A DNA stretch of 64,000 nucleotides from Methylococcales bacterium. GTDB lineage: Bacteria; Pseudomonadota; Gammaproteobacteria; Methylococcales; Methylomonadaceae. Under the pieces are notes generated by a model, which was not told the DNA's origin, searched no databases, and was given only the letters and a program-made list of their open reading frames with translations. Both the position numbers and the translations under genes were made by a program. The DNA lies in NCBI GenBank assembly GCA_026399095.1, contig JAPLRP010000030.1, forward strand, positions 1 through 64,000, in the 5' to 3' direction. Shown here one piece after another: positions 1 through 64,000 of the stretch (positions are counted from its first letter, which is position 1; every line of letters begins with the position of its first letter).

Positions 1-29
1 GAGGAGAATAAAATCAACCATTTACATTT

Positions 30-106
30 CCCCTCATCCCAACCTTCTCCCTCTGGAGAAGGAGCAAAGTTACTTGTGTTGATAGCTATGGCTCCAGAGT
101 GAGGGG
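30..106. repeat. Nested palindromic REP-like element
   Basis: CCCCTCA (30-36) pairs with TGAGGGG (100-106); inner CCTTCTCC (43-50)/GGAGAAGG (55-62). Related CCCTCACCCAACCCTCTCCC sequence recurs at ~479-560. Confidence 0.6.
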
Positions 107-114
107 AAAATAAA

Positions 115-465
115 ATGACTCTACTTGAAAATGCAAGATCGTTAAGAAAAAATCAAACCGATGTGGAGCGTTGGTTATGGCAGAAAATTAGGAATAGGCA
201 ATTATTGAATCTGAAATTTCGTCGACAATTCCCCATTGATCGTTATATTGTCGATTTTGTTTGTTTGGAATTAAAGTTAATTATTGAGCTTGATGGCTCG
301 CAGCATATTGAACAAGCAGCTTATGATGAACGGCGCCGGGTTTGTCTTGAGCAACGTGGCTTTAGAGTTATACGCTTTTGGAATAATGATATTCTCAATA
401 ATGGGGATGGCGTTTTAGAAAAAATCCAACTCGTTATCATAGAAACAAGAGCGGCATTGAAATGA
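115..465 (+). CDS. DUF559 domain (Vsr-like) endonuclease-like protein
   Basis: ARSLRKNQTDVERWLWQKIRNRQL...KFRRQFPIDRYIVDFVCLELKLIIELDGSQH is typical of the DUF559 family. Confidence 0.85.
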   Translation: MTLLENARSLRKNQTDVERWLWQKIRNRQLLNLKFRRQFPIDRYIVDFVCLELKLIIELDGSQHIEQAAYDERRRVCLEQRGFRVIRFWNNDILNNGDGVLEKIQLVIIETRAALK

Positions 466-478
466 TCTTTTTGAATCC

Positions 479-560
479 CCCTCACCCAACCCTCTCCCGC
501 TGGACGACTGCAAGGATGCAGGAGGTAGAGCAACGCAGGAGCAAGTTGCCGAGAGGGCTT
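479..560. repeat. REP-like palindromic repeat remnant downstream of DUF559 gene
   Basis: CCCTCACCCAACCCTCTCCCGCTGG ... CCGAGAGGG; similar to the 30-106 element. Confidence 0.45.
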
Positions 561-590
561 TTTTTTCAACTCATAAACACACTACATGCT

Positions 591-776
591 ATGAAAGCAT
601 CCGAATTACAACTGGCAAAAAATCCTGACTTGATTGCCTCTGTTGCAGCTATCAAACGTGCAGCACAACAGGCAAGACAAACGGCTATAGAAACCAATAC
701 GGCTATTGTTGTCATCAAGGATGGCGTGTTATGCAGAATATCTGCTGAAGAACTTAAGAAACAGGCAATGACATGA
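591..776 (+). CDS. Small hypothetical protein (61 aa), translationally coupled to downstream helicase
   Basis: ORF MKASELQLAKNPDLIASVAAIKRAAQQ...; stop overlaps the start of the 773 ORF (ATGA). Confidence 0.6.
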   Translation: MKASELQLAKNPDLIASVAAIKRAAQQARQTAIETNTAIVVIKDGVLCRISAEELKKQAMT

Positions 777-3460
777 GCGATAAAGTATTTCAAACCGTTG
801 CAGGGCGATTAAGTTTACGTAAACCGCAACGTGATTCGTTGGAGGCTTTACAGCGAGCCATTGCCGCGTCGCCCGATATGCTCCATCCGAAACGCGATGT
901 TGCTGACCTGTTAGAAACCTTAAAACTTGAATTTCCCAAGCTTTCCGATTTTGAACGGGAGTTTCCATCGCTGTGTTTTGCCTTGGCAACCGGCGTTGGA
1001 AAAACTCGTTTGATGGGTGCGTTTATTAGTTATTTACACATGGCGCATGGCATTAGCAATTTTTTTGTCTTGGCGCCCAACCTGACTATTTATAACAAGC
1101 TGATTGCCGATTTTACGCCTAACACCAAAAAATATGTGTTTAAGGGCATAGCCGAGTTTGCCATCAACTCACCCAAAATCATTACAGGCGATGACTATGA
1201 AGTCAAAGGTCGTGCGCTGGATTTATTTGCTGCTGTTTCCATCAACATTTTCAATATTTCAAAAATCAATTCCGAAGTGCGTGGCGGTAAGTCGACAAAG
1301 ATTAAACGCTTGTCAGAATACTTGGGCGATAGTTACTTTAATTATTTGGCGGAATTGCCGGATTTGGTGTTGTTAATGGATGAATCACACCGTTATAGAG
1401 CGGATGCCGGTGTTCGTGCTCTCAATGAATTAAAGCCTTTATTAGGCCTGGAATTAACGGCAACGCCATTTACGGAAAGCAGCAAAGGTCCAGTGCCGTT
1501 TAAAAACGTCGTCGTTGATTATCCGTTATCAATGGCGATGGATGATGGTTTTGTCAAAGAGCCTGCCGTTGTCACGCAACGTAACTTTGATGCGACGCAA
1601 CACACTAAAGAAGAAGTGGAGCGCATCAAGTTAATGGACGGTATTCGTTTGCATGAAGCAACCAAAGTGGAGTTGCTGACCTATGCACGTGAAAATGATG
1701 TCGCTGTCGTTAAACCATTTATGCTGGTCATTGCCAGAGATACGACACATGCAGCTCAATTACTAGAACTGATGGAGTCGACAGCATTTTTTGATGGCAG
1801 GTACAAAGGCAAAATTATTCAAGTAGATAGTAGTAAAACCGGAGCTGCTGAAGAAGAAATGATTAACCGATTACTGGCCGTGGAAAGCAAAGATGAGCCT
1901 ACAGAAGTGGTGATACACGTAAACATGCTGAAGGAAGGCTGGGATGTTACCAATCTGTACACCATAGTGCCGTTACGCGCCGCTAATGCGCGAACCTTAA
2001 TTGAACAGTCGATTGGCCGTGGTCTGCGCTTACCTTATGGCAAACGCACTGGTGTGACCGCTGTTGATAGATTAAACATCGTGGCGCATGACCGGTTTCA
2101 GGAAATTATTGATGAAGCCAATAATCCTGCCAATCCGTTGCGCTTGAAGCAGGTCATTCTTGATGCACCGTCAGATGACGTAAAAACTGAAAGTGTCGCC
2201 GTCAGTTCAAATCTTGAAACGATGATTACCGGCAACGCAGCTGGTATAGCTTATCCGACATCGGGTACCACCAATCCACCTTTGTTTAATAGCGTTGCAG
2301 AAACGGCAGTTGCACACTATGCCATGACTGAATTGAACAAATTTCAACACAGTCCATCCACAGTTGCCACCAGCAAAGCATTATTGCATGAGCATGTCCA
2401 AGCATCGGTTGTTCTGGCCGTCACTGAACATTTGGCCAGTGGTCAACAATCGTTACTCGAAGATGATAAACCTGTTGACGTTGCTGATATTGTTGCAAAG
2501 GTTACTGCTTTGATGGTGAAGCAAACCATAGATATTCCGCGTGTCGTGGTTGTGCCAAAAGGCGAAGTCAGTTATGGCTACAAACCCTTTACTTTGGATA
2601 TGAGCGGCTTGAATCTGCAACCTTCAGAGCGGGATATTCTAATTCAAAGCCTGCAAACCAATGAACAAGAGCTCATGGCCTCACAAATTGGCCTGAGTGA
2701 AGCAAAGCCGGAAAATTACATTGTCCGTGCATTGATTGATTATGACGATATTTCTTATGATGACCATGCTGATTTGATTTATGAATTGGCTACGCAAGCT
2801 GTAAAGCATATACAAAGCTATCTATCATCTGTTGATGAAGTGAATAACGTTTTGAGTAATAACAGTCAATTACTCGCCAAGACTATACGCACTCAAATGG
2901 CTGAACATTTTTGGGAGCTGGCTGATACTTATGAAGTCGTCGTAAATAATGGTTTTACGCCCTTAAAGAATTGCGCTTATACCGTTGCTGCCGATCAAAC
3001 CGTACATTCTTATCGTGATACCGTAACCGATAAAAGCAAGATTAAGCAGATGTTGTTTGGTGGATTCAGTAGTTGTTTATATCCTTTTCAGAAGTTTGAT
3101 TCTGACACGGAACGCCGCTTTGCTGTGATTATGGAACGCGACGCACAAAAGTGGTTTAAACCAGCAAAAGGCCAGTTTAAGATTTATTACAAAGACGGCG
3201 CTGAGCATCCGGAATATGTGCCAGACTTTGTTGCAGAAACAAATGATTATGTTTTGATGATCGAAACCAAGTCACAAGCAGAAATGACCGATAACAAAGT
3301 ACAAGCAAAAGCCGATGCAGCACTAAAATGGTGTGAAAATGCTGGTGAGTACCTGCTAAAAAACGGTGGTAAGGCTTGGAAATATTTGCTGATCCCGCAT
3401 GATGAAGTTAAGGAAAACTTTCAGTTGGGGGATTATGTCAGGAAGTTTGAGCGTAAATAA
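773..3460 (+). CDS. Type III restriction enzyme Res-like DEAD/DEAH helicase with C-terminal PD-(D/E)XK nuclease motif
   Basis: Walker A ATGVGKTRL, DESH box, TATPF, GRGLRLPYG helicase motifs; C-terminal PDFVAETNDYVLMIETKS. Confidence 0.85.
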   Translation: MSDKVFQTVAGRLSLRKPQRDSLEALQRAIAASPDMLHPKRDVADLLETLKLEFPKLSDFEREFPSLCFALATGVGKTRLMGAFISYLHMAHGISNFFVLAPNLTIYNKLIADFTPNTKKYVFKGIAEFAINSPKIITGDDYEVKGRALDLFAAVSINIFNISKINSEVRGGKSTKIKRLSEYLGDSYFNYLAELPDLVLLMDESHRYRADAGVRALNELKPLLGLELTATPFTESSKGPVPFKNVVVDYPLSMAMDDGFVKEPAVVTQRNFDATQHTKEEVERIKLMDGIRLHEATKVELLTYARENDVAVVKPFMLVIARDTTHAAQLLELMESTAFFDGRYKGKIIQVDSSKTGAAEEEMINRLLAVESKDEPTEVVIHVNMLKEGWDVTNLYTIVPLRAANARTLIEQSIGRGLRLPYGKRTGVTAVDRLNIVAHDRFQEIIDEANNPANPLRLKQVILDAPSDDVKTESVAVSSNLETMITGNAAGIAYPTSGTTNPPLFNSVAETAVAHYAMTELNKFQHSPSTVATSKALLHEHVQASVVLAVTEHLASGQQSLLEDDKPVDVADIVAKVTALMVKQTIDIPRVVVVPKGEVSYGYKPFTLDMSGLNLQPSERDILIQSLQTNEQELMASQIGLSEAKPENYIVRALIDYDDISYDDHADLIYELATQAVKHIQSYLSSVDEVNNVLSNNSQLLAKTIRTQMAEHFWELADTYEVVVNNGFTPLKNCAYTVAADQTVHSYRDTVTDKSKIKQMLFGGFSSCLYPFQKFDSDTERRFAVIMERDAQKWFKPAKGQFKIYYKDGAEHPEYVPDFVAETNDYVLMIETKSQAEMTDNKVQAKADAALKWCENAGEYLLKNGGKAWKYLLIPHDEVKENFQLGDYVRKFERK

Positions 3461-3633
3461 ATCTATTACATATGCAGTCCTTGATTTACCGAGATAGGCA
3501 ATGATTGTGCTGAGGAACATAAAGTCCAACAATTACCGAAAGACAAGCCAGATAGCGTGTGAGAAAAAAAAGACAGGCTTTACTTGTTTGGATTTTATAA
3601 TGCGCTGAATGGCTGTTAATCGCCCATGCGTTT

Positions 3634-3865
3634 GTGCAAATAACACTTTAAACGTATATTAGGCAGTTGTTTAAATTGTCGGAATTATTTGATGGATACT
3701 ATTAGCATTCGTGGTGCCAGAACGCATAACCTGAAAAATATTGATATTGATCTACCCAGAGATAAACTCATCGTTATCACCGGGCTTTCTGGTTCCAGCA
3801 ACTTATTGTTCATTTTTACCTTAATAAAAACCTTTTTGTCGGATTTCAGCTTCGAAAAGTTGTAG
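3634..3865 (+). pseudogene. Truncated duplicate of the uvrA upstream region and 5' end
   Basis: 3634-3796 aligns without gaps to 16581-16743; reads [35 protein letters not shown] then diverges, stop at 3863-3865. Confidence 0.9.
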
Positions 3866-4216
3866 ATATTTTGCTTCCGGAAGTTTTCGTATAGACTCCT
3901 CAAATAAATCAATATCGGCACCAACAACATCAACGGCAAATAAAATCATTAAGCCGCCATCGGCAGCGTCAATAATCAGCGCTTGCAATTTTTCAATATT
4001 ACCGCCTCTCGAGGCTTTAATTAAGGCAAACTCATAGGCGATACGCGGTATTTTTGTAGTGGCTATAATGCATTCAAGGCGCTCCAGATCTGATTCCAGT
4101 AAATCATGAGCAAACCTATAAGCCAGTTCGGCATCACCTGTAAGAATTACCTGCTCTTGTAAATCAGGTGAGAATCCTTGTGTATTGATTAGTTTTAACA
4201 GTTGCAAAGCATTCAT
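3821..4216 (-). CDS. Hypothetical protein
   Basis: 131-aa ORF, close spacing with the upstream YecA-like ORF on the same strand. Confidence 0.6.
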
Positions 4217-4225
4217 GGCATAACC

Positions 4226-4882
4226 CTATGTTTTTACTGAAGGGGTTGATAACTGTTGCCTTGCCAGAAGTCTCCGGGACATCTTGGAAGCAAACAGCCT
4301 GATACATTCATAGGCTTCAGGTAAAGCCTGCAATAAAGAGGCCATGATTAGCTCATCAGTGGGATCTTTACCGGCTAATTGCAGTTGTGCTTTTAGCTGG
4401 TCGATGTTTTTAAGAACAGTTACATTGCCTTCAACCAAGGCGAAAATAATATCCACACTATTGGCAACGACATCAGACGCTTGTTGTGTTTCGTTAGCGA
4501 TAATTCCGCTTTTCCAAAAAGCCAGTCGTAAATATAAGCCTTGTAAGAATCCGGCGCTCCAATGCCATAACTGATCAATTCCGGCATCATCAAGAGCGCT
4601 AAAATCATAGGGAAAGGTAAGTTCGTTTTTTAATAGTGCCCTATTGCTGGCTTTAACCACTGCAGTAACGGCTTTTTTTAAGTCTTTTGCTTGCTTGCCG
4701 TTAAGTTGAGGGCGTTCACCATAAAACAACTCAGCCAACCAGTCAGATGGATCAATAATGGCAGGCGTGATTGCCAAGGCGTAAAAAAAGCCACTGAGTC
4801 CATCATAAGTTAGGTGTTCATTTTTGGGTACGCACTTATCAAGTTCACTACGCAGTTTATGAAGTAATATTTTATCTATCAT
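4226..4882 (-). CDS. UPF0149/YecA-family protein
   Basis: LTYDGLSGFFYALAITPAIIDPSDWLAELFYGE resembles the UPF0149 N-terminal motif. Confidence 0.65.
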   Translation of the reverse strand: MIDKILLHKLRSELDKCVPKNEHLTYDGLSGFFYALAITPAIIDPSDWLAELFYGERPQLNGKQAKDLKKAVTAVVKASNRALLKNELTFPYDFSALDDAGIDQLWHWSAGFLQGLYLRLAFWKSGIIANETQQASDVVANSVDIIFALVEGNVTVLKNIDQLKAQLQLAGKDPTDELIMASLLQALPEAYECIRLFASKMSRRLLARQQLSTPSVKT

Positions 4883-4941
4883 GGTGTTGGTTGTTTAGTT
4901 GTTATAAATCGTCAATTGATGAGCGGGCAGGGGAAAATATT

Positions 4942-5619
4942 TCATGCTATTGCCAATAAAGAAGAAATAATATCAAAATAAGCTTCCAGCAAAGCCGATA
5001 ACGTATTGTGATATAAAGCCTGTAAAGTCACTGAAGGTTGCTTCATCAACAAGCTAAATAACTCAGCCAGCACATAATAACCGCTAATTAAAACCGCTTC
5101 AGTCTCTTGAGTCAGTGAGGCAACATAACCGGTTACCGGAGCGAGTACCGATGCCAGCAATTGTTCCGGGTTGTCTAAAAGCAATTGCCAATATCGCTCA
5201 GACTGTACGCCAACTGCTGCCACATAACGAGTCAACGGCTCAATAGTTACCAAGGTCACTTGCTCGGGATTCTCCCCAAAAGCCTGTAAATATTGACCGG
5301 TTGCCTGCTTGCCGGCATTCACCTTGACTTGCCAGTCTTGGTAAACAGGCAACACTGATGCCTGAACCTGAGCATATAAAGTATTGCCGGCATAAGCGGT
5401 TTGTTCGTACCAGGCGGTAAGTGTTTCAAAAGGATGCTCGTAGACCTGTTTGGAAGCGGTTGCCACCACGCTGTGGGCATTAATTAAGCTGTTATGGATA
5501 TCCTGATACAAGGCATTAACTTTAAAACTGATTTGTCTATAGAGTTCTGTTGATGGAAGAATTAGCTTGTTTTTAACATCTAGCTGGCTAATGGTATAAA
5601 AATCCGGTTGATTAAACAT
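4942..5619 (-). CDS. Hypothetical helical protein
   Basis: 225-aa ORF, no family recognised with certainty. Confidence 0.6.
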   Translation of the reverse strand: MFNQPDFYTISQLDVKNKLILPSTELYRQISFKVNALYQDIHNSLINAHSVVATASKQVYEHPFETLTAWYEQTAYAGNTLYAQVQASVLPVYQDWQVKVNAGKQATGQYLQAFGENPEQVTLVTIEPLTRYVAAVGVQSERYWQLLLDNPEQLLASVLAPVTGYVASLTQETEAVLISGYYVLAELFSLLMKQPSVTLQALYHNTLSALLEAYFDIISSLLAIA

Positions 5620-5705
5620 AAGGTATGTTCCTGAAAGTAAGAAAGACTGTAATAAAACACTAAGTAATCGGGCTTGATTCTAGCCTGACTGACAAAAATT
5701 AAACA

Positions 5706-5910
5706 TGCGACAAGTTGCCGCGCGACAAAGTGTCGCAAGAAAATAAAAGAGGGTTAATCTGTGTACAAAAAAAATGCGACCAATTTACATTAGTCGCATA
5801 AAAAACCCTCAAACCCTTCAGGAGGTAATAAATATCAAGAGTTGTAACAATTCTAGCGGGCTATGCTTGTTTATGAAATATGGCATATTGTCGCGCGTCA
5901 AGTTGTCGCA
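5706..5910 (-). ncRNA. Candidate small RNA A (minus strand), with flanking inverted repeats
   Basis: Shares promoter-like block (5881-5911), CAACTCTTGA and CCTCCT motifs, and a terminator hairpin + T-run (stem 5774-5780/5793-5799) with the element at 20082-20233. Confidence 0.5.
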
Positions 5911-5987
5911 GTCATTAGGTCGTGTTGATTTCGTGTCGACTAATATTCGGTGCGAGGCAGATTTCTATGGGCTTTGTGTTTAATAAC

Positions 5988-6040
5988 TAGACGGTTTGTA
6001 TGTTAATTGAACAGATTGATTTTTAAATAGACAGTTTATG
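5988..6040 (+). promoter_or_regulatory. Putative upstream activator sites (direct repeat TAGACRGTTTRT)
   Basis: TAGACGGTTTGT (5988) and TAGACAGTTTAT (6028), 40 bp apart, upstream of the sigma-54 promoter. Confidence 0.4.
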
Positions 6041-6109
6041 AAATATTGACAATGTAGATAAATATTTTCAAGCATTTGTTTTATATGGTTTTTTAATTTT
6101 AAGTGGTTT

Positions 6110-6125
6110 TGGCATAGCGATTGCT
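6110..6125 (+). promoter_or_regulatory. Sigma-54 (-24/-12) promoter of the sMMO operon
   Basis: TGGCATagcgaTTGCT, GG-N10-GC spacing, ~120 bp upstream of mmoX. Confidence 0.9.
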
Positions 6126-6243
6126 TTAGGTTTTGTAGGTCATGCGTTCAGCCCGGGAAACCAGCATTAAGACGTGATACATTTCCTTGAATTGCATAGC
6201 AACGATGGCCTTTTCTTAAATGATTAATAAACAGGAGTAGTCA

Positions 6244-7827
6244 ATGGCTATAAGTTCAGCAACAAAAGCAGCGACGGATGCGCTTGCAGTTAATCGTGCG
6301 CCGGTTAGTGTGGGTGCACAAGAAGTTCATAAATGGATGCAAAGCTTCACTTGGGATTTTGATAAAAATCGAACTAAATATTCGACCAAATACAAAATGG
6401 CCAATGATACCAAAGAACAATTCAAGCTAATCGCTAAAGAATATGCTCGCATGGAATCAGTGAAAGACGAACGTCAATTTGGTAGCTTGCAAGACGTGTT
6501 GACGCGTGTCGATGCTGCTAACCGCGTTCATCCAAAATGGAATGAGTCCATGAAAGTTATTTCCAACTTTCTGGAAGTCGGCGAGTATAACGCGATTGCA
6601 GCAACCGGTATGTTGTGGGATTCTGCTTCTGCACCTGAGCAAAAAAATGGTTATTTGGGTCAGGTGATGGATGAAATTCGTCATACCAACCAATGCGGTT
6701 ATATTAACTATTACTTTGCCAAGCAAGGTCAAGACGCAGCCGGTCATAACGATGCCCGTCGTACCCGTGCAATTGGTCCATTATGGAAAGGCATGAAGCG
6801 TGTATTCTCGGATGGTTTTATTTCCGGTGACGCAGTTGAGTGTTCAATTAACTTACAGTTGGTCGGTGAAGCTTGCTTTACTAACCCATTAATCGTTGCA
6901 GTAACAGAATGGGCTTCTGCTAACGGCGATGAAATGACCCCAACTGTATTCTTGTCTATCGAAACTGACGAACTACGTCACATGGCAAACGGTTATCAAA
7001 CCATTGTTTCTATTGCTAATGACGAAGCAGCTTCAAAATACTTGAACACTGACTTAAACAATGCCTTCTGGACTCAACAAAAATACTTCACACCTGTATT
7101 AGGTATGATGTTTGAGTATGGTTCACATTTTAAAGTTGAGCCTTGGGTAAAAACTTGGAACCGTTGGGTATACGAAGATTGGGGCGGTATTTGGATTGGC
7201 CGTTTAGGCAAATACGGTGTTGAATCACCTGCAAGCTTACGCGATGCTAAGAAAGATGCTTACTGGGCTCATCATGATTTATTCCTGATTGCTTATGCAA
7301 TGTGGCCAACAGGTTTCTTCCGTTTGACTCTGCCGACTGCTGAAGAAGCAGAATGGTATGAAGCAAATTACCCTGGCTGGTATGACATGTACGGCAAAGT
7401 CTATGAAGAATGGCGTGCCCGTGGTTGTGAAGATCCAAACAGCGGTTTCTTACCTCTGCAATGGTTTGCCGAAAACAATCATCCTATCTATATAGATCGC
7501 GTTTCTCAAGTACCTTTCTGCCCTAGCTATTGCAAAGGCGCAAGTACTTTACGTGTTCTTGAATTCAATGGCAAAAAACACTCTTTCAGTGATCCATGGG
7601 GTGAACGCATGTGGTTGTCTGAGCCAGAGCGTTATGAATGCCAAAACATCTTCGAGCAATACGAAGGTCGTGAGTTGTCAGAAGTTATTGCTGAAGGGCA
7701 TGGCGTGCGTAGTGATGGTTTTACCTTGATTGCACAGCCACATACCAGCAAAGACGGTAAGTTGTGGACTTTGGATGATATCAAAAAGATCGGTTGTGTA
7801 TTTGCTGATCCTTTGAAAGCGCTATAG
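6244..7827 (+). CDS. mmoX: Soluble methane monooxygenase hydroxylase alpha subunit
   Basis: 527 aa, di-iron motifs DEIRH and DELRH, MmoX sequence; first gene of mmoXYBZDC. Confidence 0.98.
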   Translation: MAISSATKAATDALAVNRAPVSVGAQEVHKWMQSFTWDFDKNRTKYSTKYKMANDTKEQFKLIAKEYARMESVKDERQFGSLQDVLTRVDAANRVHPKWNESMKVISNFLEVGEYNAIAATGMLWDSASAPEQKNGYLGQVMDEIRHTNQCGYINYYFAKQGQDAAGHNDARRTRAIGPLWKGMKRVFSDGFISGDAVECSINLQLVGEACFTNPLIVAVTEWASANGDEMTPTVFLSIETDELRHMANGYQTIVSIANDEAASKYLNTDLNNAFWTQQKYFTPVLGMMFEYGSHFKVEPWVKTWNRWVYEDWGGIWIGRLGKYGVESPASLRDAKKDAYWAHHDLFLIAYAMWPTGFFRLTLPTAEEAEWYEANYPGWYDMYGKVYEEWRARGCEDPNSGFLPLQWFAENNHPIYIDRVSQVPFCPSYCKGASTLRVLEFNGKKHSFSDPWGERMWLSEPERYECQNIFEQYEGRELSEVIAEGHGVRSDGFTLIAQPHTSKDGKLWTLDDIKKIGCVFADPLKAL

Positions 7828-7944
7828 CCATTAATTATTAATTTGGCATTGTTAGCTTGGTTTTTTAGAATTTTGGACTTGTGACTAAAAAACTGCAAAT
7901 TTTTACCGAACTAGCAATGTCACCTCAATGTATAGGAGTAACTT

Positions 7945-9123
7945 ATGTCAATAGTAGTAACTGGTGGTAGACGCGGTCTAACCGATCCGGACATTGCCGC
8001 AGTAATTTTAGCAGCAATTCCTGACAAACCTTTAGAAACACAACGCAAAATGAATTATTTTATGACGCCGCGCGGTAAGCGGATCAATGAATATGAAACC
8101 TTGTGCTGTTACACACAACCTACGCCAGACTGGATACCAGGTGGTTTGGACTGGGGTGATTGGACTCAAAAATTCCATGGTGGTCGTCCATCTTGGAGTA
8201 ATGAATCTACAGAAATGCAAAGCTCTGACTGGTTAAAACATCGTGATCCAGCATTCCGCTGGCATGCACTATATGTTAAAGATAAAGCTGAAGAATGGCG
8301 TTACACTGACCGTTTCTTGAAAGCTTATTCTGCTGATGGCCATGTACGCTCTATCGATCCAGTATGGCGCGATGAAGTATTAGGCGATTATTTAGGTGCT
8401 TTTGGCTTCAGTGAATATGGCTTATTCAACTCACATTCATCCGTTGTGCGTGATTGCTTAGGCGATACTATTCGTATGAGCTCCGCGATGATCGGCTTGG
8501 ATAAAGTTGATAATGCGCAAATGATTCAAGCTGAAAGAACTTTCTTGTCTAAATTAGTGCCTAGCTTTAATGAATCAACTGACATTCCTAAAAAAGAGTG
8601 GACTCAAGGCGCTATCTTTAAAGGCGCTAGAGAAACTGTAGAACAAATTTGGCAAGATAACTATGACTGGAACGAAATTTTGTTCTCAGGTCACATGGTA
8701 TATGACCCATTATTTGGTCAATTCGTACGTAGAGAGTTCTTTTTAAGATTAGCTTCTTATTATGGTGACAACTTAACACCATTCTTTGTTAATCAAATGC
8801 AATTGTATCATTCACAAACTAAAGGCATTACGACTGACATGTTCCATACCTGTTTGGCTGTTGATCCTGAGTTTAGTGAATACAATATTCGCTTAATGAA
8901 TATCTGGAATGACAAATGGTTACCTAGAACTGTTAATGCACTGAAAGATTTCATGGGTATATTTGCAAAAATTCCTGAAATTAAAGGCGTTAATGACAAA
9001 CCGGCGATTGAAGCGGCTTTAGGTCGTGTATTTGAAGATTGGGAACGTGATTATGCAGCACCTATCGGTTACAAAGTCGATACTGCAGCACTCATTAAAA
9101 CCATTTTAACTGGCCTTAAATAA
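7945..9123 (+). CDS. mmoY: Soluble methane monooxygenase hydroxylase beta subunit
   Basis: 392 aa, RRGLTDPDIAAVILAAIPDKPLETQRKMNYF and operon position. Confidence 0.97.
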   Translation: MSIVVTGGRRGLTDPDIAAVILAAIPDKPLETQRKMNYFMTPRGKRINEYETLCCYTQPTPDWIPGGLDWGDWTQKFHGGRPSWSNESTEMQSSDWLKHRDPAFRWHALYVKDKAEEWRYTDRFLKAYSADGHVRSIDPVWRDEVLGDYLGAFGFSEYGLFNSHSSVVRDCLGDTIRMSSAMIGLDKVDNAQMIQAERTFLSKLVPSFNESTDIPKKEWTQGAIFKGARETVEQIWQDNYDWNEILFSGHMVYDPLFGQFVRREFFLRLASYYGDNLTPFFVNQMQLYHSQTKGITTDMFHTCLAVDPEFSEYNIRLMNIWNDKWLPRTVNALKDFMGIFAKIPEIKGVNDKPAIEAALGRVFEDWERDYAAPIGYKVDTAALIKTILTGLK

Positions 9124-9132
9124 GGAATTATT

Positions 9133-9558
9133 ATGTCTACAAGTGCAAATGCATACAACGCCGGCATCATGGCAAAGTCTGGAAAAGATTTTGCTGATGA
9201 ATACTTCGCAGAAGATAACCAAGTCGTTCATGAAAGTGACACCGTGGTTTTAGTTCTAAAAAAATCAGATGAACTTAACACCGTTGTTGAAGAAATTCTG
9301 TTAGGTTCTGACAAAGCCAATAACCCAACTTTAGTCGTAGAAGATCGCGCTGGTTTTTGGTGGTTGAAAGCAAATGGCAAAATTGAAATTGATTGCCGTG
9401 AAGTCTCTGAGTTATTAGGTAAAAAATACAGTGTTTATGATCTTTTAGTGGACGTTTCTTCTACTATTGGTCGTGCTTATACACTGGATGAAACCTTTAC
9501 TATCACATCAGAACTGATGGGTCTTGATGTCAAACTGAAAGACTTGGAAACAGCATAG
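9133..9558 (+). CDS. mmoB: Methane monooxygenase regulatory protein B
   Basis: 141 aa, NAYNAGIMAKSGKDFADEYFAEDNQVV; operon position. Confidence 0.97.
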   Translation: MSTSANAYNAGIMAKSGKDFADEYFAEDNQVVHESDTVVLVLKKSDELNTVVEEILLGSDKANNPTLVVEDRAGFWWLKANGKIEIDCREVSELLGKKYSVYDLLVDVSSTIGRAYTLDETFTITSELMGLDVKLKDLETA

Positions 9559-9567
9559 GAGATAACA

Positions 9568-10065
9568 ATGGCTAATATTCATGAAAACCCGAATCGTGAT
9601 GCTTGGGTCAAAAAAATTGCAGCTGCTAATACATTGGCGGCAGGGGTTGCATTATTGACTGATTTTCGTGCTAAGCACTTAAGTCCGTTTAAAACTGATT
9701 TTTCTTTGGAACTTGATGGTCAATGGATAGAATTGAAAATCGAGCAAAAAGTGGCGTTGTTAAAATTCAAAGAATTTAGCGACACTCAGATTTTGAACAA
9801 TAACACTTGCGGTACTAATGCACAAATAGTCGCTGACGTAGTGCTTGCAAAAATGGATGCTTGTACTGATATGTACGAAGCTGAAAAAATTCATATCAAC
9901 TTTAGATTGGCTAATAAGCCTCCTGTGATGCCAGTCAATGTCTTCTTGGACACTGATCGAATCTTGGGGACTAAACTGATGGAACTAAGAAACACGGATT
10001 ATTACGCATTACCATTAGAGGAATTGCGTAAAGTGCGTGGTGTTAAAGTTATTACGCTACAGTAA
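9568..10065 (+). CDS. mmoZ: Soluble methane monooxygenase hydroxylase gamma subunit
   Basis: 165 aa, operon position and sequence. Confidence 0.96.
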   Translation: MANIHENPNRDAWVKKIAAANTLAAGVALLTDFRAKHLSPFKTDFSLELDGQWIELKIEQKVALLKFKEFSDTQILNNNTCGTNAQIVADVVLAKMDACTDMYEAEKIHINFRLANKPPVMPVNVFLDTDRILGTKLMELRNTDYYALPLEELRKVRGVKVITLQ

Positions 10066-10136
10066 GTAGTTATATAGTTTGTTCGGGTGTTTATTCTCTT
10101 CATGAATGGGGTTAGGAATAAATACTTAAGCAAAAC

Positions 10137-10167
10137 GCAAAAGCATGGACCTAAACCGTGCTTTTGC
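10137..10167 (+). promoter_or_regulatory. Intercistronic hairpin between mmoZ and mmoD
   Basis: GCAAAAGCATGG-acctaaa-CCGTGCTTTTGC, no strong T-run. Confidence 0.55.
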
Positions 10168-10198
10168 ACTCTTCATTAAAAAACGAATTCTTTAAATT

Positions 10199-10450
10199 AT
10201 GGCACTAGGAATTAATACGGAACTGCATGAACAAAGTGAATATGAACAAAATACGGTAGAAATGACACAACTGTATGACGGTCAGTCTTATACAGCCTTT
10301 ACGGAAGACTTGGAATTTATGTGGCGCTGGACTATTTATAAAGATCATAAGTTGGTACAAGAAGGCTGTTCATTAACATTGGATGCCTCCCGGCGTGCAG
10401 TTAATCAGGTGTTGGCATTCTTTAATGTCCGTATTCAAAATAATAAATAG
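10199..10450 (+). CDS. mmoD: sMMO operon protein MmoD
   Basis: 83 aa between mmoZ and mmoC; YTAFTEDLEFMWRWTIYKDHKLVQEGCSL. Confidence 0.9.
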   Translation: MALGINTELHEQSEYEQNTVEMTQLYDGQSYTAFTEDLEFMWRWTIYKDHKLVQEGCSLTLDASRRAVNQVLAFFNVRIQNNK

Positions 10451-10475
10451 AAACAGAAACAGGAGTTCTTAAGTA

Positions 10476-11513
10476 ATGGCAAGTACGCACCAAATTACCA
10501 TTATTACACAAGACAAAGAAGAGGTTACTTTTCAGTGTCGATCGGATGAAGATGTTATCAGCGCCGCAGTGCGCCAGGACATTTACTTAATGTCGTCGTG
10601 CCGTGAAGGCGGTTGTGCGACTTGCAAGGGATTTTGCGCTGAAGGTGATTACGTTATGGGTAAGTTTAGTTCCCAGGCTTTGCCTTATGAAGAGGAAGAG
10701 GCGGGTGAAGTTTTACTATGCCGCTGTTTTCCAACAACGGATATTGAAGTCGAAGTTCCCTATACTTTTGACCGAATTTCATTCTCACCCGAAGGGCTGA
10801 TGTTTGAAGCGGAAGTGCTTGAGGTGTCCCAGATATCTATTAACGTCATGAAATTTCAACTGCGACGTACGGGCGATGATAAAACGATTAAATTTGATTC
10901 AGGACAGTTTTTTGATTTGGAGGTACCAGGAACCACGACTACGCGATCCTATTCGCCAGCCAATACAGCCAATAAAAAGGGTGATTTGGAGTTTTTGATT
11001 CGAATAGTTGATGGCGGCAAGTTTTCAACGTATTTGAAAAATGATGCCAAAGTAGGTGGAAAGATAAATGTCAAAGGGCCATCAGGTATTTTTGGATTAA
11101 AAGAAAACGGCTTTACTCCTCGTTATTTCGTTGCCGGTGGTACAGGACTTGCGCCTATATTATCAATGGTACGACGCATGAAAGAATGGGACGAACCGCA
11201 AAAGTGCGTTATTTATTTTGGTGTTAATACCGAAGCAGAAATATTCCATCTGGATGAGTTGAATCAGTTGGCGGCTGAAATGCCCACGCTGGAGTTAAGA
11301 AACTGTGTCTGGAAATGCTCGGATGATTGGCATTGTGAAAAAGGCAGTGTAGTAGATATTCTGCGCAGAGATTTACAAGAAACCGGTGCAAAGCCTGATT
11401 TATACCTCTGCGGACCACCCGGTATGGTTGATGCCACCTTTGCTGTATGTGCGGAAATGGGCATACCCAAGGAAAGAATTTACTTGGAAAAGTTTCTGCC
11501 TAGCGGCTCATAA
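10476..11513 (+). CDS. mmoC: Methane monooxygenase reductase (2Fe-2S/FAD)
   Basis: SSCREGGCATCKGFC ferredoxin motif, RSYSPAN FAD motif, GGTGLAP NAD motif. Confidence 0.97.
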   Translation: MASTHQITIITQDKEEVTFQCRSDEDVISAAVRQDIYLMSSCREGGCATCKGFCAEGDYVMGKFSSQALPYEEEEAGEVLLCRCFPTTDIEVEVPYTFDRISFSPEGLMFEAEVLEVSQISINVMKFQLRRTGDDKTIKFDSGQFFDLEVPGTTTTRSYSPANTANKKGDLEFLIRIVDGGKFSTYLKNDAKVGGKINVKGPSGIFGLKENGFTPRYFVAGGTGLAPILSMVRRMKEWDEPQKCVIYFGVNTEAEIFHLDELNQLAAEMPTLELRNCVWKCSDDWHCEKGSVVDILRRDLQETGAKPDLYLCGPPGMVDATFAVCAEMGIPKERIYLEKFLPSGS

Positions 11514-11522
11514 AGCCTTTTA

Positions 11523-11568
11523 AGAGAGAAGCTATATCTTACCAATTTTGAACAATATAGCCTCTTTT
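11523..11568 (+). terminator. Imperfect hairpin between mmoC and the BLUF gene (possible attenuator)
   Basis: AGAGAAGCTATAT ... ATATAGCCTCTTTT. Confidence 0.4.
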
Positions 11569-11616
11569 CAAAAACTTATAAAAAGCTATAAACCCTAATA
11601 TTAATAGGAGCCAATA

Positions 11617-12042
11617 ATGGCAGTTAATTGTCTAGTATACGTAAGCTTGGCCAATCAAGAGATGTCCGATAAGCATCTACAGGATCTGCTCAAGAAAGCC
11701 AGGGATAAAAATGAAAGTCTGAATATCACGGGCATGTTGCTTTATCGTGATGGTTTTTTTATGCAAGCGCTTGAAGGAGAGCTAAATGATATCGAAAGTT
11801 TATTTGATGTCATTGCAAATGACACGCGGCATCGTGACGTATTGTTAATTTATAAAAAGCCGATTAAGCAACGAGGTTTTCCTGATTGGAAAATGGGTTT
11901 TAATAAAATTGATGACAAAAGCGTAGCAACAATTGATGGCTATACGGATTTTTTAAATAATCCAACACCGGATTTTTTTTTACACCGTGCCAGTGAAGCA
12001 GAGGCGCTTTTGGATCAATTTAAACACCAGTTGTTCTTTTAA
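11617..12042 (+). CDS. BLUF-domain (blue light sensing using FAD) protein
   Basis: LVYVSLANQEMSDKHLQDLLKKARDKNESLNITGMLLYRDGFFMQALEGE...DWKMGF matches the BLUF domain; Tyr, Asn, Gln and Trp/Met key positions appear present. Confidence 0.88.
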   Translation: MAVNCLVYVSLANQEMSDKHLQDLLKKARDKNESLNITGMLLYRDGFFMQALEGELNDIESLFDVIANDTRHRDVLLIYKKPIKQRGFPDWKMGFNKIDDKSVATIDGYTDFLNNPTPDFFLHRASEAEALLDQFKHQLFF

Positions 12043-12084
12043 ATATCGACAAGATTTTAAATTGCAACGTTATTTGAGGTGTTT

Positions 12085-12378
12085 ATGAGGGCTGAAGATG
12101 TTGATTTTCTTTCAGGAATGGTTGTTCAGCTGGATATAACGATTAGAAAGTTAGTGATAGAAGAGCAGGAGTTAATTGTTAAATTGGGCGCTGCCAGAGT
12201 TGAAGAATTAAAAGAATTCTGGAGCCAGGAGTTATCCAGTGAAGAAGATATAGAATTTAAAAGAACTTTGGATTATTGGGAAAAAATCTTGATACGTACT
12301 TGGGCGAGCTTAAGTCGCTCCCATAAGTCTCGCGCACAGGTAGGGCAGGCATTTATGAAATTGAATTCAAAACTTTAA
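12085..12378 (+). CDS. Small hypothetical protein in sMMO cluster
   Basis: MRAEDVDFLSGMVVQLDITIRKLVIEEQEL...; RBS GAGGTG before ATG at 12085. Confidence 0.7.
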   Translation: MRAEDVDFLSGMVVQLDITIRKLVIEEQELIVKLGAARVEELKEFWSQELSSEEDIEFKRTLDYWEKILIRTWASLSRSHKSRAQVGQAFMKLNSKL

Positions 12379-12398
12379 CCGATTGAGACACCCCAGCT

Positions 12399-14084
12399 AT
12401 GAGTAAGCAAGTTATTTACAACCCTGAAGCACGCTTAAAAATGATGGAGGGCATCGATAGAGTTGCCCGTGCTGTAACTGTAACGATGGGCAGTAATGGT
12501 CCTGCTGTCATGATTCAGCATCGCACCGACGGTATTATGCCTATTTTTACCAGAGACGGAGTCACGGTGGCCAGAGCAATTAATTTTGAGGACAGAATTA
12601 CTGATTTGGGCGGTCGCATGTTACGTGATGTTGCCGGTGCCGTTTCACGGCAAGTTGGTGACGGTACAACGACCTCAATTGTACTGGCACAAAAGCTCGC
12701 GCAGGATTGTTTAAAAAGTGTAGCGGCGGGTTTTCATCCTTTGCAGTTAAAAAAAGGCTTGGATATTGCGCTGGCTTTAGTGGAAAAAACGCTCATAGAA
12801 AAGGCTTTTACCGATGTTACAGCGGATTGGATAGAAAAAATTTCCGCAGTGGCGACTAAAGATGAACCGGGGGTTGGCAAGTTGTTAGCTGAAGCCTTGG
12901 ATAAATTAGGTTCAGAAGGTACTTTAAACTTTCAACTGGGTAACGGGTTGCAGGATGAATTGGAAATTGTGGATGGAGCCCAGTATCCCCAAGGGTTTAT
13001 TTCACCTTATTTTATGACCGATAAAACCCGTGAAGAGGCGGTGCTGGAGAATCCTTATATCCTGCTTTACGATCGTGACATTGACGATATGATGGATTTG
13101 GTGCCGCTATTGGAAGAAGTTAAAGCGGAAGGGCGTTCATTGTTAATTATTGCTGAAAATGTCATTGATAAGGCTTTAACCGGTTTATTACTTAATCAAG
13201 TGCGTGGCATTTTTAAGGTAGTGGCGGTCAAGCCTCCTGGTTTTGGAGATAAACGCCTTAATCGTTTTAAAGATCTAGCCATATTAACTGGTGGTCAGGC
13301 CATTCTTGATGACTACAGCTCGCCTAAACTTGAACAGGTAACTCTGGCTCAGTTAGGACAGGCGCAGCGAGTGGTGGTTACCGCTAGTTCAACAATCATT
13401 ATCGGAGCTATCGGTGATCAAGTTGCCATAAAAGAACGGATTGAAACATTAAATAAAGAAGCGGCGTTTTTTCTAGCCAAAAAACCGGGAGATGGTTCAC
13501 CTTCCGGCAATAAACATGACTTTGAAGAGCTGGAAGATAGAGTTGCATTTCTTGAAGGTCGGACGGGTGTATTTAGTGTCGGTGGCATGGCGGATTTTGA
13601 AATTAAAGAACGTTTGGTGCGTATAGAAAATGCTTATATGTCTGCTAAAGCGGCGCTTGAGGAAGGTGTTTTGCCTGGCGGCGGAGTGGCTTTGTTTCGC
13701 TGTATAAAAGCGCTTGATTGTGTAATTACCGAAAATGCAGAACAGCAGCAAGGCTTGAGAATTTTACAGCAGGCTTTGGCAGTGCCTCTTCAAAAAATAA
13801 CCCAAAATGCGGGCTTTAACAGTGAAGAAGTGATTGCCCGATTAAATGCACAAGATGACGACAGCTTTACACTGGATACTCAGCGCCATGTTTACGGTAA
13901 TTTTCTGGAGATTGGTATTATTGATCCTGTTAAAGTCATGCGTTTGGCGTTACGCAATGCTGTCAGTGTGGTTGGTACAATGATGACTACGGAGGTTGTT
14001 GTTATGGAAGTGCCTGATCTGTCCATTATGGACGGCTATTCACCGGAATGGGCCGCAGCAACTCGTGAGGATCCGAGAGCATAA
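12399..14084 (+). CDS. mmoG: GroEL-like chaperonin MmoG
   Basis: GroEL-like sequence (VGDGTTTSIVLAQ, EEGVLPGGGVAL), divergent, no GGM tail, downstream of mmoC. Confidence 0.93.
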   Translation: MSKQVIYNPEARLKMMEGIDRVARAVTVTMGSNGPAVMIQHRTDGIMPIFTRDGVTVARAINFEDRITDLGGRMLRDVAGAVSRQVGDGTTTSIVLAQKLAQDCLKSVAAGFHPLQLKKGLDIALALVEKTLIEKAFTDVTADWIEKISAVATKDEPGVGKLLAEALDKLGSEGTLNFQLGNGLQDELEIVDGAQYPQGFISPYFMTDKTREEAVLENPYILLYDRDIDDMMDLVPLLEEVKAEGRSLLIIAENVIDKALTGLLLNQVRGIFKVVAVKPPGFGDKRLNRFKDLAILTGGQAILDDYSSPKLEQVTLAQLGQAQRVVVTASSTIIIGAIGDQVAIKERIETLNKEAAFFLAKKPGDGSPSGNKHDFEELEDRVAFLEGRTGVFSVGGMADFEIKERLVRIENAYMSAKAALEEGVLPGGGVALFRCIKALDCVITENAEQQQGLRILQQALAVPLQKITQNAGFNSEEVIARLNAQDDDSFTLDTQRHVYGNFLEIGIIDPVKVMRLALRNAVSVVGTMMTTEVVVMEVPDLSIMDGYSPEWAAATREDPRA

Positions 14085-14391
14085 AAGTAGGCAGTATTTC
14101 TATATACTGGGTTGCCAATGGAGGCATCCTGATAGGGCTTATTGTAATGATTTTTGATGATGTGTTTTTATTTTAAGAATGTACTGAGTGATAGCGAGCC
14201 GAAATCGTACGTGGATTTCTATTGCCTGAGTATCACATCAGGCAGAAGTTTGGTTCGTTATTATGCTAAATATTTGATAGATCCTATTCTTTAAATAGCT
14301 GTTTTGAATGATTGCAGGATTTTTGCTTTACTTGTTTAGCCGTCCCTACCTGCATCTTTAATAGGTGCGCCCGTTATTCCATAATAACGTT

Positions 14392-14429
14392 AAGGCAATG
14401 CGTCATTATGACGCATTGCCTTTTTTTTT
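14392..14429 (+). terminator. Rho-independent terminator downstream of mmoG
   Basis: AAGGCAATGCGTCAT-t-ATGACGCATTGCC followed by T8. Confidence 0.85.
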
Positions 14430-14528
14430 AATTTTGTTATTGTAGTAAATACAAGCTCATTACACCTTAAATTTCCTAGTGATTATTTTCGATTACATTA
14501 TCTTTAAGAAATACCTCATGAGAGAAGA

Positions 14529-16307
14529 ATGACTCTTGATAATAAAATCCCCAATAAAGTAAGAATAATTCAAGAGGCAATATTAGTTCGACATACCCTA
14601 GAGTTTGAAGTGGATCGGCCTGCCCAAGCTTGGCAATGGATGAATCAAACTCGTTCAATTCCAGATCAAGGCGAGTGGGTAAGAGCAGAGGTGACTGATT
14701 CTTGGCAACGTTGCTTGGATGATTATCTATTGCCTTTGGGTAATTATGCTAATTGGGAAAATCTTCCCAATAGTAATATTGACGTTAATAACGATAATCA
14801 GCTGAGAAATATAGAAGGATTAATAAAACAGTTAAGCCATAATTTCACAGTGTTTCTTAAAGAAGCAGGCGTTATGATGGTATTGACTACGGCTGATGGA
14901 AGGCTTTTGTACGCTTCTGGTGAAAATCATCAACTGAGTTCATTTATGACATGCATGTATGAACCTGGTACACACTGGCATGAGTCGGTTTTAGGTAATA
15001 ACGGTATTGGTACGGCAATCCTGCTTAAAAAGCCGATTGCCTTTCAGGGGATGGAGCATTTTTTAAGTGTATTGCACCCTTACACTACGGTTGGTTATCC
15101 GTTGCTGGATGATGTCGGCGATTTGGTCGCGGTAATAGGTTTGGTCAGCAATCATCATGAATGCATGAATTCGCTGTTTGCGTTTCTCCATTTGATTTGC
15201 GTATTGGTTAATACCGATCTGCCTTTAGCTCAAAATAAAAACGCTCAAGAGCGAGTATTAGAAAAATTTCATTTTCAACCGGCTTTAAGTCAAGCAGATT
15301 GGCAAAACGAATCCAGTATTTCTGAATCCCTCGAATTACTTATTCAAAAAGCTGTAAAACTACAAACGCATAAAATACCTATCTTGATAACAGGCGAGTC
15401 TGGCGTCGGTAAAGATCATTTTGTTAATTTAATCAAACAGGCTGGCCCTAGAAAGGGCCAGCCATTTATTGCTATTAATTGCGCATCAATACCTCGTGAT
15501 TTAATAGAAAGTGAATTGTTTGGCTATGAGGCAGGTAGCTTTACCGGCGCAAGAAGTAATGGCAAGCCGGGTAAATTCAAGTTGGCTGATAAAGGCATTT
15601 TATTTCTGGATGAAATTGGGGATATGAGCTTTGACTTGCAGTCTACTCTGTTGAGAGTGTTGGAAACCTCTGAGTTTACTCCGGTTGGTGGGACTTCACC
15701 TGTTCGTGTCGATGTACAAGTTGTAGCGGCAACTAATGTTCAATTAATTGAGGCCGTTGAGGCGGGACGTTTTCGACGTGATCTTTATTATCGACTCAAT
15801 GGCGCACAAATCCATCTTCTGCCATTACGTGAGCAGCCTGATAAAAAAACTATCATTCATCATATTTTGCAACGTGAATTGAAAGCGATTTCTGTCACAG
15901 AAACTTATGAGATTTGTCCGGACGTTATTAGCTTGATTGAAAGGCATCCCTGGCCGGGCAATATTCGACAATTGATTAATGTGATTAGATCCACCCTTTA
16001 TAGCGCGAGTAGTGCCTTTATAAGTATCCAGGATTTGCCGCTGGATTTTATGGCTGAACTCAGGTTGATTGAAGACGATTGGTTGTCGGCTGACAATATT
16101 CAATCAATAATGACAATACCGTTAGCGCCTGACGAGTCGATTAAGAGCTTATCAAATTGGGAGTTACATGGCATAAAAACAGCATTAAAGGAATCTGAAG
16201 GTAATATTACTGTGGCGGCTAAAAGATTAGGTATAACTCGGTCGACGCTTTATAAAAAACTTGATTATTTCAGGTTGGATAAAATGGGTGAAGGAATATT
16301 GGCATAA
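14529..16307 (+). CDS. mmoR: Sigma-54-dependent transcriptional activator MmoR (AcoR-like, GAF + AAA + HTH)
   Basis: GESGVGKDHF Walker A, ELFGYEAGSFTGA, FLDEIGDM, C-terminal Fis HTH; adjacent to mmoG. Confidence 0.9.
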   Translation: MTLDNKIPNKVRIIQEAILVRHTLEFEVDRPAQAWQWMNQTRSIPDQGEWVRAEVTDSWQRCLDDYLLPLGNYANWENLPNSNIDVNNDNQLRNIEGLIKQLSHNFTVFLKEAGVMMVLTTADGRLLYASGENHQLSSFMTCMYEPGTHWHESVLGNNGIGTAILLKKPIAFQGMEHFLSVLHPYTTVGYPLLDDVGDLVAVIGLVSNHHECMNSLFAFLHLICVLVNTDLPLAQNKNAQERVLEKFHFQPALSQADWQNESSISESLELLIQKAVKLQTHKIPILITGESGVGKDHFVNLIKQAGPRKGQPFIAINCASIPRDLIESELFGYEAGSFTGARSNGKPGKFKLADKGILFLDEIGDMSFDLQSTLLRVLETSEFTPVGGTSPVRVDVQVVAATNVQLIEAVEAGRFRRDLYYRLNGAQIHLLPLREQPDKKTIIHHILQRELKAISVTETYEICPDVISLIERHPWPGNIRQLINVIRSTLYSASSAFISIQDLPLDFMAELRLIEDDWLSADNIQSIMTIPLAPDESIKSLSNWELHGIKTALKESEGNITVAAKRLGITRSTLYKKLDYFRLDKMGEGILA

Positions 16308-16638
16308 AGAAATCCAAGGAACGTATTTTATTTTGCTGTGTAAGAATAGCTTTTTAATGTTTTTTTTTTGAGCTTTTGAATTTATATTTTTAGGAGATAT
16401 AAATACGAATAATCAAGGTTGGGTTAGTGAAATAACCACAGAAAATTCTTTATAACTTTTGTGGTGCGTGTATCGGTAAACTCTTATTTGTAACTAGCAG
16501 TATAAAAAATACTCAACCCACCTGGGTAGCAATATATAGCTTGATGTTTTCCTTATATATTTGTTATCAGTCTTGTGATTGTGCTAATGCCACTTTGAAC
16601 GTATATTAGGCCGTTATTTAAATTGCCGGAATTATTTG

Positions 16639-19455
16639 ATGGATACTATTAGCATTCGTGGTGCCAGAACGCATAACCTGAAAAATATTGATATTGATCT
16701 ACCCAGAGATAAACTGATTGTTATCACCGGGCTTTCTGGTTCCGGTAAGTCATCACTGGCTTTTGATACTATTTATGCCGAAGGTCAGCGGCGCTACGTA
16801 GAATCCCTTTCTGCTTATGCGCGTCAGTTTTTAGCCATCATGGAAAAGCCGGATGTTGATCATATAGAAGGACTGTCGCCTGCTATTTCCATTGAGCAAA
16901 AATCGACTTCACATAATCCTCGATCAACCGTTGGTACCATTACCGAAATTTATGATTATTTAAGGCTGTTATATGCACGGGCAGGTACGCCTCGTTGCCC
17001 TGAACATCATGTTTCATTGGAAGCGCAAACGATCAGTCAGATGGTTGATCATATGCTTTCGCAACCACAAGATCAACGCTGGATGTTATTGGCGCCGGTT
17101 GTTAATGAGCGTAAGGGGGAGCATAGTCAGTTGCTGGATGATCTGCGTGCCCAAGGCTTTATCCGTGCCCGTATTGATGGGGTGGTTTATGATTTGGATG
17201 ATGCGCCGGCTTTGGATTTAAAAAAGAAACACACCGTTGAAGTGGTGGTTGATCGTTTTAAAATCCGTAATGATCTTGCTTTACGGTTGGCAGAGTCTTT
17301 TGAAACCGCGCTTCGGATTGCTGATGGAATTGCCATTGCTGCCTGTCTTGAAGATGCAACGGAGTTGGTTTTTTCTGAGCGGTATGCCTGCAAGCAATGT
17401 GGTTATAGTTTAACCGAGCTGGAACCGCGCATTTTTTCTTTTAATAATCCTAAAGGTGCTTGTAGTAGTTGTGATGGTTTAGGTGTCAGGCAGCATTTTG
17501 ATGCTGATCTTATTGTGCATAATCCGGACATTAGTCTTGCCGGGGGGGCTATTCGAGGCTGGGATAGACGCAATGCTTATTATTATCAAATGATTTGTTC
17601 GTTGGCCGAGCATTACGGCTTTGATCTGGAGGTGCCTTTTTCTGAACTCTCTAAAGCCGCTCAAGATATTGTGCTTTATGGCAGTGGAAATACGGCCATT
17701 GAGTTTAAGTTTATGACCGGAACGGGGTCTGTAAAGAAAAAGAAACACCGTTTTGAAGGGATTATTGCCAATATGGAACGGCGCTATCATGAGACCGATT
17801 CACAGATGGTGCGTGATGAGCTGGCGAAATATAGATCGCATCGACCCTGTAATGTATGCGATGGCGCGCGGCTTAATGTGGCGGCCCGAAATGTTTTTAT
17901 TGACGAGTTTCCCATTCATCAATTGACTCATTTGCCTATTCGCAAGTCGTTGGTCTTTTTTGAGACCTTATGTTTGCCGGGGCAGCGTGGTGAAATTTCA
18001 GTAAAAATAATTAAAGAAATCAAGGAGCGACTGGAGTTTTTGGTTAATGTCGGACTGGATTATTTAACGCTGGATCGAAGTGCAGATACACTCTCGGGCG
18101 GTGAAGCGCAGCGTATTCGGCTTGCGAGCCAGATTGGTGCCGGTTTGGTGGGTGTCATGTATGTGTTGGATGAGCCCTCTATTGGCTTGCATCAACGTGA
18201 TAATGATCGCTTACTTAAAACGTTATTTCATCTGCGTGACTTGGGCAATACGGTTATTGTGGTAGAGCATGATGAAGACGCCATACGGGCAGCTCAACAT
18301 ATTGTTGATATTGGTCCCGGTGCCGGTGTTCATGGTGGTCGTATTATTGCCCAAGGTACCTTGGACGATATCCTTAACAGTGAAGAGTCATTAACCGGGC
18401 AATATTTATCGGGTAAAGTGAGTATTGAAATTCCGGCATCTTTAACACCGGTTGATAAAGATAAGTTAATAACGGTTCGTAATGCTTATGGAAACAATTT
18501 AAAGAATGTGGATATTTCTTTTCCTGTTGGTTTGTTGACTTGTGTGACCGGTGTGTCGGGTTCCGGTAAGTCGACGTTGGTTAACGATACCTTATATGCT
18601 TATGCGGCTCGTTTAATTAATCGTGCCGGTATTATTCCTGCACCTTGTGATGGGGTTGAAGGACTGGAGCATTTTGATAAAGTCGTTGATATTGATCAAA
18701 GCCCGATAGGTCGAACACCTCGTTCTAATCCGGCTACTTACACGGGTTTATTTACGCCGATACGTGAACTTTTTTCAGCGACTCATGAGGCTCGTTCGCG
18801 GGGGTATAGTGTCGGACGTTTTAGTTTTAATGTGAAAGGGGGGCGCTGCGAGGCTTGTAAAGGGGATGGTGTTATAAAGGTTGAAATGCACTTTCTGCCG
18901 GATATTTTTGTTCATTGCGACGCTTGTAACGGCAAACGTTATAACCGCGAAACCTTAGAAATACGCTATAAAGGTAAAACCATTAATCAGGTGCTGGATA
19001 TGACGGTAGAAGACGCGGCTGAATTTTTTAGTGCGGTACCAACCTTGGCCAGAAAGTTACATACGCTCACTGAGGTCGGTTTAAGTTATATCACCTTGGG
19101 GCAAAACGCGACGACTCTATCGGGTGGTGAAGCGCAGCGGGTGAAATTGGCTAAAGAGCTTTCTAAACGAGATACGGGTAAGACCTTGTATATTTTGGAT
19201 GAGCCGACGACCGGTTTACATTTTCATGACATAAAACAATTATTGGGTGTTTTACATACTCTGCGAGATCACGGTAATACGGTGATTGTTATCGAGCATA
19301 ATCTGGATGTGATTAAAACAGCAGATTGGCTGATTGATATGGGGCCGGAAGGCGGTGATGGCGGCGGTACTTTGGTTGCCGAAGGTTCTCCTAAAGCCGT
19401 TTCTGAAAATGCAGCTTCGTATACGGGGCACTATTTAAAGCGGTTTTTTGAATAA
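16639..19455 (+). CDS. uvrA: Excinuclease ABC subunit A
   Basis: [44 protein letters not shown]; two ABC modules, zinc-finger CxxC motifs. Confidence 0.98.
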
Positions 19456-19472
19456 GTCTGTATAGATATACG

Positions 19473-19949
19473 CTAGGCACTGGTGTCTAGCGGTTCCAGT
19501 CCTAAAATAAACGACCACTCGATTGCGCTTACAGGCATGATTGAGAGTCGATTGCCGGGTCTTACAACCGCCATATCAACTAATTCGGGTCTTGCTTTTA
19601 ATTCTTTAAGGCTAATGGTTCTGGATAGGGTTTTAACAAATTTAACATCGACCATCATCCAGCGCGGGTTTGCCGGGTCGCTTTTAGGGTCGAAATGACT
19701 ATCATCCGGATCAAAGGCTGTGAAATCAGGATAACCTTCTTTTACGACTTCCATAATCCCGACAATGCCTGGTTCATCGCAGTTTGAATGATAAAAGAAC
19801 ACTTGGTCACCGAGTTTCATGGCGTCCCGCATCATGTTTCTGGCCTGATAATTACGCACACCATCCCAGTGTTCGGTCTGGTTGGGTTTGTTATACAGGT
19901 CGTTTATACCAAACACATCGGGTTCGGATTTCATTAGCCAGTAGTTCAT
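19473..19949 (-). CDS. EVE domain-containing protein
   Basis: MNYWLMKSEPDVFGINDL...WDGVRNYQARNMMRDAMKLGDQVFFYHSNC. Confidence 0.93.
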   Translation of the reverse strand: MNYWLMKSEPDVFGINDLYNKPNQTEHWDGVRNYQARNMMRDAMKLGDQVFFYHSNCDEPGIVGIMEVVKEGYPDFTAFDPDDSHFDPKSDPANPRWMMVDVKFVKTLSRTISLKELKARPELVDMAVVRPGNRLSIMPVSAIEWSFILGLEPLDTSA

Positions 19950-20081
19950 GCTGATTTCACGGGTATTTTTAATAATGGGCTAAGTTTGCCATTAAAACAG
20001 GATTTATGCATCAGAAGTTTGCTGGGAGGCTGAGAATTGGAGCCGCAGAGAGGGGAAGCCTACTGGGGTAAAGTGGCAGGC

Positions 20082-20233
20082 AAAAAAAATGCGGCTAATT
20101 AGGCCGCATTAAAAGAAGGATATAAAACTCTGAATTCCTAGGAGGAAGTTTGCATCTCAAGAGTTGTTGCTATGTTAACTATAAATTTCAGCAAAAGTAA
20201 TGTGGTATATTGTCGCGCGACAGTTTGTCGCAG
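20082..20233 (-). ncRNA. Candidate small RNA B (minus strand)
   Basis: Promoter-like block at 20201-20233, CAACTCTTGA and CCTCCT motifs, terminator ATGCGGC...GCCGCAT (20089-20109) with T8 on minus strand; same layout as the 5706-5910 element. Confidence 0.5.
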
Positions 20234-20236
20234 GGC

Positions 20237-21028
20237 TTAAGATAACTCTTCTTGTATGAGTAAATTGCTGAGTTTTGCAAAATCAGCAAGCGATAATGCC
20301 TCTGCTCTTAAGGTGGGGTCTATGTTTAAGGCAATAATGGCGTCTTCTTCGATGAGTTTTTTTAATGAATTGCGTAGGGTTTTTCGGCGTTGAGAAAATG
20401 CTTGTACAACGACTCTGTTAAGCATTGTTATGTCATTCACTTCAACAGGTGGTTGTTGATGAGGGACCAGCCTGACAATGGCAGACATTACTTTGGGTGC
20501 AGGGTCAAAGCTTTCGGGTGGCACGTCAAACAATAGTTCTGTAGCGCAGTAATATTGCATCATAACGCTCAGTCGGCCATATTTCTTGCTACCGGGTGCA
20601 GCGCAAATCCGGTCAACGACTTCTTTTTGCAACATAAAATGCATGTCATCAATACATTGCGCATTATCCAGCAAGTGGAACATGAGTGGCGTTGAGATGT
20701 TGTAGGGTAGGTTGCCAATGATGCGCAGTTTTTCGTTATTTTTAACCAACGCTGAAAAATCAAATCGTAAGGCATCAGCGCTGAAGATTTCTAAATTAGC
20801 GTGCTGTTTGAATTTATCTTTCAGTAGTGACACGAGATCTCTATCGAGTTCTACCACGTCAAGACGTAACCCTAGATTTAATAGGGGGTCGGTTAGTGCG
20901 CCCATGCCAGGGCCTATTTCAACCCAATGCTCCCCAGGCTTTGCCTGTAGGCTTGAAAGAATGTTGTAAATAATGTTGTGGTCATGTAAAAAATTCTGAC
21001 CAAAGCGCTTACGTGGAGTATGTGTCAT
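20237..21028 (-). CDS. rsmA: 16S rRNA dimethyladenosine transferase
   Basis: RKRFGQNFLHD, VEIGPGMGALT, IIGNLPYNISTP. Confidence 0.98.
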   Translation of the reverse strand: MTHTPRKRFGQNFLHDHNIIYNILSSLQAKPGEHWVEIGPGMGALTDPLLNLGLRLDVVELDRDLVSLLKDKFKQHANLEIFSADALRFDFSALVKNNEKLRIIGNLPYNISTPLMFHLLDNAQCIDDMHFMLQKEVVDRICAAPGSKKYGRLSVMMQYYCATELLFDVPPESFDPAPKVMSAIVRLVPHQQPPVEVNDITMLNRVVVQAFSQRRKTLRNSLKKLIEEDAIIALNIDPTLRAEALSLADFAKLSNLLIQEELS

Positions 21029-21032
21029 AGTT

Positions 21033-22025
21033 TCAAGAGTTGTTAGTCGCCATAGTTAAGGCTGTTTGCAAGGCAACCTGAAGGCTGCCAATGTTTGCTT
21101 TGCCTGTGCCGGCAAGATCCAAAGCGGTACCATGGTCAACAGAGGTACGTATAATTGGAAGCCCCAGCGTGATATTAACGGCTTTTCCAAAACCCGAGTA
21201 TTTGAGTACAGGAAGCCCCTGATCATGATACATGGCCAAGACGGCATCTGCTGAATCGAGATATTTTGGGGTAAATAAGCTATCTGCAGGGAGTGGCCCC
21301 AAAAGATTTAAGCCTTGTTGACGCAAGCCTTCGAGGACGGGTTCAATAATATCAATTTCTTCACGACCTAAGTGACCGTTTTCTCCGGCATGTGGGTTAA
21401 GCCCACAAACCAAAATTTTAGGGTAAGTAATATTAAATCGTGTGCGTAAATCATGATCCAATATACGAATAACTGATCTCAGGCGGGTGTGAGTAATCGC
21501 AGCACTTACTTCAATAAGTGGTAGGTGAGTAGTCACCAAGGCAACACGTAAAGTGGGTGTTGCCAGCATCATGACGGGATGTCCGCCTGTAATTTCGGCA
21601 ATATATTCGGTGTGACCGGTAAAGGCGAAGCCGGCATCATTGATAATACCTTTGTCTACCGGACCGGTGACCATCGCATCAAAAATACCCGTCATGCAGC
21701 CTTTTGTTGCCTTGGCCAGTGTTTTTAATACATAGCGACTGTTTAACGGGTTGGTTTGTCCGCATTTAACCGCTACAGCGAGATCAATCGGCAGAACGGT
21801 TAACTTTCCTGCTGTTTGATTTGATGGCGGAAGGGTTGCATCAAATTCTGTAATTTGTAGTGGAAGGCCAAGTTGACGGGCTCGCTGTGATAATAATTCA
21901 GGACTGGCTATTGCAATGATTTGGCAGGATAAATCCTGCTGTGCAAGTTGAATGCAAAGGTCGGGGCCTATGCCCGCTGGTTCACCGGGTGTTAAAGCAA
22001 TACGCTGTATGCTGTTGGGAGCCAT
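21033..22025 (-). CDS. pdxA: 4-hydroxythreonine-4-phosphate dehydrogenase
   Basis: [16 protein letters not shown]...TGHTEYIAE...[14 protein letters not shown]. Confidence 0.98.
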
Positions 22026-22279
22026 GTGTCATGTAGTCTATAAAAAAATTAAATTTTACAGCAAAATGACACAATGATTTTAAAAACGTTTGTCAGGATA
22101 AATTTTAAGGATAAAAAATGCGATTGATTGTTAGATCATAGATGCGCGGTGGTGTGAGATGCAGATAATAATTTTGTATCCAATTTATAAGGGGATTAAA
22201 AAACTATTAATACTTGATAACAGACCGCTAAGTTAAATAAGGTTACAATAATGGCATTTTTTGAATGGAGGTCTTCCTT

Positions 22280-23206
22280 TTGGCTGAAAAAATTATTCGT
22301 ATCGCGACCCGTCAAAGTCCTTTGGCTTTATGGCAGGCAGAGCACGTCGCAGAATTATTGGTACGCGCATTTCCGGGGCTTAGGACAGAATTGGTTAAAA
22401 TGGTGACGCGAGGTGATAAAATTCTCGATGCGCCTTTAGCCAAAGTTGGCGGTAAAGGATTGTTTGTTAAGGAGTTGGAGCAAGGTATGTTGGAAGGTTT
22501 GGCTGATATTGCTGTGCATTCCATGAAAGATGTGCCGATAGATTTTCCTGAAGGTTTGCATTTGGCAGCTATTTTAGCGCGTGAAGATCCAACCGATGCT
22601 TTTGTATCAAATCGTTATGCTTCATTAAACGATTTACCAGCCAAAGCGAAGATCGGAACCTCAAGTTTACGAAGAGAATGTCAGCTTAAACAAAAATTTC
22701 CGGATGCGGAAGTTCTTCCATTAAGAGGCAATGTGAATACTCGCTTGGCCAAACTGGATGCGGGGGATTATGATGCAATTATTTTGGCCTCGGCGGGTTT
22801 AAAAAGATTGGGTATGGCTGATCGTATTACAGAGTCATTGGATGCAAGCGTCAGTTTGCCGGCAGTGGGGCAGGGAGCCATAGGCATAGAGTGTCGCGTT
22901 GACGATGTTGAAATCAATGAAATGTTAAAGGTTTTGCATGATACCAATACGGGTTTGTGTGTGTCTGCTGAGCGAGCAATGAACACTCGGTTGAATGGTG
23001 GTTGTCAAGTGCCTATTGCAGGATTTGCTATTCTTCAAGGGGAGCAAATATTTATGCGTGGCTTGGTTGGTAATCCAGATGGTAGTGTACTTTATCGGAC
23101 CGAGCATTCAGGTGGTTTGGACCAAGTGGAGGCAATTGGTCAAAAAATTGCGGAAGACTTATTGGTTCAGGGTGCGGATAAAATTCTGCAAGCGTTATTT
23201 CATTGA
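22280..23206 (+). CDS. hemC: Porphobilinogen deaminase
   Basis: [19 protein letters not shown]...; likely TTG start preceded by GGAGG. Confidence 0.96.
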
Positions 23207-23994
23207 GTAACGGGTTGGGAAAGGCGCATGTTTTAGTCACGCGCCCTTCGCATCAGTCAGAAAATTTAAGCTGTTTAATTGAAGCATTGAATGGAGTCGC
23301 GGTTAGATTTCCAACCTTGGCTATTGCGCCGGTTGATGATTCCAGACAGATTCAAAATACACTGGCACAATTGGAAAAATACCATTGGCTTGTTTTTATC
23401 AGTGCCAATGCAGTTACTATGCACGGATACTATTCAGATAGTGATAAAATAAAAAAATTTAAATCAACGCGAATAGCTGCAATAGGAAAAGCGACAAAGG
23501 ATGCCTTGATAGTCGCTGGCTTGCCTGTTGATTTAGTACCTGAAAGTGCTTATAACAGTGAGGCATTACTGGCCATGCCAGAGATGCAGGATATTAAAGA
23601 ACAACGGTTTTTGATCGTTCGTGGCCAAGGTGGGCTTGAAGTGTTGGCAAATACCTTGCGAAGTAGAGGCGCTAACGTGGATTATTTGGATGTTTATAAA
23701 AGGATCATTCCACCTTTTGATTGCACTCAATTAAGTTTATTGATTAAGCAAAGTAAGCTGGATGTCGTTACTATAACCAGTGGTGAAGCCTTACAGAACT
23801 TATTAATCATGCTGGAAAAAAAATATCATCAGCTATTATTAGAAATACCGCTGGTGGTGGTTAGTGAAAGAATCAGGCAATTAGCTGCCGAGATTGGCTT
23901 TAAAAAAATTGCAGTGACTAATAGTCCTTCAGATAATGCAATTCTTGAGACAGTAATAATGTGTGTAACAGGGGGAATAGAGTGGCAGAGTTGA
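23203..23994 (+). CDS. hemD: Uroporphyrinogen-III synthase
   Basis: Position after hem[14 protein letters not shown]...[10 protein letters not shown]. Confidence 0.9.
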
Positions 23995-25202
23995 GTGAGC
24001 AACAAGAACAAGAGCTAGGCGAGACTAAGCAAGCGCGCCGGTCGCGTAGCGGATTTTGGTTTGGCATTATTATTCTGACCATTATTTTAGGGCTTGCCGG
24101 TGTCGGTTTTTATCTTTTTACCCAGTTGCGTGATAAACAGGCTGATTTAGGTGGGGAGGTTAAAGGGCAGATGTCAAAGCAGATTGCTGACTACCAATCA
24201 CAACTTGTTGCCATTCAGTCTCAACTAGCGACCCTTGAAGCTAATATTGCCGGAAAAGATACACACTTTACTAAAACACTTGCTGATTTCTCTCAGTTAC
24301 ATAATGAAAAGCTGGATAGTACTCGAAAAGAATTAAATGACTCAATTGTCGGAGTTCAGCGCCAATTAGGCAAAACGCGAGGTGATTGGTTAATCGCTGA
24401 TGCAGAATATTTACTAAGTGTTGCCAATGAGCGATTGTATTTAATCAGTGATGTTAATACGACACGTGAAGCCTTGGAAGCAGCTGATCAACGCTTAAGG
24501 GAAAGTGGTGATGCCGGCACATTTAAAGTTCGCGAAGAGATTGCTCGGGAAATTTCAGATATTAAAAGCGTCATGGTTGCTGATGTTGTTGGTATTTATG
24601 CTTCAATTCAGACATTGCAAGACCGTGTTGATAAGTTAGTGTTATTGTTGCCTTATACAGGCAAGGCATTATCAGCTCCAGAAGTGGAAAAAAAACAGGC
24701 AGGACAATCAGAACAAGATCAAGGTGTGCTTGATTCAGCGATGAGTCAATTGAAGGGTATAGTAACTATCAGGCATACAGAACATGAAGTAGAAGAAATT
24801 TTGACGCCTGAAGAGGCTCAATTTATTCAAGAGCAATTAAGGGTTAAGCTGGAAATGGTTAAGATTGCTCTTGTTCAGCACAATGAAGCACTATTCCAAT
24901 CGAGTCTTGCGGATGCAAAAAAATGGACTGAGTTGCATTTTATGAAAAATCAGGATGTTGCCAATTTTATTGCTGAATTGGAACGGTTTAGTAATATAAA
25001 AATACGTAGCCAGTTTCCTGATATTAGTTCGTCGTTAAAAATGCTTAAGGATATAACAAAGTTAAGGATAGAAGCTGATAAAGCAACGTCGCCAGTAGAG
25101 ACGGTGACACCTGTTGACCCCATAAAGCCAGCTGAAATCGCCACTCCAGTTGAAAAAATTGAATCAATAAAGCCGACTGAAGCAGTGCCTGTAGCGAAAT
25201 GA
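23982..25202 (+). CDS. hemX: HemX-like protein (uroporphyrinogen-III C-methyltransferase family annotation)
   Basis: N-terminal TM, coiled coil, RGDWLIADAEYLLSVANERLYLISDV. Confidence 0.88.
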   Translation: MAELSEQQEQELGETKQARRSRSGFWFGIIILTIILGLAGVGFYLFTQLRDKQADLGGEVKGQMSKQIADYQSQLVAIQSQLATLEANIAGKDTHFTKTLADFSQLHNEKLDSTRKELNDSIVGVQRQLGKTRGDWLIADAEYLLSVANERLYLISDVNTTREALEAADQRLRESGDAGTFKVREEIAREISDIKSVMVADVVGIYASIQTLQDRVDKLVLLLPYTGKALSAPEVEKKQAGQSEQDQGVLDSAMSQLKGIVTIRHTEHEVEEILTPEEAQFIQEQLRVKLEMVKIALVQHNEALFQSSLADAKKWTELHFMKNQDVANFIAELERFSNIKIRSQFPDISSSLKMLKDITKLRIEADKATSPVETVTPVDPIKPAEIATPVEKIESIKPTEAVPVAK

Positions 25203-25212
25203 GAGATTCTTG

Positions 25213-26442
25213 ATGAAAAAATTATTATATTTTCTGGGTCCTCTGTTTGCTACTGTTGCAGTCGCATATTTTGTTAATCAATCGCTGGAACAGTTTGACA
25301 GTCCAGGCTATGTGCTAATTGGTATTGGACATTGGTCGATGGAAACATCGTTGGTCGTTTTTGCAGTTAGCCAAGTCATTGTTTTTTACCTTTTGTATTT
25401 GTTATTTAGGTCGTTGGGTTATTTGTTAAGGCTGCCAGGACAACTTAAAAATCGTGGTAAAAATATAAAATTTAATCGCTCTCAAGAAGCGTTAATTGCT
25501 GGTTTAGTTGATTCTGCTGAAGGTAATTGGGAAAGAGCGGAAAAAGTTTTAATTAAGCATGCTACTCACAGTGGTGCACCGTTAATTCATTATTTAACAG
25601 CGGCAAAAGCAGCTCAATCGCGAGGTGCTTTTGATAAAAGGGATGAGTATTTAAAGCAAGCCACTGATCAAGCACCTGACTCCAGTTTGGTTATTGGGTT
25701 AACTCAAGCAGAGTTGAGTCTTTCAGGTAATCAGTTTGAACAAGCGCTCGAAACACTGACCCGATTGCATTCAATCGATCCAACTCATGCCACCGTTTTA
25801 AAATTATTACATCAAACCTATCAACATATTGGTGATTGGCAAGGTATACGAAAGTTACTTCCTTCATTGCATAGCAACAAAATTTTGATGGAGACTGAGG
25901 TAAAGCTACTAGAAATTCAAACCTTCAGTCAATTGTTAAAGGAGTCTGCAGGAAAGGGTAATCCAGAAGAAATTCAATTATTATGGTCTGAGATTCCAGA
26001 TTATATAAAATCTGTTGCTGGAATCGCGGCGATTTATTTTGCAGCAATGATTAGCGCTGGAATGGGAGTACTGATTGAAAATGACCTAGCTAATACTTTA
26101 ACGGTTGTATGGGATGAAACTTTGGTTATTTTGTTTGGTAGTGTTCAATCTGATAATGCATCTAAACAGCTTGAAACAGCAGAAAAATGGGCTTACGTTC
26201 ATCCTGAAAATGCCGTATTGTTAGGTGTGTTGGGTAAATTGGCAATTAAATGTGGTGACACCTTTAAGGCAGAAAGTTATTTGGCGAAAAGTATTGCTGC
26301 TGAGCCGACTGTTGAGGCTTATCAATTATTGGGCGATTTATTATTTGTACAAGGTGATAAAGACAATGCCATCACGTTTTATAAAAATGGCTTGGAGTTG
26401 GCTTCCAGCGAAATTGTCAGCCAAATAAATACGTTATCGTAA
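25213..26442 (+). CDS. hemY: HemY-like TPR membrane protein
   Basis: hemCDXY order; two N-terminal TM segments and TPR-like helices. Confidence 0.88.
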   Translation: MKKLLYFLGPLFATVAVAYFVNQSLEQFDSPGYVLIGIGHWSMETSLVVFAVSQVIVFYLLYLLFRSLGYLLRLPGQLKNRGKNIKFNRSQEALIAGLVDSAEGNWERAEKVLIKHATHSGAPLIHYLTAAKAAQSRGAFDKRDEYLKQATDQAPDSSLVIGLTQAELSLSGNQFEQALETLTRLHSIDPTHATVLKLLHQTYQHIGDWQGIRKLLPSLHSNKILMETEVKLLEIQTFSQLLKESAGKGNPEEIQLLWSEIPDYIKSVAGIAAIYFAAMISAGMGVLIENDLANTLTVVWDETLVILFGSVQSDNASKQLETAEKWAYVHPENAVLLGVLGKLAIKCGDTFKAESYLAKSIAAEPTVEAYQLLGDLLFVQGDKDNAITFYKNGLELASSEIVSQINTLS

Positions 26443-26495
26443 TGACTAATAGATTACGTTAATTACTATTGTTTATTTAAATACAGGTAAAGCTC

Positions 26496-26840
26496 ATGAA
26501 GCATAATAAAATTGCAGTTCTTTTATTAGCACTTTTAACCAGTGCAGTCACTTTTGCTCAAGAGGCATCTGATAATTTTTCCGGAAATTGGAAAACAGAA
26601 CAAGGAAAAAGTGTTGTTATTGCTAAGACAGAGGCTGGTTTTGTAGGTCAAACCGTTGAGAAAAAAATAGTTGTATTGAAAGACATTAATTTTACTGACG
26701 GTAAATGGGTAGCGGTTGTTTATAATCCAATAAAAGATGTAACGGCTGATTGCGAACTCTTTTTAGAAGGCAATAATCTTAAAATTGTTGCCACAAAAGG
26801 ACTATTTTCTAAAACCATTATTTGGACAAAAGAAATATAG
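26496..26840 (+). CDS. Hypothetical secreted protein (114 aa)
   Basis: Signal peptide MKHNKIAVLLLALLTSAVTFAQ, followed by SDNFSGNWKTEQGKS. Confidence 0.65.
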   Translation: MKHNKIAVLLLALLTSAVTFAQEASDNFSGNWKTEQGKSVVIAKTEAGFVGQTVEKKIVVLKDINFTDGKWVAVVYNPIKDVTADCELFLEGNNLKIVATKGLFSKTIIWTKEI

Positions 26841-26883
26841 TCGTTGTCTAAGGTGGGCAGTTGTTTCTGCCCACGGCTATTAT

Positions 26884-28344
26884 CTAAAACAACTTATCCC
26901 ACATCTCATCAACTTTTTTGATGATATGTGGCGACATCACGATAGTTCTTCCCCATTCCCGGTTAGTTTCCCCCGGCCATTTATTGGTTGCATCAAAGCC
27001 TACTTTGGAACCTAATCCGGAAACCGGGGAGGCAAAATCAAGGTAATCAATGGGCGTGTTTTCCAGTATGGTTAAATCTCTTGCTGGATCCATACGGGTG
27101 GTCATTGCCCAAATAACATCTTGCCAGTTGCGGACGTCGATATCTTCATCAACGACGATGACAAACTTGGTGTACATGAATTGTCGCAGGAATGACCAAG
27201 TACCCAACATGACACGCTTTGCATGGCCTGGATATTGTTTTTTCATACTGATGACAGCCATGCGGTATGAGCAGCCTTCAGGGGGCAAGTAAAAGTCGAC
27301 AATCTCCGGAAATTGTTTTTGTAAAATGGGTACAAATACTTCATTTAAGGCTACACCTAATATGGCGGGTTCATCGGGCGGTCTGCCGGTAAAAGTACTA
27401 TGATAAATAGGCGCTTGGCGTTGAGTAATTCTTTCGATAGTGAATACCGGAAAATCAGCGACTTCATTGTAATAGCCGGTATGGTCGCCATAAGGACCTT
27501 CAGGAGCGAATTCATTTGGATAGATAAAACCTTCCAATACTATTTCTGCGCTTGCGGGTACTTGTAAGTCATTTATTATTGATTTGGCAACTTCCGTTTT
27601 GCTACCACGTAATAAACCCGCAAAGGCGTATTCAGATAAAGAATCCGGTACCGGCGTTACTGCGGCAAGTATGGTTGCAGGATCAGCACCCAGTGCAATT
27701 GATACCGGGAAAGGTTTGCCGGGATTTATAGCTTGAAACTCTTTAAAATCCAATGCGCCACCACGATGAGCTAGCCAGCGCATGATGACTTTGTTTTTTG
27801 CAATGACCTGTAGTCGATAAATACCCAAGTTTTGTCTGTATTTATTTGGCCCTTTGGTAATTACCAGTGGCCAGGTGATTAAGGGGGCAGCATCTTCTGG
27901 CCAACAGGTTTGAATGGGGTAAACGCTTAAATCAATTTCATCATCTTGTCTAATCAGTTCTTGGCACGGGGGAGATGAAACCAGTTTTGGTGCCATATTT
28001 AACACCTGTTTGTACAGAGGGAATTTCTCCCAGGCATCCTTCATACCTTTGGGTGGCTCAGGTTCTTTTAAAGTTGCAAGTAATTGACCAATGCCGCGTA
28101 ACTCAGTTACCGATTCCGCTCCCATACCCATCGCAACGCGACGGGGCGTACCAAACAGATTGCCTAAAACCGGTATGTTGTAACCTGTTGGGTTTTCAAA
28201 TAAAAGCGCAGGACCTCCTTGTTTTAAGGTTCTGTTACAAATTTCTGTCATTTCGAGATTAGGGTCAACAGGAATCGTGATTCGTTTTAGTTCACCTTGT
28301 TTTTCCAGTTGTTTAATGAAGTCTCGAAGATCATTGTATTTCAT
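26884..28344 (-). CDS. ubiD: 4-hydroxy-3-polyprenylbenzoate decarboxylase
   Basis: [22 protein letters not shown]...[11 protein letters not shown]. Confidence 0.97.
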
Positions 28345-30392
28345 GCGACTATGCCGTTATGTCTGAGTAAAGCATCAATGCTTGGCTGACGACCCCGGAA
28401 ATTGATAAATAAGTCCATTGCAGCTTCAGTGCCCCCTTTTTCAAGAATAGTGGTCAAAAAAGCTTTGCCAGTTTCATGGTCAAAAATACCTTTTTCCTCA
28501 AATAACGAAAAAGCATCACTAGATAAGACTTCTGCCCACTTATAGCTGTAGTAACCTGCGGCATAACCCCCTGCAAATATGTGTGAAAAACTATGGGCAA
28601 AGCGATTAAATTTGGGTGGTTTAATGACAGCAACTTGCGCTCTAACCTGTTCGAGAATTTCGTAGATGCGGCCGCCTTTTTCAGGATCATAATCTTTGTG
28701 AATTCTAAAATCAAACAGGCTGAATTCAAGCTGTCTTACCATGATCATGCCTGCCTGAAAATTTTTTGCAGCCAGCATTTTGTCAAACAATGAGTCAGGT
28801 AATACTTCCCCCGTTTGATAATGTCCGGAAATGAGTGCCAGCGCCTCTTGTTCCCAGCACCAGTTTTCCATGAATTGACTGGGCAGTTCAACGGCATCCC
28901 ATTCAACACCGTTAATCCCGGATACACCCAAATGATCAACTTTAGTGAGCATGTGTTGCAAGCCATGACCAAATTCATGAAAGAGTGTAGTCACGTCATC
29001 ATGAGTCAACAATGAGGGTTCATTGTCCGTTGGCGGAGTAAAATTGCAGGTAAGGTAAGCGACCGGTATTTGAATGTTGCCATTAAATCTTTTTCGACCA
29101 ACACAATCATCCATCCAGGCGCCGCCGCGTTTTTTGGTTCTAACATACAGATCAAAATAAAACTGGCCTCGCAATTCGCCTGACTCGTCGTTTATTTGGA
29201 AAAACCGCACATCCGGATGCCAAGTCTCAAAATCGGTAATTTCGGATATTTGTATACCATAGAGCTTTTCAACTACCGAAAACAACCCAGGTAAAACGTG
29301 GGTTATCGGGAAGTAAGCCTTAACTTCTTCTTGTGATAATTGGTAGAAATGCTGACGCATTTTTTCCGAGTAATAACCTAAATCCCAAGATTGAAGGTCG
29401 TCGATACCATAGTGCTGTTTTGCAAATTCGTGTAATTCTGTAAGGTCCTTGCGGGCTTGTCTCCAAGACTTATCTGCCAAATCTTCCAGAAAGTTCATGA
29501 CATCTTCAGGTTTTTTAGCCATTTTAGTTGCAAGTGATAGCTCGGCATAATTTTTAAAACCTAATAATTGGGCTTTCTCATGACGAAGTGCCAGAATTTG
29601 CTCCATGATTAGGCTATTATCCCATTGCTCATTCTCAGGGCCTTGATCTGAGGCGCGAGTAGAATAGGCTTCATAATGTTCGCGGCGCAACTCTCTGTCA
29701 TTAGCGTAAGTCATTACTGCCTGAAAAGACGGACTTTGTAGGGTTATCAGCCATCCGTCAAGGTTTTGGTTTTCTGCCGTTTGTTTTGCCTGAGCCATCG
29801 CAGAAGCAGGTAAGCCTTCTAAATCCTGCTCGATTCTTATATGTTTGCTCCAGGCATTGGTCGCATCAAGCAGGTTTTCTTCATAGTTGCTGGCGAGGCG
29901 AGATAATTTTTGACTGATTTCTTTATAGCGTTGTTTTTTTTCATTTTCAAGATCAACACCTGATAATTTAAAATCTCTCAGAGCATTTTGTATGATTTTC
30001 TTTTGTGCGCTATCCAAGGATACATATTCTTCACTATTGGCAATAAATTGATAGGCATTAAATAGTCGTTCATTCTGACCCATTTCAGTCGAATACTCAC
30101 TTAGTTTGGGCAAGCAGGCGTTATAGGCTAGTCGAAGATCATCTGTGTTGACTACCGAATTCATGTTACTGACCGGTGACCAAGCTTTGTTGAGTCGGTC
30201 TTCGGCATTTTCAATCGGTTCAATCAGGTTTTTCCAGGTATATCTTGTGTTTGTTTTAAGCTGTTGCTCCACAACGGCGCGTGCTTCATCCAATAATTGG
30301 GTGATCGCGGGTTCAATGTGTTCTGGCTTTATTTGGGAAAATAAGGGAAGTGAGGAGTTATTGGTTAATAATGGGTTGATCATAGTGGACAT
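28341..30392 (-). CDS. prlC: Oligopeptidase A (M3 family)
   Basis: [10 protein letters not shown] zinc motif; full-length M3 peptidase; likely start MSTMINPLL. Confidence 0.95.
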
Positions 30393-30490
30393 TACTATTA
30401 AGTTATGGCTGCATAGATGTGTTTTGTAACACAAGCGATTTATTTTTTGGTCACGTTAATTGCTTCAAGTTAACCAAGTGGCCTTAGATA

Positions 30491-30949
30491 TTATTTTTTA
30501 GGTTCAATAAACAAGCCAGTTTTTGATGAATAGTCGTGCCAACTGTATCGGTTTTTATTCATGTAAATCCATAGGAAACCTAAGCCTAAAAAGCTCCAAG
30601 AAATTATAGCTGTTGTATAACGTAATAAAGCCTGTTTCCAACTTATCGGTTTTTGATCAAGAGTCAAAACTTTTATTTTCCAAGCACGCAAACCTAATGT
30701 TTGCCCGCCATGTGTCCAAAACCAACCATAGAATAAAAAGCTAATGGTCACCAAGTAAATACGCTGAAGTATTTGATAGTCTTTAATTAACTCGCCAGTA
30801 GTGAAAAGATATAAGATTGCATTAGCGAGGATTAAAATGGCAGCTAGTAGAAAGGTGTCGTATGTTTGTGCAGCCAAGCGTCTAAAAAAACCAGGTGTAG
30901 ATGTAAAATCTTGACCTGATTTTATTATGTTGTTTATTTTTGAAGACAA
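30491..30949 (-). CDS. RDD family membrane protein
   Basis: FFRRLAAQTYDTFLLAAILI...QTLGLRAWKIKV. Confidence 0.9.
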   Translation of the reverse strand: MSSKINNIIKSGQDFTSTPGFFRRLAAQTYDTFLLAAILILANAILYLFTTGELIKDYQILQRIYLVTISFLFYGWFWTHGGQTLGLRAWKIKVLTLDQKPISWKQALLRYTTAIISWSFLGLGFLWIYMNKNRYSWHDYSSKTGLFIEPKK

Positions 30950-31129
30950 TTAAACTTTAAATAGAGCTAGTTTTTGTCCAAAATACATGCACATAGCCAT
31001 AAGTGCACCCAGCATTATTAGTGAAAATAAGAAAGGAGGTCTATGGAACAGAAGAATCCCAAAATCTGCTACAAAAAGACTGGTTAACACTGGATGGTCA
31101 ATTAAGCCATCAAAAATTTTTTTGAACAT
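30950..31129 (-). CDS. Small membrane protein (59 aa), below the ORF-track cutoff
   Basis: Minus strand reads MFKKIFDGLIDHPVLTSLFVADFGILLFHRPPFLFSLIMLGALMAMCMYFGQKLALFKV*, abutting the RDD gene. Confidence 0.6.
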   Translation of the reverse strand: MFKKIFDGLIDHPVLTSLFVADFGILLFHRPPFLFSLIMLGALMAMCMYFGQKLALFKV

Positions 31130-31369
31130 AACAATCCCGTTAATAACGCAAATGTGCGATGCGAATGTTTAAAAATTGGTTGCCTGATCTTTGAATTTTT
31201 TTAAATTCACAATGGGTGCTTGTAAAAATCAGTAGGATGATTTTACTATAATCAAAAGGGTAATGTAAAAAAAAGAAGATTGATTGTAAGATAGAATGTA
31301 TCAAATGATATGATTGCCATAAATAAAAATTAAATAAGGTTAAAGGCCATTTTAAAATTCTTTAAGAAA

Positions 31370-32722
31370 TTGATTAATTCAGCTAGAAGTCAAGCTGAGC
31401 CAGTTGAGTCGCAAGTTAAAATATACTCGCGGTCTGAGCATAATATATCGCGTGCTCAAATTAGTGAAAATGCACTGAAGGTTCTGTATAAATTGCAAAA
31501 AGAAGGCTATAAAGCCTATCTTGTAGGCGGTTGTGTGCGGGATTTGTTGTTGGGTCGTGAACCTAAGGATTTTGACGTTGTTACTGATGCCGATCCTGAG
31601 CAGATTAGAAAAGTGTTTCGCAATTGTCGTTTGATTGGGCGCAGATTTCGTTTGGCGCATGTGCATTTTGGCAGGGAAGTGATTGAAGTTGCGACTTTTA
31701 GAGGTGCGGCGGAAACTCAAAATGACAAGCAGGTGCTTAATAACGAGGGGCGTTTATTGCGTGATAATGTCTATGGAACCATTGAAGAAGATGTTTGGCG
31801 TAGAGACTTCACGGTTAATGCGCTTTATTACAACATAAAGGATTTTTCGGTTGTTGATTATGTCGACGGCATGGCTGACCATAAATCAGCGACTTTAAGA
31901 TTGATTGGTGATCCTGAGACGCGGTTTCGTGAAGACCCAGTTCGTATGCTTCGTGCGGTGCGTTTTGCTGTTAAGCTGGGCTTTAGGTTGCATCCTGATT
32001 GTGAAAAATCTATGCATCAGGTAGCAGAATTGTTATCTAGTATACCGTCTGCACGGCTTTATGATGAGGCTTTGAAGTTATTTTTATCGGGGTATGCTTT
32101 GCAAACATTCGAGATGTTAAGGCATTACGGGCTTTTTCAGGTATTGTTTCCGGCTACAGAAAATTGTTTATCTATGGAGGAAAATGGATTTCCACGATTG
32201 CTACTTATTAGAGCCTTGGATAATTCTGATATCAGAATTGCTGATGGTAAAACGGTAACGGCTTATTTTTTATTCGCTGCTTTTTTATGGGAACCGGTTC
32301 AGGTTAGAGCGAAAGAAAAGATGGCTCATGGGTTGGTTGAATTCATGGCTTATCAGGAAGCTGCTAATGAAGTAATTTCTATGCAAGTTAAAAATACAGC
32401 TTTACCACGACACATTACGATGGCGATGCGTGAAGTTTGGGGTTTACAGTCTAAATTTGATGCGAGAGTGGGTTCCAAGCCCAGTCGGTTACTCATACAT
32501 CCACGGTTTAGAGCAGCTTATGATTTTTTATTGTTACGTGCAGAAACCGGTGGTGCTGATCTTGAACTGGCAAAATGGTGGGGTAAATATCAGGAGGCCA
32601 ATGAAAATGAACAAAGAAAAATGACCCAGCCCCCACGAAAAGCTCAAGGCAGTAAGCCGGGTCGAAAAAGAAGCTATCGGGGAAAAGTTAAAGACAGTGC
32701 TTCAGGAAATGATGGGGTTTAG
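31370..32722 (+). CDS. pcnB: Poly(A) polymerase
   Basis: YLVGGCVRDLLLGREPKDFDVVTDA; basic C-terminal tail. Confidence 0.96.
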   Translation: MINSARSQAEPVESQVKIYSRSEHNISRAQISENALKVLYKLQKEGYKAYLVGGCVRDLLLGREPKDFDVVTDADPEQIRKVFRNCRLIGRRFRLAHVHFGREVIEVATFRGAAETQNDKQVLNNEGRLLRDNVYGTIEEDVWRRDFTVNALYYNIKDFSVVDYVDGMADHKSATLRLIGDPETRFREDPVRMLRAVRFAVKLGFRLHPDCEKSMHQVAELLSSIPSARLYDEALKLFLSGYALQTFEMLRHYGLFQVLFPATENCLSMEENGFPRLLLIRALDNSDIRIADGKTVTAYFLFAAFLWEPVQVRAKEKMAHGLVEFMAYQEAANEVISMQVKNTALPRHITMAMREVWGLQSKFDARVGSKPSRLLIHPRFRAAYDFLLLRAETGGADLELAKWWGKYQEANENEQRKMTQPPRKAQGSKPGRKRSYRGKVKDSASGNDGV

Positions 32723-32784
32723 GTAGAAAAGCTAACGATTATTTTTTGCTTTTTACTCTCACTCTAGGTGATTTTGGATTTTCT

Positions 32785-33297
32785 ATGGAATACGTATCTT
32801 TTACCCAGGTTATTGCTTATATAGGTTTGGGTAGTAATCTTGCAGAACCTGCTACACAGATTAAATCAGCCAGATATGCAGTGGACGCAATTGAGGGCGT
32901 GCAAGAATTGGCGTTTTCTAGTTTATATCATAGTCTACCAATGGGACCTCAGGACCAACCTGATTATGTTAATGCAGTTATGTGCGTCACAACAGAATTA
33001 TCACCGCTAAATTTTTTGTATAGCCTGCAAAAAATTGAAAATGACCAAGGTCGGCTTAGAAAAGGTGAACAATGGGGTCCAAGAACATTGGATTTGGATG
33101 TTTTGTTGTATGGCGATCAAGAAATCAATGTGCCTGATTTAATCGTGCCTCATAAAGGTCTGGATGAAAGATCTTTTGTCTTGTATCCCCTGTTTGAAAT
33201 TGCCCCACAACTATTTGTGCCTGGTAAAGGTTCTATTATCGATTTGATTGCCAAGTGTCCTTTGTCAGGACTGAGACGGATAGATTCACATGTATAA
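32785..33297 (+). CDS. folK: 2-amino-4-hydroxy-6-hydroxymethyldihydropteridine pyrophosphokinase
   Basis: AYIGLGSNLAEP...WGPRTLDLDVLLYG. Confidence 0.97.
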   Translation: MEYVSFTQVIAYIGLGSNLAEPATQIKSARYAVDAIEGVQELAFSSLYHSLPMGPQDQPDYVNAVMCVTTELSPLNFLYSLQKIENDQGRLRKGEQWGPRTLDLDVLLYGDQEINVPDLIVPHKGLDERSFVLYPLFEIAPQLFVPGKGSIIDLIAKCPLSGLRRIDSHV

Positions 33298-34105
33298 CAC
33301 TGTCCAAAACTCCACAGTAAAACCGTTAACGGTAAATGATCTGGCTGCAATGAAGCAGCGTGGTGAAAAAATAACTTGTTTAACGGCATATGATGCCAGT
33401 TTTAGTGCCTTAATTGATAAGGTAGGTGTTGATATAATGTTGGTTGGCGATTCGTTGGGAATGGTTATTCAAGGACATGACACAACGCTTCCGGTAACTA
33501 TTGCTGATATGGTCTATCACGCGCGCATTGTAAGCAAAGCAAGGCGAAGGTCTTTTGTTATCGCTGATTTACCCTTTATGAGCTATTGCACCCCTATTTT
33601 AGCTGCCCAAAATGCCGCTAAGTTGATGCAGTTGGGTGGCGTGCAAATGGTAAAGCTGGAGGGCGCCCATATTGAAACGGTCAGTTTTTTAGTTGGTCAG
33701 GGTATTCCGGTTTGTGGGCATTTAGGTTTGTTACCGCAATCAATCAATCAATTGGGAAGTTATAAGGTTCAGGGCAAGGATCCTGCTGCAGCCGAAAAAA
33801 TAATTGCCGATGCTTATCAACTACAAGAAGCGGGAGCAGAGTTGTTGGTATTGGAGTGTGTTCCGGCAACGCTAGCCAAGGAAATAAGTAACCAGCTTAG
33901 GATTCCTGTTATCGGAATTGGTGCGGGCGTTGACTGTGATGGGCAAGTACTGGTGCTTTATGACATGCTTGATATTGGTGTCGAGAAGCGTCCTCGTTTT
34001 TCAAAAAATTTTATGCAGGGTTCATTGAGTATAGAAGCCGCTATTGAGGCTTATCACCAAGCAGTAAAAAAAGCACAATTTCCATCCATTCAGCATAGCT
34101 CTTAA
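33290..34105 (+). CDS. panB: Ketopantoate hydroxymethyltransferase
   Basis: KITCLTAYDASFSALIDKVGVDIMLVGDSLGMV. Confidence 0.98.
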   Translation: MYNTVQNSTVKPLTVNDLAAMKQRGEKITCLTAYDASFSALIDKVGVDIMLVGDSLGMVIQGHDTTLPVTIADMVYHARIVSKARRRSFVIADLPFMSYCTPILAAQNAAKLMQLGGVQMVKLEGAHIETVSFLVGQGIPVCGHLGLLPQSINQLGSYKVQGKDPAAAEKIIADAYQLQEAGAELLVLECVPATLAKEISNQLRIPVIGIGAGVDCDGQVLVLYDMLDIGVEKRPRFSKNFMQGSLSIEAAIEAYHQAVKKAQFPSIQHSS

Positions 34106-34109
34106 GTCA

Positions 34110-34952
34110 ATGCAGATAATCAATACAGTTTGTGGTATTCGTGAGGCCATTAATGCATGGCGTGTAGCGGGCGAAACAGTTGCTTTTGTTCCAACCATGG
34201 GTAATTTGCACGCAGGGCATCTTCAGTTGGTTAATAGGGCGAAAAAAAGTGCGGATCGCGTCGTTGTCAGTATTTTTGTTAATCCGACTCAATTTGGATT
34301 GGGGGAGGATTTTGAGGCTTATCCGCGTACTGAGCTTGAAGATCAAGAAAAACTAGAGATCGAGGGTGCAGATTTATTATTTCTTCCTTCTGTTTCCGAT
34401 ATTTATGCGCCAGACGTCAAAACAATAATAACGGTAACAGGTATTTCAGATAGTTATTGCGGGTCTTTTAGGCCAGGCCATTTTAGTGGTGTTGCTACAG
34501 TTGTTTGCAAGTTATTAAACATAGTTCAGCCAAATGTCGCTTTATTTGGCCTAAAAGATTTTCAACAATTCGCAGTCATTAACCTAATGGTTCGGGATTT
34601 GAATATCCCCGTTGAAATATTGGGCGTAGATACCGTTAGAGAATCAACTGGATTAGCTTTAAGTTCTAGAAACGCTTATTTAACGCAGGATGAAAGAATG
34701 AAAGCCTCTGCGCTTTACGTTTCATTATGCGCCGCGCGAGATGCTATTTTGGCGGGTAGTCAGAATTATGAAGATATAGAGCAAAAAGCAATACAATCAA
34801 TACAAAAAGCGGGCTTTCAGGCAGATTATTTTTTCGTGTGTCGAAGTAGTGATTTAAAAAAAGCTAACTTGGATGATGTCGATTTGGTTTTATTGGTGGC
34901 AGCAAAATTAGGAAAAACGCGGTTAATTGATAATGTTTATTTTTCTAAATAA
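34110..34952 (+). CDS. panC: Pantothenate synthetase
   Basis: FVPTMGNLHAGHLQLV...FVNPTQF. Confidence 0.98.
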   Translation: MQIINTVCGIREAINAWRVAGETVAFVPTMGNLHAGHLQLVNRAKKSADRVVVSIFVNPTQFGLGEDFEAYPRTELEDQEKLEIEGADLLFLPSVSDIYAPDVKTIITVTGISDSYCGSFRPGHFSGVATVVCKLLNIVQPNVALFGLKDFQQFAVINLMVRDLNIPVEILGVDTVRESTGLALSSRNAYLTQDERMKASALYVSLCAARDAILAGSQNYEDIEQKAIQSIQKAGFQADYFFVCRSSDLKKANLDDVDLVLLVAAKLGKTRLIDNVYFSK

Positions 34953-35114
34953 GTTGTTTAACGATAATGGATAATAGGATTAAAGTTGAAAGGAGCGCAA
35001 TGGCTTTGTTTTAAAAACGCCTAAATTGACCAGGTTCGGATATCTAAATAGTTGATGGACTGTTGTAATTAATGGATAATGTCCGGTTTTCAAACGTATA
35101 TATAGTGTTCTATT

Positions 35115-35495
35115 ATGCAAATTACGATGCTTAAAGCTAAGTTACATCGAGCCACCGTGACGCGCTCAGAGTTGGGTTACGAGGGTTCTTGTGCAATTGA
35201 TGGCACTATTCTTGACCTGTCAGGCATCAAAGAATACGAGCAGATTCAGATTTACAATATAAACAACGGAGCACGTTTTACTACGTACGCCATTCGCGCA
35301 GAAAACGGTTCCGGAGTGTTTTCGGTAAATGGAGCCGCAGCACGTTTAGCCTGTCCTGGTGACCTTATTATTGTGTGTGCTTATACCATATTGGATGAAC
35401 AAGAGGCTGAAAAGCATAAACCGACTTTGGTTTACTTTAATGATAAAAACGAAGTCTTACGTTCTGCTTCATCGATTCCTGTTCAGGCAGCTTGA
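35115..35495 (+). CDS. panD: Aspartate 1-decarboxylase
   Basis: [21 protein letters not shown] (pyruvoyl GS site). Confidence 0.98.
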
Positions 35496-35685
35496 ATTTA
35501 ATTATTCGTTAACCTTGATTGTAGGCAATTAAGGTTATTATTTGAAAGTGACTACCAAAAACGTTAACTTGTTATTTTATGAGCTCTTTTTTATAACTCA
35601 TAGTTGAAAATGAAATTTTAGCGGCTAATATTTTTACACGGGCACACATTGCATGAATGCTTTGTTGTCTGTATCCTGCATGTCC

Positions 35686-36153
35686 ATGCAAATAAATTTT
35701 ATAACAGTAGGAAACCGTATGCCTGGCTGGGTACAGCAGGGCTACGACGAGTACGCCAAGCGTATTCCGCGTGAGTGCGAGTTGGTGCTTAAAGAAATTG
35801 CTCCGGGTAAGCGCGGTAAAAACAGTGATGTTGTCCGAATTGTAAAGGAGGAGGGTGAGCGAATGTTGGCTGCTATCCCGCAAGGTGCTCACATTGTAAC
35901 CCTAGATATACCCGGTAAACCTTGGACGACTCCTGAATTAGCCCAAGCGATGCAGCGATGGATGGAAAGTGGTCAACATGTGGCTTTGTTGGTCGGTGGT
36001 CCAGAAGGCTTGGCAGATTCCGCTAAACAATTGGCTAGGGAATCATGGAGTTTATCCAAGCTTACTTTTCCCCATCCATTGGTACGCATAGTTGTTGCTG
36101 AACAACTCTACCGGGCATGGAGTATTCTTCATAATCATCCTTATCATCGTTAA
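35686..36153 (+). CDS. rlmH: 23S rRNA pseudouridine-1915 N3-methyltransferase
   Basis: [23 protein letters not shown]...LLVGGPEGL...[18 protein letters not shown]. Confidence 0.97.
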
Positions 36154-36728
36154 TGTCTATACAAATTATTCTTGCTTCAGCTTCTCCGCGCCGAAAGGAA
36201 TTACTCGATCAACTCAAGGTTAGTTATGAAGTGTATCCGGTTGATCTTGATGAGACTCCGTTGCTGGATGAAAAACCTTTGGCATATGTGCAACGATTAG
36301 CGGCTGAAAAGTCAGCGGCTTGTGTGGCTCAACTTAAAACGGATAGGCTGGTTTTGGCAGCAGATACCTCGGTTATTTTAGGGGATGTAATTATGGGAAA
36401 GCCTCAAAATCAAGATGATGCTATAGCAATGTTATCTCAATTATCGGGAAGAACTCATCAGGTTTATAGTGCAATCTCATTGAGAGGGCCTGAACATAGT
36501 CAAGCGGTCAGTATTACCCAGGTTAAATTTAGACATTTGACTGATCAAGAAATACTGGATTATTGGTTCACTGGTGAGCCGCTTGATAAAGCCGGTAGTT
36601 ATGCCATACAGGGATTGGGTGGGATGTTCGTAGAATCAATAGTGGGTAGTTTTTCTGGTGTAGTCGGTCTGCCTCTATTTGAGACTGCGCAACTTTTATC
36701 TAAACAAGGAATAGAGCTTTTTAAATGA
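36153..36728 (+). CDS. maf: Maf-like nucleotide pyrophosphatase
   Basis: IILASASPRRKELLDQL. Confidence 0.96.
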   Translation: MSIQIILASASPRRKELLDQLKVSYEVYPVDLDETPLLDEKPLAYVQRLAAEKSAACVAQLKTDRLVLAADTSVILGDVIMGKPQNQDDAIAMLSQLSGRTHQVYSAISLRGPEHSQAVSITQVKFRHLTDQEILDYWFTGEPLDKAGSYAIQGLGGMFVESIVGSFSGVVGLPLFETAQLLSKQGIELFK

Positions 36729-38179
36729 GTGAAGAAATTTTAATCAATGTAACGCCCCCTGAAACACGGGTGGCCGTCATTGAAAATGGCGTTTTGCAAG
36801 AACTCATTATTGAAAGAACACGCGAGCGAGGGCTAGTGGGTAATATCTATAAAGGTGAAGTGTGCCGTGTTTTACCGGGTATGCAGGCAGCTTTTGTTGA
36901 TATTGGTTTACCCAAAGCTGCTTTTATTCATCTTTCAGATTTGTGCGCTAAGGATTTGGAAGAAAAAGGTTCAGAATTTATTGAACATTACTTGCATGAA
37001 GGCCAGAATCTTGTCGTACAAGTTGTAAAAGATCCCTTAGGTACTAAAGGGGCTCGCTTGACCACTGAAATATCTATTCCCTCGCGTTACCAGGTATATA
37101 TGCCATACTCGAATAATTCGGGTGTTTCTCAGCGCATTGAATCTGAGGATGAACGTATCCGCTTAAGAACTTGTCTGGACACTTTCAGGCAAGATAATAA
37201 GTGCGGCGGTTTTATCGCAAGAACAGCTGCTGAATGCGTGCAAGAGTCAATTTTGCTTGCAGATATGATGTTTTTACTAAAATTGTGGGAATCAATTTTA
37301 AAAAAAATTGCCACGGCAAACCCCAAGCAGTTTATTCATAAGGATTTACCTTTAAGCATTAGAACATTAAGGGATTTGTATAAAGAAGGTATTGATAGGG
37401 TTCGTGTAGATTCAAAAGAAACCTATCACCGGTTACTTGAATTTGCCGAGGTGTTTGTACCGGAGATTGTGCCAGTGATCGAACATTATTCGGGTGAGTG
37501 TCCGGTATTTGACATTTACAGTGTCGAAGATGAAATTAAAAAAGCGCTGGAGCGTAAAGTTAAACTCAAGTCTGGTGGCTATTTGATATTTGACCAGACA
37601 GAAGCAATGACGACAGTGGATGTTAATACTGGCGGCTATGTGGGTGGACGTAACCTGGAGGAGACTATTTTTAAAACTAATCTGGAAGCAGCTCAAACCA
37701 TCGCACGCCAGCTTAGACTAAGAAACTTAGGCGGTATCATTATTATCGATTTTATTGATATGAAAAGTGATGACCATAAGAAGTTAGTGTTGCAGGCACT
37801 AGAGCGTAATTTAGAAAAGGACCGCGCAAAAACAAAAATTACAGAAGTTTCGGTGCTAGGTTTGGTAGAGATGACACGTAAAAGAACACGTGAAAGTTTG
37901 GAACATATTCTCTGTGAGCCCTGTAACGCCTGTGGTGGTCGTGGGGTTTTAAAAACGGCAGAATCAATGTGCTTGGAAATTTTTAGGGAGATTATTCGGG
38001 AAGTTAGGCTCTACAAGGTGCAAACAATATTGGTTCTTGCTTCTAATGAAGTAGTTGAAATGCTGCTTGATGAAGAGGCAGATATGTTGGCTGAGTTGGA
38101 AGTGTTTTTGGGTGTACAGATTAAGTTCAGAGTAGAGGCACAATATAACCAAGAGCAGTATGATGTGGTACTTCTTTAA
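36725..38179 (+). CDS. rng: Ribonuclease G
   Basis: ILINVTPPETRVAVIENGVLQELIIER; MTTVDVNTGGYVG. Confidence 0.97.
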   Translation: MSEEILINVTPPETRVAVIENGVLQELIIERTRERGLVGNIYKGEVCRVLPGMQAAFVDIGLPKAAFIHLSDLCAKDLEEKGSEFIEHYLHEGQNLVVQVVKDPLGTKGARLTTEISIPSRYQVYMPYSNNSGVSQRIESEDERIRLRTCLDTFRQDNKCGGFIARTAAECVQESILLADMMFLLKLWESILKKIATANPKQFIHKDLPLSIRTLRDLYKEGIDRVRVDSKETYHRLLEFAEVFVPEIVPVIEHYSGECPVFDIYSVEDEIKKALERKVKLKSGGYLIFDQTEAMTTVDVNTGGYVGGRNLEETIFKTNLEAAQTIARQLRLRNLGGIIIIDFIDMKSDDHKKLVLQALERNLEKDRAKTKITEVSVLGLVEMTRKRTRESLEHILCEPCNACGGRGVLKTAESMCLEIFREIIREVRLYKVQTILVLASNEVVEMLLDEEADMLAELEVFLGVQIKFRVEAQYNQEQYDVVLL

Positions 38180-38229
38180 GGTGCAAAACTAAAAATGTTA
38201 CTTTTGTCTTTAATCTTGATTATGAACCT

Positions 38230-41200
38230 ATGATTCATCATCTTAAGCGTGCAACGCGTCATTTGATTTTCTGGTCTTTGATTGTCTGTGCTGTCAGTTT
38301 AACTGGCGTACGTTTATTATTGATGGAGATTGATCATTATAAATCTGATTTATCAGCGCGAGTTAGCGAGTTTGCCGGTGCACAGGTAACTATCGGCCAT
38401 TTACAGGCAAATATGCGAGGCTATAGCCCTGAGCTGGTGTTAAAGGATATTGAAATATTATCGATTATTGCCAATCAGCCTCCTCCGATTCAACTCAAAG
38501 AAATACGTATTGGAATTAATCTGCTTGATGTTCTGTTTAACAGTGATCGATTGGCATCATCGTGGGTTACGCTTGTGGGAGCCAAACTAACCGTAAAACG
38601 TAATCAGGATGGAAGTATTGCCATTGTTGGTTTAAAAGCCAGTGACGAAAAACCTTTATGGTTGTTACAGGGAAGTAAATATGAGGTTTTGCAAAGTGAA
38701 ATTCGTTGGCAGGACGAATTAAGAAAAACAAAAATAGATGTTATAGGATCATTAGACTTTGCCATTATTAATAGCGGTCCACGTCATAAGTTAAATATGT
38801 TGGTGGAGTTGCCGCAACAATATGGCGATAATTTAACCGTTTCAATGGATTTAAAAGGCAATATTTTTGAACCATCTAGTCTTGATGGCACTGTTTATTT
38901 AGAAGGAAAAAATATTAAGTCGGCTCAGTGGCTTAAAGGCCAGTTGCCATTTGCCATAAGTATTGGCTCCGGTATCGCAGATTTTAAGTTTTGGAGTGAG
39001 TTAAAACATTCAAAATTGGTTTCGTTTGTAAGTGAAGCACAAGTCCAACAACTGAAACTAACTAAATCAGACGAAGAAACATTTTTTGTTAAGCAACTGA
39101 AATCCCAAATCCACTGGGAGCATAAAGATAGTCAATGGTACTTGCATGTTCCTCATTTTTTACTGGAAACAATGGATAATAAATGGCCTGCTACTGTGTT
39201 TAGTATTTTTGGTGATCAAAGTAAAGATAATAAATTGAATAGCCTGGGAGTTTTTGTTGATTTTGTAGACTTAGAGAAAGCCACCGCTTTATTAAAATTT
39301 TTTGCTCCACTGTCAAAAGATGTCGCTGAATTATTAGCAAAATCCCAGTTAAAGGGTTCCTTGGAGCAGTGCTCATTATATGTAGATTTGAATGAAAAAC
39401 ATTTCGCAGTCAACGGACAATTTGACCAGATAAGTATTGCTTCATCGTCGGCAATACCGGGAATAGAAAACTTGAGCGGTAAAGTAAAAGGTACTGATCA
39501 AAAGGGACAAGTGGTTTTGGCAACAAAAGATGCCCACTTGATAACGTCAGGTATGTTTCGTGATGTAATTAATATTACAAATCTAAACGGTGCCATAAAC
39601 TGGCAGCAAAATCTTGACGATTGGATGATGTCGAGTCCATTCATTCAATTAGATTCTCCCGATATAAAAACAAAAAGCCGATTAAGGGTGACTGTTCCAA
39701 AAACGAAGGGACAAAAGACTTTTTTGGATTTACAAACCGTATTTTCAATTGAAGATGTGAGTAAAGCAACTCGTTATTTACCTGTGAGCACCATGAAGAA
39801 GTCGGTTGTAGATTGGTTGGATACAGCTTTAATTAGTGGTCGCGTCCCCAGTGGTAATATTTTATTTTACGGGCATTTAAGCGATTTTCCTTTTACAGGA
39901 AGGCAGGGTGTTTTTGAAGTGCCGTTTGATGTAGAGCAATTAGAATTGAATTACCTTCCAGATTGGCCACGTTTAAGCGAGTTAGGTGGACATGTTTTAT
40001 TTTTACAGGAAGGCTTACACGTTAATTTGACCAAGGGCTTTAGTGATAGGGTAAAAATTAATCAGGCTATGTTGACTATACCTGTGTTGGGTGCGAGTGA
40101 ACATTTACTGGTTCAGGGAAAGCTGGAAACCGAGATATTACAGGGATTGGAGTTTATGCAAAAAACACCTCTTAATTCATCGGCTGAGAAGTTGTTAGGT
40201 GCAGTAGAGCCAAAAGGAAATACCCAAATATTATTGGACTTAAAGCTCCCTTTAGCTGATGGCGCTACGGAAAAAGTGAATGGTTCTGCGCAACTTGTAA
40301 ATGCCAGGCTTAAAGTGAAATCCCTTGATTTAGACGTCAGTCAAATTAATGGTGCTTTAAAGTTTAATGAAAAAGGCTTATACAGTGACATTATTAAAGC
40401 GTCAGCATTAAACAATCCTATCAAAATAAATATTAAAAGCTCTGATATTCAGACAGACGTTAATGTTACTGGCCGAGTCGGTGTCAATGATCTTCGTGGA
40501 CAGTTTAAAATACCCGGGTGGAATTTGTCTGAGGGTGCGACAGATTATCAGTTAAAGCTTCAATTGCCTTACGATGACAGTTTTTCAGAATTGCTGGTGC
40601 AATCTAATTTGTCGGGTTTGTCATTGGATTTGCCGGGTGCTTTAGCCAAAACAAGAGAGCAACAAAGATCATTAGCTTTAGCCTTTAATTTAACTAGTGA
40701 CGGGACACTACCTATTAAAGTTAATTATGATAATCAATTAAAAGCAGCCATAAAATATGACATCAAGCAACTACAAGTTGAATCAGGGAATGTGTTGCTG
40801 GGTAAGGGTGATGTTGAACAAAGCGAAAAACCGGGTATAAACCTTAAGATTAATCGTGAACGACTTGCCTTGCAAGATTGGGCAGGTCTTGCTTTAAAAG
40901 TCTCAAGTGCAAAGGATAGTGACACAACAGTCGCATTAAATAGCCTTAATGAAATTCAGATACACGGTGATCATGGGTTGTGGAAAAAAGCAGATTTTGG
41001 ATTGATTGATCTTACATTAAAACTTGACGGTCATTATTGGGCTGGAGATATCAGCAGTTCAATTGCCAAAGGAAAATTTAAAATACCAACAGATCTTAGA
41101 GGTGCTGATAGTGTTCTTTTGACTATGGATATGCTTGATTTTTCCGTAATAAAACAGCTTAAATCTCAAGGTGAAACGGGGTCAAAACTAGCGCCGGATT

Positions 41201-42066
41201 TTATGCCTTTAGTATCGCTTAGCAGTCAAAAAACCCTATGGCAGTCTGTTGATCTTGGTCAGTTTAATATCGTAACTGAACGCATACCAAATGGAATTGC
41301 TTTTAAACGTGTTGAATTAACAGGGGTTGATCAGAAACTTGCTTTTTCTGGAGATTGGAAAGTCAATGGTAATCAGTCTGAAACCCATATAAAAGGCGAT
41401 CTTGTTATGCCGCATGCTGGTCAATTTTTCTCTAAATTAGGTATTAGCAAAGATTTAACCGAAACTAATGCGGTTGTCGATTTTACAGGTGATTGGAAGG
41501 CCGCGCCTTATCAGTTTTCATTAGCGGATTTACACAGCCAGATAGGTGTTAATTTTACAAATGGACGTATTTTAGGAATAGAACCAGGTTTTGGCAGGGT
41601 ATTAGGTATCTTGGCGATGGCTCAATGGATAAAGCGCTTTCAGTTGGACTTTAGTGATGTGTTTGATGATGGCTTGACGTTTGCTAATATAACTGGAACT
41701 TTTAATTTGTTAAACGGTAAGGCAGTGACAAACAATCTTGTCGTAGATGCCATACCTGCAAAAATTAGCATTACAGGGAGTAATGATTTGATAAATAAAA
41801 CGGTTGATTACAATGTTAACGTAGTCCCAAAAAGTGCTGATGCTGTTCCTGTTGCTGGTACAATTATGGGGAAAGTGGCGGACTTCATTGGTCGGACTTT
41901 AACGGGTAAGGATCAAGAGGGCTTTTTCTTTGGATCGCAGTATTTAGTTATAGGTGGATGGGGTAATGTACAAATTATTCCAGTACATGAAAACGACGGC
42001 TTGTTACAGAAAACTTGGGATGGTATTACGGATTTTCCATGGCTAAAAAAAAGTACAGAACATTAA
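38230..42066 (+). CDS. YhdP family (AsmA-like) protein
   Basis: 1278 aa, position between rng and nit, LGILAMAQWIKRFQLDFSDVF C-terminal motif. Confidence 0.92.
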   Translation: MIHHLKRATRHLIFWSLIVCAVSLTGVRLLLMEIDHYKSDLSARVSEFAGAQVTIGHLQANMRGYSPELVLKDIEILSIIANQPPPIQLKEIRIGINLLDVLFNSDRLASSWVTLVGAKLTVKRNQDGSIAIVGLKASDEKPLWLLQGSKYEVLQSEIRWQDELRKTKIDVIGSLDFAIINSGPRHKLNMLVELPQQYGDNLTVSMDLKGNIFEPSSLDGTVYLEGKNIKSAQWLKGQLPFAISIGSGIADFKFWSELKHSKLVSFVSEAQVQQLKLTKSDEETFFVKQLKSQIHWEHKDSQWYLHVPHFLLETMDNKWPATVFSIFGDQSKDNKLNSLGVFVDFVDLEKATALLKFFAPLSKDVAELLAKSQLKGSLEQCSLYVDLNEKHFAVNGQFDQISIASSSAIPGIENLSGKVKGTDQKGQVVLATKDAHLITSGMFRDVINITNLNGAINWQQNLDDWMMSSPFIQLDSPDIKTKSRLRVTVPKTKGQKTFLDLQTVFSIEDVSKATRYLPVSTMKKSVVDWLDTALISGRVPSGNILFYGHLSDFPFTGRQGVFEVPFDVEQLELNYLPDWPRLSELGGHVLFLQEGLHVNLTKGFSDRVKINQAMLTIPVLGASEHLLVQGKLETEILQGLEFMQKTPLNSSAEKLLGAVEPKGNTQILLDLKLPLADGATEKVNGSAQLVNARLKVKSLDLDVSQINGALKFNEKGLYSDIIKASALNNPIKINIKSSDIQTDVNVTGRVGVNDLRGQFKIPGWNLSEGATDYQLKLQLPYDDSFSELLVQSNLSGLSLDLPGALAKTREQQRSLALAFNLTSDGTLPIKVNYDNQLKAAIKYDIKQLQVESGNVLLGKGDVEQSEKPGINLKINRERLALQDWAGLALKVSSAKDSDTTVALNSLNEIQIHGDHGLWKKADFGLIDLTLKLDGHYWAGDISSSIAKGKFKIPTDLRGADSVLLTMDMLDFSVIKQLKSQGETGSKLAPDFMPLVSLSSQKTLWQSVDLGQFNIVTERIPNGIAFKRVELTGVDQKLAFSGDWKVNGNQSETHIKGDLVMPHAGQFFSKLGISKDLTETNAVVDFTGDWKAAPYQFSLADLHSQIGVNFTNGRILGIEPGFGRVLGILAMAQWIKRFQLDFSDVFDDGLTFANITGTFNLLNGKAVTNNLVVDAIPAKISITGSNDLINKTVDYNVNVVPKSADAVPVAGTIMGKVADFIGRTLTGKDQEGFFFGSQYLVIGGWGNVQIIPVHENDGLLQKTWDGITDFPWLKKSTEH

Positions 42067-42076
42067 GAGATACGAT

Positions 42077-42895
42077 ATGACTAAATGCGCAGCCATACAA
42101 ATGGCGTCAAGCCCTAATATAAGCTTTAATTTGTTGGAGGCCGATAAACTTATCGCCGAAGCCGTTAAGGCAGGTGCAAAATTGGTGGCCTTGCCAGAAA
42201 ATTTTGCTTTAATGGGTGATCATGAATCAGACAAACTTAAAGCAAAAGAAGTCGATGGCTCGGGGCCTATACAAGACTTTCTTGCCGCAGTCGCAAAAAA
42301 ATATGCCGTTTGGGTCGTTGGGGGTACTATTCCAATTGCTGCCAATGACAGTAATAAAGTGCGGGCAGCTTGTCTTATTTATAACGATAAAGGTGAGCGG
42401 GTCGGTCGTTACGATAAAGTCCATTTGTTTGATGTAAATGTTCCGGGAACTAACGAAGTTTATCGTGAATCAGATTCAATTGAAGCGGGCACTGAGTCTC
42501 AGCTTTTTGATACTCCTTTTGGAAAATTAGGCGTTGCTGTTTGTTATGATCTGCGGTTCCCAGAGTTTTTTCGAAAAATGAGCAGATTGGGTGTTGAAAT
42601 TTTGGTCGTCCCTTCCGCATTTACTGCTGAAACAGGTGCAGCCCACTGGGAGGTTTTGTTGCGTGCGCGTGCAGTGGAAAATCTTTGTTACGTTATCGCA
42701 CCGAATCAGGGTGGTTTTCATATTAATGGCCGTAAAACTTTTGGTCATAGTATGATTGTTGACCCTTGGGGTGTAGTTCTTGATTGTTATAAGACGGGCG
42801 GGGGTTATGTTTTGGCGGAAATAGATAGAGAACGACTGGAGAAAGTCAGGGAAGTATTTCCGGTTTTAAATCATAGACGTTTTTTCTGTGAATAA
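42077..42895 (+). CDS. Carbon-nitrogen hydrolase (Nit family)
   Basis: LVALPENFALMG, GVAVCYDLRFPE, RARAVENLCYVIAPNQGG. Confidence 0.95.
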   Translation: MTKCAAIQMASSPNISFNLLEADKLIAEAVKAGAKLVALPENFALMGDHESDKLKAKEVDGSGPIQDFLAAVAKKYAVWVVGGTIPIAANDSNKVRAACLIYNDKGERVGRYDKVHLFDVNVPGTNEVYRESDSIEAGTESQLFDTPFGKLGVAVCYDLRFPEFFRKMSRLGVEILVVPSAFTAETGAAHWEVLLRARAVENLCYVIAPNQGGFHINGRKTFGHSMIVDPWGVVLDCYKTGGGYVLAEIDRERLEKVREVFPVLNHRRFFCE

Positions 42896-43487
42896 TATGA
42901 AAGTCATTATTAACTCATTATTGCTGTCTTTAGCGTTGGTTTCTTGCGGGATTTCAGAGGACAGCCGTTATCGGAGCACTGCAATGCTTGAACGCCCACC
43001 TGTTCTTCCTTCGAGCAAACAGCCAGGCGAACAACGAGTGATTGATACCAGTATAATTCCAAAAAAACGCGAACAGTCTGGTTTGGGTGCAGATGTTTAC
43101 ATGGTTGAGGCTAGGCCAATGCAATTAGTCATCAAAAAAACCTTTGATTATTCTTGGCATGCGCTGGGTCTGGCGTTGAAACAGAATCAAATAAAAATAA
43201 TTGACCATGAGCAAGATAAAGGACTTTATTACGTCTCTTATAGGGAAAAAAATCTGCTTGAAAATGCTGTTTCGTTATTTAAAAAGGATCAAGAAAATGA
43301 ATCTCGGGAAGCAAATACTGTTTTAAAGCTAAAGCAAGAGGGTGAAGAAACCAAAATATCGATAGTCCCTGCTAATCCCAATGAACCGGTCAGCAATGGT
43401 TTTGATGAGGAGGATAGCAGTAGTGACTCTGAGGGGTTGCTATGGGGGCTTTATGAAACCTTGCGTAATAATTTAAAAGAAGAATAA
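42888..43487 (+). CDS. Outer membrane lipoprotein, BamC/NlpB-like
   Basis: Lipobox LALVSCG; BamC-like MQLVIKKTFDYSWHALGLALKQNQIKIIDHEQDKGLYYV. Confidence 0.7.
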   Translation: MNNMKVIINSLLLSLALVSCGISEDSRYRSTAMLERPPVLPSSKQPGEQRVIDTSIIPKKREQSGLGADVYMVEARPMQLVIKKTFDYSWHALGLALKQNQIKIIDHEQDKGLYYVSYREKNLLENAVSLFKKDQENESREANTVLKLKQEGEETKISIVPANPNEPVSNGFDEEDSSSDSEGLLWGLYETLRNNLKEE

Positions 43488-43571
43488 TTAAGGGACAAGG
43501 TTCACGATTAGAGTAAATAGAGCTGACTTTTGAACCTTAAATCTTAAACCTTAAACATTTATTTTGAAGTT

Positions 43572-45014
43572 GTGATGGAACTATTAAATCTTGCAAGACA
43601 AGCTATTCTTATACCGGCTGGTATTCAGGATGGTGATGTAGAAAAAATCATGAGTCGTTTGCTCAGTTCACCCGTTGATGCTGCTGATATTTATTTTCAG
43701 TCAAGTCATACAGAATCTTGGGTCATGGAGGGCGGCATTATTAAAGAGGGCAGTTATAGCATTGAGCAAGGCGCTGGTGTTCGAGCTGTATCAGGTGAGA
43801 AAACCGGTTTTGCTTATAGTGACCGTATTGAATTACCGGTATTACTGGAAGCGGCTAATAATGTTAAAGCCATTGTAAGGCAAGGACAAGATGTTCAGGT
43901 TGGGTTGTTAAATACAAAGAATACGGCATTTTATTATCCTGTTGCCAATCCTCTAAAGTCTTTGGCAGAGCAGCAGAAAATTGATTTATTACGCAGAGTT
44001 GATAGCGAGACACGTAAACTGGATGGGCGTATAGAAGAAGTCATTATCAGCTTGAGTGGTGTGCATGAAACCATTCTCGTGGTTAATCAAGATGGCTCAT
44101 TAGCCGCTGATATACGTCCTTTGGTGCGTATGAATGTAACTGTAATTGTCGTAGAAAATGGACGTCGTGAACAGGCCAGCATGGGTGGAGGTGGGCGTAG
44201 CGATTACAATTATTTTATCGATCAGAACCTTGCGCTTGAATACGGTAAAGAGGCTGTAAGACAAGCTCTGGTTAATCTGGAAGCTGAAGAGGCGCCGGCA
44301 GGTAATATGACGGTAGTTTTGGGGCCGGGTTGGCCGGGTATTTTATTGCATGAAGCTATTGGGCATGGCTTGGAAGGTGACTTTAATCGTAAAGGTACTT
44401 CTGCATTTAGTGGGCGTGTCGGTGAGCGTGTAGCTTCTGATTTATGTACTGTTGTTGATGACGGTACGCTTCAAGGACGACGCGGTTCTTTAAGTATTGA
44501 TGATGAAGGTACACCGACAGAAAAAACGGTTTTAATTGAAAATGGTATTCTTAAAGGCTATATGCAGGATAAGTTGAATGCCCGTTTAATGGGTGTAAGA
44601 TCTACCGGTAATGGTCGTCGTGAATCCTACGCGAGCTTGCCCATGCCACGGATGACGAATACTTATATGTTGCCGGGTTCTCATAATCCTGAAGAAATTA
44701 TAAAATCGGTAAAAAAAGGTTTGTATGCTAAAAACTTTGCCGGTGGACAGGTCGATATCACCTCCGGTAAATTTGTGTTCTCTGCCAGCGAAGCTTATTT
44801 GATTGAAAATGGCAAGATAACGCGTGCCATTAAAGGTGCAACACTCATAGGTAACGGCCCTGACGTCTTAACTAAAGTGTCTATGGTTGGTAATGATCTA
44901 GAGCTTGATAGTGGTGTTGGCAGTTGTGGCAAGGATGGACAAAGTGTTCCAGTCGGTGTTGGTCAGCCAACGATTAAGATTGATGGATTGACAGTTGGCG
45001 GAACGAGTGTTTAA
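43572..45014 (+). CDS. tldD: Metalloprotease TldD
   Basis: [22 protein letters not shown]. Confidence 0.97.
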
Positions 45015-45110
45015 TTGAATTTTATTGCCATCTTATCTACTAGCCTAACATTAATAGATCAATTGTTGATTTAGGTTGCTACTGACTCATTAAAGATTAA
45101 GAGAAATATA

Positions 45111-46442
45111 GTGCAAAATCAGGAAGAAATAAATCGATTGAAAAACATTGTTCAAGATTTGTTGGACGAAGCAAAAAGACAGGGTGCCAGCGCATCTGAA
45201 GCTGGATTGAGCCAGGAAAACGGTTTGACCGTTTCTGCTCGTTTGGGTGACGTAGAAACTATAGAACATCATTGTGGTCAAGGCCTTGGTATTACAGTCT
45301 ATTTTGATCAACGCAAAGGGTCTGCCAGTACTACTGACTTATCACCGGAATCGATTAAAGAAACAGTGAGTGCTGCCTGTAGTATTGCCCGCTATACCAG
45401 TGAAGATGAATTTGCCGGTTTGCCTGAAAAAGACCTGCTTGCAACTGAATTCCCCGACTTGGATCTTAATCATCCTTGGGGAATTAGTGTTGATGATGCC
45501 ATTGCATTGGCTATTGAATGTGAAGATGCTGCTCGAAATTTTGATTCTGAAATCAGTAATTCGGAAGGGGCGTCAGTTAATACTCATCAAGGCACTCATG
45601 TGATGGGTAATAGTCTGGGGTTTCTTCATGGTTATACCTCAACTCGCCATTCCTTAAGTTGTTCGGTACTAGCACAGCGCGGCGAAAGTATGCAGCGCGA
45701 TTATTGGTATAGTGTCGCAAGAAATGCTTTGAATTTGGAGGCAGCTTCTGAGATAGGAAAAAAAGCCGCGCAACGAGCGCTTAGGCGTTTGGAGGGGCGT
45801 ACTTTAAGTACCCGTCAATGCCCTGTTTTGTATAGTGCAGAAATTGCCTCGGGTTTGCTATCTTCATTTATTGGCGCAATTAGTGGCGGCAATTTATATC
45901 GTAAGTCTTCTTTTTTACTGGATGCTTTAGATACACAAATTTTTCCTGAGTTTATTCGTATCTACGAGCAACCTCATTTAAAAGGTGCCTTAGGCAGTGC
46001 GGCATTCGACGGTGAGGGTGTTGCTACAAAATCCCACGATATTGTGAGTGAAGGTATTCTCCGTAGTTATGTGTTAAGTACCTATTCAGCGCGTAAACTA
46101 GGTTTGCATAGTACAGGCAATGCGGGTGGTGTGCGTAATTTAACGATAGATACCGGTGCTCTTGATTTTCAGGGCATGCTAAAACAGTTGGATACCGGGT
46201 TATTGGTAACGGAGTTAATGGGACAGGGTGTTAATATTTTAACCGGGGATTATTCCCGTGGTGCTGCTGGCTTTTGGGTGGAAAACGGCCAAATCCAATA
46301 TCCGGTTGAAGAAATTACTATCGCCGGCAATCTTAAAGACATGTTGAGAAATATTGTTGCCGTGGGTAATGATATTGATTATCGTGGAAATGTACGAACC
46401 GGTTCTATTTTGGTCGAGCGTATGTCTATTGCCGGAGAGTAA
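45111..46442 (+). CDS. pmbA: Metalloprotease PmbA/TldE
   Basis: PmbA/TldE sequence downstream of tldD. Confidence 0.96.
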   Translation: MQNQEEINRLKNIVQDLLDEAKRQGASASEAGLSQENGLTVSARLGDVETIEHHCGQGLGITVYFDQRKGSASTTDLSPESIKETVSAACSIARYTSEDEFAGLPEKDLLATEFPDLDLNHPWGISVDDAIALAIECEDAARNFDSEISNSEGASVNTHQGTHVMGNSLGFLHGYTSTRHSLSCSVLAQRGESMQRDYWYSVARNALNLEAASEIGKKAAQRALRRLEGRTLSTRQCPVLYSAEIASGLLSSFIGAISGGNLYRKSSFLLDALDTQIFPEFIRIYEQPHLKGALGSAAFDGEGVATKSHDIVSEGILRSYVLSTYSARKLGLHSTGNAGGVRNLTIDTGALDFQGMLKQLDTGLLVTELMGQGVNILTGDYSRGAAGFWVENGQIQYPVEEITIAGNLKDMLRNIVAVGNDIDYRGNVRTGSILVERMSIAGE

Positions 46443-46503
46443 TTCGTTTTTATGGCTCAAATATATTCTTGCGGGATAAGATAATTCGCAACAAAAATAA
46501 ACT

Positions 46504-46547
46504 GCCACAGGCTTCCAGATTACTATTGGAATCTGTGGCGGCTTTTG
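46504..46547. terminator. Bidirectional hairpin terminator after pmbA
   Basis: GCCACAG..TTCCA-loop-TGGAAtCTGTGGCggcTTTT. Confidence 0.6.
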
Positions 46548-46590
46548 CAAGTAACCTAAAATAACTAATAGTCTTTTACTTGCTTTAACC

Positions 46591-47604
46591 TTACAAAGAC
46601 TTAACTATATCCTCAATCAACTGTGGTCCTCGATAAATCAGGCCACTGTATACCTGTAGCAAGTTCGCTCCTGCGTTTAATTTTTCTTGGGCATCCTCAG
46701 CGCTCAAAATGCCACCAGCCGCAATAATTGCAACGTTACCGTTGAGCTCAGTAGCTAATCCGCGGACAACATGCGTTGCTTTGTCTTTAACCGGCGCACC
46801 GCTTAAACCGCCCGCTTCATTGGCAAGTGGATGGCCTGCAATCAAGTCCCTTGATATTGTCGTGTTGGTCGCAATTACACCGTCTATTTCAAATTCCAGT
46901 AACAATTTGGCAATGTGGGCTATTTCATCATCGTTTAGATCCGGTGCAATTTTAATGGCTAAAGGCACATAAAAACCTTGCTCTCGCTGCAACTTGAGTT
47001 GCTCATCTTTTAAGGTGGCAATGAGTACTTTAACCTCATCACCCTGTTGTAACTGACGCAAATTTTTAGTGTTGGGTGACGAAATATTAATAGTAATGTA
47101 ACTGGCAGAGGCGTAGGCTTTTCTTAAACCGATTAAATAATCGTCAGTTGCATTTTCAATGGGCGTATCGAAATTTTTGCCGATATTAATGCCTAAAATG
47201 CCGGAGTAAGCACTCTGTTTTGCTTGGGCAAGCAAATGGTCTATGCCCAGATTATTAAAGCCCATGCGATTGATAATCGCTTGATGTTCAGGTAGTCTGA
47301 ATAATCGCGGCTTAGGATTGCCGGGTTGCGGGCGAGGAGTAACCGTACCTATTTCTAAAAATCCAAAGCCTAAGGCATCCAAGGCGCTAATGTAATCGCC
47401 ATTTTTATCCATGCCCGCAGCAAGACCAACAGGATTTTTAAAGTTTAACCCCATAATATTAACCGGCTTATCAGCAATAGTTGGGTAGATGAGTTTCCCA
47501 ATGCCGCTAGTCTGAGCAAGTTTTAAGAGCTTAAGGGTCACTTCGTGCGCAGTTTCTGGATCAAGTGAAAATAAAAAAGGACGAAGTAAGGGATAAAGAT
47601 TCAT
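46591..47604 (-). CDS. pyrD: Dihydroorotate dehydrogenase (quinone)
   Basis: NPVGLAAGMDKNGDYI; NISSPNTKNLR. Confidence 0.98.
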   Translation of the reverse strand: MNLYPLLRPFLFSLDPETAHEVTLKLLKLAQTSGIGKLIYPTIADKPVNIMGLNFKNPVGLAAGMDKNGDYISALDALGFGFLEIGTVTPRPQPGNPKPRLFRLPEHQAIINRMGFNNLGIDHLLAQAKQSAYSGILGINIGKNFDTPIENATDDYLIGLRKAYASASYITINISSPNTKNLRQLQQGDEVKVLIATLKDEQLKLQREQGFYVPLAIKIAPDLNDDEIAHIAKLLLEFEIDGVIATNTTISRDLIAGHPLANEAGGLSGAPVKDKATHVVRGLATELNGNVAIIAAGGILSAEDAQEKLNAGANLLQVYSGLIYRGPQLIEDIVKSL

Positions 47605-47696
47605 GGGCTTGCTATGGGGTTATTAGTGATAAGTTCGTTTAGGGTGTCTTAACTCAAAACGCTATAGAGTACATAGACTCGTGGGAATGACCTCAG

Positions 47697-48824
47697 TTAA
47701 AATTTTTTGTGGCTAAAGTCATTTCCACGATGAGTTAATCGGTAAGGTTCAGGTGCAACAGTAGTGGGGCGATTTAATATTAAATCAACCATCAGTTGTG
47801 CAGAGGCCGGCCCCATTACCAAACCATTTCTAAAATGACCGGCGTTAATGCTTAAGTTATCAATATCTGGATGTCGGTCGATATAGGGAACGCCCTCTTG
47901 AGTACCCGGCCTTAAGCCCGCCCAGTGATGGAGTAGTGGCGCTTTTTTAAGTGCAGGCAGTAAAGTTAAAGCAAAGTCAGTTAGACGTTCGCGGGCTACG
48001 GTGGTCGTGTTTTTATTAAAATCATCTTGCTCAACGGTACTGCCGGCCAGTATTTTGCCATCACGTCTGGGTATCAGGTATTGGTCGCCATCCAGAACCA
48101 TCGTGCGTAATAAGTTGGGTTGTGCATCAAACAGCAACATTTGGCCTTTGACCGGAGCCACTTTCGGGGCATGGGTCAGCAGCTCAGGAAAAAGCTTCTC
48201 AAATAAAGAGCCCGTCCAAGCGCCCGCAGCAATAATGACTTGCTTCACAGGCAAGGTTCCGGTGGTCGTGTTGAGGTGAGTAATCTGATTTTTATCCAGC
48301 GTAAGATCGGTTAGCTCGCAATGTTCACTTAGCGTTACACCTTTGTTAATAAGGTCTTGGATTAAGGACTTCACCAAGCGAGGATTGCGAGCTTGGGCAA
48401 TGTCCGGTAGCCAAAGTGGATTATCCGGAAGGGTGTTTAAGTCCTTAAAAAAATCAGTTTCGGGTGTTTGATAAGTCATGCTATGTGTCTGGCACCAGTC
48501 AAGTGCCGCTGAAATATCAGGGTTTTTAGTGATTAACAAGCCACAAGGTGTCCATTCCGGGTCTTTGCCTGTATCAGCCATTAATTGCGCCGCTAAAGTG
48601 GGGTAGAGTTTTAGGCTTTGCAACGTCAGGCGGGTAATGGCATCGGCTTGTCGCCAAGGATAAAGCGGTAATAAAATACCGCCACCTGCCCAAGAAGATT
48701 CTTGTCCCAAGCGATTTTTTTCAATAACGGTTACCGTCGCGCCGGCATTAAAAAATTCCCGGGCGGTTAAAAGGCCAATAACGCCGCCGCCAATAATGGT
48801 AATGTCTGGGGTTTTAGTCATCAA
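47697..48824 (-). CDS. thiO: Glycine oxidase ThiO
   Basis: FAD-binding IIGGGVIGLLTAREF; ThiO-like GLRPGTQEGVPYI. Confidence 0.92.
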   Translation of the reverse strand: MMTKTPDITIIGGGVIGLLTAREFFNAGATVTVIEKNRLGQESSWAGGGILLPLYPWRQADAITRLTLQSLKLYPTLAAQLMADTGKDPEWTPCGLLITKNPDISAALDWCQTHSMTYQTPETDFFKDLNTLPDNPLWLPDIAQARNPRLVKSLIQDLINKGVTLSEHCELTDLTLDKNQITHLNTTTGTLPVKQVIIAAGAWTGSLFEKLFPELLTHAPKVAPVKGQMLLFDAQPNLLRTMVLDGDQYLIPRRDGKILAGSTVEQDDFNKNTTTVARERLTDFALTLLPALKKAPLLHHWAGLRPGTQEGVPYIDRHPDIDNLSINAGHFRNGLVMGPASAQLMVDLILNRPTTVAPEPYRLTHRGNDFSHKKF

Positions 48825-49288
48825 TAAAAGTAAGGGTTAAGCTTATGTTGCGTAGGCTGGCAAACATCTAAAAAAGCAATAGAATGGCATTGACGTGGCT
48901 TTATTCATGCTTTGGGAATTTAATAGGCTATATTATGACTGATTTAAGCTTAACTTGCTTCGAGTTATCTATGAGGACATCTATTTCTAGGCGCTGTTCT
49001 TAGCTTAAGTAATGGCTTGGCTTGAATTTAAGGTTTGGAGTAAGGATAATCTCTGGTTGTTGTAAGTTGGGTTATTTATAGAGTTTTGTTGTTTTTTACA
49101 GACAAATACATAAATTAACTTAACAAAAATAGATAACTTATTGATAATTAATGAGTATTTATTTTAAAAATAAATACTCTAAAGCTTGAAGGTAAATAGA
49201 TTTACTGTTATTATTCTTTCCGTGGAAGAGGATTTGTTGTATTTATGCAAATTTTTTGTAAATTAACAACCCATGAGGGGGAACGTAA

Positions 49289-50176
49289 ATGATTAGTAAA
49301 AATAAAATGTATTTGGGCGTAGCCTTGGCAACCTTAACTATGGCGGGTGCTATGGTTTCTCCACAAGCGACTGCTGCTGAATCAAAAGCAGAGCGTATGG
49401 CTAAAGCAGCAAACACTAAAGCTGAAGTATTAGAAGCTCAACTTCAAGCCATGCAAGATGAATTGGTTAGTTTAAGAGCACAAGTTAGTGCGGCAGCACC
49501 AGCAGCAGCGGTATCAGCAGACACACAAAAAGTTCAAGAATTAGACGCTTGGATGACTTCAGTTAAATCTGAGCCAGTAGTAAAGAAAGCTAAAGACAAT
49601 ATGTTGTATTTCCGTGGTGGTTATTCAGGAAATGATCAGTCTATGGTTGCTACAACCAATACTTGGAATGGTCATCAATTAGCTGAAACTACTAAAGGTG
49701 GTACTGGTGGTTGGAATTTTGGTGCCGGTATTGATTTTAGTCTAAATGATGATTTGTTTGGCTTGATGGATAAGACTGAGTTGTTAGGTGAATTAGATCT
49801 GAATTATGTTGATTTAGGTACATTTACCAGTGGTGTTACCCCGACACTTTTGGGTCTTAAGGGTACTGCTACTACAGCTACTCAAAGTATGCTAAGAATT
49901 AATGCCTCGCCAAAAATTAAATTCATGAAGGGTGAGAAAATCAGACCTTGGATCATTCCAGTGGGTTTTACTTTGAACGTAATCAGTCCACCATCACAAG
50001 TTAATGCCATCACTGAGCTAAAGCCAGCGATGAACTTTGGTACGGGTGTCGATTACAACGTTTGGAAAAGTTTGTATATCGGTGCTGATGTACGTTACTT
50101 CTTGGCAACGACTCAGCTTGACGGTACCAATGTTAACGGTTTAACAGCAGGTGGTTCAGTTGGTTTTGGTTTCTAA
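49289..50176 (+). CDS. Outer membrane beta-barrel protein
   Basis: Signal peptide, coiled coil, barrel with terminal Phe. Confidence 0.75.
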   Translation: MISKNKMYLGVALATLTMAGAMVSPQATAAESKAERMAKAANTKAEVLEAQLQAMQDELVSLRAQVSAAAPAAAVSADTQKVQELDAWMTSVKSEPVVKKAKDNMLYFRGGYSGNDQSMVATTNTWNGHQLAETTKGGTGGWNFGAGIDFSLNDDLFGLMDKTELLGELDLNYVDLGTFTSGVTPTLLGLKGTATTATQSMLRINASPKIKFMKGEKIRPWIIPVGFTLNVISPPSQVNAITELKPAMNFGTGVDYNVWKSLYIGADVRYFLATTQLDGTNVNGLTAGGSVGFGF

Positions 50177-50202
50177 GCAAGTCGCTTAAAACTTTAGCTG
50201 AT

Positions 50203-50236
50203 AAAAAAGGAGGGCCTAACAGCTCTCCTTTTTTTT
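50203..50236 (+). terminator. Rho-independent terminator
   Basis: AAAAAAGGAGGGC-ctaaca-GCTCTCCTTTTTTTT. Confidence 0.8.
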
Positions 50237-50510
50237 GTCTAAAATTTAGTGATACTTTTTTGATGATGGTGCTTTATCTTTACAGCTAGTGTTGAAAGGT
50301 CTTATCATGATTAGATTAGAATCATTTTGTTAATGTTAAATTATGCAGTTTTTTAAGTTAACGAAAGTTACAAAACTTTGATAAATTTAATTAGCGTGCT
50401 GAAGTTGCTGTCTATGAGAAGAGCTGTTACGAAAGAAATTACTCTTACATACAAAGCTAATTCTTTTAAATGTAGACAATATCTTGTAGTGCGTTTAACT
50501 CAAATAAATA

Positions 50511-51452
50511 ATGAAAACCCTGTACCCTGAAATATCCCCTTTTCACACTTTTTTTCTTGAAACGGGTAGTAAGCATTCTGTTTATGTAGAGCAAAGTGGT
50601 ATTCCTGAAGGTATTCCTGTGCTTTTTTTGCACGGTGGGCCGTGTTCAGGAACGAAGCCCGATCATCGACGTTTTTTTAATCCCGAGCACTATCATATTA
50701 TTCTGTTTGATCAGCGAGGTTGTGGCTTGTCTTTGCCTTTTGGCGAGTTGGAGAATAATACTACGCAAGATTTGATTGATGATATGGAGCGTATTCGACA
50801 ACACTTGAGCATCGAGCAATGGATGTTGTTTGGTGGTTCTTGGGGGGCTGCATTGGCTTTGTTATATGCTCAACAGCATCAAGACAAAGTCCTTGGGATG
50901 ATTATCCGCGCGGTATTTTTAGCGCGACTGCAAGATTTAGAGTGGTTTGCAAAAGTTGGCGCCAATCTAATTTACCCTGAACAATGGCAACGACTAATTG
51001 AGAGCATTCCCGCACAAGCTCGGGAAGATGTCGTAAAAGGTTTGTGTTCGGCCTTGTGGGGTGATGATGAGGTGGCAAAAAGAAGGGTTACCAAGGAATG
51101 GATGGGGTGGGGTGGGCAGGTTGCTTTAGGTAACGATTTTAAACCCGGCCGCCCCAGCGATCATGTGACTGATAAAATGGTCAAACAAGTCGGCATGGAA
51201 TTACATTATGCCAAAAATCATTATTTTGTAACGGAAAACCAGATTCTGGAAAACTGTGCTATTTTACAAAATATTCCGGCTATCATTATCCACGGCCGTC
51301 AGGATTTAGTTTGTCCCATAGAAGCCGGAATGAGACTGCATCAGGCACTTCCAAAAGCGGAATACATTATATTACCTAATGCCGGACATATAGCTCAAGG
51401 TTCAGAAATGATCGATGCGCTGGTTTCTGCGACTGATAAATTCGTGGCTTAA
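50511..51452 (+). CDS. pip: Proline iminopeptidase
   Basis: VLFLHGGPCSGTKPDHRRFFNPEHYHIILFDQRGCG; GGSWGAALAL. Confidence 0.96.
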   Translation: MKTLYPEISPFHTFFLETGSKHSVYVEQSGIPEGIPVLFLHGGPCSGTKPDHRRFFNPEHYHIILFDQRGCGLSLPFGELENNTTQDLIDDMERIRQHLSIEQWMLFGGSWGAALALLYAQQHQDKVLGMIIRAVFLARLQDLEWFAKVGANLIYPEQWQRLIESIPAQAREDVVKGLCSALWGDDEVAKRRVTKEWMGWGGQVALGNDFKPGRPSDHVTDKMVKQVGMELHYAKNHYFVTENQILENCAILQNIPAIIIHGRQDLVCPIEAGMRLHQALPKAEYIILPNAGHIAQGSEMIDALVSATDKFVA

Positions 51453-51477
51453 GCCTCTTTCATCATAACTTTATAAA

Positions 51478-52053
51478 ATGACTCAGAAAAAACGTTTAAT
51501 TATTGCCATGACTGGTGCAACGGGTGCCGTTTATGGTGTAAGGATGTTGCAAATTTTACAGGAACAAGAAGAATGGGAAACGCATCTTGTTATATCCGAT
51601 GCGGGCGTGGTGAATTTAAAACACGAAATGGATATGAAGCGGGCCGAACTGTTTAAGTTGGCCGATGTGACGCATGGCATTGATGATATTGCTGCCAGTA
51701 TTTCCAGTGGCGGTTTTAAAACTGAAGGAATGATTATTGCACCTTGTTCAATGAAAACCTTGGCCGCAGTGGCTCATGGCTTTGGTGATAATCTGATTTC
51801 ACGATCCGCTGATGTTGTTTTAAAAGAACGTAGGCGCTTGGTAGTTATGCCCCGTGAAACCCCTTTAAATTTGGTGCATATCAGAAATATGGGCATTGTG
51901 ACGGAAATGGGTGGGATTATGTTTCCACCCATGCCGGCTTTTTACAGCAAAACCGATTCATTAACAGCGATGGTGAACGAAACGGTCGGTCGGGTACTGG
52001 ATATGTTCGGCGTTAATGTTGAGGGCTTATATACGCCATGGGAAGGCTTGTAA
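51478..52053 (+). CDS. ubiX: Flavin prenyltransferase
   Basis: LIIAMTGATGAVYGVRML; PCSMKTLAAVAHG. Confidence 0.97.
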   Translation: MTQKKRLIIAMTGATGAVYGVRMLQILQEQEEWETHLVISDAGVVNLKHEMDMKRAELFKLADVTHGIDDIAASISSGGFKTEGMIIAPCSMKTLAAVAHGFGDNLISRSADVVLKERRRLVVMPRETPLNLVHIRNMGIVTEMGGIMFPPMPAFYSKTDSLTAMVNETVGRVLDMFGVNVEGLYTPWEGL

Positions 52054-52108
52054 CTTGTAGGAGTGGCTTTAGCCACGATAATCGTGGCTAAAGCCACTCC
52101 TACAAGTT
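52052..52108. repeat. 57-bp perfect palindrome between convergent ubiX and pqqE (REP-like / bidirectional terminator)
   Basis: AACTTGTAGGAGTGGCTTTAGCCACGAT-a-ATCGTGGCTAAAGCCACTCCTACAAGTT. Confidence 0.9.
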
Positions 52109-52114
52109 GAACGC

Positions 52115-53242
52115 TTAAGATAAAAGCTTTGAGTTTTTACTGTTTCTAAACAGTAACGGTTTTTCATTGGCAGATAACGCGCTTTTAGCCGCCGAATCTA
52201 CTGCTTGCTGAATAACGCCATGATCAGGTGATTTACTGCATACCGGATCGGCGTTATACATATCGCCAGTCAATAAATAGGCTTGGCAATGGCAGCCACC
52301 AAAATCCTTGTCTTTTTCATCGCAACTGCGACAAGGCTCTTTCATCCAGTCGTCGCCTCTAAAAAAATTAAAGGCTTTTGACTCATTCCAGATTTCTTCA
52401 ATGCTGAAGTCTTTAACATTTGGGCAATTCAGTCCGGGTAATTCTCGTGCTGAATGACAAGGTAAAGCAACGCCATCCGGTGCGACAGTTAAAAAGGTAG
52501 TGCCCCAGCCGTTCATACAGGCTTTGGGTCGGTCTTCATAAAAATCCGGTACGACATAATAAATTTTCATTTTACCCGTAACGGTTTCTTTAAATGCCTG
52601 AGCAATGGCTTCGGCTTTTTCAAATTGTGCTTGGGTAGGTAGCAATAAATCACGATTGGCGTGCGCCCAGCCGTAATATTGGGTGTTAGCAAGTTCTAGA
52701 TAATCAGCGCCCAACTCTTCTGCCATTGCCAATATTTCCGGCATTTGATGTATATTTTCGCGGTGGATAACTACGCATAATACCATCGGATAGCCGTGTT
52801 TTTTTACCAGATGCGCAACTTGCTTTTTGTGTTCAAACGAAGCTGTACCGGCGATATGGTCGTTTAGCTCTTGGCTACTGGCCTGAATGCTCACCTGAAT
52901 ATGATCCAATCCCGCTTCTTTAAGTTGGATGATTTTTTCTTCGGTCAGTCCGTAGCCTGATGTAATTAGGTTGGAATAATACCCCAAGTCTCTGGCGTGT
53001 TTAACCAGTTCGGTTAAATCTTGGCGGGTGAGGGGTTCTCCTCCCGAAAAACCTAATTGTACGGCACCCATTTTACGGGCTTGGGTCAATACGCGTTTCC
53101 AATCTTCGGTGTCTAATTCAGTTTGATATTTTGAATAATCAATCGGATTAGAGCAATATGGGCACTGTAACGGGCAAGCGTAGGTGAGCTCAGCTAGTAA
53201 CCAGCGCGGCGGTGTGATTTTAGTTTTGATTAATCCAGCCAT
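52115..53242 (-). CDS. pqqE: PqqA peptide cyclase (radical SAM)
   Basis: [22 protein letters not shown]-type C-terminal cysteines. Confidence 0.98.
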
Positions 53243-53492
53243 TTTGTAGTGCGACCTTCAGGAAAGCGGTGATGTCGTTGGTAAGACCCGACGTGGAAAA
53301 TTTTTTCTCAAGATCACTGATAATTTGGGCAATATTGCGTGTGCCGTCACAGAGTTTCAGGATTTCAGCTGAACTCTCATTGAGTTCTACCATGCCTTCC
53401 GGGTAAAGAATGACATTTTTTTGTTGTACTTCTTCCCATTGCAAACGGTGGGTGCGGGAAAATTGAATGGGCAGTTCCGGGTTTATGGTCAT
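53220..53492 (-). CDS. pqqD: PQQ biosynthesis peptide chaperone
   Basis: [35 protein letters not shown]. Confidence 0.96.
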
Positions 53493-53520
53493 TTTTAATG
53501 TTTGGTTTTAGGGATGGGTT

Positions 53521-53778
53521 TTATAAAGATAGTGTGGCAAAATCTTCAACGGCCACCTGCATGATTCGCTGTGGTTGTCTTTTTTGGTGAGTGATAGCAA
53601 GGTAGTCGTTTTCGATTTTTTGTAATACTCCCGCATCAAAGTATTGCTCACCGCAAAATGTGCATTCCAGGCAAGGTACGTTTTCAACCACTAACATCTG
53701 TTGATCTTTTTGATAAATGTAGCGTGTAGTTTTACTGTTAAGGTTTTTGTGGCCACAAAATACGCACTGTTCTGACAT
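53521..53778 (-). CDS. YgiT-type (MqsA-like) zinc finger protein
   Basis: CVFCGHKN...VVENVPCLECTFCGEQYFD. Confidence 0.88.
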   Translation of the reverse strand: MSEQCVFCGHKNLNSKTTRYIYQKDQQMLVVENVPCLECTFCGEQYFDAGVLQKIENDYLAITHQKRQPQRIMQVAVEDFATLSL

Positions 53779-54089
53779 TATGAATTACCTCGTTCAAAAG
53801 GGTTTTTAAACTTGGGTGGTGTAGGAATATAGACGGTAATAATTACCAGTGTTTTAACCATACATCCACAGACTACATGAATGGGAATGCCGTCATCAGT
53901 AAATCCTGCGACCAAACAGCTTACACCTCGACCAGTATCTGTGTATTGTTCAAGAATACGTCCGTTAAGTAAAGCTTGTGCTACTTGAATCAATGTTAAA
54001 TTATCATTTTGCCGCTTTTGGTCGCCATGCCGAGAATACCGATAATCATCATCACGTATGGCTTGTTTTATCCAGTCTATTGCAATCAT
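53778..54089 (-). CDS. DUF4258 domain protein (putative toxin partner)
   Basis: YRYSRHGDQKRQNDNLTLIQVAQALLNGRILEQYTDTGRG; likely start MIAIDWIKQAI. Confidence 0.8.
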   Translation of the reverse strand: MIAIDWIKQAIRDDDYRYSRHGDQKRQNDNLTLIQVAQALLNGRILEQYTDTGRGVSCLVAGFTDDGIPIHVVCGCMVKTLVIITVYIPTPPKFKNPFERGNS

Positions 54090-54141
54090 AGGGCGGCTTT
54101 TGTCAATAAACTGCTGATTTAGACTAATGAAAAGGTAATGA

Positions 54142-54876
54142 CTATTTTTCAATATTAAAATAAGGCGGCATATTGTTAATATAAGCCATATACATGGCAT
54201 CTGCCATAGTCCACAACACATCCAGTTTAAATTTTAAAATTTGTATCATGCGGTCTTGCTGTTCACGGGTTTTGTACCAGTCAAGCGTAATTGCCAGGCC
54301 GTGCTCTACATCACGTCGCGCTTCAGTAAGACGTTTACGGAAATAATTGTAACCTTCTACATCAACCCATGGATAGTGTTCAGGCCAGTTGTCCAAACGT
54401 TGCTGGTGAATTTTAGGGGCAAACAATTCAGTCAAGGAAGAGCTTGCCGCTTCATGCCATTCAGCTCTACGGGCAAAATTAACATAAGCGTCAACTGCAA
54501 ACCGAACGCCGGGCAAGACATATTTTAATGAAGTGATGTCTTCCCGGGTTAAGCCAACAGCGATGCCCAATTGTATCCAAGCTTCAATACCACCTGGATC
54601 ACCGGGATGACCATCGTGATCCAAAATGCGTTGAATCCACTTAGCACGGGTTTCACGGTCAGGGCAGTTAGCCAAAATATTGGCATCTTTTATCGGGATA
54701 CTTACCTGATAATAGAAGCGGTTGGCAACCCAGCCTTGTAATTGTTCCTGTGTGAGTTTGCCTGCATTCATCAGGGTATGGTAAGGATGATGAATGTGGT
54801 AATACTTTTCCATACCGCGCAGGGCGGCTTCAAATTCTGTTTTTGTCCATGCTTTATTGTCGTTATTAGTGTTCAT
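54142..54876 (-). CDS. pqqC: Pyrroloquinoline-quinone synthase
   Basis: [32 protein letters not shown]. Confidence 0.98.
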
Positions 54877-54922
54877 GGTTTATCCTAAGTGGATGATGTG
54901 AAGAAAATAGGCTTCAGAAAAA

Positions 54923-55834
54923 TTATAAATCAATTTCGAGTCCGTCATAAGCGACTTCAATGCCGGCGGCATCGAGAATTTTACGTTGTTCAGAATCATC
55001 GTCTAAAATGGGATTAGTGTTATTGATGTGTATCAATATCTTGCGGGCTTTAGTTACGCCGCTTAGCACTTCTATCATGCCGCCTGCGCCCGATTGAGGC
55101 AAATGCCCAATTTCTCGGGCTTTTTTATGGCTGATGTTTTGTGTGCACATTTCGTCATTCGTCCAAAAGGTGCCGTCTACCAAGAGGCAATCAACGGCTT
55201 GCATAGCAGTCATTACGTGTGGTTCTATTTCACCCAGTCCTGGTGAATAAAACACTTTCTTGCCGGTAGAGATTTGCTCAATAATGACGCCGATATTATC
55301 ACCTTCGTGCGGGTCATGACGATGAGGTGAATAAGGTGGTGCCTTGCTTTTTAAAGCTTGGGTATAAAAACGTAAATCTGCAATGGCAGGGATAGTAAAG
55401 CAGCTGCCATCAACAGGTATCGAATGATGATTGACGGTGCAATAGTGTCCCAGCATAGTAAATAAAGGAAAGCCTGTGGTCAGGTCTTGTTTGACCATAT
55501 CCGTGCAGTAAACGTCTAGTGGCTTGCCTTCCCTCAGCATTAACATGCCAGTGGTATGGTCAATTTGACTGTCAATGAGCATGATGGCTTTAATGCCGGT
55601 GTCGCGAATACCTTCTTTAGGCTGAATAGCGGGGAAGGCTTCAAGTTGTGCGCGAATATCAGGAGAGGTATTAAAAAGTAACCAATTTTTGTTGTCCGTA
55701 CTCACGGCAATGGATGACTGTGTCCGAGCTTTGCCATTCATTGTTTTGTGACGTAAACGGTGGCAATTATGGCAGTTGCAGTTCCATTGTGGAAAACCGC
55801 CACCTGCACCAGAACCAAGAACTCTAATTTTCAT
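54923..55834 (-). CDS. pqqB: PQQ biosynthesis protein B
   Basis: [24 protein letters not shown]. Confidence 0.98.
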
Positions 55835-55888
55835 ATTGAAAGCCTTAAAAGAAAGGCTTGAATGATACGGGAATATTGATTTTCTGGC

Positions 55889-55921
55889 AAAAAAAAGGGG
55901 CTCTTAGCGAGCCCCTTTCTT
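55889..55921 (-). terminator. Hairpin/attenuator between pqqA and pqqB
   Basis: AAAGGGGCTC-gctaa-GAGCCCCTTTTTTT on minus strand. Confidence 0.75.
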
Positions 55922-55964
55922 AATCTACTATAGAAAATCCCAACGTTAAGTCGGAACAATTTAC

Positions 55965-56039
55965 TTAGCGATTGTAGATATACATTGTAACTTCAAAACC
56001 GAAACGTAGGTCGGTAAAGCTTGGTGTTTCCCATTTCAT
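55965..56039 (-). CDS. pqqA: PQQ precursor peptide PqqA (24 aa)
   Basis: Minus strand reads MKWETPSFTDLRFGFEVTMYIYNR*; E-x3-Y core. Confidence 0.97.
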   Translation of the reverse strand: MKWETPSFTDLRFGFEVTMYIYNR

Positions 56040-56230
56040 CGTGAACCTCCAGTTATATTATTAAAATAATTGCTAGCTTGATCAAGTAAGCTAATTAAAA
56101 GTATACGATGAACAATTTTTTTACGCAACATTTGACATCGCTTATCAAGGATGTTTTTCTTATTGGAAAAGTGTATTATTAATTTTTATATACAAATAAC
56201 AAGAAGTACTTAAATCATTGAGGAGGAATC

Positions 56231-56437
56231 ATGGGTGGAGTTATTGAGCTGTTTTTGATTATGTTAGCTATAGCGACTGCGGCATTTGTACCATTAGGCT
56301 ATTTTATTTATATATATACTCGTAAAAATGGCGAGCCGTTTGGAGAAACTGAACCGCATGGTGATAGCCATTCATTTGTAAATGACTTGGCGGAAACGGC
56401 TATTGATTTTATTAAGACGCGCCTTGCCAAAAAATAA
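56231..56437 (+). CDS. Small membrane protein
   Basis: 68 aa with N-terminal TM helix, GAGGAGG RBS. Confidence 0.55.
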   Translation: MGGVIELFLIMLAIATAAFVPLGYFIYIYTRKNGEPFGETEPHGDSHSFVNDLAETAIDFIKTRLAKK

Positions 56438-56516
56438 ATAACGACAGTTAATGCGGTTTTTGATGGTTAATTTTCATTCAGAAATAATCTGTTTGTAAGT
56501 CAGGTTGTGCGGTTCG

Positions 56517-57272
56517 TCAATCTGACTTAGCCCCTCCACAAGTTGGACAGGCAGGGTTTCTTCTTAAGTTCATTGTGCTCAATTCCATCGATAAGCCATC
56601 CAATAGTAAAAGTCGTCCGGTTAATGTTTCGCCAATACCCATAATCAACTTCATGGCTTCTAAGGCTTGAATACTGCCAATGATCCCTGTAATCGGCGCG
56701 ATAACACCATTGGTTGCACAGTTTTGTAGCTCTTCACCATCACTACTATAAAGACAGTTATAGCAAGGACTGTCGTTTTTACCGGGAGTAAATACCGATA
56801 CTTGGCCTTCAAAGCGGATTGCTGCACCTGAAACCAAAGGTGTTTGTTGTTTAACACAGGCGTTGTTTATTGCAAATCGTGTTGAAAAATTATCACTACA
56901 ATCCAATACCACATCGGCCGCCATGACTTCAAATTCAAGTAGTTCTCCAGCCAGTCTTTTTTTTACGGCTCTTACATTGATATCCGGATTTAAATTATTC
57001 AGTGTTTGACGGGTTGAAATTACTTTATCAATCCCAATATCGGGTGTGTGGTGAGCAATCTGTCTTTGTAAGTTGGATAATTCAACTTTATCATCATCAT
57101 AAATAGTAATACTGCCGACACCGGCTGCAGCAAGATACATGGCAGCAGGCGAGCCTAAACCGCCGGCACCAACAATTAATACTTTTGCGGCAAGGAGTTT
57201 TTGTTGACCCTTAATATCACAATGGGGCAGCATTATTTGACGGCTATAACGTAGAAGTTGGTTGTCATTCAT
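56517..57272 (-). CDS. moeB: MoeB/ThiF family adenylyltransferase
   Basis: LLRYSRQIMLPHCDIKGQQKLLAAKVLIVGAGGLGSPAAMYLAAAGVG. Confidence 0.94.
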   Translation of the reverse strand: MNDNQLLRYSRQIMLPHCDIKGQQKLLAAKVLIVGAGGLGSPAAMYLAAAGVGSITIYDDDKVELSNLQRQIAHHTPDIGIDKVISTRQTLNNLNPDINVRAVKKRLAGELLEFEVMAADVVLDCSDNFSTRFAINNACVKQQTPLVSGAAIRFEGQVSVFTPGKNDSPCYNCLYSSDGEELQNCATNGVIAPITGIIGSIQALEAMKLIMGIGETLTGRLLLLDGLSMELSTMNLRRNPACPTCGGAKSD

Positions 57273-57318
57273 AGGTAATATTATTTGTGTATTTTGATTG
57301 GAGATAATGCCAAAGAAC

Positions 57319-57346
57319 TTGACAGTCTGCAAAAGTTCATTATCAT
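57319..57346 (+). promoter_or_regulatory. Sigma-70-like promoter of groESL
   Basis: TTGACA-N16-TATCAT overlapping the CIRCE left arm. Confidence 0.6.
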
Positions 57347-57372
57347 TAGCACTCATTACCGGTGAGTGCTAA
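57346..57372. promoter_or_regulatory. CIRCE operator (HrcA site)
   Basis: TTAGCACTC-N9-GAGTGCTAA, exact. Confidence 0.95.
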
Positions 57373-57409
57373 TAACAAATACCCTTTATTTTAACGTTAG
57401 GAGATATAG

Positions 57410-57697
57410 ATGAATATACGTCCGTTACACGACAGAGTGATAGTCAAACGCCTTGAAGAAGAAACTACTACTGCTGGCGGTATTGTATTACCTGGTTCTG
57501 CCGCTGAAAAGCCAAGCCAAGGCATAGTTCTAGCCATAGGTCATGGCAAGCAACTTGATAATGGTACCGTGCGCGCTTTGGAAGTTAAAGTTGGCGACAA
57601 AGTATTGTTTGGTAAATACTCAGGTAACGAAGTTAAAGTTGACGGTGAAGACCTCATCGTTATGCGTGAAGAAGACATCATGGGCATTTTAGGTTAA
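57410..57697 (+). CDS. groES: Co-chaperonin GroES
   Basis: [18 protein letters not shown]. Confidence 0.98.
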
Positions 57698-57733
57698 ACC
57701 TAAACCCTTTAATCATAATCACACACTAGTTAG

Positions 57734-59395
<1,662 letters not shown>

Positions 59396-59436
59396 TCATG
59401 CTGTCTTAAAGCCTTATTGCTTTAAGTCTGCTTTAT

Positions 59437-59476
59437 AAAAAACCCCGGCTGTTATTAAAACAGCCGGGGTTTTTTT
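59437..59476 (+). terminator. Rho-independent terminator of groESL
   Basis: AACCCCGGCTGTT-attaaa-ACAGCCGGGGTTTTTTT. Confidence 0.9.
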
Positions 59477-59541
59477 ATGTAAAGAAATTTTAAATAATTT
59501 CATTCTGCTTCTAAGCCAACTTAATTTGAGTCCCTCAATTT

Positions 59542-60132
59542 ATGATTAATCCCCCAATTTTATATAGCTTTAGGCGCTGTCCTTATGCCATAAGAGCCAG
59601 AATGGCTATTTTTTATGCGGGTATTCCAGTAGAAATTCGGGAAGTGGAATTAAATAATAAGCCAGAGCACCTATTACTTATTTCACCTAAAGGAACAGTA
59701 CCAGTCTTGCACCTTGAAGATAAAATAATTGATGAAAGTCTGGATATTATGCGCTGGGCATTAGCGCAACATGATCCTGAAAACTGGTTGTCATTCGATA
59801 ATGAAGTCAATCTGCTTATCAAATCGAATGATGGTGATTTTAAATATTTTTTGGATCGGTATAAATATGCCGATAGATATCCAAATTACTCTCAGGAACA
59901 TTATCGGCAACAGGCTGAAGTGTTTTTAACAGAGTTGGAATCCAGATTGGTTAATGCCAACTATTTGTGTGGAAATTCAATATCACTAGCGGATGTGGCC
60001 ATTTTTCCATTTATTCGACAGTTCGCCAGTGTAGATAAAGAGTGGTTTCAAATGACGTCTTTTTATTCCTTAAATAACTGGTTACAAACTTTTTTAACTT
60101 CGGCGTTGTTTGGTTCAGTAATGAAGAAATAA
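59542..60132 (+). CDS. Glutathione S-transferase family protein
   Basis: LYSFRRCPYAIRARMAIFYAGIPVEIREVELNNKPEHLL. Confidence 0.9.
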   Translation: MINPPILYSFRRCPYAIRARMAIFYAGIPVEIREVELNNKPEHLLLISPKGTVPVLHLEDKIIDESLDIMRWALAQHDPENWLSFDNEVNLLIKSNDGDFKYFLDRYKYADRYPNYSQEHYRQQAEVFLTELESRLVNANYLCGNSISLADVAIFPFIRQFASVDKEWFQMTSFYSLNNWLQTFLTSALFGSVMKK

Positions 60133-60365
60133 AATTTATTTAAATTTGAATCTGTTAAAGCCAAAAGTATAAATGATTGTTTTAGAGCCCTTAGATTTTG
60201 CATGTTTCTGATTTTAAAGTTGAAAAATTTTTTACAAGTTTAAGCAAAGGGGGCTTATAAAGTAAATTAACTTCATAATAAAGAAAATACAGCTAGTTAA
60301 ATGTTTATTTAATTTTATTTGTACCTTGGATCATGACAATTATTAAGCTACGCTTAAAAATGTTA

Positions 60366-60406
60366 TTCAGGTAATGTTCAGGTAATGTTCAGGTAATGTT
60401 CAGGTA
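60366..60406 (+). repeat. 11-bp tandem repeat (TTCAGGTAATG, 3 full copies + partial)
   Basis: Direct reading of ttcaggtaatg x3 followed by ttcaggta. Confidence 0.9.
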
Positions 60407-60444
60407 CCTTGATTTTTTAAATTTATAATTGACTGGGATGTGTA

Positions 60445-61857
60445 ATGATTTTAAAAAGACGTAAGCTTATCGTTTATCAGGCATCGGAAATGGGTAGTGA
60501 AATCTATGATGAGCTATATGCACACGATTGGGATGCGTACTTTGCAAAAGACCTCCAACAATTATCTGATTTGACAGACGCTCATCAATTCGAAGTTGGT
60601 TTATATTTTGTTGAAGAAAAATGCAGTAGTAAGCAGTGTCTTATCGGTAAGCCTTGTTTAATTAATCAGTGCGCAAACACGCAGGAATTGACTCAACTTA
60701 ATCAGTTGTTTAACTTTCATGGTAAAGGCATCAATTGGATAATGGGCATTCCTACGGAGTGTAATTTTGATGCGAAGTCTAATCCTGTCAAAAGCAAGCT
60801 GATATCTGAAAATTGTTCCAACTTTATAGTGCATCCCTTTAATATAGGGCGCTTATTGATTGCATTAAATAATGCCTATGGCGTTGATGAGTTTTTGTCA
60901 CCCTTTCAAAAATATATCACACACTATCCATCCAATTTTGGAATAATTGGGAATAGTCCCCCGATGGTCGATTTGTTTAGACTGCTTAAAAAAGTGGCCA
61001 ATGAAGACTGCTCGGTTCTTATTGAAGGAGAAACCGGAACGGGCAAGGAATTAGTCGCCAATGCGATTCATAATAACTCTAGCCGTTCTGCACAGCCGTT
61101 AATTGCAATAAATTGTGGCGCATTTCCAAAAGATTTAATTCAGGCTGAGTTATTCGGCCATGAAAAAGGTGCATTTACTGGCGCTTTACAACGTAAAATT
61201 GGTCGCATTGAGTCGGCTCAAGGTGGAACTTTGTTTTTGGATGAGATTGGTGATTTGCCTTTTGAACAGCAAATCAATCTGTTACGTTTCCTTGAAGATA
61301 GAACAATCCAGCGCATTGGTGGTTCAGAAAAAATATCTATTGATGTCCGTGTAATAGCAGCCAGCCATGTGGATTTGAAAGCAGCCGTTCAAAGAAAAGA
61401 ATTTAGAGAGGATCTTTATTACCGTCTTCAAGTGCTGCAGGTAAGAACGCCATCACTAAGAGTAAGAGAAGATGATATTGAACTGCTTGCCTATTATTAT
61501 TTTAATAAATTTTCTGCAAATGGAAGTTATAAGGCAAAAGGTTTTGATACCGATTCACTCTATTTATTAAAAAATTATGATTGGCCAGGTAACGTAAGGC
61601 AATTAATGAACTGTATTCGTAATGCGCTTGTGACTTCGGAAAATCGTTTGCTGACACCAAGAGATTTAGGTATTGAACGACGGTATAAAGAGAGGACTTT
61701 GCAAACGCTTGAACAAGCCCGAGCGATTGCCGAGCGCGAATCAATCATTACTTGCTTGCGTCATACAAACAATAATATGAGTCGTGCTGCTGAAGTACTG
61801 GGTATTTCTCGTGTAAGTCTCTACCGCTTGGCCGATAAACATAAGTTAAATGCATAA
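60445..61857 (+). CDS. Sigma-54-dependent Fis-family activator, VpsR-like
   Basis: GETGTGKELVANAIH, ELFGHEKGAFTGA, C-terminal Fis HTH; VpsR-like N-terminal region. Confidence 0.88.
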   Translation: MILKRRKLIVYQASEMGSEIYDELYAHDWDAYFAKDLQQLSDLTDAHQFEVGLYFVEEKCSSKQCLIGKPCLINQCANTQELTQLNQLFNFHGKGINWIMGIPTECNFDAKSNPVKSKLISENCSNFIVHPFNIGRLLIALNNAYGVDEFLSPFQKYITHYPSNFGIIGNSPPMVDLFRLLKKVANEDCSVLIEGETGTGKELVANAIHNNSSRSAQPLIAINCGAFPKDLIQAELFGHEKGAFTGALQRKIGRIESAQGGTLFLDEIGDLPFEQQINLLRFLEDRTIQRIGGSEKISIDVRVIAASHVDLKAAVQRKEFREDLYYRLQVLQVRTPSLRVREDDIELLAYYYFNKFSANGSYKAKGFDTDSLYLLKNYDWPGNVRQLMNCIRNALVTSENRLLTPRDLGIERRYKERTLQTLEQARAIAERESIITCLRHTNNNMSRAAEVLGISRVSLYRLADKHKLNA

Positions 61858-61966
61858 AACTCGATAATAATCATTCTTATCCTAAATAAGAATAAGCTAT
61901 TTCTAATAGCACTAAGAAAAACATAATCAACTGTCTGTGTATTAATTTTGTAACACTTAAAAAATA

Positions 61967-62048
61967 CTACAAATCTAAAATTTTTTTTCGGTTTAATGAT
62001 CAGTATCTGGAGTAATCATTTAATCATCCAAGGCTTTTAGATTTGTAG
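61967..62048. repeat. 14-bp perfect inverted repeat enclosing an inner inverted repeat
   Basis: CTACAAATCTAAAA (61967) / TTTTAGATTTGTAG (62035); inner AATGAT/ATCATT. Confidence 0.8.
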
Positions 62049-62114
62049 CGCTGCAATTATTCTCCTCATCCTATCTCACTTCTCTAGCGACAGATATATC
62101 TTGTATCGACAGTA

Positions 62115-62297
62115 ACGTATTAAATAATACGTAAAATTGTCTGAATACCTGTGCCTCTACAATAAGTTATTACCAGTCGATGATACGTTAATTTTTGTTT
62201 GGTCTCATTAATTACTCCCGCCTCTGTAACATAAATATTACAGTCAATGCTCACGCGAAACCTAAGATGTTGCTGTTTTATGTAATAAAAGTATTAC
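62115..62297. promoter_or_regulatory. Three palindromic operator candidates
   Basis: ACGTATTAAATAATACGT (62115), GTAACATAAATATTAC (62226), GTAATAAAAGTATTAC (62282), the last two each followed by AGTCAA. Confidence 0.5.
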
Positions 62298-62375
62298 AGT
62301 CAAGCCTAAAAATACTTCTTAAAATTATTGTGAATTAATATAAATTTTATTTAAAAATCATAGTGTTGAGCGTGT

Positions 62376-62391
62376 TGGCACTATGTTTGCT
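62376..62391 (+). promoter_or_regulatory. Sigma-54 (-24/-12) promoter
   Basis: TGGCACtatgtTTGCT, consensus match with GG-N10-GC spacing. Confidence 0.9.
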
Positions 62392-62555
62392 TTCGTAATG
62401 TTAGCCGGTTGTATTTACTGGATTAAGTTTAATGGATTGAGCTTGTATCTGGCGGAAATAATAGGCTAGGAAGGAAGCATAACTAAATATCAATTTTAAA
62501 TTGAATTCAAGTTACTTCTTTATATTCAGAATTCTGATTTAAATGAGGTCTCAAA

Positions 62556-64000
62556 ATGAAAATAAATCATAAGCAAGTGTTAACTAAGCTCAATATATCT
62601 GGCTTGGATGCTTATTCAGTAAATAACGAAGAAATTGTAAGCGCACGATCAAGTAATAATACTGGCAAGATTATCTTGCGTAGAGCTATTCAAGTTGTGC
62701 TGGCCGGTTCTATGCTTGCGAGTGGTATGGCCTCGGCAGTATTGCTGGATCATGGCCCTGGTGATGCTGTAATAACTTTCCCATCGTGGTATCGCGACAC
62801 TGAAGGGCTGGCACTGGGTTTATGCCGTTCGGCAACAGCTTTTTGTTTTCCACTTACTGCCAATCCCGCCGGCTTTGCGGGCAACATCGGCGATGAGGCC
62901 TTTTACAATCTGGTTGAATTCAAAAATACAGCCACTGGATCGGATTTCCAATACCGCTATCTGGGTGCGTTGGAAGCTTCGTATCTGCCAGGTCCGACGC
63001 CCACTCGCGGCCAGGAAACCGTGTTTGCCCGCATCCGTATTACCTTTAACTTTAACGATGTCAATAAAAATGGTACCTACATCGTAAGGCATCCTTTCGG
63101 TGTTCATACCTTTGAAAATGTGCAGGCGACTACCAAAACCAATTTGATTGGCGCACAAGCGGCTAACTTTTTCACGGTGGATGTTCCCTTGGGAAACGGG
63201 TTTGAAGGCGCGTTGGAAGGCCCGGTAGGCCCCTTTATTAAATGGGACTCCGATCTTCCCCTCGTTTCAGGTGCTGAAGAGTTCGTCGGTGACCCCACTA
63301 TTCCACACACTTTTACCGGCAGTCCGTTTGGCACCAACTTTATTGAGATCGAAGGTCCGCTTGGGTCTAATCTGGATGGCTTAGGCACCGCAACCAGCCA
63401 TATTCTCAGAGCTGATTTGGGCACTGTTCTCGGTCAAAAATGGACGGCACCGATTGCTCAAGCGTTGAAAGTAGATGCGGCTTATAAAGTCCGTAAGGCT
63501 GGCACCAACGGTGTTGATGTTTGGGCAACTTCGACGCCTAACCAAAGATTAATCGTCACGGGTGAGGGTATGCCGAGCCTGCAATTGTTCCCAACTGGCG
63601 TGGTGGCTGGCAAATATCATGGTCATATTGAGTATCCATCAACGCAAGCGGTTCCACCACAAATTACCGTGACCAACCTGAGCAGTAACCCTGTGAACAG
63701 TGTATCCATAGGACTCGAAGATGGTGTTGAAATCAGTCAGGCTAGTTTTGACACAGCAACACGTCAAATTCTCATTGTGGCTCATTCTTCTGATGAGGTT
63801 TCTAATCCCGGTTTGGCTGTAGAAGGTTTAACGGGTGTAGAGCCTACTCAGCCTGTAACCCCACCTTCAATAATTACCGGAATGACTCAGGCGCAATGTC
63901 CCGAGTCGATCACTGATACAGCTAATGTCTGTTTCTCGGGTCTTTTGCCGAACAATATAGAGCCACCTGAAAAAATTTCGGTAGTTTCAACGGAGTCAGG
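62556..64000 (+). CDS. Secreted protein of unknown function, 3' end beyond window
   Basis: Open frame MKINHKQVLTKLNISGLDAYSVNNEE...RRAIQVVLAGSMLASGMASAVLLDHGPGD...; absent from ORF track because no stop is reached. Confidence 0.8.
   Translation, partial: MKINHKQVLTKLNISGLDAYSVNNEEIVSARSSNNTGKIILRRAIQVVLAGSMLASGMASAVLLDHGPGDAVITFPSWYRDTEGLALGLCRSATAFCFPLTANPAGFAGNIGDEAFYNLVEFKNTATGSDFQYRYLGALEASYLPGPTPTRGQETVFARIRITFNFNDVNKNGTYIVRHPFGVHTFENVQATTKTNLIGAQAANFFTVDVPLGNGFEGALEGPVGPFIKWDSDLPLVSGAEEFVGDPTIPHTFTGSPFGTNFIEIEGPLGSNLDGLGTATSHILRADLGTVLGQKWTAPIAQALKVDAAYKVRKAGTNGVDVWATSTPNQRLIVTGEGMPSLQLFPTGVVAGKYHGHIEYPSTQAVPPQITVTNLSSNPVNSVSIGLEDGVEISQASFDTATRQILIVAHSSDEVSNPGLAVEGLTGVEPTQPVTPPSIITGMTQAQCPESITDTANVCFSGLLPNNIEPPEKISVVSTES

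What the first reader, a model, noticed from the sequence alone, without database searches (positions are those of the whole stretch)
11617..12042. BLUF photoreceptor-like gene inside the sMMO gene cluster
A complete BLUF domain is encoded between mmoC and mmoG on the same strand. It keeps the Tyr near the N-terminus, Asn before ITGMLLY, Gln in FFMQALEG and DWKMGF, the residues known to matter for the flavin photocycle. BLUF proteins (AppA, PixD, YcgF types) control gene expression or enzyme activity through partner proteins. I know of no described role for blue light in sMMO control. Inference: light or flavin/redox state could tune sMMO expression or MmoR/MmoG activity.
Basis: partly seen in the sequence, partly recalled or inferred. 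Interest (0 to 1): 0.82.

Follow-up and report, generated by a model that had tools for sequence, protein, structure and literature searches.

The report
Blue-light sensor in methane-oxidation gene cluster
About a third of the soluble methane monooxygenase gene clusters of one bacterial family carry, always in the same place, an intact gene for a blue-light sensing protein, which suggests that these methane-eating bacteria adjust this enzyme to light; that could be tested directly in a cultured strain.

Summary
Window 11617-12042 (+) encodes a complete 141-aa, single-domain BLUF protein (Pfam E 9e-31) inside an sMMO cluster ordered mmoXYBZDC-BLUF-mmoE-mmoG-mmoR. It is the only BLUF domain found in this 98%-complete genome. 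The predicted fold matches short BLUF photoreceptors (PixD, BlsA). Among 71 Methylococcales sMMO loci, BLUF is intact in 20, a decayed remnant in 2 and absent in 49, always between mmoC and mmoE. It occurs only in the window's own family (20 of 59) and in none of 12 Methylococcus-type clusters, some of which carry the MmoQ/MmoS sensor pair instead. dN/dS of 0.05-0.10 shows purifying selection; the pattern fits one ancestral insertion and repeated loss. M. buryatense 5G carries it. No held paper links BLUF to methane monooxygenase. Best reading: an optional blue-light input to sMMO production through a cluster-encoded partner (MmoR, MmoE or MmoG). Photochemistry, partner and direction of the effect are inferred, not shown.

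The parts
11617..12042 (+). short BLUF photoreceptor gene, 141 aa (BLUF domain residues 5-94 plus a C-terminal helical extension)
12085..12378 (+). mmoE/ORF1, 97 aa helical protein (GTG start at 12079 also possible; matches in relatives begin at the ATG); present between mmoC and mmoG in all surveyed clusters with or without BLUF
   Evidence: naming after PMC9324122
12399..14084 (+). mmoG, GroEL-like chaperonin
14392..14422 (+). strong terminator-like hairpin with T tract between mmoG and mmoR, found again in other loci; sets mmoR apart from the BLUF-mmoE-mmoG unit
14529..16307 (+). mmoR, sigma-54-dependent activator
10476..11513 (+). mmoC, FAD/2Fe-2S reductase
11523..11571 (+). hairpin with T-rich 3' side between mmoC and BLUF; hairpins of unrelated sequence lie here in most BLUF-bearing loci and in some Methylomonas-type loci without BLUF (possible attenuator or 3' stabiliser)
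6244..10450 (+). mmoX, mmoY, mmoB, mmoZ, mmoD
6110..6124 (+). sigma-54 -24/-12-like site (TGGCATAGCGATTGC) 120 bp before mmoX; the pattern is weakly specific and none lies just before BLUF

Best explanation
The gene encodes a functional short BLUF photoreceptor (PixD/BlsA type) that is an optional accessory of the sMMO cluster of Methylomonadaceae. It binds FAD, and blue light rearranges the Tyr8-Gln50-flavin hydrogen bonds and the Trp91/Met93 segment, which changes how its C-terminal extension binds a partner. It lies in a compact unit with mmoE and mmoG, ahead of a terminator and mmoR, so it should be made together with the sMMO assembly genes. The most likely output is control of sMMO production through a protein encoded in the same cluster: MmoR first, MmoE or MmoG next. 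The probable direction is permissive in the dark and damped in blue light, giving light a say on top of the copper switch. Shown here: identity, residues, fold, synteny, conservation, selection, repeated loss. Inferred: photochemistry, partner, direction, ecological role.
For: BLUF family match and solved relatives. Y8, N32, Q50, W91, M93 and R71 invariant in 22 proteins. AlphaFold model pLDDT 85; best PDB matches Tll0078/TePixD at E about 5e-12, with Slr1694 and BlsA also matched. Same slot between mmoC and mmoE in 20 loci, including Methylobacter psychrophilus, Crenothrix sp. D3, M. buryatense 5G and a Methyloprofundus MAG. dN/dS 0.05-0.10 in all pairs that could be computed but one mosaic pair, similar to mmoG and mmoR. 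The sMMO-linked BLUFs form one clade with a few displaced copies, and of all Methylococcales hits at 60% identity or more nearly all are in sMMO clusters. In the own genome it is the only BLUF domain. Short gaps to mmoE (42 nt) and from mmoE to mmoG (20 nt), then a strong terminator. Precedent: short BLUF proteins act through partners, e.g. BlsA binds the regulator Fur in the dark and antagonises it (PMC5955987). Light inhibition of lake methanotrophy is cited in PMC8748455.
Against: Most sMMO clusters lack BLUF (49 of 71) and two carry remnants, so it is dispensable for sMMO. G296 holds one sMMO cluster with BLUF and one without, and G146 holds both kinds on separate contigs. mmoE, mmoG and mmoR are present regardless, so none is a dedicated BLUF partner. 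Covariation with MmoR is not significant (p 0.056 before correction for nine proteins). The BLUF-MmoE read-through model shows no confident interface. Sister BLUF genes (48-54% identity) outside sMMO loci keep a similar C-terminal tail, so that tail is not sMMO-specific.
Confidence: 0.5

Rival explanations
1. Real photoreceptor but a passenger: it became lodged in the sMMO island and regulates something unrelated elsewhere in the cell; the cluster is only its address and its expression schedule.
For: Patchy presence with remnants. Related BLUFs live outside sMMO loci, e.g. L065, L066 and L067 at about 60-63% identity. The sMMO region of the window is flanked by a 180-bp uvrA repeat, as if acquired as a block.
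Against: Exactly one slot (mmoC-BLUF-mmoE) kept across genera, low dN/dS, and a subfamily that is nearly confined to sMMO clusters.
Confidence: 0.25
2. The BLUF protein acts after transcription: it binds MmoE or the chaperonin MmoG, or the flavoenzyme MmoC, and modulates assembly or activity of sMMO in light.
For: Gene order BLUF-mmoE-mmoG with short gaps and a terminator before mmoR groups it with the assembly genes. In two BLUF-less Methylobacter-type clusters (L095, L155) a second mmoE copy lies in the mmoC-mmoG interval.
Against: mmoE and mmoG do not depend on BLUF. The read-through model gave no confident interface. No mmoE column is associated with BLUF presence at the threshold used.
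Confidence: 0.2
3. The domain is used mainly as a flavin redox or temperature sensor rather than a light sensor, playing the part that MmoS/MmoQ plays in Methylococcus.
For: MmoQ/MmoS-like genes were found only in Methylococcus-type clusters, none of which has BLUF. Light effects of BlsA depend on temperature (PMC5955987). That MmoS carries FAD as a redox sensor is my own knowledge.
Against: The residues that matter for the light reaction are all kept. Many clusters lack both BLUF and MmoQ/S, so they do not simply replace each other.
Confidence: 0.05

Closest known systems
PixD (Slr1694 / Tll0078), short BLUF of cyanobacteria
   Same: Single BLUF domain with C-terminal helices, same fold (Foldseek E about 5e-12, TM about 0.78) and same photocycle residues
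   Different: About 25-31% identity; PixD works with PixE in phototaxis; no sMMO context
BlsA of Acinetobacter (short BLUF)
   Same: Single-domain BLUF acting without a fused effector; matched by sequence and fold; known to bind and antagonise the regulator Fur in the dark
   Different: Not known to lie in the operon it controls (own knowledge); different C-terminal sequence
OaPAC / bPAC BLUF domains
   Same: Best sequence matches among solved proteins
   Different: They are fused to an adenylate cyclase; here no effector domain is present
MmoQ/MmoS of Methylococcus-type sMMO clusters
   Same: Additional sensory input encoded in an sMMO cluster
   Different: Two-component PAS/histidine kinase proteins, found here only in clusters without BLUF; not homologous

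Membership tests
BLUF domain (PF04940) | match above the curated cut-off over the whole domain | tested here: met
   106 bits against 25, profile positions 3-92 of 92
BLUF domain (PF04940) | photocycle residues Tyr, Asn, Gln and the Trp/Met segment | tested here: met
   Y8, N32, Q50, W91, M93 invariant in 22 sequences and aligned with OaPAC
BLUF domain (PF04940) | ferredoxin-like BLUF fold | tested here: met
   model pLDDT 85.4; PDB matches are BLUF proteins
BLUF domain (PF04940) | flavin binding and a roughly 10-nm red shift in blue light | not testable with these tools
   needs purified protein
short BLUF (PixD/BlsA type) | no covalently linked effector domain, C-terminal helical extension | tested here: met
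   141 aa, stop at 12042, helices after residue 100
short BLUF (PixD/BlsA type) | light-dependent binding of a partner protein | tested here: inconclusive
   no confident interface in the BLUF-MmoE read-through model; MmoR covariation p 0.056 before correction
component of the sMMO gene cluster | conserved position in independent sMMO clusters | tested here: met
   20 of 71 loci, always mmoC-BLUF-mmoE
component of the sMMO gene cluster | required in every sMMO cluster | tested here: not met
   49 loci without it and 2 with remnants
MmoQ/MmoS sensor pair | homologues within the window's cluster | tested here: not met
   among the fetched sMMO loci found only in Methylococcus-type ones; in the window mmoR is followed by uvrA

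The most novel reading that the evidence does not exclude
In many freshwater Methylomonadaceae the soluble methane monooxygenase is under direct blue-light control by a dedicated BLUF photoreceptor encoded inside its own operon, acting through MmoR or the MmoE/MmoG assembly proteins. This would supply a genetic basis for part of the light inhibition of methane oxidation seen in lakes.
Probability: 0.35. Interest if true: 0.85.

Novelty: new variant of a known kind. Interest (0 to 1): 0.7.

Why it matters
sMMO regulation is described almost wholly in terms of copper. A conserved photoreceptor inside the operon would add light as a signal. It would connect a genetic element with reports that light suppresses methanotrophy in lakes (cited in PMC8748455), and it is testable in the cultured M. 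buryatense 5G, which carries the gene. If the light effect is real it bears on methane budgets of lit waters and offers a natural light switch for methane biotechnology.

Tried and rejected
Literature: searches for BLUF with methane monooxygenase (no paper), BLUF with methanotroph (11 papers whose titles and abstracts show no link), sensors of blue light with Methylobacter (none), blue light with methane oxidation (the two papers opened, mention only gel illumination) and photoreceptor terms gave nothing on this gene. The library holds open-licence papers only, so absence is not proof. Partner search: a BLUF-MmoE read-through model (pTM 0.51, linker below 50 pLDDT) was uninformative. The scan for residues associated with BLUF presence put MmoR first (14 of 638 tests; simulated traits reach that in 5.6%), which is not significant after correction for nine proteins. 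A private sigma-54 promoter before BLUF was not found, and the sigma-70-like site counts do not exceed chance. The hairpin before BLUF was rejected as a BLUF-specific element, because Methylomonas-type loci without BLUF also have strong hairpins there and three BLUF loci have none. Viral contigs hold no relative. Mutual replacement of BLUF and MmoQ/S was rejected because many clusters lack both.

Full report
Observation. The ORF at 11617-12042 (+) is a complete 141-aa protein with one BLUF domain. It aligns with solved BLUF proteins from cyanobacteria, Acinetobacter, Rhodobacter and photoactivated cyclases. It is preceded by a Shine-Dalgarno-like AGGAG and followed after 42 nt by a 97-aa ORF, then mmoG and mmoR. 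MmoX, MmoC, MmoG and MmoR match their expected Pfam families, and MmoD matches its NCBIfam equivalog. The genome also has one pmoA match, so it carries both methane monooxygenases, and it has no second BLUF domain.

Residues and fold. In 22 relatives Y8, N32, Q50, W91, M93 and R71 are invariant. The AlphaFold model (pLDDT 85.4) matches PixD proteins best, with BlsA and AppA also matched. The protein is therefore a short BLUF without an effector domain, the kind that works through a separate partner; BlsA binding Fur in the dark is a studied precedent (PMC5955987).

Distribution. A search of 311 Methylococcales genomes found MmoX in 67. I fetched the clusters and compared gene order, adding loci found through BLUF itself. 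Of 71 loci in the concatenated tree, 20 have BLUF (one, L068, cut by a contig end), 2 have remnants and 49 have none. All 12 Methylococcus-type clusters lack it; within the window's family 20 of 59 have it. It always sits between mmoC and the 97-aa gene. That gene is present between mmoC and mmoG in every surveyed cluster and corresponds to ORF1/MmoE of Methylomonas methanica MC09 (PMC9324122); this equation rests on position, size and helical make-up. Locus L096 keeps the first 28 or so residues fused to the last 16 or so, and L110 keeps only the 26 C-terminal residues. These are decayed copies, direct evidence of loss. Label changes on the tree number 11-12. Because the position is always the same, the sMMO-linked BLUFs fall in one clade (81/88 support, with a few displaced copies) and the closer groupings mostly agree with the sMMO tree (L106 is an exception), I infer one insertion early in the family and many losses. 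The tree itself cannot separate gain from loss.

Selection. dN/dS of BLUF between close pairs is 0.05-0.10, in the range of mmoG and mmoR. The exception, 0.30 between L100 and L103, reflects a mosaic gene in Crenothrix-type loci whose C-terminal half was exchanged.

Surroundings. BLUF, mmoE and mmoG are closely spaced, and a strong hairpin with a T tract follows mmoG at 14392-14422. Near-identical hairpins are found in several other loci with and without BLUF. A sigma-54-like site lies before mmoX. Hairpins of differing sequence lie between mmoC and BLUF in most BLUF loci, but also before mmoE in Methylomonas-type loci, so they are not BLUF-specific.

Mechanism. The evidence shows a maintained photoreceptor gene that lies with the sMMO assembly genes in some lineages. 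The step to light control of sMMO is inference. MmoR is the preferred partner on functional grounds: it is the transcriptional activator of the cluster, and mutants in mmoR and mmoG were reported to lose mmo transcription (PMC7994243). Residue association gave MmoR the largest excess, but only at p 0.056 before correction. MmoE and MmoG are favoured by gene order. A fused BLUF-MmoE model was not informative. MmoQ/MmoS-like genes occur only in Methylococcus-type clusters, so the family that carries BLUF lacks that sensor pair near its sMMO genes. The expected direction, less sMMO in blue light, is borrowed from BlsA/AppA logic and from light inhibition of lake methanotrophy as cited in PMC8748455.

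Known or new. BLUF proteins are well known; a BLUF gene as a recurrent part of an sMMO cluster was not found in any held paper. I rate it a new variant of a known kind.

Noticed in passing
window 3627-3806 and 16574-16753: A 180-bp direct repeat (92% identical) made of the uvrA start and its upstream region flanks the sMMO region; the left copy is a truncated uvrA. It looks like acquisition of the sMMO block by recombination next to uvrA.
   Followed up: partly
window 4942-5619 (-): A 225-aa gene divergent from mmoX is kept in the same position (54-84% identity) at many sMMO loci with or without BLUF; no NCBIfam match.
   Followed up: partly
L095 6177-6802 and L155 4959-5779 (mmoX-direction coordinates): Two BLUF-less Methylobacter-type clusters carry two copies of mmoE between mmoC and mmoG.
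   Followed up: partly
L100/L104 versus L103/L056: Crenothrix-type BLUF genes share the first 70 or so residues but differ in the C-terminal part, where L103/L056 resemble the M. buryatense type: a mosaic gene.
   Followed up: partly
L055 15114-15536: A second BLUF gene (64% identical to the window's) lies directly behind mmoR in the Lac Pavin MAG.
   Followed up: partly
window 14392-14422: Hairpin AAGGCAATGCGTCATTATGACGCATTGCCTT plus T tract between mmoG and mmoR; close variants recur in several sMMO loci.
   Followed up: partly
L065 9222-9656 and window 3821-4216 (-): A protein beside a stand-alone BLUF in a Methylophilaceae MAG looks by eye like the 131-aa protein upstream of mmoX in the window; homologues of the latter also follow mmoR in L150/L151.
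   Followed up: no
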